A stretch of 64,000 nt of DNA, taken from the NCBI GenBank assembly GCA_030248065.1, contig JASAMV010006037.1, positions 1-64,000 of the forward strand. Direction: 5' to 3'. Position numbers and translations under genes: made by a program. This DNA is from Rhynchonema sp. JSB1_4 (lineage: Eukaryota > Nematoda > Chromadorea > Monhysterida > Xyalidae). Shown in pieces: positions 1 through 64,000 of the stretch (position 1 is its first letter; the number at the start of each line of letters is the position of its first letter). The notes beneath the pieces were generated by a model. It was not told the DNA's origin and did not search any database. It worked only from the letters and a program-made list of their open reading frames with translations.

Positions 1-278
1 CTTTTGTATGGGTGTACACTAACACTAGTACACTAACCGCCGCGCCAGGTACACTAACCGCCTCAATTTTTGCCTCAAGTTGTATGGGTTAAAACCTAAT
101 TGTATGGGTTAATTCATTTCTCTTTAAATCACACGTTTTTGGAATCATATAAAAATATCATATGGTTTCGAAATTTCTGATTTTCTTTCAAGTTCGGTGA
201 TAAAATAAAATAGGTTACTGTTGCTTGCGTAATTTTCGAGCATAACGGCAATTTACAATCGGACAGCACACAGACATC
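1..278. other. 5' flank of CHMP2B with transposon relic
   Basis: The first 120 bases hold repeated 'gtacactaa' motifs like those inside the A-type hAT-like elements further along, so this is probably the end of a transposon relic. Bases 120-278 are A/T-rich and would contain the CHMP2B promoter and 5' UTR. I see no clear TATA box or other defined promoter element. Confidence 0.4.
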
Positions 279-3200
279 ATGACATCGCTGTTCAAAACTG
301 ATCCAAAAGGTGAGTTTAATTATAGTCGGTGTGTTTCCTGGCAGTGCAGTTCCTGGTCCGGCGGGGAAATTAGTGCACATCATTACTTTTTCGGAGGGGA
401 AATTAGTGTACCTCACTGGGGGAAGATCAGTGGTGTACCTACCCAGGCGGGGCGGCAACCTACTGTACCACCCAAAATGCGGGGCGGCAACCTACTGTAC
501 CACCCAAAATGCGGGGCGGCAACCTACCTACTGTACCAACCAGCCGAGCTAGGGGGGGTGTAGTTCCTGGGGGCAGTGTAGTTACTGGGGGGGAGGGGGT
601 CCCCCCCTCGGGTACGTCTGTTCCCCCTCCATGGTACGCCTGCCCCACTGTTCCCCCTCCGGGTACGTCTGCTCCCCCAATTTTTACCTACCGTATTCCC
701 TAAAATAGAGCCCCCCAAAAATAGAGCCCCCCCCCAAAAAATACAGCCCCCCTAAAAGGGGTCAGTGAAAAAATAGAGCCCCCCCAAAATACAGCCCCTC
801 CCCCAACTTGGAATTCCCCGCTTGGGGGTCGTAAAGTCAAGTTCTTGTATAAGACACCTTATGTACAACGTTTGTGGTTGAGTATATGATGACGTAAAGC
901 CTTTTATGGAAGATCTGCACCTAAAAACACTCAATAATGACCAGTAACACCCTGACAGAACTCCATTTTAGGGGTAATTTTTGGGACATTTTTTGAGATT
1001 TTGGGCTGCGAAAAAATACAGCCCCCCCAAAAATAGAGCCCCCCAAAAAAATACAGCCCCCCCTAAAAGGGGTCAGTGAAAAAATACAGCCCCCCTTGTA
1101 TTTTAGGTTTTACGGTAAAATAGGCGGATTTTGGCCTAAAATAGGCATTTTTAGGCATAAAATGAGTGATTTTTGGGAAGCCCCTGATTTTTAAGTCAAT
1201 GTCATCAAAAATCGCCAATATACCTTTTTTATTGAGATTTTTTCCTAAAAGGCGCAAAAATCAGCCAAATTTTCGACCTCAAAAAATGACTTTTCTCCAA
1301 ATTTGGGTTCTCCCCCCCCCTTCCGGGTCCCTCCCCTCCTTCCCCCCAGGTGGGTACGTCTGTTCCTCCTCCGAAAAAAAGGGGGGTACCGCCTGTTCCC
1401 CCTCCGGACCAGGAACTACACTGCCTGGGGGGGAGGGTGTCCCCCCTCGGGTACGCTATCTCCCCCTCGGGTGGTACACTATCCCCCTATCTCCCCCTCC
1501 GGGTACACTATCTCCACCAATTTTTGCCTAAAATGGCCATTTTCAGGCCTAAAATGGGCATTTTAGGCCTAAATTGTGTGAATTTTAGGTCAATGTTCTC
1601 AAAAGTCGGCAAAATACCCTGTTTGTGAAGAATTTTTTCCAAAAAGGGGTAAAAATAGGTCAAATTTTCTACCTCAAAAAGTGAGTTTTTTCCGAATTTG
1701 GGTCTCCCCCCCTTCTCCCCTCGGGGGTACACTATCTCCCCCTCCGAAAAAAACGGGGGGTCCGCTATCTCCCCCTCCGGACCAGGAACAACACTGGGTG
1801 GGGGGTCGTACTACTTGGGGGGTCATCTGGAAACCGAAATTTTTTATGTCTAATACTGAAGAAAATGTGGCCTAAAACACTAATTTCGCGCGCAGCGCGC
1901 GATTTTTCGCCTATTTGCAGACAAATATGCTAATTTTATGCAATTTTAAGCCAAAAATGAATGTTTTGGGTGAAAAGTTAGGTGGGGCGGCAACCTATCT
2001 ACTGTACCAGGGGAGGGGCGGCAACCTACCTACTGTACCTAGGGGGAACCCCCACCCCTCCCCCCCCCCAGCTACACCATTGGGGAAGACCCAAAATCAG
2101 AAAAAAGTCACTTTTTGAGGTAGAAAATTTGGCCTGTTTTTGCCCCTTTTTGGAAAAAATTCTTCATAAAAAGGGTATTTTGGGGCCGTAATTCGCCGAC
2201 CGAAAGGCCGCGGACCGTAGCTTTTGACTACGGTAAGTTACGGTAGATTGCCATAGGGAATGATGATCTGCAAGCTGGCGCAGCGGACGGAGAATGCTAT
2301 CGGAAATGGTTTACGATGTGCGTTACGGTAGCCAGTGTAGTTCCTGGGGGGGGAGGGGGGTCTCCCCCTCGGGTACGCTATCTCCCCCTCGGGTGGTACA
2401 CTATCACCCTATCTCCCCCTCCGGGTACACTATCTCCCCCAATTTTTGCCTAAAATGGCCATCTTCAGGCCTAAAATGGGCATTTTTAGGCCTAAAATGT
2501 GTGATTTTCAGGTCAATGTTCTCAAAAGTCGCCAAAATACCCTTTTTATGAAGAATTTTTTCCAAAAAGGGGCAAAAATAGGTCAAATTTTCTACCTCAA
2601 AAAGTGACTTTTTCCCGAATTTGGGTCTTCCCCCCTTCCCCTTCGGGGGTACACTATCTCCCCCTCCGAAAAAAACGGGGGGTCCGCTATCTCCCCCTCC
2701 GAACCAGGAACTACACTGACGGTAGCTATGCTGCCTGTGCTAGCTACCGTAGTCAAAAGCTACGGTCTGCGGTCTTGCGGTCGGCGAATTACGTTCCCGG
2801 TATTTTGGCGACTTTTGAGAACATTGACCTGGAAATCACACATTTTAGGCCTAAAATGCTCATTTTAGGCAAAAATTGGGGAGCTTAGTGTACCCGGAGG
2901 GGAAATTAGTGTACTGGTGTACCTTTGTCGGGGAAATTAGTGTACCTTAGGGGGGTCCCGCGCCAGCCCAGGAAGTTCCTGGGCCGGACCCCCCTAAGGT
3001 ACACTATTTTCCCCGACAAAGGTACACTAGTACACTAATTCCCCCAGTGGTGTCGTTGAGAAATCGAAAAAAAACGCTATTGTTTTATTGCAGCACAACA
3101 GAAGAAGAATGAACGAGCGCTTCGCAACGTCCAGCGGGATATGGGCAGAGAGTCGCGAGACCTCGAGAGACGCGAGAAACAAGTGGTTGGTGTTTTTGTT

Positions 3201-6200
3201 GTCTGGAGTGGAGCAGTGTAGTTCCTGGGGGTAGGGCCCTAAGGTACACTAATTTCCCCGACCAAGGTACACTACACTAGTACACTAATTTCCCCTCCGG
3301 GTACACTGATTTTCCCAATTTTTGCCCAAAATGAGCATTTTAGGCGTAAATTATGTGATTTTTTGGTTAATGCAGTAAAAAGTGGCCAAAATACCCTTTT
3401 TATGATAATTTTTTTTTCAAAAAGGGGCAAAAGTAGGTCCAATTTTCTACCTCAAAAAGTGGCTTTTTCCTGAATATTGGTCTTCCCCTCCGTCCCCTAG
3501 TATCCGGTATCTTGATTTTTTCACCCAGGGGTATCCGGTATCCAGACTTTTTGTCCAGGGGTATAGGGATCGGCGTCGGTCATGTAGACCGACACCGACA
3601 CCGACACCGACACTTTTTTGGAAAGTACCGACACCGGCGAAAAAGCACGCCGACACCGACACCGACAGTGAAAAAATGACCGACACCGACAGTAAAACCG
3701 AGTTTGCCTTTTTTAGCCCTAAAAACTTATTTTTAGACCTAAAATGCCTTTTTGGACAAAAACCGGTGTGTTGGTGTACTTCTCACCTGAAAAAAGAGGG
3801 ATCAAATACCAAAACAAAAAACAATTATGAACTTTGTATGATAGGATATATCCCGTCACATTGTGACCAAGCACCCGACTGAATCAAAATTGTTCCTCGA
3901 ACTTGCAAAATTGCACCTGGCTGCCAGCATCTACACGAAGTACCGAAATCGCTTGAAACCAGACACTGCTGAAAAGTTGTTGTTCCTGAAGCGTATGCTA
4001 CCCACGTGTCAATACTTGTACAATTGAGTGTATCTGATGTGATGGAGAATAATGATGTATCGGTGTCCTTCGCAAATAACTCGTGATTGATATTTCTCAT
4101 TCTGTTCGCATGTCTTTCCTTTAATCTGATTCCAAAAAAATTGTTCTCTTGTTGTGTTGCACTGCTGCAGAATTGAAACTGAACCGTGTATGAGGAATTG
4201 GTCGTTCAAAACCAGCGCTTGGCGCTTTTTTATATGTTGTGGACAACTAAAGAACATAATCAGTACGAAATATATTTTTTTCTAATAGTAGTTGGCTGCC
4301 GAAAAATTGGGGACCGACACTACCGACACCTGAAAAAAACCGACACTTTTGTGGACCGACACCGACACCGACACCGACATTAGTAGTGTCGGTACCTACA
4401 CCGACTTTTTTCCGACACCGACGCCGATCCCTACAGGGGTATCCTACCCTAAAATTTTTCCGAAAACCGTAAAAATCGCCTGTTTTCACCTCCAAAATAG
4501 GGTTAGAGAGATGTCGGGTGTCGGGGGCCAAAAAAGTGTAGGTGTCGGGTGTCGCGTGCCTCCAGGTGTCGGGTGTCGGGTTGTTTGGGACCCGATAGCC
4601 GACACCCGACACTTACGGTTCAAAACATCAGTTTTGCCGAGAAAAGAATTTTGAGAGAAAATTTTCTTCGAACCAATTGTTTCCGAAGACGCAGAATGTG
4701 TCATTTTGGTGTTTATTTTGTGTGAAAATACTTGAATTCAGTTACTTGATCCAAAAAAAGGAGCAAAAAGTTGCCTGTTTTTGGCCCAAAAACAGGTGTC
4801 GGGTATCGGGTTTTTTCCAAAACCTAGATGTCGGGTGTCGGGTTTTTTTGGAACTGTCGGGTGTCGGCTTTTTTTCTCAAATGTCGGGTGTCGGGTATTT
4901 TCAGATGTCGGCTGTCGGGTGTCGGATCCCAAAATGCTCAAAATTTCTTGCTGGCGCAAGCATAACCCCCAAAATGAATATTTTTTGCGCTTTCAACACC
5001 GATTTTGTTCGATTTTCCTCTACAAAATTGACCTTTTTGAACAACCCCCCTGGGTATCCGAGATTTTTAATTTTAGGGAGCAACCCCCCTGGTATCCGAG
5101 GTTTTTCATTTTGGGTATCCGGTATCCGAAAATTTTGGATTTTGGGTACCGTATTGTCGGAAATAGAACCCCCCCATTAATTGATCCCCCACTGATTGGA
5201 CCCCACCCAAATGGCTCGAAATCAAAAATAGAACCCCCATAAATTGAATCCCCCCAAAATGACCCCAGTGAAAAAATAGACCTCCGGGTTCTATTTCCGA
5301 CAATGCGGTATCCGGTATCCTGACGTTTTGATTTCCCAACGACACCACTGCAGGGAGGCACACTAATTTCCGCTCCGAAAAAGTATGGCGGTATACTAAT
5401 TTCCCCGCCGGACCAGAAACAACACTGGAGTGGAGTGGGGAACAGGTTTGTAGGGGAAGATACTCACCGTCTTACCATGCTCATTTCGTGGGGACTAGGA
5501 ATCGGAAGGTATCAATATCAGGCAGTGGTGTCGTTGGGAAATCAAAAAGTCAGGATACCGGATACACAAAATCCAAAATTTTCGGATACCGGATATACTT
5601 GCGTATTTTTCCGCAAAATATGTTTTTGGAAAAAAACCGTTTTTTTCCAGAAAAAAACCGTTTTTTTCCAAATATTTTTCCAGTACTTAAGGATACCCAT
5701 GGTCCAAAAACGCCTATTTTGGGGAAAATTTTGTCGGGAAATGGCCTGAAACATGCTAAAAATGCACTTGGAGATTAAAAAGAGCTCATTTTGAACTGTT
5801 TAGCACCGATTTACATTAGTTTTGACAACATCCTTTTGTAATCCTTGAAAATATTTCGGAAATTTGGAAAAAAACCGTTTTTTTCCAAAAGTTGCCACTT
5901 GGAAAAATTTCCGGAAAAATGAAAACGTATTTTTCCGGGCCTCGGGAAAAAACGGTTTTTTTCGGTTTTTTTTCCCTGAAAAAAACGGTTTTTTTCCGGC
6001 CCGCAAGTATAATACCGGATACCTAAAATAAAAAATCTCGGATATCAAGGGGTTGCTCCCTAAAAAAATCTCGGATACCCAGGGGGGTTGTTCAAACAAA
6101 GGACAATTTTTTGGAGGAATGTTGAGCAAAATCGGCGTTGGAAGCGCAAAAATGGCAAGTAAAATCTGGGCACTTTTAACACTTAACCACCTATGGCATT

Positions 6201-7861
6201 TAATTTGGCAAGTAAAATATACAGCCTATATTAACTTGCCATTGGCAATTGATTTGATTAAGGAAAAATATCCGGGGTACCTACGCAAGTGCTCGCACAT
6301 TGCTCAAACCGCTTAGTGGAAGATTCGTCACCATTAAAAAAGTTCAAACATTCAGGAACTCGATATCAAGAAACGTGCCAAAGAGGGCAATCGCGCTGCC
6401 GTGCAACAACTTGCCAAACAATTGGTCAATATTCGGAAGCAAAAGACACGATTCTGTCAGATGAACGCCACGGTGTCCGGTGTGGGCACGCAGGCAAAGG
6501 TTAATTCCCAACAGTGGTGCCGGGCCCGCCCATGAGGACATCGACTGGAATTGTGTTTCTGCACGGCATTTTTGCTTTTGTTCCGTCTATATTCGTTAGT
6601 TAGTTTAGTGCGTCGGCACCAACTCAATAACGCATACATAAGAAGATTAAGTGGAAGAATTCCGTCTGGATCCGTCGTTGCCGCAAGTCTGCTTCGGTAT
6701 GAAAAATTATTGCCGACTTTGATCGGGTTTCTCTCCCAGTATCTTGCCAGAATTGACAAAACACCATTTTCCCCTTGTCCACAGGTGATGGCATCGCAGG
6801 CCAAAATGGCTGGCGCGATGTCCGACACAACCAAAGTGATGGGCTCCATGAACAAACAATTGAATCCACAGAAAATGGCCAAGGACATGAAGGACTTTGA
6901 GCAGGCGAATATGAAGATGGAAATGAGTGAAGAAATGAGTTGGTTTGGTTTCAGGGTTTTGTCAGCAACTTGGTTTCTTCTGAAACATCAATCACCTAGC
7001 TGGCGACGGATGTTTCTAAATGACCATTATGTTCAATTCATGAAATTTCAAGGTGTTTTTTGAAACGGAATCTTTTTTGACCAATGGCCATTGGCAAGTA
7101 AATATTGGCCGGAAGATTTTCAGTTTGCTGGCCAAATTGACTAGTAACATTTAGAGGTGTACTTGTCAGTTTCAGCTTTTGCTAGTGTTTTGTTTTCCAT
7201 TCTGGTAGCAGTTTTCAGGTTTACTAGCCAATGGCTAGTGGACAAATTTGAAAAGACAAACCCTGGATTTGCTTTGTATTTCAACTTATATATCCCATCG
7301 TATGTTTTTCAGTGAGCGATGCGCTCGACAGCATAATGAACGAATCAGGAGACGAAGAAGAAGAAGATGCAATTGTCAGTCAAGTGTTGGATGAGATTGG
7401 CATCGAAATGAAGGGACAGGTTGGGTATGGTGTCTGATGTTTCACTTATGGTTCAAATTAATATCGGTATTTATAAACAAAGCACTCGTGTTAGTTGGGT
7501 ACTTATAAACTAGGCGCTCGATTTTGCCTGGCTGAAGTCTGATTAATTTTGTCTGTTGATCCAATTCGAATCGACTCGTTTCTGGTAAAGTAATACGTTT
7601 GGAATCAACTCAAGCTTCACTGCGCGTTTGAATTTATGAGTTTTAGTGATTTTTGTATTTCAGTTTGTGCAACATTCTTCTTCGCAACATAAACCTGGAA
7701 CATTGATTGCGGAGCTGAAAACTATTGTTGTCATGTCATTTATATTTCAGCTGTCCAAGGCTCCGGCCGCCCCTCGTGGTGAAGCGGCAGCGCAGTCAGC
7801 TTCGAAGAAAATGACGGACGATGAGATAGATGCCATGCTTGAGCGGCTCAAAGCTGATTGA
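279..7861 (+). CDS. CHMP2B: Charged multivesicular body protein 2B (ESCRT-III subunit)
   Basis: Six exons: 279-309, 3094-3185, 6356-6499, 6785-6938, 7313-7419, 7751-7861, all with GT/AG borders and agreeing phases; 639 nt, 212 residues (human CHMP2B has 213). The protein starts MTSLFK, has the basic helical segment ELDIKKRAKEGNR and LAKQLVNIRKQKTR, the NMKMEMSEEM block, and an acidic linker followed by QVLDEIGIEMKGQ. It ends in a MIT-interacting motif (DDEIDAMLERLKAD), which in this family recruits the Vps4 ATPase. ESCRT-III proteins polymerise on membranes and drive budding and scission in multivesicular body formation; the cytosolic monomer is recruited to endosomes. The QVLDEIGIE block and the start favour CHMP2B over CHMP2A. 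Introns 1 (2784 bp) and 2 (3170 bp) consist mostly of nested transposons, yet all exons and splice sites look intact. Confidence 0.95.
574..1423. mobile_element. hAT-like MITE, family A, nested in E2
   Basis: Terminal repeats CAGTGTAGTTACTGG and CCAGGAACTACACTG, with an exact 8-bp target duplication CCTGGGGG at 566-573 and 1424-1431. The duplicated target lies in the first 20 bases of another A-type copy (about 556 to 1796), so the two A elements are nested. This copy is interrupted by an L-type element at 689-1117. The 8-bp duplication and CAG(T)G termini are the hallmarks of the hAT superfamily; there is no coding capacity. Confidence 0.85.
689..1117. mobile_element. TA-flanked element, family L (copy L4)
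   Basis: Begins TACCGTATTCCCTAAAATAG and ends with the inverse (ctaaa...ttttaGGTTTTACGGTA). The interior is strand-asymmetric, with runs of 'agagccccccaaaaa'. It interrupts the A-element text 'cccaatttttacc / aaataggcgg'. The TA at each end fits a Tc1/mariner-type TA duplication, but because the termini are palindromic with TA this cannot be distinguished from terminal bases. Confidence 0.6.
2184..2798. mobile_element. Foldback element P, Mutator-like by its 10-bp duplication
   Basis: About 50-bp inverted arms: CGTAATTCGCCGACCG... at 2187-2240 is the inverse of ...CGGTCGGCGAATTACG at 2740-2793. Flanked on both sides by GGTATTTTGG (2174-2183 and 2799-2808), a 10-bp direct repeat that reconstitutes one uninterrupted A-element interior. 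Long inverted arms and a 9-10-bp duplication fit a Mutator-like foldback. It carries MITE A1 inside. Confidence 0.65.
2333..2718. mobile_element. hAT-like MITE, family A (copy A1), nested in P
   Basis: 386 bp, with CAGTGTAGTTCCTGGGG and CCAGGAACTACACTG termini and an exact 8-bp duplication ACGGTAGC at 2325-2332 and 2719-2726. The interior has 'tttaggcctaaaatgggca' and 'acctcaaaaagtgactttttc' blocks shared with copies at 11415 and 23119. Non-coding. Confidence 0.9.
2899..3044. repeat. 146-bp near-perfect palindrome of joined A-type ends
   Basis: Left arm ggggaaattagtgtact...ggtgtacctttgtcgggg and right arm ccccgacaaaggtacac...agtacactaattcccc are inverse copies centred near 2977 (gcccaggaa / ttcctgggc). 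The centre looks like two CCAGGAACT transposon ends fused head to head. It lies just upstream of CHMP2B exon 2. Confidence 0.8.
3564..4433. mobile_element. Element F with GACACC hexamer arms
   Basis: Termini TAGGGATCGGCGTCGGT and its inverse ACCGACGCCGATCCCTA; exact 8-bp duplication CAGGGGTA at 3556-3563 and 4434-4441. Both arms consist of short runs of the hexamer ACCGAC. The middle (about 3770-4290) is unique-looking A/T-rich DNA in which I recognise no gene. The 8-bp duplication suggests hAT although the termini are not CAG-type. Confidence 0.8.
4511..4928. repeat. Dispersed heptamer array GTGTCGG
   Basis: Runs of 'gtgtcggGTGTCGG' on one strand and 'CCGACAC' near 4600-4612 on the other, separated by T-rich spacers (ttttttcc, tttttttgg). 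Lies inside the G-type element in CHMP2B intron 2 and may be the arms of another element that I cannot delimit. Confidence 0.6.
5147..5310. mobile_element. TA-flanked MITE, family L (copy L1)
   Basis: 164 bp with 25-bp inverted termini TACCGTATTGTCGGAAATAG / CTATTTCCGACAATGCGGTA. It splits a G-type element between '...attttggattttggg' and 'tccggtatcctgacg'. Interior reads 'agaaccccccc', 'aattgaatcccccc'. It is the shortest and cleanest L copy. Confidence 0.8.
5522..6155 (+). mobile_element. Family G element (copy G2), 3' truncated
   Basis: Begins CAGTGGTGTCGTTGGGAAAT, followed by 'caggataccggatac', the G-family signature also seen at 19770 and, inverted, ending at 5353. Interrupted by foldback M1 (5594-6011). 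The interior resumes 'taccggatacctaaaata' and 'ggggggttgttcaaa' and fades out near 6155 with no recognisable right end. Confidence 0.6.
5594..6011. mobile_element. Foldback element M1
   Basis: 418 bp with termini TATACTTGCGTATTTTTCCG and GGCCCGCAAGTATA. Both ends carry multiple self-complementary 'aaaaaaccgttttttt' stretches that can form hairpins by themselves. Near-identical to M2 at 17219-17641, including a conserved centre (cctattttggggaaaattttg, gaactgtttagcaccgattt). It splits the G2 sequence 'accgga / ataccgga'. TA duplication likely. Confidence 0.8.
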
Positions 7862-8589
7862 TTCATTGTTTGTGAAAAGAATATTTCTGCTGCAATTGTC
7901 ATAAAACATCTTTCGAACTTTCTAAAACACATACGTACATGTAAAATTAGAACTAAACGTACACATCAGTCACTCGCGCTGTGATAGTTGGACAGGACGT
8001 TCTGTTGTTTTGTTCCATGCGTGACATTCGTTTACCAAACCATGCTACACAGCCAACCTTTGCAAATTTTATTACTTTCGTTGATCTTGGATTCTTATGT
8101 TTTATAATTTGTGCTGATGTCCTATTCCATATTATATCAGTGGTACGGTAAATTTTCCAAATCGCTGCCGCGCAGTTAATTTAAACCAGGCCTGAACCCA
8201 GAAATCAACTTTTGAAACATTCGGACAGCAAATACACATGCAGCTTTCCAGCCATGTTTCAGAACTGCGCGTGCTTAGCGTTCGGGTTGAGGCGTGGACG
8301 TTAACTGTGGGGCGCATTGGCTGTGAATTCAGAAATTTACGATGGTTTTAGTATAAATATTCAAGCCCGGTGCTTTCCAGCATTGCATTATCGTCGTGAG
8401 GCCTTTATGGTTGATGTCCAGCTCGAAGTTGAGCATCGTATTTTATTTTATGATTGTATTTCAGCATTTGTTTGAACTTAATTAGATGTTTCTGTTTCGT
8501 GTCCAATGCGTCAATGTGAGTTTTGGATACTTTTGGGGATGACAATGATGCGCACGCCAGAGTTGACTTTTGATCATAGCATTCACGTG
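7862..8589. other. CHMP2B 3' UTR and intergenic, no gene seen
   Basis: No canonical AATAAA close to the stop codon; 'ataaaa' occurs about 40 bases downstream. The stretch is mixed composition without long ORFs or obvious repeats. A TTCACGTG at 8582-8589 is the target copy of the element that follows. Confidence 0.4.
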
Positions 8590-8887
8590 CAGTGCTGCGG
8601 CCGAGGGTGGGGTCCCTCCGAAGGTGCAGTATCTCCCCGTCTGTGGTACGGTGTCGGGTATCTCCCCCAAATTTCACCCGAAAAGTGCCTATTTTGGTCC
8701 AAATTGGCTTAAAATCGACCAGAGAGGAATCATTTGCGCGCGATTTATGCCCATTTCAACCCATAAAAATTGAATTCCCACGAGACTAGTATGGTATATA
8801 GTACCTCCTCCTAAAAACTTCTCCCCCCCCATAGGTACTGTATCTCCCCCTCAGAAGTAGCGCTGTTCGGAAGTAGCCACGGCACTG
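8590..8887. mobile_element. hAT-like MITE, family K (copy K1)
   Basis: 298 bp, starts CAGTGCTGCGGCCGAGG and ends AGTAGCCACGGCACTG. Flanks ttcacgtg and ttcacaag match at 6 of 8 positions, consistent with an old 8-bp duplication. Same family as K2 (13898-14333). The 8888-9195 stretch after it holds no gene that I can recognise, only a TTAGGC-like 'ggctttaggctta' near 9070. Confidence 0.6.
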
Positions 8888-9195
8888 TTCACAAGACGCG
8901 AGTCGATCTTCTCCTATTGCGGCTGGAAACGCCAAGTTGTCCCACCGAACCACAAGCTGCGCCCACACATGAGCCCGGTTCGGAGGTGGTGTGATTATCG
9001 GGAGATAGAATTCACCTAAACGGAATGCAACTCTATTTCTCTTTTGTTCAGCTTTTGGCTCAGGCTTTGGCTTTAGGCTTAGAACCCAGCCAAGAAGACC
9101 TGTGCACATGTATCATGTCCACGACCAATTTAAAACCTGAAACGAGACTTCAACACAATTAGGATACGGCAGTTTCGCGTCAGTTGGATTCCGTT

Positions 9196-10067
9196 CAGAG
9201 ATCGGAAACGGGCCGGGTAAAGTCGGCCCGGCCCGGTCGGCGAAAAGTCCGGCCCGGCCCGGCCCGGTGGAGGGCTGCAGGTCGGCCCGGCCCGGCCCGT
9301 TTTGGCTTGAGGTCGGCCCGGCCCGGCCCGGTCAGCCAATTTTCAAGGGCTAAAAACTAAAAAAGTCCAAAAAGCTGAAAAAAATTCGAAAATTTTCTGC
9401 AGAATACTTGTTTTCACTGGTTGGTACAGCTGGAGGGAAGGGTAGGTAGGTAGGTAGGTAGATTGACGCGCCATCCTGATGCAGTACGTAAGTCGCCGCC
9501 CCGGTTGGTACAGTAGTGTAGTAGGTATGGTATAATTTTTGGCTCAAAATGGTTTAAAATCGGTATTTTTCACTCCATATAGGCGAAAAATCGCGCGTGA
9601 CGCGCGAAATTAGCGCTTAAGAGTACATTCTCATCAATATGTAGACATAAAATTTTGTTCCCGGACGACTCCCCCCCAGCTCGGCCGGTCGGTACTACAG
9701 TAGGTAGGTTGATTGCAGGCAGGCTTTTTTGGTGGTGCAGTACGAGTAGGTTGATTGCTGCAAAGCAAAGGCCTGGGTATGGGTAGCTACTGCTTCTTTC
9801 TTCAAAACGATGACTGAAAAGATCAAGAACTAGGAAATGTTATTGCGCGAAGCGCAAAAATTTTGAAAATTTTGGTTCAAAAAATGGTAATTTCGTTCAA
9901 ATTTAGGCATACCGGGCCGGACCGAGCCGGGCTGCTCGGCCCGGCCCGGCCCGGTCCCCCCAAATCTCCGGCCCGGCCCGGCCCGGTCGATCAACTCCAA
10001 AATCGCGGCCCGGCCCGGCCCGGGTACCGGGCCGGGCCGGGACGGGCCAGCCCGTTTCCGATCTCTG
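9196..10067. mobile_element. hAT-like element, family C (copy C2), with CGGCC arrays
   Basis: Termini CAGAGATCGGAAACGGGCC and AGCCCGTTTCCGATCTCTG with an exact 8-bp duplication ATTCCGTT (9188-9195, 10068-10075). Each arm is a (GGCCC)n/(CGGCC)n microsatellite. The middle is interrupted by a family E copy at about 9415-9792 (repeated 'ggttggtac', 'taggtaggtagg'). Confidence 0.85.
9415..9792. mobile_element. Family E element (copy E3), inverted, inside C2
   Basis: Reads as the inverse of E1 at 10596-10933: 'attgacgcgccatcctg' here is the complement of 'caggatggagcgtcaa' there. Ends CACTGGTTGGTACAGC and GTAGCTACTG are degenerate; the flanks cttgtttt / cttctttc match 6 of 8. Boundaries are approximate. 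Confidence 0.45.
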
Positions 10068-10306
10068 ATTCCGTTCCGTTTGTGTGAATCAGAGGTAGCA
10101 GAGGTGGGAATCGGGCCGGGTTACCTCGGCCCGGCCCGACGAGGTCCGGGGGTCGGCCCGGCCCGACAGTTCGGGCCGGGAAGTCCGGCCCGGCCCGGCC
10201 CGACTTGGAAAAAAGTCGGCCCGGCCCGATTTTTTCGGCCCGACTTTTTCTGATGATATTTTGAAGCAATTTTTTGGTGCAAAAATTACTGTTTTTTGGT
10301 TTAAAA

Positions 10307-11147
10307 CAGAGGTCGCAATCGGGCCGGCCCGACGTCGGGCCGGGCCGGGCCGGGCCGGGCCGGGCCGCGATTTTGGGCTTTTGGCTCGGGCCGGGCCGGG
10401 CCGGGCCGGAGATTTGGAGGGTCGGGCCGGGCCGGGCCGGGCACCCCGGCCCGAAGCTTCTGAAGTGACTTATTTTATTGAAAAAGTAGGGATTTTTTTG
10501 TCAAAAATACCAAAATTTCTGACGGATTCGGCAAGTAAGTGATCAGTATTGTCTCTATCTGACGACCATTTCATGGAAAACAATGTATTTTCAACCAGTG
10601 GTGTAGCTACCCAGGCGGGGCGGCAACCTACAGTACCACCAAAAATGTGGGACGGCAACCTACCTACTGTACCGGCCGGGCTAAGGGGGAACAAAATTTT
10701 TTCGGTCGAAATTTTGAAGAAAATATGCTCTAAAACGCTAATTTCGCGCGTAGCGCGGCGATTTATCGCCTATTTGGAGTGAAAAGTACCGATTTTATAT
10801 TCCATTTTGAGCCAAAAATCGCAACTTACTGTACTAGCCGCCGGGCGGCGACCTACCTAGTGTACCAGGATGGAGCGTCAACCTACCTACCTACTGTACC
10901 TAGGGGGGACCCCCACCCCCTGCAATACCGTTGTTTTCAACCAAAAAATAGGTTCAAAAAATCGTAAAAATTATGACAAAAATTGGGTTAAAATCTGAGC
11001 CAAAAAATTCGGGCCGGGCCGGAGATTTGGGGGTTCGGGCCGGGCCGGGCCGGAGATTTGGGGGTACGGGTCGGGCCGGGCCGGGCCGGAGATTTGGGGG
11101 CTCGGGCCGGGCCGGGCCGGCCAAACCCGGCCCGATTGCGACCTCTG
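10307..11147. mobile_element. hAT-like element, family D, nested in C
   Basis: Termini CAGAGGTCGCAATCGGGCC and GGCCCGATTGCGACCTCTG; exact duplication GTTTAAAA (10299-10306, 11148-11155). Arms are (GGGCC)n arrays. Fragments of the same family lie at 18029-18735. Confidence 0.9.
10596..10933. mobile_element. hAT-like element, family E (copy E1), innermost in the C-D-E nest
   Basis: 338 bp, starts CAGTGGTGTAGCTACCC and ends CTGCAATACCGTTG; exact 8-bp duplication TTTTCAAC (10588-10595, 10934-10941). Contains 'ggcggcaaccta...ctgtacc' repeats and a GCGCGTAGCGCG palindrome near 10747. Confidence 0.85.
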
Positions 11148-11414
11148 GTTTAAAAATACCTGATAATCATAGAAGTCGGTACTAATTTGCAGAATCGCGA
11201 GAAATTTTGGCAAATTTAGCCTGAAAAAATCACGATTTTTTTATAGAAATTCGATGATGTCGGGCCTTTTCGGGCCGGCCACCCCGGCCCGGCCCGGCCC
11301 GACCTTCCGGAAAGTCGGCCCTGCCCGACCGTGCGGGCCGGTCACCGCGGCCCGGCCCGGACGTCGGGCCGGGCCGGGCCGGCCCGATTCCCACCTCTGA
11401 GAGGTAGGCCTGGG

Positions 11415-11812
11415 CAGTGTAGTTCCTGGGGGGGAGGGGGGGGGGGTCCCCCCCTCGGGTACGCTATCTCCCCCTCAGGTGGTACACTATCCCCCTATCT
11501 CCCCCTCCGGGTACACTATCTCCCCCAATTTTTGCCTAAAATAGGCATTTTTAGGCCTAAAATGGGCATTTTTATACCAAAAATGCGTGATTTTTAGGTC
11601 AATGTTCTCAAAAGTCGCCAAAATGCCCTTTTTATGAAGAATTTTTTCCAAAAAGGGGCAAAAATAGGTCAAATTTTCTACCTCAAAAAGTGACTTTTTC
11701 CCGAATTTGGGTCTTCCCCCCCCCCTTCCCCCCCCCTCGGGGGTACACTATCTCCCCCTCCGAAAAAAACGGAGGGTCCGCTATCTCCCCCTCCGGACCA
11801 GGAACTACACTG
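11415..11812. mobile_element. hAT-like MITE, family A (copy A3)
   Basis: 398 bp, CAGTGTAGTTCCTGGGG to CCAGGAACTACACTG, exact 8-bp duplication GGCCTGGG (11407-11414, 11813-11820). Starts only 15 bp after the end of element C, so two independent insertions abut. Same interior as A1 and A4. Confidence 0.9.
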
Positions 11813-11866
11813 GGCCTGGGCACAATACCACTTTTGAAACCCAAAAACAAAACCAATAACCCCCCC

Positions 11867-12785
11867 CGGGTTGGAGGTGGGGGGGGGTTTGGGGGGGTAG
11901 CCCCCACAGTACAGTAGGTATCCCCCTCGCCTTGTACGATAGGTATTCCCCCCGATGTTTGGCATGGTACAGTAGGTATCCCCCCCCGATTTTGCCTCAA
12001 AAGTGCCAATTTTTGACCAAAATGGCCAAAATTAGTGTAAAATCAGTGGTTTTTACCTCAAATTACCCCAAATTCGCGCGCTGCGCGCGCAAATACTACG
12101 TTTTCACACGATTCCACACATAATAAACACATAAAAAATTTTCACCCCAAAACCTAACCCCCCCCCCAGCCCCCCCCCCCCCCAAACCCCCCCTGGGTAC
12201 ATAATCCCCCCCAGGCCATCGGCTCTGGTACAGTAGGTATCCCCCCCTCTCCGAGCGCGGTACAGTCAGTGTAGTACTTGGTCAGGGTGTTGACGATAGA
12301 TAGATTGGGACCCGAAATGTGTTGACGATAGATAGATGACCAAAGTCCGAAATCTGGGGGGGGGTCGACCCAAACTTGTTGACGATAGATAGATGGTGGG
12401 GGGGGGGTCGCCAAAAATCAAGGTATAGTATAGTGCATTAAGTAGGTAATAATGTGTAAATATTAATGAAAATGTGTATAGATGTACCAAATCCGCGCGT
12501 AGCGCGCGATTTTTTTGCCTATTTGGGACAAAAAATACCGATTTTGAGCCATTTTGAGGCAAAAATGCCCATTTTGGGGTCGAAATGTGTTGACGATAGA
12601 TAGATTGTTCCCAGAATTTGTTGACGATAGATAGATTTGCCCATAAGTGTTGACGATAGATAGATGAAATCAAAAAGTGTTGACGATAGATAGATGAATT
12701 TGGGGGGGGACCCCCCCCCCACCCCCCCTCCAAGTACTACCCTGGGTGCAGTAGGTATCCCCCCTCCAGAGTACCTCCAACACTG
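11867..12785. mobile_element. hAT-like element, family B (copy B3), interrupted by Q
   Basis: Left end is degenerate (gggttggaggtgggg instead of CAGTGTTGGAGGT); right end is TACCTCCAACACTG. Interior 'cagtaggtatccccc' and 'gcgcgctgcgcgcgc' blocks match B1 and B2. No clear flanking duplication, so it is older or end-damaged. Confidence 0.6.
12267..12744. mobile_element. hAT-like element Q with dispersed 19-bp repeats
   Basis: Starts CAGTGTAGTACTTGG and ends CCAAGTACTACCCTG; flanks ggtacagt (12259-12266) and ggtgcagt (12745-12752) match 7 of 8. Holds seven copies of the motif TGTTGACGATAGATAGAT (near 12290, 12320, 12377, 12587, 12617, 12645, 12675), all in one orientation, with unequal unique spacers. 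Confidence 0.75.
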
Positions 12786-12787
12786 AC

Positions 12788-13285
12788 CGGCCCTGTACCA
12801 ATACCCACTACCAATACCGAATTGGGGACCCAATACCAATACCAATACCGGGCGAGACCCAATACCAATAATACCCAATACCAAATCAATACTACTGAAG
12901 TGCCTGGTATTGGGTTTGGTATTGGGTTGGTATTGGTATTGAGTATTGGGTTGGTATTGGTATTGGGTATTGGGTATTGGTCTTAGTATTGGTTTGGTAT
13001 TGGGTTTTCGGTCTGGTATTGGGTTGGTATTGGGTTTGGTATTGGTTTGGTATTGGGTTTTGAGTCAGGTATTGGGTTTGGTATTGGTTTGGTATTGGGT
13101 TTTTCTGGGTTAGTATTGGGTATTGGTTTTGACCCAATACCTGGGCAAACCCAATACCAATACCCAATACCAATACCAGGCCTGCTTCAATACCAATACC
13201 CAATACCAGAATTAGACCCAATACCAATACCAAACACTGGTATTGGTATTGGTATTGGGTGGTATTGGTATTGGGTATTGTGCCC
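12788..13285. repeat. CCAATA/TATTGG microsatellite that switches strand three times
   Basis: Degenerate 6-7-mer array. About 12798-12890 and 13130-13235 read CCAATAC on the + strand; 12905-13130 and 13236-13285 read GTATTGG. The blocks are mutually complementary and could form a large hairpin. The long tyrosine/asparagine-rich reading frames across it are artefacts of the repeat. Confidence 0.85.
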
Positions 13286-13300
13286 ACCCATAATCAGAGG

Positions 13301-13716
13301 TACCGTATTGTCGGAAATAGAACCCGGGGGGTCTATTTTTTCACTGGGGTCATTTTGGGGGGGTTCAATTTATGGGGGGGGGGTCAATTATTGGGGGGTT
13401 ATATTTTTCATTGGGCCCCCGACGAAAAAAATCATTGTTAATAATGCCCATAAAAATGGCTTGTTTTCGGTATTTTCTAACTTCAACAGAGGCAGTTGTG
13501 CTTAAAAAGGTGTATTCTGTTGTGTACGCAAGCTTAAACAACGTTTGACACAACAACACTGCCCTACCATACCACTAATCTGTGGTACGGTGAAGGTTGG
13601 GGTGGGGCTCTATTAATGGGGGGGGTCAATTAATGGGGGGGGGTTCTATTTTTGATTTCGAGCCATTTAGGGGGGGTTCAATTAATGGGGGGGGGTTCTA
13701 TTTCCGACAATACGGT
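13301..13716. mobile_element. TA-flanked element, family L (copy L2)
   Basis: Termini TACCGTATTGTCGGAAATAG and CTATTTCCGACAATACGGTA. Arms are C- or G-rich (ggggggtcaattaatgggg). The centre (about 13430-13590) is A/T-rich unique sequence with no gene recognised. Confidence 0.75.
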
Positions 13717-13816
13717 AAAAAGGCCGAGTTAAAAGTATGGATGGGGGGTCCCCACCGCGCTCTGCGCGAAGCGCAATTTTTTGGTCAAAAATAGCGCTTT
13801 TGGCGGCCCGACCCGG

Positions 13817-14458
13817 CCGTATGATTGTCGGAAATAGAATACGGGGTTCTATTTTTTCGCTCGATCATTTTCAAAAAATTGTTTTCACCATTTGCCGCAG
13901 TGCTGTGGCTGGGGGGGGGGGGGTGGGGGTCCCCCCAATGGTACCCGACCCGCCCCGGCCGGGTACGCTACCCCCTACCCGCCCCGCTCTGGGACCCTAC
14001 CCCCCTACCCGCCCCGCCCTGGTACCCTACCCGCCCCGATTTTTACCCCCAAAATGCCCATTTTTCGGTCAAAAATACCCGAATTTCGACCGAAAACCCT
14101 AAAAAGTGCAAAAAATTTCGCGCTGCGCGCGATATATGTACTTTTTAGTACATAAAAACAGGCACGCGAAAAAACTTGTGTTGTACCCTACCCGCCCCGA
14201 AAAATCTCCCCCCTCCCCCCCCCAAACCGGATTTCCCCCCCCTCCCCAAAATCCCAGGTACACTACCCCCTACCCGCCCCGATTTTTTCCACCTATGTAC
14301 CCAACCCGCCCCGCAAAAGTAGCCACAGCACTAATTTGCCGAGAGGGTTCCAAATCCGGTGTAATTTTTTCGTCTTGATTTTTGGGTTGTTCTGATTTTA
14401 GGGGGTTCTATTTGGGGGGGGGTCAATTTTTGGGGGTTCTATTTCCGACAATACGGTA
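13817..14458. mobile_element. TA-flanked element, family L (copy L3), interrupted by K2
   Basis: Left end is damaged (cgtatGATTGTCGGAAATAG); right end GGGTTCTATTTCCGACAATA followed by cggta is intact. Interrupted by K2 at 13898-14333. Confidence 0.65.
13898..14333. mobile_element. hAT-like MITE, family K (copy K2), nested in L3
   Basis: CAGTGCTGTGGCT start and AGCCACAGCACTA end; exact 8-bp duplication ATTTGCCG (13890-13897, 14334-14341). Interior is rich in 'tacccgccccg' and has the GCGCTGCGCGCG palindrome. Confidence 0.85.
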
Positions 14459-15017
14459 GTAATATTATGAACAATAAGCTTGTACACAGGTGCTTTGACA
14501 CAAAAATATAGTGCATCGAAAATGTGTCACTGTCTTGAGCAAATTACGTGAATTGCCCGAAAACAAAAACAAAAAACTTGTGCTTCGTGATTCTATCGAA
14601 TTTGGTCACGCTGTTATCGTTGAAAATAAATCTGCCAATAATCGTATTTCACACGAATTCCATTGCGATCCGTTTGATTTGAAAATGCTCACTGATCTTG
14701 ATTTGCTGGATGTGTTGAGCGATGCAAATTCGAAATCTAAGAAATAGGAAGGCAGCAGTTCAGTGAGGCGGGGGAAAAGCGGCGACGGCAAATATTTTAA
14801 AAACAAACTCAATTCTAATTTTTCAGGCCTGAAACTATGTCACCTCAACGTGAGATCTCTGGCCACGGCAGTTAGAAGGCACGCCTTCGAAGACTCGGTT
14901 CTGGATGGCCCAAATGACGCTATTTACCTGCTATGCGAGACCTGGCTGGATCCGTCTGTTCTGGACTCTTCACTTTCTGTGGGTGGTGCATTTCAAGTCT
15001 ACAGGTTAGACCGGGTT

Positions 15018-15476
15018 TATACTGTCATAAAGAACCGTTTTTTATTTTTGGTGGAAAAAAACGGTTTTTTTTCCGAAAAAAACCGTTTTTTTTCCAAATA
15101 CTTTTCCAGTACTTAAGAACGTAATTTAGAAAAATATAACAATTTCAGTGCAAAATTTGTTCGAAGTGACGAGAGTGCTCTTGAAGAGTGTTGAAGTCAG
15201 TCGAAAACACTTGGTTTACACGCTTTTTGGCCCATTTTAGGCAAGGGAATTTTTGTGCTCGAGCCAATTTTTCACTAAAATCGAAAAACTCATCGGTTTT
15301 GCATTACAATTTTTTGGAAAAACTGGAATAAAGTACCGATATTTTTCCGATAAAAAACCGAAAAGGCACCCACGGAAAAATAAATGGAAAAGTATTCGGG
15401 TCTCGGAAAAAAAACGGTTTTTTTTTCGGTTTTTTTTCCGGAAAAAAAAACCGGTTTTTTTCCGCCTGCCAGTATA
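15018..15476. mobile_element. Foldback element M3, inserted in the LINE endonuclease
   Basis: 459 bp, TATACTGTCATAAAGAACCG at the left and CCGCCTGCCAGTATA at the right; duplicated TA. Numerous 'aaaaacggtttttttt' self-complementary tracts. M4 (19162-19509) and M5 (20273-20723) are relatives in which the termini have diverged. Confidence 0.75.
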
Positions 15477-15600
15477 ACCGGGTTGATAAAAAAGGTGGCG
15501 GTGTCGCGATCCTGGTGCCCAAAATTTGTAAATCTAAGGCCTCCCAACCCTGTCAAAAACCAATGTAACATTCGAAACACTATCTGTTCAAATTTCCCTG

Positions 15601-16037
15601 CAGTGTTGGAGGTACTCTGGAGGGGGGGATACCTACTGTACCGCGCTCGGAGAGGGGGGGATACCTACTGTACCAGAGCCGATGGCCTGGGGGGGTTGGG
15701 GGGGGGGTTAGGTTTTGGGGTGAAATTTTTTTTATGTGTTTATTATGTGTGGAATCGTGTGAAAACGTGGTATTTGCGCGCGTAGCGCGCGAATTTCGTG
15801 TAATTTGAGGTAAAAACCACTGATTTTGCACTAATTTTGGCCATTTTGGTCAAAAATTGACACTTTTGGGGCAAAATCGGGGGGATACCTACTGTACCGG
15901 GGTGAAAATCGGGGGCGGGGGGATACCTACTGTACCATGCCAAACATCGGGGGGGGATACCTACTGTACCAGGCGAGGGGGCGATACCTACTGTACTGGG
16001 GGGGGCTACCCCCCAAACCCCCCCACCTCCAACACTG
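15601..16037. mobile_element. hAT-like MITE, family B (copy B1), inserted in the LINE
   Basis: 437 bp, CAGTGTTGGAGGTA to CACCTCCAACACTG, exact 8-bp duplication TTTCCCTG (15593-15600, 16038-16045). Interior repeats 'gatacctactgtacc' and the palindrome GCGCGTAGCGCGC. Confidence 0.9.
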
Positions 16038-17133
16038 TTTCCCTGCCCACCCAAAATTTAATTCTCACTGAAACTTATCGCCCTCCTAACTACCTCGGTT
16101 CAAACTCCGCTCTTTTCAGGGATTTTCTTGGACATTTTGAGAAAATCTTTGTATTGAGTGATCCCTGTATCCTTTTTGGTGACCTAAATCTCCCAAATAT
16201 TAATTGGCCCTTCTTTTCTGCACCCTCCCAAACAGAAAAATTATTTTTGGAAACTATCCAGACTTCTGGCGCTGCCCAATTAGTCAACACTCCAACTCGT
16301 GGTCCAAATTTATTGGATTTGGTTTTTGTGACCGACACCACCAAAATCACCCAAGTTGAGGTGCCCACTAGTCTTGGAGACGTTGAGAGCGACCATCGTC
16401 CCGTCTGGCTCACAACCAGTTATACGACATCCAAATGTCGTAAAATTACACGTTTTCGGAACTGGGGACGAGCCAAATGGGACGTGATGGAAGCATTTCT
16501 TTCTTTCAATATCCCCTGGGATGAAATTCTTTATGGCCCTTTTTCTGACCCTCTATCTACCTGGGATGCTATCAAATTAGCATGCCAAATGGCCATTAAA
16601 GAATTTGTACCCATCTCACGCGTCTCCTCGACAACCGGGTATATGCCCGATTGGTCGCCTCAGCTTTCTCGCCTGCGTAGAACTGAGTCCCGTCTGCGCT
16701 CGCGCATGCATCGGGAACCAAATATCAACACCTATTATTCCCGTTCCCGTGCAAAATCTCTCGCATCATTCGCCGACGCAAGCGGAGCTGGGTCCGTAGG
16801 CGGGAACAGTCGTTGGTCACAAATCCAAGCCCAAAAAAGTTTTGGAGTTAGATCAGACGCAAAATCAGCCTTAGGACTGATCTTCCTGATGTAACTGACA
16901 CCGATGGCGTGCTGCACACAGAGGACACCATTTTTTTCCGAAAAAAATGCTCGTTTTTTTCTTTTTTTCCTCGATCACCATTTGTTTCATTTTTTTGTTT
17001 CCTTTTTTATTGCCATTTTTTTCCTCGGAAAAAAAGGAAAAAATGAAATATTTTCTCATTTTTTTCCTTACTATCTCTGAGAGAAAGTCCTCGTGCTGCA
17101 CTGCACATACACCACGTTACACATTACCCAATT

Positions 17134-18017
17134 CAGTGTTGGAGGTGGGGGGGGGGGGTTTGGGGGGTAGCCCCCCAGTACAGTAGGTATCCCCCTCGCC
17201 TGGTACAGTAGGTATCCCTATACTTGCGTATTTTTCCGCAAAATATATTTTTGAAAAAAAACGGTTTTTTTTCGGAAAAAAAACCGTTTTTTTCCAAATA
17301 TTTTTCCAGTACTTAAGGATACCCATGGTCCAAAAACGCCTATTTTGGAGAAAATTTTGCAGGGAAATGGCCTGAAACAGGCTAAAAATGCACTTGGAGA
17401 TTAAAAAGTGCTCATTTTGAACTGTTTAGCACCGATTTACATTGGTTTTGACAACATCCTTTCGCAACATTTTAAAATATTTCGGAAATTTTTGGAAAAA
17501 AACCGTTTTTTTTTCCAAAAGTTGCCACTTGGAAAAATTTCCGGAAAAATAAAAACGTATTTTTCCGGGCCTCGGAAAAAAACGGTTTTTTTTCGGTTTT
17601 TTTCCGGAAAAAAACGGTTTTTTTTCCGGCCCGCAAGTATAGGTATCCCCCCCGATGTTTGGCATGGTGCAGTAGGTATTCCCCCGCCCCCGATTTTCAC
17701 CCCGGTACAGTAGGTATCCCCCCCCCCCGATTTTGCCCCGAAAGTACTAATTTTTGACCAAAATGGCCAAAATTAGTGTAAAATCAGTGGTTTTTACCTT
17801 AGATTACCCCAAATTCGCGCGCAACGCGCGCAAATACCACGTTTTCACACGATTCCACACATAATAAACACATAAAAAAATTTCACCCCGAAACCTAACC
17901 CCCCCAACCCCGCCCCTAGGTACAGGCCCCCAGGCCATCGGCTCTGGTACAGTAGGTATCCCCCCTCTCCGAGCGCGGTACAGTAGGTATCCCTCCTCCA
18001 GAGTACCTCCAACACTG
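17134..18017. mobile_element. hAT-like element, family B (copy B2), carrying M2
   Basis: CAGTGTTGGAGGT to TACCTCCAACACTG; exact 8-bp duplication ACCCAATT (17126-17133, 18018-18025). Without the M2 insertion it would be about 460 bp, the same as B1. Confidence 0.9.
17219..17641. mobile_element. Foldback element M2, nested in B2
   Basis: 423 bp, TATACTTGCGTATTTTTCCG to GGCCCGCAAGTATA, nearly identical to M1 (5594-6011), so recent activity is likely. It sits in the B motif 'caggtatccc'. The TA at each end is the probable duplication. Confidence 0.85.
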
Positions 18018-18028
18018 ACCCAATTCAC

Positions 18029-18735
18029 AGCAGAGATTAGGGTCCGGCCCGATTTGAAAGTCCAAAATCGCGGCCCGCCCCGAGACTAAAATCGTGGCCC
18101 GGCGCGGCCCGACCCGATCCTAAGGAGGTCGGTCCAGCCCAATTTTGGGGTCAAGTTTCCCGCCACTGTGATGGCCAGCCAGAGGTGTCAATCGGGCCAG
18201 CCCGGCTCGGCTCGCACCACGGACCTTCCGGCCCGACATTGCCCAAAATTTTGAAAAAAATTGTGGTTTTTTTATTGAAAAACCGCGCGTTTTTTCGTGA
18301 GCATTTGGCACTGGATTTGATCCTATTTGCATTTTTTTGTTTGCAGCGGTCAATTTTTGTGTCTAAGACGTTGCTTCTCAGAACAAGCTAAAAAGTCATC
18401 GGAACAGAGGTCGCAATCGGGCCAGGTTTGGCCGGCCCGGCCCGAGTCCCCAAATCTCCGGTCCGGCCCGAGCGTTCGGCCCGGTCCTAATTTTTTGAGT
18501 CAGATTTTTACCCGATTTTTGTCATAATTTTTGCGATTTTTCTGAACCAATTTTTTGGTGGACAAATGATTGCCTTCAATGAAAAAGTTGTCAGACAGAC
18601 ACTGCTGATCACTTGCTTGCCGAACCCGTCAGAAATTTCAGTATTTTGACAAAAAAATCACTATTCTTTGAGTAAAATAAGTCACCTCAGAAGCTTCCGG
18701 CCAGGGTGCCCTGCCCGGCCCGGCCCGAACCAAAA
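18029..18735. repeat. Relics of C/D-type GC-rich elements
   Basis: CAGAGATTAGGGTCCGGCCC near 18033, CAGAGGTGTCAATCGGGCC near 18181 and CAGAGGTCGCAATCGGGCC near 18406 are left ends of C/D elements; matching right ends are absent. The stretch 18500-18735 resembles the inverted D interior. Confidence 0.55.
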
Positions 18736-18935
18736 GCCCAAAATTTTTCTATTTTCGGGGCTAAGACGATAAAGAAAGTAAAGTTTGGATACCTCAGATA
18801 TATGGTATCTCTTTTGCTACCAGACCCTGAAATCTTAGTAGCAAATTGCTACTTGACCTCGATTTTTTGGTAGCAAAGGGAAATTTTTAGTAGCAAATTG
18901 CTACCATTTGGTAGCGAAAAAACTATGCTCGCAAG

Positions 18936-19015
18936 CAGTGTAGCTCCTGGTTAGGCGTATCATGGAGGGGAACAGACGTACCCGAGGGGGGACCCCCCCC
19001 ACAGGAACTACACTG
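18936..19015. mobile_element. 80-bp hAT-like mini-MITE, family A (copy A5)
   Basis: CAGTGTAGCTCCTGG to CAGGAACTACACTG with an exact 8-bp duplication CTCGCAAG (18928-18935, 19016-19023). Only the terminal parts of family A remain. Confidence 0.85.
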
Positions 19016-19161
19016 CTCGCAAGCAAAGCAAAAATTACTCAAAAATGGTTGTTTTTGACTTTTGGAATTCCTTAGGTACTGGTAATTTGTTCGGAAAACC
19101 CTTTTTTTCGAAAATATAAATTGCCGTAATTTTAATGGGGGAAGGGTATCTATCTCGACCC

Positions 19162-19509
19162 TATACTGGCAGGCGGGAAAAAACCGTTTTTCCCGAGACC
19201 CGAATACTTTTCCATTTATTTTTCCTTGGGTACCTAGTTTTTCGATTTTAGTGAAAAATTGGCTCGAGCACGAAAATTAACCCGCCCAAAATGGGCCAAA
19301 AAGCGTGAAAACCAAGTGTTTTCGACTGACTTTAAAACTCTTCAAGAACACTCTCGTCACTTCGAACAAATTTTGCAGTGAAATTGTTATAGTTTTCGAA
19401 ATTACGTTCTTAAGTACTGGACAAATATTTGGAAAATTAACTTGTTTTTTTTCGAAAAAAACGTTTTTTACCATGATAAATAAAAAACGGTTCTTTACGA
19501 CAGTGTGTA
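19162..19509. mobile_element. Foldback element M4
   Basis: Left end TATACTGGCAGGCGG; right end cggttctttacgaCAGTGTGTA is degenerate. Interior matches M3 in inverse orientation (aagaacactctcgtcacttcg). No ORF of note. Confidence 0.6.
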
Positions 19510-19549
19510 GCCGACTTCAAAGGGTATCTCGAGTCAGCAGGTTTATGTT

Positions 19550-20254
19550 TTTCAAAGGCAAATATGGGTGTACTGAGGTACACCAATTTTCCCGACCAAG
19601 GCACAGTGGTACACTAATCTCCCCAATTTTTGCCTAAATAAGGCTTTTTAGGCCCAAAATTTGGCATTTTTAGGCCCATGAAATGTGATTTCAGATTTTT
19701 TTTCCAAAAAAGGGGCTAAATTAAAAATCAAACTGTCTACCTCAAAAAGTGACTTTTTCCTGAATTTGGCAGTGGTGTAGTTGGGAAATCAAAAGGTCAG
19801 GATACCGGATACCCAATATCCAAAATTTTCGGACACCAGGGACAGGGAGGGGGGATTGCTCCCTGAAATAAAAAATCTCGGATGCCCGGGGGGTTGTTCA
19901 AAAAAGGTCAATTTTATTGAGGAAAGAGTAAAATTGGTGTTAGGGAAGCGCAAAAAATGGTCATTTTGGGGGTGATGCTTGCGCCAGCAAGCGATTTTGA
20001 GCATTTTGGAGGTAAAATGGGTGATTTTCACTGTTTTCGGACAATTTTGGGGCAGGATACCCCTGGACAAAAAGTCAGGATGCCGATACTCCTGGGTGAA
20101 AAAATCAAGATACCGGATACAAGGGGTAACCCCCTTCCCCCAACCACACCACTGAATTTGGGTCTTCCCCTTCCCCACAGGGGAGGTGACTAATTTCTCC
20201 TCTGAAAAAGTAGGGAGGTATACTAATTTCCCCGCCGGACCAAGAACTGCATTG
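19550..20254. mobile_element. A-type element remnant carrying a complete G element
   Basis: A-type text (aggtacaccaattttcccga at the left, ccgccggaccaagaactgcattg at the right) is split at 19770-20154 by a G element with termini CAGTGGTGTAGTTGGGAAAT and CCCCAACCACACCACTG; AATTTGG is repeated on both sides of G. The G interior contains 'caggataccggataccc' and 'ttgcgccagcaagc'. This is the only G copy with both ends. Confidence 0.7.
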
Positions 20255-20272
20255 ATCAGCAACAGGAAGCGC

Positions 20273-20723
20273 TATAATGGCAGGCGGAAAAAACGAATAT
20301 TTTTCCGCAGGTACTTTATCGGTTTCTTGTCGGAAAAATGTCGGTAATTTATTTTGATTTTGCCAAAAAATTGTGACGCAAGACTGATGAGTTTTTTGAT
20401 TTTGGGAAAAAATTGGCTCAATGACCAAAGTAAATTGATTGGCAAAAAAGGTTTAAAGCTCAGGGAGCTAAACACTCTTCGAGAAACAACTCGCCAACAT
20501 GAATTAATTTTGACCTAAAATCGTCATATTTTTCGATCTTTTACTCCTCAAGTGCTGGAAAAGCATTGAAAAAAAACGGTTTTTTTCTCGAAAAAATAAA
20601 GAACGGTTTTTTCAAAAAAATAAAAAACGTTTTTTTCACAAAAAAATAAAGAACGGTTTTCTCACAAAAAATAAAGAACGGTTTTTTCACAAAAAATAAA
20701 GAACGGTTCTTTATGCCAGTATA
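20273..20723. mobile_element. Foldback element M5 with internal tandem repeats
   Basis: TATAATGGCAGGCGG at the left and TTTATGCCAGTATA at the right. Near the right end a unit of about 30 bp (cacaaaaaataaagaacggt) is repeated about four times between 20590 and 20710. Confidence 0.65.
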
Positions 20724-22969
20724 TGCAGCGCCACATCTGTGACCCGGATGAGTGTTGCAACACGCATTTGCTTGATTTATCTCTGTCAGTTTATACGTGC
20801 ATCATGCACCCAAAACACATTAGTAGCTGCATTCAGCAGCCGCCCTCTCCAGAGTGCCTGCGAAACCCGTTTATGCTTAGCCACTACGGGTGCATGCGTA
20901 ATTAGAATTTCGTACACACGCGTGCATGCAGCTGCAGCTCATATAGTTAAATCAGGCCCTCAGACGTACCACGAGGCTGGGTTGCACCATGGCTCTGTCT
21001 CTGTGAAGGCTCCTTGATTAGACGGGCTCCAGAACCGAAAAAGATATTACTGGACTAAAATTAGACAAAAGCCGCCTGGTAGATGTCACAGGAGCTTTTT
21101 CTTTAGCCACAGTCTTTTGGGCTCTGATTCTGGTGGCGTACTGGAGCTCGTCATATCCTGCAGTCCATGTAATAGTGTAGCACGTGGCATTTCTGTTTGA
21201 TAGCAGTGCTTTTGCTTTTCTGCGAGCGAGAAGTCACAAGTGCTTTGCGAAAGAATCATGTGTTTGTTTTGTCATAAAATCGCTCGCATGTATAATATTT
21301 CATTTTGTTATCACGCTGTATGTGTCGTTTTTCTGCGACGTACCGGCGCTTTTTCTCTGCTGTCTGACTGTTCCAATAGCAAAACGCAACACGTGCATGG
21401 AGCACCGAAGCAATAGCACAACCCCCACGATTTTAACTGGTCTTCTCTTATCAATTTTGTGTACTGTTTGGGTGTATGCTTTGCGCCACGACCACTTTTG
21501 GTCCTTAGGGGGTTCGTCGCTTGCTCGTGTGTACTTCCGATAGACCTGCAGTTCCGTTCTGGTCTATGTTTATAGGTATTATAGGTAAGGTACCTTATCG
21601 TGCTAGATATTTACGGCGGTGGTCCATGGTGCACTAACTAATATTACGACGGCTTGGTCTCTCGGTCTGTTTCACTTCGTTCGACTTTATTCAGCGCTTG
21701 TCTGTCCCTCAAACGCGGCGCCACTGCTTTACCTCGCGACGGCGAAATTAATTGTCCACTTTTCCGTGGTTTTTGTTGGATGAGTACATGCATGGATGAT
21801 GGTGATGCACTGCGTGCTACCTAACTCGTTTTGACGCTGCTGATGTGTGTGTGCGCGGTCACTGTGGGAACGAAGCATGAAAAAAGAAAGAAAAGTGTGG
21901 TTTTGATTAAAGGTGCTACCGACACCGACCGAACGATTGATTGTGACCTTGAGGTCGTCTTTCTATGATGTGCAAGCAGAAGAAATCAAAACGTTTTCAC
22001 TCTTGCTCTGCTGTGCGCCTTGCTTGCACTGCACTGATGTACTCGCTTGACTTTTGGCGCTTGGATGTTGAAATATTTTTTTGCATTCCAGCCACCCCAG
22101 CCTGTTTCCAGAGTATTTTTTTGCTCAATTTCCCGTCTAATGCCACGTAATTGCTGCCATATTTCACACGCATGTTATACCGTGGGTACATTTTGGGGGC
22201 GCGCATTTCCGTTGCGCTATTCTGGCGGCCGAGAAACTGTCCATATTTTAGTTGTTCACTCCATATTCGAATGAGTGGCTAGCGTCCAAAACGCTGTTTT
22301 TCGGCTGAATTTTTTACGGGTGCTATTGAACTACAACTAACTGGCACAAGAGCTTCGAATATTGTGTCCACTTTGTTTCTGAAATGCCGCTATTTACACG
22401 TGCGCATTGCATTAGTACATTGGCTTTTGACGCTTTTTGCCAAACTGAGTTGGCCCTTTGTGCTCTCTGCTTATACGACCACCAAAACCCTCATTCACTT
22501 CAGTGCCAGTGTGTTATATTCACATGTATGAAACAGAGCGCAATATGCGTATCTGGTGCTGCTACTGTTTCCTGTTTGCACACTGCACATATTTCGCATT
22601 GTGTTATAAATACACATGCGTAAATTCGTATTGTTGTTATTGGTGTTTGATTTATTCGCGGCCCGATCCATTTGATACAGCAGAAACCTGCCGCTGTTTC
22701 TGTTATAAATAAATATATTGCGGTTTTTGTATGCAGCGCTAGTGCTTTATATCCGATCCGCCGTTACGCTGCTGCAATTGAGTGACGAAACTGTTGCACT
22801 TTTTCAGACGGACGACCATCAATCTGAACCAAACAGGAGAAAATCGTCGAGATGCAAATGGGAATTTGGACTTGAAAATGAGTCAAACTCGTCGCTTGGC
22901 AGTTTGACCATTTGGAGTGGACAATTTAAATTCAAGCTTACATATTTATTTTAATCGATCACCACAATT
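20724..22969. other. Intergenic, no gene or repeat recognised
   Basis: 2.2 kb of mixed-composition DNA upstream of WASF. Open frames are short and do not resemble conserved proteins or show convincing splice sites. The WASF promoter should lie in its 3' part, but I see no diagnostic element. Confidence 0.5.
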
Positions 22970-25900
22970 ATGCCGCTCACCAAACGTGCCATTTCGCCGG
23001 TGAATGTTAGTCGACATCGGCTGCCCCCGAATGTGAAGCGAGAAGAGTTGGAATGTGTAGCTAATGGTTGGTTGACAATCTACAATTTTCGTTTTGTGCG
23101 TTGACGCTGACTGGCAGTCAGTGTAGTTCCTGGTCCGGAGGCGGAGATAGCGGACCCTCCGTTTTTTTCGGAGGAGGAGATAGTGTACTGTACCCCCGAG
23201 GGGGGAAGGGGGGGAAGACCCAAATTCAGGAAAAAGTCACTTTTTGAGGTCGAAAACTTGACCTATTTTTACCGCTTTTTGGATAAAAATTCTTCATAAA
23301 AAGGGTATTTTGGCGACTTTTGAGAACATTGACCCAAAAATCACACATTTTAGGCCTAAACATGCCCATTTTAGGCCTAAAAATGCCTATTTTAGGCAAA
23401 AATTGGGGGAGATAGTGTACCCGGAGGGGGAGATAGGGGATAGTGTACCACCTGAGGGGGAGATAGCGTATCCGAGGCAGGGGAACCCCCCTCCCCCCAG
23501 GAACTACACTGCTGGCAGTGCCATTTGGAGATTTTTTGCACGTTTGTGCAGCGTCACCACTAACTAGCACTCATTTCCATTATGGATCAGGAAAAAACCA
23601 GGATCAAACGTTTGAGAATGTTTCAAAGTATTCATGCCGTTGGCCACTGAAATGTCACTAACCGACGTGACTTTCCTCGGATGAGTCTTGATCAAGAAGA
23701 AAGGGGCTGCCGTTCGCTTGTTTCGCTTTTGTACCTTTTCTGGTGTACCTTTTATTTTAATTGAGTTTGCTTTTATGGTGAATTGGGTCAGGTCAAACTG
23801 ATGGCAGCCACTGGGTAAAACCTATTCAACAAGTTGCCGTGTGTGTTCTTCTGTTTGATTTTCGCACTCACAAACGAGGTCAAACGCACGAAGCAATAAG
23901 CACAATCACGCAACAAACACTTGAAATCCACTTTTGTCAAGGTTTGCGTTTTATTCACTCAAGCTTTATTCTTGCAGGCACGCTAGCCAATCTTGTACGT
24001 CAACTATCGTCGCTTAGCAAACATGCCGAAGATGTTTTTGGTTGGTTAATTTTTATTTTTGGAATTTCTTAATTTATTTTTTTGGAAACGAAAATAATTG
24101 TTCAGGCGAATTATACCACGAAGCGATGAAAATTGAACATCGAACCAACACATTAGCACATCGGATGGATAGACTCGCTATGAAGGTGACCAAGCTCGAC
24201 AGCAATGATGACGAAGGTGAGTTGGGATATTTGTTGAATATGGTTTGAAATGAAATAATATTGGCCCCAATGGGGACAGGCAGCTGGGTTACTTTAGACC
24301 TGCTGCTGTATGTGCGTGAAATGTGTAGTGTGTTTAGCGTTGTGAGCATTCTTAGCCACGAGTACTTTTGCTGTCAGTGTTTTACAGTTTTTCATCCGTT
24401 ACACGTTGTGAGTGAACGGAACATCTTAGAGCACCGCCGCAAACATTTCCTTTGCATTTTGGCTCCTGACAGTGTTGTTTGCAGCAATTTTCTCTATCTT
24501 GTTTGAGCCATTTTCACAAGAAAAGATGGTGCTAAAAATATACTTTCCACATTTTCAGCGAGTCTACAAGACATCAGTCTTCGCAAGCCATTCAAGTCCA
24601 ATGCCCTAATCGACCAACAGTCGTTGAGTCGACACACCCTGCCGACGGCGATGACCGATTGTTACAATCGATGCGATCGACCACCTGATCTGGATGCTCT
24701 CAATCAATATCGGTACGTCCTTTGGGATTGATTGATTGAGAACTGAATGACGTTTTGCTGAAAAGGGCCCTGGTCGCAACAAGCCACTTTATTACATGTG
24801 CAACGAAAAGAAAGCACGTTTCAATTCAAACAAGTTACGGAAGAACAAGAAGGACTTCTTCTCTTATGTTTCACTCGAGATTTACCATGCGCGAACGGTT
24901 CAGGGGTTTGGTTCCGTGCATTCGTGTTTCAAGAACAAGAAACAGTGTGAGCATCAACATTGTGACAAGCCTAAACTGAATATTGATTTTTTTCCAGCGA
25001 GGACGGTCGTAGCGGACTCAAATTCTACACGGATCCGGAATTTTTCTTCGATCTATGGCGACAAGAAATGCTGAAAGACATGGAGACGCATAAAAAGATC
25101 AAACAGGTTTGTGCTTTTAGCTTTTCTGCCAGCTTCTAGTTTTCCCGCTTATTGCGTTTGCCCGACAGGTTTGCGTTGCGAGCCAACTTTTCAGTGAATT
25201 TGGAGTCGCCTCCAAAGCTACGTATGTATAATTTACAAAAGTCTGTGAACTCGCGCTTATGTATTTTTTCAAAATTTTCCAGCCCAAACCCCGTACACCC
25301 AATGAAATCAACAGCGTTGCGGCGAATAGCCATCGAAAGAAACGAATTCGACAGCCACGTGACACGAGGGAAGAACTGGTCAACAGAGCCATAAAGAGGT
25401 TCCCCGAGGAATACCAGACCCCGGAGTTCCTTCGACAGGCGCAGGCCGCCAGGGCCGCTGCTTATGGAGGTTGTTGGATTTTGTAGTTGCATGTCTCGTG
25501 TTTTTGTTTTGAGCTTGCTGTATTATCAGTTCATCATCAAAGCAGGCGATACAGTGTTTCCACGTGTTGCGGTCGAAATATAAGTGTTTTTCAAGCCATT
25601 TTACTGCTATCAGCGTTTAAAACAATGCAAATATATCATTGGCCGGTGGTCTTGCCGATGGAAACATTTTTCGGCAGTCTATCACATCACAAGTCATCCG
25701 ATTAAACTATTTACTTTATTCCAGGCATGCCGCAATACGCGATGCAACAACCGCCGCCGGGTATGGTTCGACCTCAAGAGTTCGACAGTTCCCAAGCGCC
25801 CATCGCCGCTCCTCCACCTCAAATGTTGACTAATGGTGGTTACCAATCGAGTAGCGGATATGGGACACATGACAGTGCAAATAGCAATAATATGGGCTAT

Positions 25901-27656
25901 TACAACCAGCAACCTCAACGTGCGCCGCCAACGCCGAGGGTCGGTTCTTGAATATTAGTTTTGGTTATTAACTACGGTATATAAGCATGAAATGCATGTT
26001 TGTACACGACTTTGGCGCCCGGTCCCGGAGACGCCCAGCTTTCGTGGCTTAATTGATGAAAAATTGAATGAGTTGCGTGTGATACAGCCGTACTTTTTTG
26101 TCGTCATGGGATTCTGTAATTGCTGAACAGTTTTTTTGGTCGAAATTTTCTTCCGCTTCTACCTCTGCAACCCCCAACCTAAACACCATTGATTGCAGGT
26201 AGTGCAACAGGACGTGCAACAACAACACCAGCAGTCGACCTATTACACGCCGACCAAGAACAGTGCTCCTCCACAACAATATGGCGGAGGAGTTTATGCC
26301 AACAACAACAGCAACTTGACGAACAATTACACAACGAATGTGCCAGTGCCATACATGGACGGCGGCAGTCAGTCGAGTGCTAGCACAACCCCTAGACCCT
26401 ATCAGATGATGAACGGACAAACGACGCCCACACCCAGCAATCAGTACCCGCAGTCGCCCAGCTCGGATGTCAGTGGAGGTAAATATGTACATATTTGGGT
26501 GTTGGGCTGTTTGTTGTTATTGGTGTTGTGTTCTAAAACAGTGTTGGTTGGTCGAAATCGTACGAGGATGTTTCGTGTTGCAGGCGTTTCTATCGTTTTG
26601 ACGAGATGCAAAAGACGACTTGTAGACTTGGTCGAAACCCAGAAATTTGTTCGAGATCGAAATAACGCTGCAAGTTTTCAGACTGCATTTTTGGAAAGTG
26701 GAGTCTTTAGGCCTGAAGGCAAAAATGTCCCCCGCCCCTAGCCATTCACTTCGTGCTGCAGGCCGCAGCGAACGCCGTGGCTCGACGCCGCGCGACCAAC
26801 GTCCGTCGATGGCGCCGCCCGCTCCTCCGCTCAGCGTTGACCGACGCCCCACGTCCATTCGCGCGCAATTCGATTCGTTACAACTGATCGACGATCGATC
26901 ACAATCACCCGATCTGCCCCCACCCCCGCCCGCATTGATGTCCGGCTCTGTGATGTCGACTGCCACTGAGAAATTGCCATCCCCGCCGCCGCAAGACAAC
27001 AATACAATGGCCAACACGTTCTTGGGTGCGTTGTTTGTTGCAAATTGTGATTTGCTGCTTGTGCAACAGGCTAGCTTTTCGACAATTAACTTGGCAAAGA
27101 AAGACCCTGGAGTACTTAGCGACATCTGAGAAACATTTGTCACGCAGTTTTGTGGTCGTTCGTGACCGATTGCTTTGTCTCTGGTCTTCTGAGAAAAAGT
27201 AGTTCACATACAGACCGCGTACTGCTCTGTGGATATATTTCTGCCTGCCGTTTCTGTCTGATACTGACCGCAGTGAATTTTGAGCAAAACTGCCCATGCA
27301 TTGCAGGCGGACCACAACCCAACGGCAAGATCCCGCCGGCCCCTCCTCCACCGCCACCTCCCTCCGCGTTGGTGAGCGCGCCATCCGCACCCCTGATGAA
27401 ATCCATACCGAATCAATCATCTGGTGCACCCAAACCAGCCGCACCGGACCCTCGCAGTGATCTGCTTCGAGCGATCAGGGAGGGCATACAGCTGAAGAAG
27501 GTCGATAGACAAGAGGAGAAGGAAAGGGAACAGGCCGCCGCACAGCAGGGACACGATGTGGCTGCCATTCTGAGGAAACGAATGTTGGATGTGATGGGAA
27601 GGGAAAGTGACGAATCCGAAGATGACGAGGCCAATGATGAGGAATGGGAGGATTGA
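22970..27656 (+). CDS. WASF: WASF/SCAR (WAVE) family protein, Arp2/3 activator
   Basis: Ten exons: 22970-23066, 23978-24040, 24106-24216, 24559-24712, 24998-25106, 25283-25469, 25725-25939, 26199-26478, 26762-27025, 27307-27656; 1830 nt, 609 residues, phases agree. The N-terminal SCAR homology domain begins MPLTKRAISP and contains ELECVANGTLANLVRQLSSL and LKFYTDPEFFFDLWRQEML, followed by a basic region (RKKRIRQPRDTREELV). The middle is Q/N/P-rich; proline runs (PPAPPPPPPP) would bind profilin or SH3 domains. The end is a WH2 motif (DLLRAIREGIQLKKV), a connector (LRKRMLDVMGRES) and an acidic tail with the conserved tryptophan (ANDEEWED). The family acts in the WAVE complex downstream of Rac to nucleate branched actin at the cell cortex. 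Intron 1 carries a MITE (A4). Confidence 0.95.
23119..23511. mobile_element. hAT-like MITE, family A (copy A4), in WASF intron 1
   Basis: 393 bp, CAGTGTAGTTCCTGG to CCAGGAACTACACTG, exact 8-bp duplication CTGGCAGT (23111-23118, 23512-23519). Inverted relative to A1 and A3. It does not touch the splice sites. Confidence 0.95.
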
Positions 27657-30457
27657 ATCGTTGCACACGGTGTGCTCGCTTCATAATTTATCCTCAATTT
27701 GTTGACAGGATGTCGTCATCATCTGTCGCTTTCTGTCATTGATTTTCAAGAAGGACCCGAAAGATCTTATCTCTGGAGGGTAAATTGTATTTGCCATTCG
27801 TTTGTGAATGTTGATCTGCCAGAATGATTTCGGATGATGAGCAATTTTGCCTGAAACGGGTTTTCTCAGATGAGTAGCGCTCAGGGCATTTCCCTTAATC
27901 AAGTCACTTGCCAATGGCAAGCAAGGCGGCATTTTTTACTTGCCAAATTATGTACTTGCGATGCGATATGTCGTTATGTACTTGGAAATTCCCAAATTTT
28001 AGTTGTCAAATTGCAAGTAATTTAAAATTTGCTTGTCTCCAAAATCGAAAATTTGCATGTCGTTGGCAAGTGGCTATCTGCGAAACAATACCCTGCTCGC
28101 GCTAGACATTTCGCTGGTCAGGTCACGGTTTTAAGCTGTCCATTTTTTGAGTGCAAGCCTGATGCAAACCCGCTTTAGGCGACAACACTGTTCTCACCTT
28201 CAAATGTTCCCAATCAGTAATCGCTCACAACAGCTGGATTTAGCTGAGAAAAATTGCACTACCCTCTGAAGTTGGCATCCGCTGTCCGTTCTGTATGACC
28301 GCGACTAAGACTTGATCATCCTCTTGATACCTTGATGTGTGCTGTATTTTTGATCCCAGAAATTATTTTAACAGTCCAATAACAACGTTTGACCACTATT
28401 CATACGCCTCTCAAACTCAAAGGAACCTGTGCTACTGTCTTTTGGTCTGCTGCTCTACTTTTGCTTTGCCCATTGAAAATGTAATATCGATGATTTTTTT
28501 TATCAGTCACTGCACTCTTAACCCATTTTGTCCGGGTATAATTTGTATTGTTGCACTGAGCTGGGTTTCTCTATTGTGCTCGCTCGATTTTGAACTTTTC
28601 TGATCTAATTCCAATTTTCATCTCACCTCAGTTTGTTTGTTCAGCTTTAGACTCAGCCAGCCAGCGAACAAATATAGATTGACCTAAATTTTTACAAAAC
28701 TGTTCTTGCTTGCCGAAAAACAACTCCGCACACGTATTTTTCTGCCATTTTGGGGGCAAGGTATGCACTTGACTACAATTATTCGTTGCAGTTTGCGCAA
28801 TTTTTGTTCAGCAGATATAACGGCGTTCCTCCAAAAAAGTTGCTGTGCGTACTACGTAACGCGTATCAACAGAAAAACTGAACCACCAGCGCATAACGCG
28901 TTACTTACACTTGAACTGAAGTGAGTGCTCTGAACGATGTCCGTGTGTTTGCAAGGTGTCACAAAAAAATTACTGCCTCTCCGCTATGACTTCTCTTATC
29001 CCGACATGAGCGTTGTGTTCTGCAACTGAACAAAATATGTGGCATTTTTGTTGTCATACATTTGGTGGAGCTGCGTGTGGCCTTGCTCGCTCGCCGTGTG
29101 TGCGTATAAATGTTTGATTATGACTTCTAGCCCTCTCGATCACGCGATGGGGATCAGTTTTTATTTCCAGCTAGTGTGTACGTGGAAAAGTTCTGATCTT
29201 GACAGTTCTGTTATGATGATTTTAAAATCAAACATCTAACATCGTAACGCGTGTGAATTTGAAGTGTGATTCATGTTATGTGGAATTTGTCTGTGTGATG
29301 CACGTCTTTAGGACACTAGCAAATTTGGTCAAATAATCGATATGGAATAATCATGACACACTGCTGCGTTTCACAAAAGTTTGCGATAAGCGGAATAAAA
29401 GCACAGTCTGTCAGTTCAGTACTACTCCTCTCCCCACGGTTTGTGGCTGTGTGTTGCACTGAGAAATGGGGGTGGTTGGTTAGTAAATTTCAGCATTTGA
29501 ACAACAACAACATTGCAACCGCGTATTTTCTCGTTCCCTCAATGAATTATTCGTCGAAAATTAGCGTGGTTTGAATGTCAAAATGGCTAGGGTTACATCA
29601 GGCAAGTGCCAAGTTTCTGACACAGCCAGCAGTTGTTCAGCTTGCAAACGCGCAGTGCACCAAGATTGTGGGATGAAACCACGGCGAGGCATAAAATGTG
29701 AGCTGCTGTGAGACAAAAAGGGACGTTCAAAATTGTACTGCTCAGATGCGCGTGTGGAGTTGTTTAAAGTGCTTTTTCCACAGCTTGATTTTTGTGAGCT
29801 TTTTTCCACCGCGCCGTACAAATTTGCATCGAAAACATGGCCGGATTACTGATTATTATTTGACAATATTATGCATCAAGAAGTATTTTTGAGCGCACTG
29901 TGATCGATTTTTTTGCTACTGTTTGTTGTTTTTATAGATTTGCCTATAATAGGTAATCATTGGTCTTGTTCCGTTTTTCGTGAGAACTGCTTGAAAGTTT
30001 ACGAGAGAAAGCAACGATGTTTTTGTACGAAATGTTTGTGCTTCATGTGTACATTTCACTAAAAAGCTAATGCGGCAGCAGATTATGGGTTCTCAGTGCT
30101 ATCAATGGCTTAATTTTTGTTACTTTGCTGAATATTTATTTTCTGCATTTTTTATTCAAATGTGAAAGGTCTAACTGTGGTTATATATTTTTGAAAATTA
30201 TTATTTCCATAACTGAATGAATTTTATATGCTGTTTATGCAAAGACGTAAGGTAAGACATTTTGGTATATGTTCTTTATCATGCAAAATGTTGAGAAATA
30301 CAGCAAATTAAAAATAACAATGAAAACTATTGTGCACGGGTGTGTCTGTTGCGGTCACATACCGCGGTGGTTGTCACCTTATTTTAGCCAGTTGCACTGA
30401 ATTAACAAAAAATGGTCTGTTTTTTTATATTGAGATTATATAACAACTAACGAAAAG
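27657..30457. other. Intergenic between WASF and FDPS
   Basis: 2.8 kb without a recognisable gene. A small repeat at 27903-28075 is bounded by ACTTGCCAATGGCAAG and 'gttggcaagtggc'; related text occurs in CHMP2B introns (6150-6250, 7080-7105), so it is a low-copy MITE-like family. The remainder is A/T-leaning unique sequence. Confidence 0.45.
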
Positions 30458-33400
30458 ATGCAAAATCTGCGGCAGATTTTCGCAGAAGCATTTGCACCGA
30501 CGAGGGACCTGTTGATCGATCGGTTTGTGTCAGCGTCTGCGCCTGTGTCCGCACATGCGAAGCAAATTATTAAGTCCAAGCTCAGCAAGGTTGGTGCTTA
30601 AACCGGAATTCGTTTGCGCTTAGTTTCCCGTCCCATTCTGCAGATGTCGCAAACGACAGAATGCTATGAACATGGTCCACCGAAATACAGGTGCCGAATG
30701 ATCGGTGCACACTTGCAATCCGGGTTTTTGCCATTTTTACTGGCTCACTAAGCCAGCAAAAAAATTTGGTATGAGCCAGTGGATCTGGACAGTTGAAAAA
30801 TCTCTGCTTGCAATATAGGAACGTCCATGAAAACATGTTATCTTTCAAACTTTGGAGTCAACCATAGGATAGCAGCACTGTTTATCTCACAAACTACCCT
30901 AGATGCGGAAATTGAGTTGTGGGATCAACAACGAGTTATCCAGCCGTTGCCCAACATACTCAGCCACACACAGCAATGCACCCAAGATCGCACCCACGCC
31001 GAGCAGAATGAACGGTGCCGCGAGAGTGGTCATTGTCAGTTCCATTTTCGTCATCCGCCCAAGATCATCATTCGGGCACATGACGGACTTTCGCGGCAGG
31101 AAATGCCTCAGATACCGCTGATCGATCCCTTGCATCACCGAGTGACTGTTCATGATGGCGCGATTGAATCGGTCGAGAAACGGCTTGGAAACGTTTTTGG
31201 CGAACGCAAATCCTATTGGTGTACCTATGCCGGCACTCTCGGTCAGCTGCACAGCCCGATGGGCGCATGAGATCGATGCGCGGTACTTCATGTCCCATTC
31301 GATGATGATTTCGACGAATCTTTGCATTGACGTTGACTGCTGCGTTTGCAGCATATTGTGTTGTGCCACGGTTGGAGCGATTAGAGGATTGTGCTGAGTT
31401 GCACTGCTCAGCCAAACGTCACGCTCAATGAGCGCTATGGCGTGACTATTCGCACTAGACAATACATTCTTTCCAGATTCCACGAGCCGTGCTAATTCCT
31501 GTATGTTGTTGAATCTGAAATCGTCGACAGGTTTGTTGTCATGCGTCGAGCTGACCACACAATCACAGCTGGTATAAAAAGTCAGTTTATGTGGACGAAC
31601 TTCCAACCGACCTGTAAGATTCGGTCGGCACGAGCAAGCATGCCAGCAGCGAGCTACGAAACAACGTCAGCACTATCGCCAGCAACAGTGTGGCTCCGAA
31701 CCGAGTATCGCTCGGCCTAGTGGGCACGGTATTCAGCGTTCGCTGCAACCGACGATGTGCATGGAGAAACACGAAACAGGCCGCAATGGCTGACACCGTG
31801 TCGAAATCGAAAACGGAGGCCAAGCGATAGATCGAATTGATGGCGCTCCTCTCGTGATGCACGTAATCGAGTGCGTAGAGCGCATCCGACGCCTCTGCAC
31901 TCGGGATCGTGTCACTGAAGGTCACGTAACGGGCACGACCCGACGTTATGTACGCTGTGCCCACAAATGTATCCACGCCTGCCGTCTAAACCAGGTGGTG
32001 CTAAAAATTAGTTCATTGAAGCATTCCTTAGTTTGACATCCATTTCCGCATCCGTTACCTGATTTCCTATCGACTGTAAGATGTCGATGAATGCGCTTCC
32101 CGATGGTCGGGGAACGAGTTTTGCTTTCAAACCCATTGATTTCAATATCGCATCCATGAACTCCGCTTCAATACCAGGATATGGACATTTTTCTGTTCGT
32201 TCCAAGCCCGATTCGATCGAACATGGAAACATAAACGGCGGGTAGCTGTCACTCATAATTTTAACTTCACTGACGTTACCTGGCACTGGCACTAGCATAT
32301 TTTAGTGGATTGTCTACCATGGGTTGTTGAGATTATAATGATGACTGACTCTCTGAAATTCACTCAACCAAGAACATGTTTGACAAAAACCGGAAAATTA
32401 GGAACGCGCCAATCTTTTCTATTTACACAGAGGATCGGTGGCTCAGTGCAAAAGTGTTTACCATAGCTGAACATTAATAAAGCTGACGACGTCTCATGTT
32501 TCATTTTGTCACTTGCACCTAACGGCTTACTCGGAAATGTTTTTAATATTATACATCACGCTGCGCATACCATCCCTGATCAGTTCAGTGTGGACTGGGG
32601 TGATGCACATGTAGTCCAACCACGACCTCATGAGACATTTTTTTAAAGTTGGCTTGGCCATGTCCGATAATGTTCCGGAGTAACGTTATTCAACGCACAA
32701 ATGTTGTAAGAGTCAAAAGGAAATTTACGCACCAAAGTGGAGAGCGTGTTTTTATCAAATACCTGCGTTTCTCTTTCTTTCGTTTTCGAAATACGTGGAA
32801 CCGGAACATTATTGGATCTGGCCAACCAAGCTTCAGAAAAAGTGTCTCATGAGCATTTTGGTGGACTATGTTGGTCACGTGTCACCACGCAGTGACACGC
32901 AGTGGTTTCCTTTTTTGTTACCATATTCCAGATGCTCGACTACAACATTCCCGGTGGCAAAAACGAACGCGGTCTGCTGTTTCTCCGCTCATACATGGCA
33001 CTGAACTCACGGAGCAATAATATTTTGCCAGACAAGGTCTTCAGACTGGGATGGGCGCACGAAATGGTGGGGTGGACAGTTGTTTCGTCATGCTGTTCGT
33101 TTGATTTGTTGCAAACGACCGAATCAGCACTTGTTTTCCAGTTTCAAGCCTATTTCCTGGTGGCCGACGATATTATGGACGGTGGAAAGCTGCGTCGCGG
33201 AAAGCCTTGCTGGTTCAGGCAGGTATGATCAGTCATGTTTCAAGAGCTTTTTTCTGACAACCGGCATTTTATCATTCTATAAACCAAACATTTTCGTTTC
33301 ATCCTTTAGCCCTCAATCGGTCTCGGTGCCGTCAACGATGTCTTTCTGCTCGAACGATTAATTTCAATGAACATTCGCTGTGACTGGCCTACGAATCAGG

Positions 33401-36400
33401 CTGAGCAATTGGTGCAGGCGTTTGACAATGTACATATGGTGCTATTTTCTAGGATGCATTCTGGGTAGTGATATGTTGAGAGACTTATTCCGAAGATGGC
33501 CTGATTCAGCCATTGTCTGTATGTTTTTATCAAAAAATCGCCCACGGCGCTTGGTGCACCAAGTGATCACCAGGTGTGTTCACACAGGCGAATCGTCAGT
33601 AAGAACACACCAGATGGCCACGTGACCTCAACACATGAGAGCAGATGTTATTTTAGTGCTCTGATGAAACAGTGCAAACAGTTCGCCCGTTGCAGTAGCT
33701 GTCACCTCCTCGTGGTGACGGGTGGAAACGATCAAGGTTAAGAGCTAGCCTAGCCAAGATCGGCCAAGCACAGCTTCACAGCTCAACACAGAGTTTGCCA
33801 CCACAGTCGGCAACGGACGCCCGCCAGTGCTTTACCATCTCTGCTTTCCTTTTTCACCCCTGGCCACAGCACACGACAATAGCCACAGAGTTCCTAACAG
33901 TTTAATGGAGCGAAGACGGCCTGCATGGGCAGAGGGCCGTTGGACCAGATCTCCCCAAACTAGCCATGGGCATGGGAAGGCACAACCACAAAATGGCCCC
34001 GGTACCGTGCAATGGGGTGCTAAGAATCTCACGGGCATTACCCTCTACTAACACACCTCATGTTAATCCCCCTAGTACTAACACAAGACAGTTTCATAAC
34101 AGCTCCGTACAGCGACCACGTGCACAACAGAAAAGAACTCAAAGGTCCGACACAGAGTTCCTGCAGATAAACCTGCAACACAGCAGGGGCGGGACATCTG
34201 TCCTTAACCAAAACATCTCTAGACACAGCTCGGTCATAGCCCTGATACAGGAACCTTGGATCGTCAAAAACGCCATCAGAGGATTTGACAAAAACAGAGC
34301 GACAACTCATGCCTGCGAGGGAGACCAGCCACCCCGGGCGTGCATAGTGACCAAAAACGTCAGGGCGGTAAAACTGACTCACCTGTGCGACAGAGATACG
34401 GTTGTAATCAAGGCAAGCGTCAAAGATCGTGAGATTGTGATCATTTCCAGCTACCTGCCGCACGACCAAGCCATACCGAGCGCAATGCTGACGGTCGCCG
34501 TTGACTACGCGACAACGCATCGCATGCCAATCATCCTCGGCACCGATGCAAATGCTCATCACGTTGCCTGGGGCAGCACAAATACGAACAGGCGGGGCGA
34601 GCATTTTCTACAGTGGTTGGTCACCACAGATTTACAAGTTCTGAACAGGGGTAACGAACCGACATTTGTAACGCAGAGAAGAATGGAAGTTTTGGATATC
34701 ACTCTCGCATCACAGGCCATAAAGAGCAAAATAAAACAGTGGCGAGTGGACCAAAATGAGTCCCTCAGTGACCACAAGCAGATCCACTTCTCGCTGTCAG
34801 ACGCGAAAAGTGAAACGGCCTATATCCAAAATCCTAGACGCACAGACTGGGCACAGTACTCCTCACTACTATGCGAGTCGCTAAAACCGGAAAGCCCCCC
34901 TAACTCGCAGGAGGAAATAGAATCGGCCGTGAATAGATTGACCTCACAGCTCAACACAGCTTTCAACGCAGCATGTCCACGCAAAAAGGTAAGACTAGAC
35001 CGAAACTCGAAAGTCTGGACACCCGAACTGTCCCAACTCAAACACAGGTCTAGGAAGCTGTGGAGAGTGTACTTCCGCACGCAATCCCCAGACGATTGGG
35101 ACAAGTACAAAGCAGCCAAAACAGAATACAGAAAAGCCTATCGACAGGCGAACACGGCCGGGTGGAGGAACTTCTGTTCCGAAGTCACATCACAGCACGT
35201 GACGGCCCGCCTGTACAAAGCCATCACTATCGAAAGTAGCCCTCAGCTGGGCATGCTAAGGAAACCAGACGGCAGCTACACCAAGACGGAACAGGAAGCG
35301 CTACAGTTACTGCTACAGTCACACTTTCCAGGTTCCATTACGGTTGCAAATATGACGACACCCTCAAATTCGACAGTGGCCGGTCCAACCACGTCAGCAC
35401 ATCGGTCGGCCGACTGGACAATAGCCGGTAACGTTGTCACAGTTGAGAAAACAGTGTGGGCCCTGGGCCAGTTTCAACCATACAAATCAGCGGGCACCGA
35501 CGGCATTTTCCCCGCACTCTTACAGTACGGCGCGAAAACGATCGCAGAGCCGCTGACAGCGATTTTTCGGGCATGTCTTGCTCTGAACTACGTTCCAAGC
35601 AGCTGGAGAGAGACCAAGGTCATCTTTCTCCCAAAAGTGGCGAAGCAGGACTATGGTGACCCAAAGTCTTTTCGACCCATTAGCTTGTCATCATTTCTCC
35701 TAAAAACGCTTGAAAGACTAGTGGACAGATACATCAGGGACACAGCTTTGATTACTGCTCCTATCAGCCCAGCTCAACATGCATACCAACCAGGCAAATC
35801 CACGGAGTCAGCTCTGCACAGTCTCGTGGATGTCATAGAACACACAATAGATAGAAAGAAAACAGTATGCGATTGTTGCTTTCTTCGATGTGCAAGGGGC
35901 CTTCGATCACGCCAGCCACGGCCTTATCAGACAAGAACTGAGAAGCCGCAATCTACCTGAGGCAATAGTTGAATGGATATTTTTCATGCTGCAACACAGA
36001 ACAGTGACCGCTACCCTCAACAGCCGCAGCGTCACCGTCCAAACCACGCAGGGCTGTCCACAAGGGGGAGTCATGTCACCCCTCCTGTGGTGCCTGATCA
36101 TGGACATCCTGATCAGAATCACACAGGCTCAAACAGACCTTCACATTCAGGCATACGCCGATGATGGGGTACTGGTATCAACGGGCTCCGATTTATCGAA
36201 AATGTGCTCCGATATCGAACAGGCACTGAACAATGTGCAAAGCTGGTGTCGGCAAAACGGACTGGACATCAACGCAGGAAAGACAGAAGTCATTGTCTTT
36301 ACCAGGAACAGGAGCAGACCCGGCCTTCGGCAAATCACGCTAGGGGGCACCCAATTAGCATACTCAGAGACAGTAAAGTACCTGGGGGTACTGTTGGACG

Positions 36401-39400
36401 AGAAACTGCTGTGGAGACCACATCTGGACAAGCAGTGCAAAAAAGCTGTTGTCGCCCTAATCCAGTGCAGACGAATGGCTGCAGCAAAATGGGGACTACG
36501 ACCAAAAATATGCCTCTGGCTGTACAACAGCATCTTAAAACCGATGCTGGGCTACGGCGCCATAGTGTGGTGGAACCGCTCACAGCTAAAAACAGTTCAA
36601 AAACAGCTGAGCTCAGTTCAGAGGTTGGCGTGCCTCCTGATAACAGGTGCCATGAAAACCACACCGACTAAGGCCCTCGAAACCTTAATCAGCCTGCCCC
36701 CGCTGGACCTGTGGGTCCAGGGGGAGGCAATGCTTTCAGCTGCCCGCCTCACAACTGCCGGCGTATGGCAACCGCGAAGCAGGGCGGGGCACAGTACAAT
36801 CACGCGACTGACAAACCGACATGTACCACGGATCTTATGGCCGTCGGACGCTCAGGTTGCCAAATACAGGTTTGGGGATAGCTTTACAGTACGATTGACA
36901 GACCGGGATTTCTGGAGAGACAAAACGACCACATATTTTGAACAAATAGAGGGTATCAAAGTGTTCACAGATGGAGCCAAACACCCTGTAACAGGGAGAA
37001 CGGGATATGGAATAGTCATGGAGAACGAATGCGTCAGCGGTGGTCTAGGCACCACCTGCACAGCTTTCCAGGCCGAACTATACGCAATCATATGCGCGGC
37101 CCAACAGTTGCTCGAAAACAGCACAGGCCCCAAAAGTATACACATATTCACGGACTGCAGGTCGGTCCTGCAAGCGCTCAGCGCGCACAAAGTACAATCA
37201 AAATTAGTATCGGAAGGCGCCACTGTGCTAAATCGACTGGGCGAACAACATAAAGTCACTCTAACATGGATTCCGGGCCACAGCGGGTTCGACGGCAACG
37301 TCCGTGCCGATCGCCTAGCGACCGCTGGCCGATCCCAATCACAGACCGGACCAGAGCCGACGTTTGGCATCAGTAAGTCAGCATCAAGATCAGAGGTAAG
37401 AACATGGCTGTTGACACAGTTGCTAAAACGGTGGGACGAGGAAGATCAGTGCAGGCACAGCAAACAGTTTATCACAGGGGTGGACACGCGCAAAGCGCTG
37501 GAGTGTCTCTCTCTCTCACGAAGGGACCTCAGATCTATTGTGTGCATGTACACAGGTCACAGCCCACTAAACAGGCACCTAACCAAAATGGGCCTCAGAG
37601 ACGACCCAACCTGCACCACTTGTGGCGAAGAAGAAACAGTCGAACATTTTCTGTGTAAGTGCCTCGGCTTGAAAAACATCCGAAAACGAACCTTGGGCGC
37701 AGAAACAATCACCCTGGATGAAGCCCGCGACACTAAAGTGTCCTGGGTGGCCGAATTTATTAGGGAGACTACACGTTTTGATTAGAATTTCGGCATAGTG
37801 CAGCATAGAAATAGGAACAGTCCTGTCACAGTTAGCACACATCACACAATGAACGGGGATCTGTTCTACACAGAATAATGGTCTCCAAGTTGCTGGGCCT
37901 GTGTAAAAATCCCTACCATGGGGTTCCACACTGGCGCGGCTACGCCGCGCCTGCCCACGAATCATCATCGCAAACAGTTCGAAACAGACAATTCAAAATT
38001 ACGATTCTCCAGATAAATCGCGACACGGCTTGTGGCCAACTTCTGGATGTTGATGAAACAAAGCCCGATGATTTCACCCTCGATTTGTACAGTACGGTGG
38101 TGCGACTGAAGACCAGCATGTACACATTTGTGCTGCCCGTTGAAAGTGCACTCATATTGGTCGGTTTGCTAGTTTGCCTTTTTTGTGTTCCTATAAATTT
38201 AGCAAGCTTATACTTTCAGACGGATCGATTCGACCTGCTGCATTCCTGCCGACAACTTGGTTGCGAACTTGGATACTATTTTCAAGCTCAGGTCAGTGTT
38301 CACCAGTGTGCAGCAGAGTTTTTTTTTCAAGATGAGCCACTGGCTCACCACTGGTTTATATTTGTCAAAATCTACTGGCTCATTTTAAAAGTTTAAAATT
38401 TAAACTGTTTTGCGATTGCTTTAGTATGTTTTTGCGCGCCAAGATTGTAAACAGTGTGTTTTGGCCTGAAAATTGACGGTAATCGCTCGTAGCGCAAAAA
38501 TTTGACATTTTGCACCACCGATTCCTACGAAAAGGTTCGTTTTGAAGAATTTTGCAGGTTTTTTGTCTGTGCTCTGTGCAGCACAGTGTGTATCACACTT
38601 TGGTTACTGACAGGGAACGTATTCAGAGAGAAAACCCCTGGCGTGCAAACAGAGGCCTGACAGTTGTGGTATGAACCTTGTGTTATCATGCCCCTTGTTG
38701 AGCGTTATCACTTATTGAAACAATTTTTACACAAAAATGCTTTCGGCAGGACGACTACCTGGACTGTTTCGGTGACCGTGCCAACGTGGGCAAAGACTCG
38801 CAGGACATCCAGAATGGCAAATGCTCGTGGCTGGCTGTGATGGCTGCGCAGCACTTGAGCAACGATGAACATTTGTGGAGAGAGTTTGTGGTGAGTCGGA
38901 ATAGATTAATAGACAGTTTGGGTGGTTGGACCTTCAATTTCGCCAGTTATATGTAATTGAACGTGCTGGGGCTTTGGTCGGACACGGTGTTTGACAGCTC
39001 ATCTTCGTGTGCAATTTTGTTCAGTTTTGACTTCTTCGAAAAGCACAACGATTTTCCTCACATCAAACAGTCACTGCTTGCGCAAACACCGTAAAGCATC
39101 GTCGTCGTCGTTAGTACAGTGCCCAGCACAGACACTGGCTCTGTCCGAGACACACGCAAAATACTTGCTGTAACATTACGGCGCAACACTGAAACAAGTT
39201 TCATGCAAATTTGCTACCGCGTAAAATACCAAAAAGTTCTGCACAGCACACTACCAACTTTGGTGCCAAGAAGACCACGTGGTGTTTGAAAGTTTTATGA
39301 CCCTGTCAAGGCTGTTGGACACATGCAAGTGATTGAGTGTCCAATTCTTGATTTCCATAACCTTACTGCTCAGTACTGGCGCACGTGTTTGAAGGGAAAG

Positions 39401-39695
39401 TACCAATTAAATGAAGATTGCTGACATGTCATGGTTTGCGCACTGTAAGTTTGCTACAAACTACCCCAAATGTGCTCATGTTTTTTCACAGGAGAACTAC
39501 GGCCAGAGTGCACCGGCGTCAGTTGCAAAAATTCGTCACATGTACACCGAAACGCTCAAGTTGCCTCAAGTTTACGCTGATTTTGAACGTTGCCAGATTG
39601 AAACGATATCTGAAAACATTGCGCTATTGCGAGAACCAAAACTCGAAACTGTGTATTCTGAGCTTTTGGACACACTCTGTTCTAGACAGAAGTAA
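30458..39695 (+). CDS. FDPS: Farnesyl diphosphate synthase
   Basis: Eight exons: 30458-30589, 32932-33066, 33142-33222, 33310-33429, 38013-38159, 38220-38291, 38750-38890, 39492-39695; 1032 nt, 343 residues (human cytosolic form 353), all phase 0. The enzyme condenses IPP with DMAPP and then GPP to make FPP. Visible motifs: LDYNIPGGK (IPP-binding GGK), the first aspartate-rich motif in AYFLVADDIMD, and the second in DDYLDCFGD followed by GKCSWL. The aromatic pair Y-F four and five residues before the first DDxxD is the usual C15 chain-length determinant. No presequence, so cytosolic. Exon 1 was placed by its splice phase and its alignable KQIIKSKLSK / MLDYN junction. Intron 1 (2342 bp) hosts an antisense receptor gene and intron 4 a LINE, making this a 9-kb gene for a 1-kb CDS. 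Confidence 0.93.
30899..32298 (-). CDS. Ionotropic glutamate receptor-like protein, divergent, nested in FDPS intron 1
   Basis: Three exons on the minus strand: 32298-32059, 31985-31612, 31568-30899; introns of 73 and 43 bp; 1284 nt, 427 residues. The S1 part begins VKIMSDSYPPFMFP, continues YPGIEAEFMDAILKSMGLKA, then AYITSGRARYVTFSD, where the arginine is the ligand-carboxylate-binding position of the family. One or two hydrophobic segments lie in exon 2 (LLLAIVLTLFRSSLLACLLV, M3-like). Exon 3 holds the S2 half and a C-terminal membrane segment (TLAAPFILLGVGAILGALL). There is no amino-terminal domain and the SYTANLAAF channel motif is not recognisable, so it looks like a short variant or IR-like receptor. 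No signal peptide follows the ATG at 32298, and an upstream stop in frame suggests either that start or a missing 5' exon. Confidence 0.75.
33685..33775 (+). ncRNA. HDV-like self-cleaving ribozyme at the LINE 5' end
   Basis: Folds in the HDV topology. P1 is 33685-33691 (GCCCGTT) with 33717-33723 (GACGGGT), opening with the expected G-U wobble. P2 is 33697-33702 (AGCTGT) with 33770-33775 (ACAGCT). P3 is 33704-33706 (ACC) with 33714-33716 (GGT), closing loop TCCTCGT, close to the HDV L3. P1.1 is C708/C709 with G724/G725. P4 is 33729-33733 (CGATC) with 33758-33762 (GATCG), extended by GGTTA/TAGCC. J4/2 is 33764-33767 (CCAA), matching C-N-R-A with C764 as the catalytic cytosine. The cleavage site precedes G33685, at the boundary with the target duplication. 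Such ribozymes are known at 5' ends of R2 and several other non-LTR families, where they process the transcript. Structure only; no activity shown. Confidence 0.78.
33966..37785 (+). pseudogene. LINE polyprotein (endonuclease, reverse transcriptase, RNase H) with one frameshift
   Basis: The first reading frame runs 33966-35960 and the second 35890-37785, offset by +1; the switch must fall near 35865-35890, inside RT, just before the FFDVQGAFDHA motif. The endonuclease has EPW, GTDANAHHVAWGS and SDHKQ. RT motifs are SFRPISLSSFLLKTLERL, HAYQPGKSTESAL, GCPQGGVMSPLLW and the catalytic YADD at about 36152. RNase H shows FTDGAK, the AELYAII glutamate, FTDCRS and WIPGHSGFDGN. The C-terminus carries a C-x2-C-x8-H-x4-C knuckle (CTTCGEEETVEHFLCKC). 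No separate gag-like ORF1 is evident upstream. A single extra base would inactivate this copy; otherwise it has no stop codons, so it is young. Confidence 0.88.
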
Positions 39696-39909
39696 AATGA
39701 TGCTCATATCATGTATCATAAGTCTAGTCATTTTGTTGTTAAATCAGCTGTGGTTGAGTTATAGATGGTGCTACATTCAGATTGAGCATTCCATGACATG
39801 TGCTACAGCAATTGCAAATTAGTCAAATTGTTTCTTGAAGGTGTTTTGTTGACAGGTGATAAATGTTTTCTTTTCGCATTTTTTGCGCTTTCTCCAGTGT
39901 CCTCTGGTC

Positions 39910-39915
39910 AATAAA
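39910..39915 (+). terminator. Probable FDPS polyadenylation signal
   Basis: Canonical AATAAA in 'ctggtcaataaaggctc', the first one downstream of the FDPS stop codon. Confidence 0.5.
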
Positions 39916-40230
39916 GGCTCTATCCTATTCACTCAATTTTATTATGATAAAAAATCGTTTAGTATTCGAACCGAAGATTGATCAAACGAAAGTTTGTTCC
40001 GATGTCATGCACCAAAAAGACTAGCGCTGTGCTGTATTTGTTTGATTTGTGCGCGTCATTCTGGTTCCTGCCGGCTAACTGTCAGCATGTGCCTGTCGTT
40101 TGGCAACCAGTAGTACAGTGATGAGCATCGTTTTCAACTCACCCGCATGATATAATATGCTTTCTCTTGCTAGTGCGCCGACAAACTACATTGACATTTG
40201 GTGGCATCATTTTGAATGTATAAGCATAAA

Positions 40231-40403
40231 CTACGTCAACACAAGCCCGATTTCGGTGGTGGTGTGGTTACAAAACGAACAGAAAGAGAAAATCCTCATA
40301 CGACGTTGTAATCCACAACGTATAACACTTCCCAAATCAGCAGCCACTTATGAATGTTTGACTAATCTGTCACTTCCGAAATCGGGCTCGTGTTGCCGTG
40401 TAT
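40231..40403. mobile_element. MITE family I, copy I1
   Basis: Left arm CTACGTCAACACAAGCCCGA, right arm TCGGGCTCGTGTTGCCGTGTA, inverse of each other with a few mismatches. The interior 'cagaaagagaaaatcctcat' and 'cccaaatcagcagccac' is shared with copies at 44816 and 51109. Confidence 0.8.
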
Positions 40404-41128
40404 GTGCATACTCTGCAGAGCAATATGGTCTGACTTTAAAACCAAAAGTACAATCATTAGCTGGCAACCGCTCTCTGTGACAAAAGTGCGCTGTCACAGC
40501 ATTCCTTGTGTCTTCTAAGTGTGTGCGTCCACCACCAATTCTTTGGGCAGATTTGCATCAAAGGATAAAGCAGCCAGGATAAAGGATGGTTTAGCCAGCC
40601 AGCTGTCCCAGACGCTCAAGCTTTGTCTCGATGTGCATCTATTTGGCTGGTTCCCGCCCGGACGGACACCTGCGTTTACAAAAACTCAGTTCCCCATTTT
40701 GTGACAAATCTGGCTTATCTTCATGCCGTCAACGCACATGGTCAACACCAGCCCTCAATTTCTCGAGCCCGTTCAGGGCTGCTTGAGTTGACGTCCAGAG
40801 TTGACGTTTTGCGTTAGCGACTAAACAATTAGCCACAAATCTCAGTGCGCGCATTTTCTGGCCTGTTGTAAACAATAGTCTTGGCATAAAGTGGTTCCAG
40901 TTCAAAGCTAAGTGTAGCTGTCGCGCTGCTTCCACTCTGGTTTTCTGCAGCGCATAGGGATTTGTATTGTGTAGAAGATGTCGCATTGCAAAAAGTTTTG
41001 TGAAGTCGCATTTTGTAACTTTCCATTGCTATTTCGGTAAATATGTAATTCAGTGTACTCTCCAGAGAGATCAGTTAGTGATCAGCTATTATTGATGGTG
41101 GCGGGTAAATGGGCACCATCGAACAATC

Positions 41129-45199
<4,071 letters not shown>

Positions 45200-45409
45200 T
45201 TGTTGTCATGTGATTCGACATGCTATTTTCTCTTCACTTTTTTGCCACGCTAAGGTGCTTGCCTGCATGACAATATCTCTGTACAGCAACGTGAAGCCAT
45301 ACTTCTGAACTTTATTGGGCCAACATTTTGTTTCGTGTGTGCTTATTTTTAGATCAACCATTAGTTGCGGGTCGCAGTGAGTTTCTGTACATAATGGTCA
45401 TGAGGAAAA

Positions 45410-45415
45410 AATAAA
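45410..45415 (+). terminator. Probable malic enzyme polyadenylation signal
   Basis: AATAAA in 'ggaaaaaataaaatg', about 210 bases after the stop codon. Confidence 0.5.
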
Positions 45416-45723
45416 ATGATTTTCCGTTCTTTTCTTGACGTACTATGAGACGCTTCACTAATGGCAAGTTATTGAAAGACAGCAGCCTTAGTAGCCGGTA
45501 AGCAAAGCATCATAAAAACGTTTCAATTCTGATTGTAAACGCGGTTGACCAACGGCTGCGCCTCAAGAATATCGTTAAAAAAATAACACTTTCTATATTT
45601 CAAATTCCTTTCCCAACACTCTCCATTATTATTTTGAACACGATTCTCAACCCACTCGTTCGTGTTCTCTTGATGCGATCCATTCATGCAGTAAATCCTG
45701 TTCAAGCATTCAGCGATTTATAG

Positions 45724-45842
45724 AACATTTCCGAGCCGATGCCCCGTTCCTGCTAGCGATTGCTCGCACGAGCACACTGGTGTGCCACTGTTTATTTGTC
45801 GGCAGATAATGTCGGGCCGCAAGAATGATCACATTCTTAGGA
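45724..45842 (+). pseudogene. Serpin C-terminal relic
   Basis: Reads F-R-A-D-A-P-F-L-L-A-I, then after a 2-base frame change H-E-H-T-G-V-P-L-F. The intact serpin downstream has [21 protein letters not shown] at the same place. The match ends after about 30 residues. It is a decayed duplicate of the last serpin exon. A minus-strand fragment at about 45640-45705 (TNEWVENRV) resembles the serpin 'INxWVE' segment and may be another relic, in inverted orientation; that part is weak. Confidence 0.65.
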
Positions 45843-46583
45843 TAAGTGAGCTGCACTCCGGTGCGCAAGAGCAATAATAGCATTTTTCAAGCTTGACTTC
45901 GATGTGGATCACGGAATGTGCTCTTGGAATGCGAATGTGCTCCTGGATAAAGTGTATCAAAATTCTAGACTTGCAGCAAAGTGAATTGGAAATTGATTTT
46001 GTGACTGATAACCAACTTGCTTGCCTGTAGACACCGGAGCCATCACTATTGGTTACATCCAATTTCATCCAAATCTCTATTGCTTTTTTGATCTCTGACT
46101 GGTACTGCTTGTGTCGTTGGTATCGTGACGTACATATAGACATATACAGTAGGTTGCACGCCCAGGGTAAACAACAATCAAATCAAATGAAATCGTTCAC
46201 CCCAATAAATGTTGCCAGTGAGTTTTAACTAGAAATAAGTCTTTCCAATAATTGCTTGCTCTTTTGATCGTAACGAACTACATAACGAATAATTTTTTGT
46301 ACTTTGCTGCAATACAAGTACGAACACCAACGCACAAAAAGAAGAATTCATATTCAGGACAGGCTTTCCGGAAAAAGTAATATACGCGGAGTGGATTGGC
46401 CCAATACCGTTGGCATGTGGTTGAATTAATCAACTACATAAATCTGCACGGTTTCAATCCGTAATTCTCAGCGGACTGTTATCCACAGCATTGTACAATA
46501 AAAACAGTATAACATCGCCATCAGAGTTTTGATTTCTTTCGGTCGCAACCCTGTGTCCCATTCTGGTTCAACGTTTATCAAGA

Positions 46584-49003
46584 ATGAACATTATCCAATT
46601 CTCATTCCTGCTGGTGAGTTAGATTTGAACAAGAAGCCATTGATGCGCACAAAATTTGACTCTCAGATTGCCTGTGCATCGTGTGCGTTTGCGAGGAGGG
46701 GGACACCGTTCATCCCCAGTCGCACCAAATGTGTCAACAGAGTGTGTGCGCGTGACGAAACGTGCATACGTTACATTATTCATCTATCGCGTCGACCTCA
46801 TATGCTGGATGTTTGCGTGAAACATCCAGGTCACCTGAAACATCACGTTTTTGCTTTCATTTCCAGTTCTATTCGATTCATATTATTTATGTTCTTTAAC
46901 TTGTGAATGAACACAGTGTTTAGCGACATACAGTTTCCGTTGGATGGTCTAACCCAACGCCTCGAGCAACGACTGTGGCTAGCAGTGATCCAGTAGTCAA
47001 GGACGGACAATGCGCTCTTGCAAGCAATGTCCAGTCAGATGACTTCCACAAGGCTTTCACTGATTTCGCATTCAATGCGTATCGACAAACGGTTATTGGT
47101 TGAGTATATTTGTCACGCCTATCATCATCAGAGTGTCATAATTGTAACTTATTTCTCACGTCTTACCGAAGCAAAAAACGCCTAAAGCTCACCGTGGTAC
47201 ATATGTACATACAATCAGGAAAATCCTGGATTTCGGGTCTATGTCCGTAAATCTGGCAATAATATACTTGGTGCCAGGTTTATCTAGGTGAGCGCCTTTA
47301 TCTGTGTTCTGCTGCAGCACGGTACAACACATGCCATACCTATACTGTAACCGATGACCACATTAAACCAAAAATATCATCTAGATTCTATCAGGTTGCC
47401 AGTATGACCGATGACGTCAACATCTTTCTGTCGCCGGCCTCAATCGCGTTGGCATGGGGAATGGTGAATGAAGGAGCTGATGGGGACACGAGACGCGAAA
47501 TCGAACACGCGCTGATGCCGTCGGGAAATGTGGACAAAAGGGTGCACGCACGAAACTACATTTTACTCAAACAGTCAGTCTGTGAGCCCCTGCTCTGTTT
47601 TAGAACCTGCCCGGTCATTTCCATCGGTTCCAAGCGACTGTATTTGACGAACCCACCAACTACGAACTGGCCAGCGCAAACAAATTATTCATCGATAACC
47701 TGTTTCACGTTCTGGATGGGTTTGCCGGTTCCGTGGCACAGTGTTTTGAGTCAAAATCAGGTTGAAAAGAAAGTTTTCTCAATAAATGTGCATGGTATAT
47801 GTATCAAATTAATTGTTGCCAATTTTGTCGAACCTACAAAACGTTTCAGAGCGACATGACATTCAAGGCAACCCAGATGGTGTTCGAAAACTGATCAATC
47901 AGTGGGTAGAAGATCAAACCAAACAAAAAATAAAGAATCTGATCCCACAAGGAGCCATGGATGAAGAAACTAAAATGGTGCTCGTGAACGCGATTTACTT
48001 CAAAGCTGATTGGGTGACACAATTCGAGAAGAAAGATACCACAGAAGTAAACATTTTACGCATTGTTTCAAGATTGCAGTGATCAAACCATGAAAGTTGA
48101 TTCACAACACTTTTAGCAACAATTCAGCAAGTTCAATGAAGTGTCCAGCAAAGTTCCTCTGATGAACGCTGATTTCAATGGTGATTCCGCTATTCCCTAC
48201 TATGAGACTGCTGCCTATCAGGTACATATGCCAATGACTTATCGATGGATTGTGTTAAAAAAATTTTTACGCAAATTTTCACCAGGCGATCAAACTGGCG
48301 TACAAGGGCAACGAGCTGTCAATGATTGTACTGCTGCCACCCAATAATCGTCAAGCAATGCGTACCCTCGAAGCCTCACTGAGCTCCGAATTGCTGAGGG
48401 AGATAAGCAAGCACGCAACAAAGAACAGGCGAAACATCGTGCAAGTTTGGCTGCCGAAATTCAAGCTCGACGTTACAGTGCCCCTGAAAGACGTATCCAA
48501 GGCGATGGGCATTAATGAAGCGTTTGATTCGCGCAAAGCCAATTTCAATAGGATGGCACCAGAACCGGTTTACGTCAGCGAAGCGTTCCACAAGGCGTTT
48601 GTTGACGTGAGTGCATTTTTACAAGAATAGGGTAAAATTCTCACTGGTCATCGATCAGTGTCACTGCCTATTTATCACGCAATGTATTTTTTGCCAAACT
48701 ACATGTTTCGATCGTCGTACGCGCAAACGCTGTTCTAGGTAAGTGGCACAAACGACCCAGACGTGTAGTTTCGGTTTCACGTTAATTTATCGCAAATTGC
48801 GCTGACGAAGCTTACTATCACTCCATTAGGTCAATGAGGAAGGCACCGAAGCTGCAGCGGCTACGGCGATAATTGTACAGGGGCGCAGTTCACTAGGATC
48901 AAAAACATTGAAATTCCGCGCTGATCACCCGTTCCTGTTTGTGATTGTGCACGAGCGCACGGGCGTGCCACTGTTCCTGGGCAAATATCTGGGCAATCGG
49001 TGA
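46584..49003 (+). CDS. Serpin, predicted inhibitory, Arg at P1
   Basis: Eight exons: 46584-46613, 46924-47091, 47395-47541, 47604-47760, 47850-48046, 48117-48221, 48286-48606, 48830-49003; 1299 nt, 432 residues. The start [10 protein letters not shown] is hydrophobic and suggests secretion, though this 30-nt first exon is the least certain. Serpin landmarks: [62 protein letters not shown], and the C-terminal [20 protein letters not shown]. The reactive loop hinge is [11 protein letters not shown], with Gly at P15, Thr at P14 and alanines at P12-P9, as in inhibitors. Counting from the hinge puts Gly-Arg-Ser at P2-P1-P1', which predicts trypsin-like protease targets. Introns are 55-310 bp. A decayed paralogue lies 0.8 kb upstream. 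Confidence 0.92.
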
Positions 49004-49069
49004 AATAAGTGAAGTAACCATGTGATGCAACACACGAGCAAACCTTTGTAAAATGCTATAGTTTATATG

Positions 49070-49370
49070 ATAATGGTGGCCGGGCAATTGAGCAAAGCAC
49101 ATTTGGAACAAGACCACTTTGAGCAAGTGAAAAAGAGGAGGGGCCACAAGAGCAGAACTTAAAAACGAGTAGGCCTAAGCCTAAGCCTGAGCTCAAGCGC
49201 CAAACTAAGCCTAAGTGTAAGCCTAAGCCTAAGCCTGATATCAAAATCGGTGTATGTCTAAGCCGGTGTATGGGACAAAACAAGAATTCTGCTCTTTTGA
49301 ACCTGCCCGTTTTTTTCCTCAAAGTGGTCTTGCTCAAATGTGCTTTGCTCAATTGCCCGGCCACCATTAT
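49070..49370. mobile_element. MITE J with telomere-like repeats in its centre
   Basis: Arms of about 50 bp: ATAATGGTGGCCGGGCAATT... at 49070-49125 is the inverse of ...AATTGCCCGGCCACCATTAT at 49314-49370. The centre (49171-49238) is a degenerate (GCCTAA)n array, the complement of TTAGGC. It begins 67 bp after the serpin stop codon, so it may lie within the serpin 3' UTR. Confidence 0.85.
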
Positions 49371-52300
49371 AAGGTCGTTGTCAATGTACACGATATGCCG
49401 TATCCTGCTCTTATAACCCTATGTGTCATTAAATCAGAAATCCGACCGTTGATTTATTTGTGTTTTGAAATTCCGAACGGAGTAAGGAAAAATGGAATAT
49501 GAAAATAAATTTTCAACAGTATTTCGCCCTCGAATTGTTCACTTTTACCACGCTTCTCCTCGTGACTTTTCCAGTACACGCGCGGATATTCCGACACGCT
49601 TGTCTTGCAATACATACTGTATTTCTGCTTCATCGATTCATTTTTTTACTTTTCATGACGGCTTGATCAAACATCTGATTTTTCTCACGACACTGTGCAT
49701 TTTTGCCGCTTTACCGTGCACAAACTCACAAGTTTTGGCTATAATTTTAGTTCAGTTCCGGTGCACAATGCAACATCACTAACGAGTTACAACCATAATC
49801 CACAATCATTTAGAATGTGGTTGGTGGTGGTACACATCAATTTTCGTGTTCTAATGTCATGACCGCACATTACCTTTACACAGTGCAATAAAAACATTCC
49901 CAAGCGCAGCATGCGCACTCAAACAGAGTACAAAGTGCCCACCTGTGGCTTCCACAAAACACGCACACAGTTTGTAACTTTTCAAGTTTGCATCTTATGG
50001 TGCAAACGAGCAGAATGAGACCAGATGCACAGGCATATGACGCATGACCAAAATGCGCATGAAAGAATCTTTTTGTCGTGTATCCTTAGATGATGGCACT
50101 TCAGAATATTATTTGCAGCATCATTTATAAGGCAAATGGGCAAACGCCCCCAAATGTTTCCAAAAGTCACAAAAGTGGCTCAAATGAACCACAGGTGTGC
50201 AGTGTGCGACTGATTGGGTTTATTACTCCCGTCCCCATAACGTTCGTTTATGTTCATTGTTTCTGATCGTGAGAAAAAAGCGTGTGCAAACAAACAAGCA
50301 TTGTCTGGCAACAATTCAGATTAAAATTGTTCAACGTCAAGAGTCACCTCCCCGCCTTGGGTATACGGTAACTGAAACGTCGAGTTCCCTAATTTACCGT
50401 TGTTCGCTTGTGTTTCCCAGCCCTCCCATAACAAGTCCATGCATTCCCACACCCAAAGCCCTGTGTCCAAGTTGTCATGTCATACCAGATTAGCTGATGT
50501 ATTTCAAAGAACACGACAAAACCGATTTTTTAATCCAACTTACCGGATCGAAAAAATCGCCGAAAAACCAGCGTAACACCGTGGAACAGTTTTGAACAGC
50601 CCAATTTCCCATACTAATCCGCCATATGTTGTGTCAGAGAGATAGTCATCTTGGCGCATGGATCTGTTGCCCCCATATGTCTTGACTCCCTGACGACCCG
50701 CCGTTAATCAAACGTTTGCTCTTTTTCAGCATAAACTTTTCCACTTATCTGTCAATTTCGATCTTGTTCAAAGCTCGTCACTATATATGTAAGTACCTAC
50801 GTACACATATTTGTTTGCGTGCGTGTGTTTGTTACGCTACGCGCACTATTACGCGCTTGTGCAGTTGTTGTACTGTACTATTTTGCAGACGGGTTACACC
50901 TGCTGCCACCTGAAGATCATTTTCTCATGATACACAGTTGCGCGGTGCACTTGTGGAATCGGATCAGGTCACGGGGATGCGTGACAGGAAGCATAGTCCT
51001 GATGCATGCGAAAACATAATAATGTTTCAGTGAACTTGAGTCAGTGACAAAAAAGAGCCATTGTTCATTCTGCCCTGCCTGAACGTTATGAGGGTATGTA
51101 TAGGCAAACTACGTCAACACGAGCCCGATTTCGGAAGTGGGGAACTTGCCAAACGCAAAGAAAGAGAAAATCATCGTGTTGTCATCGTCATCACGTTGTA
51201 TTCCACGACGTGTAATGTTTCCCAAATCAGCAGCCACGTCTGAACGTTTCACCATTTTGCCAGCTTCGAAATCGGGCTCGTGTTGGCTTAGTGTTACTTT
51301 ACATAGTTTATTAGGTACCCATATGTTTAGGTTAGGTTAGGTTTCTAAGTACTGAGTCTTATTATCCCGTCTACGAAATGTATTGCGCGACAAGTACTGT
51401 AGCTCTAAAATCGGCACATGCGCACAGGTATGTACAACAAGCGCCAAGAATGTGCATCACAAAATTGCGCACCATGTTCACTCCCCCTCTGCCACTAGTA
51501 TCCCTTCTGTTTTTCTACCCCCCATGCATGTGCTGGCGTGTGAAAGCTGTCAGTAACGATTACGGACCGATCAGATCACGGAAACAAATAGATGTGCTTT
51601 GCTACTTGATGCGTCATCGATCACAAATATACCTAAATCGGGAGATCACTTTGTGATCACGCCGACTCCACTGTAAGGATAGACTGAGGATATGGTTACC
51701 GTAACCGACGCATTTGTATATCTGACACGTTCTTTCGTGCGTGCGCGTCGTTTTTTTAGCTGATCGGCCGCAAACCACCGTTTGTTGGGATTAATTTATG
51801 CCCGACACTTTGAAATTTTTAATCGCTGTCGTGAACTCTTGTGGCAGAGTTACGCTCGCCTGATGAAAGTGTAGTGCTCTGTTCTTCTCCTACCATCAAT
51901 CTGAAACACTGTTTTGGTCTATCGTTTGTGTTTTTTAGTCTTGTGCTTGTGCTGTGTGCTCTATACGTTTTCGTAATTTTCATTTTTCACGTCTGTTCGT
52001 CATTATTCAGTTTTCAATCCAACCTTCCGGTTTTCTATAACATCCCACCCCACAGTAGTTTTGGCACGAGAGACCTTGCAATAACGTTCAGCTGATGCAG
52101 TGAAATTTGTTGTGAAATGGTAATCAGTATTCAAAATATGTAAAGTTGTGCACTTCACCACATCACAAATTAGGCGGCCGCGACTGAAAAGCGGCGGGCA
52201 GAAATGGGCGACGGTGTCTGGTTAGGGCAAACGGAACGCGAAGCAAAGCAAAACAAGCCGACAACATAACAAATGACACGCCAAAAAGTGAAACGTGTGC

Positions 52301-55300
52301 TGTTTTGCCGCCCAGCGCCGCCCTTGTGTGTGTCCAAAATCAGGCTGTGTTCTTTGCCGCCCGCAAGAACAAGCGATTTCGCGCCTTTGGACGCAGCTGG
52401 ATGCAAACACCGAGCTGTTTTGATTCCAGTTCCATTGCGGGAGCTTTGCTGCGCGCGGTTACTTTATGTCAAGCAGGATAATCAATCGGTATTCCAAATT
52501 TCGATCGCATGTATCGTTCACATTACCCTACTATACCTGTCAGACGGGCTGATTAAGCTCAGGCTATACCCTTTGTGTCGATTGTCACTGTTGGGCTATA
52601 ACAATTGTAGTGAACTTCTAAGCCCTGGTCTAGACTTCGGGACCCCGCACCCTAAACCCCCGAATGGTGCTCTCAACTTGTCTCAGTTGGGCGCTGGGCG
52701 TGATATGTGAGTTGTGGGCAGTGAGTGCCACCAATAATCGTCAATCACCGAACGCCTATAAATCGACGCGCCAAAAACACGCCGCCGGCCTGACATGTAT
52801 GGTCATATAGATTGTGACGCTGCGGTCGAATCGACTGTGACTGTATACTTGGGGTATGGACAAGTCTGATGATGTCATGCAATGAATGTGCTGCAGAATC
52901 ACAACGGCCCCACTTGTATGCGCAATTACTCGACCACTCGTGCACTCTGCAACTCCAGCACAATATTTCCGGTCATTCAAATCGTGGCATAAAAATACGC
53001 GCGACATGAATTGATGTAATGTGCATTGCGATGGGCTGTTTGTTTGTGATTTGCCGCCCACCTAACGGCCAGCGAATGTGGAAATATTTTTCGAACTGAA
53101 AAATGTACCGGTGCCTGATCACGAAATCGAGGTTTCTAACATATTGTATGTAAACGGAAATATCTGAAATACACGCTCAGTAAATGTGAAAAAATTAACA
53201 AAAAACAGCCGTTTCGAGGTCGAGATTAATACGGATTGCGCAACATTTTCTGGAAGGAGGCACACCCGTCACCAAAAAGAAAGCTGAAAATACATATGCC
53301 TGCAGAGCAGCTGCAGTAGGCCAGCACCAAAACACCCGCATCGGCAAACCAAAACAGAACGTCCTAGTGAGTTATGAGTGTTAGATTTTGACGCCCCTCG
53401 ACTTTTGAGCACCCAACCCACCCCACAAAGCGCAAGACCGCAATATTTTTACAATTTAGTGCCTGTACACGGCGGAGAACATTAATTGTCGATTGGCTGT
53501 TTATGTTCCAGAGGTGGATGTGGGATTTTGTGAGGGTGACACAGATGCAGGGTGGCAGTTTGGACATCGGAATCCTGTACAGGACAATGCTCACCCAGAA
53601 TGATGTAAGTGCCCACGCTAATAAAGTCTCAGGGATGGTTGACGACTGCGGCAAGCAACCACTGACTGAAGTCTGAGCCCAGATCCAAAAACACAAATTT
53701 CCCTGATCCCGATCTCCCAAGTTTTCCGCCCAGATTTATGTGCCGTGCACATTGGGGATCGCGCGCGACCGAAAATGGCGTTGGTCCACCTCCCGGCTAA
53801 ATTGTGCAAAAAAATCACCGATCGTTAGAGGCCGAAACGCGACGCAACACCAAAACCACAGAGCGCCAACCAGAAATTTGTCGTCGCCGAACAATATTAG
53901 CCACTTGGACTCCCGGCTTTATCGTCGTTGAATTCGAATGCTGTTCGCTCGCCGCCATTATCATAATTTTTCGCTCACTTATTTTCTTTTCACACCCATT
54001 TCGCGGCAAAAAAGTTCTGCGTCCTACTGAGGGGTTATAGTCGTGGGCATAATGTCTGGTTAGGTTTCGTTATTTTGTAAAAATGTCTTTTTGTACGTTC
54101 AAACCTGGCAACAGACCATAACATAAAAAAAGAAATGTGCCCGGAAAATAATTTTCTCGATGTTTTCCGTTCCACGTGAATTGTTCGCGTTTAAAACATT
54201 TATGACGACTTTGTGCCGTGTCATTTTCCACCAAATTACAAAAAATAGCTGACACCCAATTTGGCTGCGAACGGATGTCAATTCCACTTCCCTTGCTCGC
54301 CCAGCCGTCCCATTGTGTGGCTAATTTTCTGAATATTGTCTTCTGACACATTAAACTTATGCTCACTTTGTGAAATGTGCTCTTCATAAATTTGTTCCTG
54401 GATTTTTATTCCCCAACCGCACTGATTGAAAGTGCGCGGCTTTAGGGGTCTCAGGTTACTGTAGCGAGTTCCCGCTCATCCTCAGAAAGTCCCGATGTTA
54501 GTATTTTTACGCTGCTTTGCGCGAAAACATCTTCAAAGACGCTGGAATATTCGAAACGATTGCCAAATTTACGATACAAATCAAACGCGCATTGATCATG
54601 CAGTGCCGTGCCCCAGGGCAATGTCATAATGACGCGTTAAAATATTGTTGTTTTTATGTTACAAAAACACCGCGCTCTCAGGTAGGCGTGCAGATAAAAA
54701 CAGAAGTGCCGCCGCTGTTGCTGGTGCTCTATCCTATACCGTACCTACTGTATGTACCTTATGCACCACATCATGCAGACTTACCGCCATGAAAGAATAT
54801 ACATACCTTAGGAAAGGGCGCGGAGTTTTGCATAACTGCTCATGGTATACCAATACAGTACCCCAGGCGTCATGCTATGGTCCTAATAATAATCACATGA
54901 CCATGTAATTGCAGTGAGACCGATCATCTCATTAAAAGCTGGGTTCCCCCTTCCACGGAGCCTAAGGCGTTTTGTCGGAATGAATCGGAAGAGAAAAAGA
55001 CCCGGTGCTCTCCAACCCACGTAATGGGCATGTGAACGGTTCGTGTCTGTTTCCTCCCATAGGCGGGTACCTTTGATCAGTCACACTGCCCTCATGTCCG
55101 CGTCAACAAGCAACTCTGCCGTGCTGAGATTGCTATCGCTCTAAACGCTTGTGATGACCGCAAAAGTGACAAAAATGATCGAAAGAATATTTTGGACATG
55201 GACACCAATTTAATGGAATGGAGAATTGTGCGACTCGCTTTCCCTGATTTTCAAGTTTGCTGTTTTTTCGTTGTTTTTGCGATCAGCACAAGGAACGAGC

Positions 55301-58300
55301 GAATTTTATGTTTCGCCCTTTCCAGCTCGGTGATATCCGTTTCTAAATTCATTTACGAGCTGATTTCATGACCTAAGCATATTCCAGAGATTCTACGTTT
55401 TACCGGTTTCCCGCCATACCATATCCCGAACACTTAACCCCGGTGGCAAATGATTATAAACGTTCCTATCATATCTCAATCGATCTACACATCACACAGA
55501 TACATTTACAGCGTCTCTAATAAGCATAAACAGACGCGCTGGGGGGCGCGGAGGCGCTTAGATCCTTTTGATCGCCAAAAAGCAGGCAGACAAGAGGACT
55601 GACTTGTCCATCAAAAAACAGGCGAACGTTTATAGGCCCGTTCGCCGCCCCGCCCCGTCACAACGATTAACGCACCGCACCTCTGTTGTTGAGTATTTAC
55701 ACCGGCGGGTAGGGGGGCATCGAAAAGGGACATGGGACAAAAATTCATACAGTGGTTTTGACCGATTCCAGCTTTTCAGATCACCAAAGTTAAAGTTATT
55801 GTCATTTTGCTAACGTCGTTGTAATGAAACATCTCTAAACAAATTTCTGTCCCTTGTCCCTTAGCCTGACCCAGCGAGACGCACCTACCGTAACCTCTGG
55901 CCATGTCGGCCTCATATTACAGGGTGTCAACATTCGTTACCCCCGCGACTCAGTGGGACCGACCGGAACCCCTGCTGTGGGTGTGTATCTTTGCCTGCGT
56001 GTAACCAGAGATTATAACCCACCTCTTATGTGGCTGGGGCGGTGTTCTGGGCAGAGCCAGTTTTGGGCATGGCAGGATACGTGACCATCCGAGGTAGGGC
56101 AGAATCGGACGTTTGCCTAACAATTATCACAGCTCTTATTTCCGTGCTTTTGCTTTTTTGGGCAATGGAGTTGACCGCTTTTGATGCATGCAAAATCAGA
56201 AAAGCACATCAAATTTTTCTCAGAGCTACGAAACAATCCCAAAAGTATTAGACAGAATCGCTGTTTGCTAACTCAACCTCAAGTGATGTCCGATCCCACA
56301 CCAGCACGTACGTACGTATATCGATGCCCCGCGGGGTGCCCCACTTGAAGTCAATGAGTGGCGTATTAGCAATAGTTCTCTTTTTATCGTCCCCAACTAC
56401 AAAGTATGCATGCCGCCCCTGTCCAGTGTCGATTGGTCGTTGGTTGCATGTGTACGCATCCAAACTCCGCCCCCTTTTGGCTGGCTGCACAGCTGCGTGC
56501 GCGCGCGTTTTGTTGTGCATTTTGGGCTGATATGTTTCTCTGATACATATTTAGGGCGCGAAGCGCGAAAAATTGTTCATCACGCTACACATATACGTGA
56601 TATTCCTTTCAACGCCCGCTCATTATAGATTATGCTTGAGCGGACAGCTCCAGTTAAAATGCTTATCGGTGATCGGTTTTGGTGTTTTGCGAGTGCGGCT
56701 TTTGTTATGCTCCCGCCCCGCGTCACACCTCCCCTAATCATCTATAATGCATTTTTGCTTCGGTGCTTATTCTGTGTTGTGTCTATTATTGGGCCGATTT
56801 GTTTATAGACAGTTACCGGCCTCTCTCAGTTGCTTGCCTTGCTTTTGCCCGCGTTTTTCTATTGTTGCTCTCTGGTTGTTTTCGTGTCTTTCTTTTTGTG
56901 CCCTCAGTTTCAGCTGTCTTTTTGTTTATGCGAAACTAAATTTCCTGTTGTAAAATGCTGACGACCAACTTTTTCAAGCTGCTCTGGTCCTGTATGGGCT
57001 GAGAAAATACTTATCTATCTGTTAATTAATTTTTTTACCAGGAAAAAGTTCTAATCACCAGCTTTGCTCTTCGGGACACGTATGGTACAAACTCCTACAT
57101 ACTTCACGAACACCACAATGATATCTCCATACAGGTGGTAATCGTTCGTTCGCTTTATCGTTCTGCCATACTTGCCCATTCACAAATTTATAATATTACT
57201 GCTCTGTTGTCTCGGCCACCAATTTTAAAGAAACGAAAAAGTTTGTTGCCAGGGCACCGCTATACACCGTAGCCTCGCTGTTCGTTTGCGTGCCACGCCA
57301 GTTCAGCCCACCGTCCGACCTGTCAGAGTTTATTATTTACAGAAATGTCACCGATTACAATACGTAGTTGCATACCGACGACCGATCAGTTACACTCAAC
57401 GTGCGCAAATGTGAAGACAGACAGGGTTGTGCAATTTTTCTCCCGACGTCGCATTAAAACATTTTAAGTTGGTCGGTAACGAACGCAATGCCGCAAACAT
57501 TGCGCCTACCGTAATCCAACTCTCTGCCACTTCAAACTTTTTACTGTCCGTAGTTGAATGCATGTCATGTTACATATGTATGTCTGTGGCAGGCCGGCCC
57601 CACAACTTTTGAGAGCTCTATCTATCAAATCAACCCGTCTCTGTGATGACAAAAATGTATCTGTTTTCTTCGCCCTTCCTTTGAAGCAAGGTAAGGCAGG
57701 ATAACCCCATTTTGCCGGCACAGGGAAGGATCTGTTGTTTGCCTGCTGCTTTTGTTTGCCTTGCTAGAGCAGGTAAGCAAGCATTAACGCGCACCTTCTA
57801 TTGGATACACTCAATGTAGCTGCTACTGTGACAACAGTGCGCGCATTAAAGGGGTCGGGCCTGGAAGGCTTTGAAGTGACCGCGCCCCCTCAACCGACCG
57901 CCCTGCCTGCCTTCAGGTGGGTCTTGCTAATCCGCTGGCTGCTAAGCGTGACTTCTCAACAGAATGACAGCTTAGAGCACAATGTTAATGTTGTTGGCTC
58001 TTGTGATTTGCACTTTTATTTGCCGCGCGTTGTTGAGATTTCGGCATTTTTGGACTACAGTTACAGTGGGGACAAAAATGGGACAAGATTTTCATTGACT
58101 CTGTTTTATGCCAGAAATGTTTTTGAACCATGTTCTGCTGTTGGACCTTTTGTCTGTTGACTGTTAAATCGAAAAACAATGATTGAGCACTGTAAATACG
58201 GTATTTGCCTGCTTGTCCTGCAGCTTAACATTACATGCAGTACACCTGCTACTTTTCCACTGTACTAGGGGCTTGCACACTTGAAGTATATATTTGGGTT

Positions 58301-58432
58301 ACTGTATCCTAACACAGAAATGCTGATTTGCGTGCATTAAAAGCAGGCCCCTGAATTTATTGCCCAAAACTGATTTTGATAAAATCACAACTTTTTCATA
58401 AATTCCAAATTTTCAGCCATAGAGCTCGTTTC
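49371..58432. other. Gene-poor intergenic region
   Basis: Nine kilobases where I find no conserved protein, RNA gene or well-formed exon series on either strand. It contains MITE I3 and a short TTAGGT run at about 51330. Open frames up to 145 codons exist (for example around 52273-52710) but resemble no family and lack splice context. Confidence 0.45.
51109..51291. mobile_element. MITE family I, copy I3
   Basis: CTACGTCAACACGAGCCCGA to TCGGGCTCGTGTTGGCTTAG; interior closest to I1 and I2. Three copies within 11 kb. Confidence 0.85.
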
Positions 58433-58615
58433 CCACTGGCAGATGGTTTTTGACAAACGGTCTGTATCTGAGTTTGAGGTCCTCGGGAAAACCAGGCCGT
58501 TTTCGCAATTTAAATTCCTCCAATGTCACTTTGAGTTTTTCTTCCGCTTGAAAGAACTTTCGCCGCATCAGAAGTATTTTCTCGTGAGTTTCGATATCGG
58601 TTGTACTAACTCAAA
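58433..58615 (-). CDS. Tentative terminal exon of an unknown gene
   Basis: On the minus strand a lysine/glutamate-rich frame reads ...THEKILLMRRKFFQAEEKLK... LRKRPGFPEDLKLRYRPFVK...VGNELYG, then a stop; an AATAAA follows about 80 bases later. A short upstream stretch (near 58713-58733) has good splice borders (ttgcag / gtatga). On the plus strand the same interval is also flanked by a plausible acceptor and a gtgagt donor, giving a phenylalanine-rich frame. I do not recognise either protein; the minus-strand one looks more natural. It may be an unspliced fragment or chance. Confidence 0.25.
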
Positions 58616-59238
58616 AATCTGCTGTGCGATCACTAAACAATCTGTGTACTCAGCGAAATCAAATCTAATAACTCATGACCGTTTGGTCATTCATACCTCC
58701 TTTGAGGTAGATCCGATCTGCAACAGCGAGAAAAATTGTAGGTCGTGATTTGCGTGCACAGTGCGGTACCAGAAGCTTTGTGCTAAAAGTGCACGCACTG
58801 TACACTCATTTGGCACTGGCAGTATACACTGTACTATCAAAGCAAGATCAATCAAAATTACAGTTGATTTCGCGCCCTGCAACCTGCTGCAATGAAACAT
58901 AGGCCTATCGGGGGTTATGATCTTTCGTATGTGAGTGAGGGGTGATTAGCGCCACCTTTTGAGGTCCAGGCCCCACATGTATGTACATGGGGTGGCGGCT
59001 TAACTTCAAAGTGGGTGCGCGTACTTGCATTGTACACCAGCAGTATTATAGACACCCGCTTGAGGTCGTAAACGCTAATCGTTGTGTTTAGAGCACTCGT
59101 TACAACACACACATACACACCATGAGCGCGCGCATTAGAGATTTGTGGCGCTGATAAGTTTACTGGTATTGCGAGTGCGTGCTAGTGGGGTGCACATTCA
59201 TAAAACCAGCTGCTGCTGGCTTGCCATAGTGCCACAAC

Positions 59239-60394
59239 CAGTGGCGCACCTGGGAATGGGCAAATTGGGCAATGCCCAGGGTGTCTCAAAAGTGCCCATG
59301 GGCACAATTTTGCCAAAAGTGCCCATGGGCACAATTTAATTCCCTGAAAATGCCCATGGGCAAAGGCAGTGGCGCAACAGCCATATGGGCACCTTGGTCA
59401 GGTGCCCATAGTCAATTTGAGGTGGTGGTCAATTAAAAAAATTTGAGGTGGTCAATTCAAAAAATGGTGCCCATGGGCACTTTTGGCGAGTTTCCAGGTG
59501 GCGATGGGCACTTTTTTTGACATGGAAGTGAGAAATGCGGTTTCCAAAGGTACAAAGAGCGCAAAATCTAAATATTTTCGCGCTGCGCGCGTTTCTTCCC
59601 GTTTCCTTTTGTGTCAATGTTGCCCATAACTGGTCTAAGTAAGCGTAGACTGGCTACTGCACTACGATACATAGCAGTATGTACTACAATTATGTTCATT
59701 ACAACACGCTGATTGGCATTGGTTGCAAAACAGCGGGGCTTCAAAGTTCATCTGCCGACGATCAGACACACTTAGAGTCTTGTGAATTGGGCACAGTGTG
59801 TTTGTTGGCGAACTCCAGACCAAATGAGATGTGAAAGACAGTCGGATAAAAATACAGATACAAAAACTCCTGTTAAATACGCCCAAACAGCTATTTTACC
59901 ACAAAATTCCTCCGAAATCTGAAAATTTTGCGCTTCGCGCGACGTTCAGTAACAGTTCTCTTCTTCATCCAGTCTAAGAGCGTTGGACCAAGTAAAGGGC
60001 ACATTCAGGGGGCAGAAGGCCCGTGCTCCCCTTGGACAACTTCACCCCAGACTGAATGGGCAGTGTCTGGGATCCCCTCGCCTGATACAACCCCCCTATG
60101 TTTGGCATGGTACAGAAGGTATTCCCCCGATTTTTACCCCGGTATAGGAGGTACATATCCCCGATTTTGCCCCAAAAGTGTTACTTTTTGACCATGATGA
60201 CCAAAATTAGTGTAAAATCGGTGGTCTTTGCTTCACAATACTCAAAATTCGCGCGCCAAAAATTGCGCGAAAATAGAAATTGGTGAAAACGCATGAGGTA
60301 AAATTGACAAATGTTGGGTTTGCAACAAGCACTAGGTAAAAATGCATTTTTCCAAAAGTGCCCATACTGACTCCAAAACCTGTGTGCGCCACTG
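59239..60394. mobile_element. hAT-like element H
   Basis: 1156 bp, CAGTGGCGCACCTGGG to GTGTGCGCCACTG, exact 8-bp duplication GCCACAAC (59231-59238, 60395-60402). The left third has many copies of 'tgcccatgggcac'. A GCGCTGCGCGCG palindrome is at 59580 and a B-type fragment ('ggtacagaaggtattccccc') near 60110. No transposase. Confidence 0.9.
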
Positions 60395-60402
60395 GCCACA
60401 AC

Positions 60403-61740
60403 CACAGTCCACATGGTGGCGATGTTGTCACAACCCTCTATGGAGGAGACTAGGTGACCTTGGGGCCTCTCATGGATACCTGGTTTTGGCTCCAGCTGCC
60501 TGTCTGCACACCGGATCGGTTCAGTGTCGGTACAGAGCAACCAGCCTCGTCTTTGCCCCTTAATGCCCGTAAGTGGATTACTGTACCCCAATCGCGTGTG
60601 CCCCACCCGTGTGATTTTGCAAATCGCCAACCCCCCCCCCCCCCCGAATATATCAATATTGCGATTCCGCCCAGTTCGATTGATTATCAAGTTGTCTCTA
60701 TGCATACTTGGTCGTCTTGTTTATTCGTCCGACTGACTGGATACAACCACTTGGATGTTGTCATCATGTCTGGCTAATCATTTCTGTCATTTCGGGGCGG
60801 CGACAGCGCTTTGATCGCTGTATTAAATTTCAAATCAATTAATAATTAGATTAACTCCGGCCCACAACCCGGCATGCATGCATAGATCGCAACTTTGTCT
60901 GCATGCGCGCAACTTTACCGCAATACATCAGAGGCAGAGACTGTATTCGCTGATGCGTTAAAGATCGCGTTACACATTCATACTGACTGCCCTGATACTT
61001 AATGTGTTATTCTTATGCTCCACTGCTACCGCGCCTGCCTGTGTACTACTGTAACAAACAACTTTTGTGTGGAAAATGGTAAGTGTTTGAATATATATTC
61101 CAACATGATTGTTAACGCGGGGGGTGTACGGCACATTATTGTAGGGACATCAAAATGTGAAATGTTATATGGAGGGCCCATCCCCGCATGCTCACGCGCG
61201 GGGAGCTTTTTACGAGGCCAACTGTTAGTACCTCTGCACTTGGTGCTAATTTCCAGCGATATTCTGTGCGCTACAAACTTGTACGGTACTTTCTTCGCGC
61301 GCATAAATACATAGCTCCGCCAATGTTTTTGGTGCGCCACATTGTGTAATAATGATCGCAAGAATTATACCTACTGTACTTGTGTTTTGAGCACGTACAT
61401 GCATGCGCGTGCGTATGGTAATGTGTGTGTCATTTCGCGATTTTAAAATTTGCCGTGAAACATGCGTGCTCACAGACAATATATACATACCTAACTACCT
61501 GTCATGGTCGGGCGGGTGGGTTACTGTAGCTATGATATAGAGACGCACTCAGAGGGTTGGAACAAACATGCGTTGCAGTAACACTCTGCAACTACTACTG
61601 TGCGGTTATTGAGGGTCGTTCTTTGTGTAACGAAATCCTGTCAATACAAAATCAATGAAAATAGTTTTTTTTTCAAACAATTGCAGCAAATTACAAGAAA
61701 TAAAATTTTAATCCGCAAATTTCAGAGCAATTCTCCAAAC
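60403..61740. other. Intergenic upstream of the Sp gene
   Basis: No gene seen. The last 120 bases are A/T-rich with two possible splice acceptors (ttgcag near 61686, atttcag near 61726), so the Sp gene may have an upstream 5' UTR exon. Confidence 0.45.
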
Positions 61741-63774
61741 ATGCCCCGTCCGTTATTCCGTCCGTGGCTACAGGAGCCACAAGTGGCCAGCGTCAGTGAC
61801 GATTCAGCCAACAATAAATCGGCCACTTCAAAGAAGGCCACGTCACCTCAAGGCGAGAAACATCAGACGGCCACCACATTGGTCAACAATATGCCGGAAA
61901 CATCGGCCAACTCACAACAGCCAAGTGACCCGGTCAAGACCAGCACTCCGACTCCGAATCTGATCCCCTGTACGAGCGGTACAGGGTGGCCGATGATAGC
62001 TGGCTGTAAACCACCATCACCCAATGAGGCCGACCTGCCTCCCTGGCTACAATACCATCAACAATTAATGGCCGCCCAACATCATCACCATCGTCATGCA
62101 GTCATGCTACCACATGCACACCATCCGTTTGGTGCACCGGTCGCCCATCACCCGCCATTCCCGCCGTTTCCGCCCAATCATCCGGCCTTGATGATCAGGC
62201 ACATGCACCACATGCACGCTGCCGCTGTGACCGGACTGAGGCCAGGATCTGCTGCTATCATGCCACCCACAACGTTGCCGATGACGCCGACTATGCCCCC
62301 GGCCGAGACAAGGAAGTGCCGACGATGTCAGTGCCCGAACTGCTTGAATCCGAGGTTATTGTTGTTTTCGTTTTTTGGATAGGATATCGCCAATCGCCAA
62401 CGTTGTTATCGGTTGTCGCAAAAAAATTCACTTGTCTTTTGGATTGTCTTCGAATTATGACGGCATCAAATAAAATTGGTGTTCAAGTGAAAACAAACAA
62501 TTTTGCATTCCGTTCCAGCACCGACCCTGCCGATTCAGGCAAAAAGCGCATGCACGTGTGTCATCTGCCCGGTTGTGGCAAGGCGTATGGCAAGACGTCG
62601 CATCTCAAAGCGCATCTCAGGTAGGCTATCCTGAGTTCTTCATTTTACTGGGGGGATTGTTTCTTTTGGTAGTGTTCTTCATGGAAAGATGTTGATTCCT
62701 AGAACATGTTCATTTCATGCGAAAAAAATGGTAGTGTTTCGAAGTTCCATGTGCTTACGTCAGAGGTAAAGCGTGAGGTACGTCAGTGAGCAAACTGGGT
62801 GTTTACGACAGAGATGGTCCTCGGGACGGAGTGTCAGAAGAGGCGCACTACCCTAATTGGGGCACATGGCAAACTTGTACAAAATGGAAATATACCGCAA
62901 CAGACAGACCAAGTTGGAGACCAGTTGGACAATGCGATAAACCCAAATGAGTACGAAATAACAAATACAGTATGTATATTTATTCAAATTTCAAGGTGGC
63001 TCCCCCGAGTAGAGGTCAGGGCATGACGTATCCTCCGTATACCTTTTAAAAAAATGTCACACAACAACACTTCTCAATTGAAAGTGGAATTCTTGATCAT
63101 GAAATTTGTCCTAATTTTGCAGATGGCACGCTGGTGAAAAACCGTTTCTGTGTCAATGGCTGTTTTGTGGAAAGCGATTTACTCGCAGTGATGAGTTGCA
63201 ACGACATTTACGGTGGGTGGTGGCTGGCTGGTAGTTATTTTCTGGCACCACACCATGTCCTGCTTCGAGAACCAAGGGTTCAAGAAACGGAAGTCATGAC
63301 CGTTTTACAGGCGTTGGGAGACGCGTTTCTCTGGACTCTCAAAGGGTCTACAAGGGTCTACGCATGTATGTAAAAAATTACAAAACATATCACTAAATCA
63401 AACATATGATTCTTTTATTATATTTCAGCACGCACACCGGTGACAAGCGTTTCATCTGTCCACAATGCGGCAAGCGTTTCATGCGCAGTGATCATCTGTC
63501 GAAACATTCACGCACACACGAACTGCAACAACAGGAACAACAGCAGCAACAACAACAGCAAAGTGCGACTGTCATAGCCAATCAGCAACTGGGTGGAGAT
63601 TCAAATCCGTCCAGACTCAATCACCATCAAAACCTATTCCATCGAGCCAATCAGCTTTCGATTACGTCACCAACTCGCCCTCTGATTGGTCAGAACGGCA
63701 CGAACAATGGTACTGGATTGCACAACATTAGCTCGTCACCAGACAGCAGTGCGACCACCATATCTGACCTGTAG
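61741..63774 (+). CDS. Sp-family C2H2 zinc-finger transcription factor
   Basis: Four exons: 61741-62354, 62519-62620, 63123-63212, 63429-63774; 1152 nt, 383 residues. The N-terminal part is S/T/P- and histidine-rich (HHHHRH, HHMH runs). A Buttonhead box (CRRCQCPNC) precedes three zinc fingers, which separates Sp proteins from KLFs. Finger cores are [28 protein letters not shown] and [14 protein letters not shown]; the contact residues (K-H-A, R-E-R, R-H-K) are those of Sp1, so a GC-box target (GGGCGG-like) is expected. After the fingers comes a polyglutamine run and an S/N-rich tail, probably activating. ATG at 61741 was chosen as the first in the frame after a likely acceptor; the frame is open further upstream, so a longer N-terminus is possible. 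Nuclear by family. Confidence 0.93.
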
Positions 63775-64000
63775 GCTTAGGCTCCGTTATTGGGTTACGG
63801 TAGGTGATGTTTCACACCTCGGTACCTAGAGACTGATTATATGTGGTATGAGCAGCATCACCGATTGATATTTTTATACGTCTGTGAGATTTTTATCTAT
63901 TATTTCCATTTATTATTATTCTCATGTTTCGCGCGCATTTTATACAACGGGGTTTGATGAGCTTAATGTTGTTTTTGTTGTTGCTGTTTTCACAATAGTG
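63775..64000. other. 3' flank of the Sp gene
   Basis: A/T-rich sequence likely to be 3' UTR. No AATAAA is visible before the window ends. Confidence 0.4.

Follow-up and report, generated by a model that had tools for sequence, protein, structure and literature searches.

A predicted HDV-like self-cleaving ribozyme at the exact 5′ end of a Lian/LOA-type LINE within an FDPS intron of the nematode Rhynchonema

The window analysed here, a stretch of 64,000 nucleotides (nt) from the forward strand of contig JASAMV010006037.1 (assembly GCA_030248065.1) of the nematode Rhynchonema sp. JSB1_4, is part of contig C3696 in a genome of 203.9 Mb. It carries a farnesyl diphosphate synthase (FDPS) gene, one intron of which holds a LINE in the sense orientation (Table 1). 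This placement had been proposed in an earlier note and holds: one coding exon ends at 33429 with ...EQLVQAFDN, the next starts at 38013 with INRDTACGQLLD... after a CAG acceptor, and the junction is in frame. Translations of the exons, once joined, align with farnesyl diphosphate synthases over 98% of their length, with the best matches, which include springtail and plant proteins, at 42–44% identity.

Table 1 Features of the FDPS–LINE locus, in window coordinates
Feature	Position	Strand	Details
FDPS coding exon (part translated), upstream of the LINE	33316–33429	+	Donor GT at 33430
5′ target-site duplication	33674–33685	+	GCAAACAGTTCG; its final G is also G1 of the ribozyme
LINE, Lian/LOA type	33685–37969	+	4,285 nt; (ATC)n 3′ tail
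HDV-like self-cleaving ribozyme (predicted)	33685–33775	+	Full helix set, RF02682 match and descriptor
Predicted cleavage site	Between C33684 and G33685	+	
P1	33685–33691 with 33717–33723	+	7 bp; first pair G33685–U33723
P2	33697–33702 with 33770–33775	+	6 bp
P3 hairpin	33704–33716	+	3 bp, 33704–33706 with 33714–33716
L3	33707–33713	+	TCCTCGT
P1.1	33708–33709 with 33724–33725	+	2 bp, CC with GG
P4	33729–33762	+	33729–33733 with 33758–33762, AA/AA loop, 33736–33740 with 33751–33755
J4/2	33764–33767	+	C-C-A-A; first base is the predicted catalytic cytosine C33764
Predicted general-acid cytosine	C33764	+	
Reading-frame piece 1 (stop to stop)	33906–35960	+	AP-type endonuclease and start of RT
Reading-frame piece 2, other frame	35851–37785	+	RT, RNase H, weak zf-RVT
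3′ target-site duplication	37970–37981	+	GCAAACAGTTCG
FDPS coding exon (part translated), downstream of the LINE	38013–38162	+	Acceptor AG ends at 38012, 43 nt past the LINE

Pfam domains occur in the LINE in the order endonuclease (PF14529), reverse transcriptase (RT; PF00078) and RNase H (PF00075, E 1.4e-17), which is the order of a LOA-clade LINE and bears out the RNase H that had been claimed for this element. Among 27 protein matches to an RT–RNase H query, the best match named as a retrotransposon is the Lian-aa1 retrotransposon protein, aligned over 99% of the query at 38% identity. Judged by the name of this best match and by domain order, the window LINE resembles Lian/LOA elements, Lian being presumably a member of the LOA clade. 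The reading frame of the window LINE is interrupted at 35851–35960, where the frame shifts within the RT domain; in some Lian/LOA-like relatives from this genome, open frames exceed 1,200 amino acids. Judged by eye, the translation of an open frame elsewhere in the window (15824–16894) resembles a LINE endonuclease from another family.

The first nucleotides of the LINE can be drawn as an HDV-like ribozyme. Members of this family fold as a nested double pseudoknot and are cut at the first nucleotide of P1 (PMC4908430), the first base of J4/2 is the catalytic cytosine (PMC10879173), and a G and a U in L3 pair by a reverse wobble (PMC3774820). All of the sequence features so described are present at 33685–33775: every helix of the nested double pseudoknot (P1, P2, P3 and P1.1, with P4 optional) forms in the window copy, J1/2 is 5 nt long, and both reverse-wobble bases of L3 are there (T33707 and G33712). 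Each helix was found where the earlier note had drawn it, including the leading G–U pair, the L3 sequence and the J4/2 letters; only the extents change, P1 being better drawn with 7 bp and P3 with 3 bp, as in the Rfam model. The minimum-energy nested fold of the segment is another structure (z −0.78); this method works without pseudoknots, so nested energy folding cannot settle an HDV-like fold.

In a scan of 451 nt against all 4,227 Rfam families, RF02682 (HDV-F-prausnitzii) matched 33685–33773 from end to end (model positions 1–74 of 74) with 27.1 bits and E 0.0045, and no other HDV-like model was reported at an E of 10 or less. The model was built without this LINE, and in our reading of the alignment three P1 pairs differ from its consensus on both sides yet still pair. 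The match is complete, but the family is named for a bacterium and the score lies below its gathering cut-off of 44 bits, so the window sequence is not a member; a whole-window Rfam scan at gathering cut-offs listed nothing. Over the 203.9-Mb genome, RF02682 gave 18 listed matches at E up to 1 (61 of 12,458 candidates scored), the best at 29.1 bits and none above the cut-off. All 18 are 5′ ends of this LINE family, the window copy not being among them. Each of these matches alone has an E of 0.16 or more, and the weight therefore lies in all 18 falling on one family at one position. A scan of the same genome with RF01788 (33 of 3,789 candidates scored) reported nothing at an E of 10 or below, and viral contigs, sought by protein and by pattern, were not found.

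Searching both strands of the window with a strict HDV descriptor gave exactly one site; 100 windows simulated with first-order base statistics yielded no site. With the J4/2 cytosine it matched once in the window and in 46 of 95 loci, many of which overlap each other or the window; with that cytosine replaced by A, G or T, it matched nowhere in the window and in none of the 95 loci. The descriptor was written after the candidate had been seen and many of the loci overlap, which makes the Rfam result the independent one. These scans bear on whether a LINE 5′ end merely resembles an HDV-like ribozyme by chance. Such a resemblance would fit a score under the gathering cut-off and genome-wide matches that are individually weak, but not the empty simulated windows, the confinement of all listed genome matches to one position of one family or the empty J4/2 substitution control, and we regard it as extremely improbable. 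The sequence appears instead to be a ribozyme that Rfam's curated cut-offs overlook.

The 5′ edge of the element was read separately, from target-site duplications. In the window, the duplication GCAAACAGTTC(G) at 33674–33684/5 and 37970–37980/1 agrees with the 5′ edge of the ribozyme, so that the predicted cleavage site and the LINE edge coincide, as had been claimed. Both ends could be read by script in 13 insertions, counting duplicated loci once; the 3′ ends of the remaining insertions were unreadable in the stretches used. The duplication ends exactly before G1 in seven of the 13 (C1486, C5548/C4721, C1816, C4139, C1962, C1238 and C2243, with one mismatch each in C1816 and C1238). A single shared base, which leaves the edge at that base or at G1, is seen in three more (the window, C5395 and, with one mismatch, C981); two or three extra bases separate the duplication from G1 in two (the C611 group and C3006), and no target duplication was seen in one (C609). 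Insertion sites are varied and the duplications measure about 9–14 bp. Used as a DNA query, the first 366 nt of the LINE returned 36 matches, 30 of which start at query base 1–5. Five of the others we interpret as the second parts of interrupted elements (C1830, C832, C4588, C981 and C4642) and the sixth as a C4588 piece cut by the contig end. Five copies found with a 570-nt 3′ probe (L086, L087, L088, L090 and L091) match only from probe base 277–391 and look 5′-truncated, so not every copy is full length.

Copies were compared in an alignment of 23 rows, which still holds the duplicated-locus pairs C5548/C4721 and C611/C375. It omits L007, L008, L010, L022, L025, L030 and L031 (each repeating the flanks or the element of a row already present), L023 (truncated at a contig end), L024 (lacking a 5′ end), C2408 and C4642; a second alignment, of 17 rows, further omits C611, C1668, C391, C609, C2243 and C2996. 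Every core feature is kept in 15 of the 23 rows, the window included, and at least one is lost in the other eight; C5395, for example, has an A in place of the L3 G, and C391 lacks this base. In C1830, J4/2 reads CGAA. The 13 main-family copies diverge pairwise by a mean of 2.1% over LINE bases 1–93, 4.6% over 94–200 and 5.6% over 201–312, the last figure being too high because the C609 match stops at 259. Diverged copies, leaving aside the deletion or interrupted forms C2243, C5746, C981 and C4498, in which later segments are not homologous, show the same gradient: C1238 is 97.4% identical in the ribozyme (76/78) and 65.4% in 94–200, C1633 is 93.8% (76/81) and 72.2%, and both are 66.1% identical in 201–312, a segment partly beyond the end of their BLAST match at 260. 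C3041 agrees, with 93.2% in the ribozyme and 73.3% in the next segment. C1238 and C1633 have each lost part of the ribozyme by deletion and are therefore probably dead. The preferential conservation of the ribozyme segment, together with the edge coincidence in other insertions, supports a function for it.

That function might be of another kind: the roughly 90 nt at the 5′ end could be kept mainly as an internal promoter in the DNA, or as an RNA signal for translation or RNP assembly, with the fold unused or secondary. Conservation alone cannot tell a promoter from a ribozyme, and Pr77 is described (PMC4035085) as an internal promoter and an HDV-like ribozyme at once. The letters conserved here, however, are those of the HDV-like core (the U and G of L3, the CC/GG of P1.1 and the J4/2 C), target duplications adjoin G1 in 10 of the 13 insertions, and a promoter alone need not fit an HDV model; we judge this explanation improbable and retain the self-cleaving ribozyme as the preferred reading.

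Covariation among copies, the check that the earlier note had proposed, is uninformative because the copies are too alike. With P1 and P3 each drawn with 5 bp, none of 27 pairs shows a compensatory double change in the 16 distinct, near-identical rows among 17 aligned copies. One-sided changes that preserve pairing occur at five pairs and 97.6% of cells pair; 441 of 500 shuffles score as high, the pairing being no better than in shuffles because the columns hardly vary. DNA probes from diverged copies, used to seek covariation, brought up no further ribozyme family.

Whether the window copy itself could still be active is a separate matter from the family. The P4 apex of this copy carries a 5-nt duplication (TAGCC) missing in the 22 other aligned rows, and this duplication, the frameshift that leaves two reading-frame pieces and the absence of the copy from the 18 listed RF02682 genome matches would all be expected if the ribozyme were real for the family and the window copy dead through decay. 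Set against this, its core features are all intact, the duplication is apical in P4 and so outside the core, and damage to the ORF leaves the ribozyme unaffected; a dead window copy seems to us quite unlikely.

The ribozyme also heads a set of internally deleted derivatives. In 14 matches, representing about 11 insertions when duplicated loci are counted once, LINE bases 1–312 run straight into the 3′ end, which starts at 37633, across a junction with one G common to both sides; these derivatives are mostly 637–659 nt long, and target duplications flank those whose ends could be read. C2243 consists of bases 1–86, a nearly bare ribozyme, and the last 189 nt (268 nt in total), again with a target duplication, and C5746/C2408 shows a third junction, after base 98. 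The ribozyme is thus kept at three different deletion junctions (after bases 312, 86 and 98), and the derivatives share the make-up of R2 SIDEs: a 5′ ribozyme, the LINE 3′ end and target duplications.

In five regions upstream of other Lian/LOA-like LINEs in the same genome (L079–L083, from three families with 45–47% protein identity, L079/L080 and L082/L083 being near-identical pairs), we found no convincing HDV-like ribozyme, no Rfam HDV-like match and no match to a relaxed descriptor. Model R1 scored L080 at 12.1 bits (E 0.027) and L079 at 9.5 bits (E 0.12), and these matches share the first letters of P1; they were rejected, the L3 and J4/2 letters being missing and support from Rfam and the relaxed descriptor lacking. 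Four further upstream stretches (L092–L095) also yielded no HDV-like ribozyme. The absence in L081 and L092–L095 says little, since the element 5′ ends were not located there. If the absence in relatives holds, the ribozyme would have been gained in the window family or lost in the others. By eye, two of these families seem to have another structured stretch in common near the 5′ end, from base 96 in L079 and L080 and from about base 28–35 in L082 (on the reverse strand) and L083; its stem shows changed pairs, its shared loop contains GGCGAAT, and CGGAAACC comes next. By the tests applied it is not HDV-like.

Very probably, then, the fold, its position, the edge coincidence, the conservation and the derivatives reflect a 5′ ribozyme with which a Lian/LOA-type LINE sets the exact end of its RNA by cleavage before G33685, the derivatives being mobilised in trans. 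The cleavage, its chemistry and its use in the life cycle would run as follows. The HDV-like ribozyme would make up the first ~91 nt of an EN–RT–RNase H LINE; when a host transcript or the element's own reads through the insertion, the RNA would fold as a nested double pseudoknot, C33764 in J4/2 would act as general acid, and the RNA would be cut just before G33685. The cut would free LINE RNA with an exact 5′-OH end, whatever the landing site, and target-primed reverse transcription would copy this RNA to its last base, so that the next insertion again begins at G1. Internally deleted derivatives, which retain both ends (the ribozyme and the 3′ UTR), could then be mobilised in trans.

HDV-like ribozymes at LINE 5′ ends are already in print, and the window family adds to a known type. 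PMC11620745 and PMC3774820 list them for R2, R4, R6, RTE, SART, Baggins and L1Tc, and Baggins is described as LOA-like (PMC3506448). Baggins resembles the window LINE in having an HDV-like ribozyme at its 5′ end and in belonging to the same broad LINE group (PMC3774820, PMC11620745), but it is another family, and the likeness is one of description. A literature search for LOA and ribozyme terms together, most subscription journals lying outside it, found no paper. In R2 of Drosophila, as described in PMC3414825, the ribozyme makes a precise 5′ end, as proposed here, and the short R2 SIDEs combine a 5′ ribozyme with a 3′ end, as do the derivatives of the window family. R2 is specific to rDNA, whereas the window LINE family sits at varied sites. 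The R2 endonuclease also differs in type from that of the window LINE. L1Tc/ingi Pr77 offers a further parallel, a ribozyme within the first 77 nt that is common to an autonomous LINE and short non-autonomous elements (PMC4035085). Its short partners are NARTc, RIME and SIDER, but the hosts are trypanosomatids and the LINE clade is another one. L1Tc, too, carries RNase H. What the present family adds is a Lian/LOA-type, non-site-specific LINE in which the predicted ribozyme, target-site edges and derivatives made of ribozyme plus 3′ end occur in one genome, a clean case for asking whether it is the ribozyme-generated 5′ end that allows short elements to be copied completely.

The ribozyme lies 4.3 kb upstream of the FDPS splice acceptor. 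At mammalian-like speeds this distance takes one to two minutes to transcribe. By analogy with CPEB3, an active ribozyme could sever FDPS pre-mRNA ahead of synthesis of the acceptor, and the locus would offer a natural, predicted intronic ribozyme in a core metabolic gene. CPEB3 likewise has an HDV-like ribozyme in a host-gene intron, but the window ribozyme is at the same time the 5′ end of a LINE. For CPEB3, an effect on splicing has been tested, and PMC10919898 describes an increase in spliced mRNA when the ribozyme is blocked, citing previous studies in which RNA stayed unspliced if its introns carried fast synthetic ribozymes. We consider it possible, though rather unlikely, that cleavage precedes splicing here, in which case the allele would yield less FDPS and the same cut would supply correctly ended LINE RNA, host transcription being parasitised without a promoter of the element's own.

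Two inverted-repeat-like stretches were noticed along the way. Within the FDPS intron, 5′ of the LINE, 33546–33633 appears to form a long imperfect inverted repeat, with weak matches, far under cut-off, to the microRNA models mir-2002 and mir-317. At L045:2002–2085, mir-3927 matches on both strands, also under cut-off, and the stretch is probably the inverted repeat of a mobile element.
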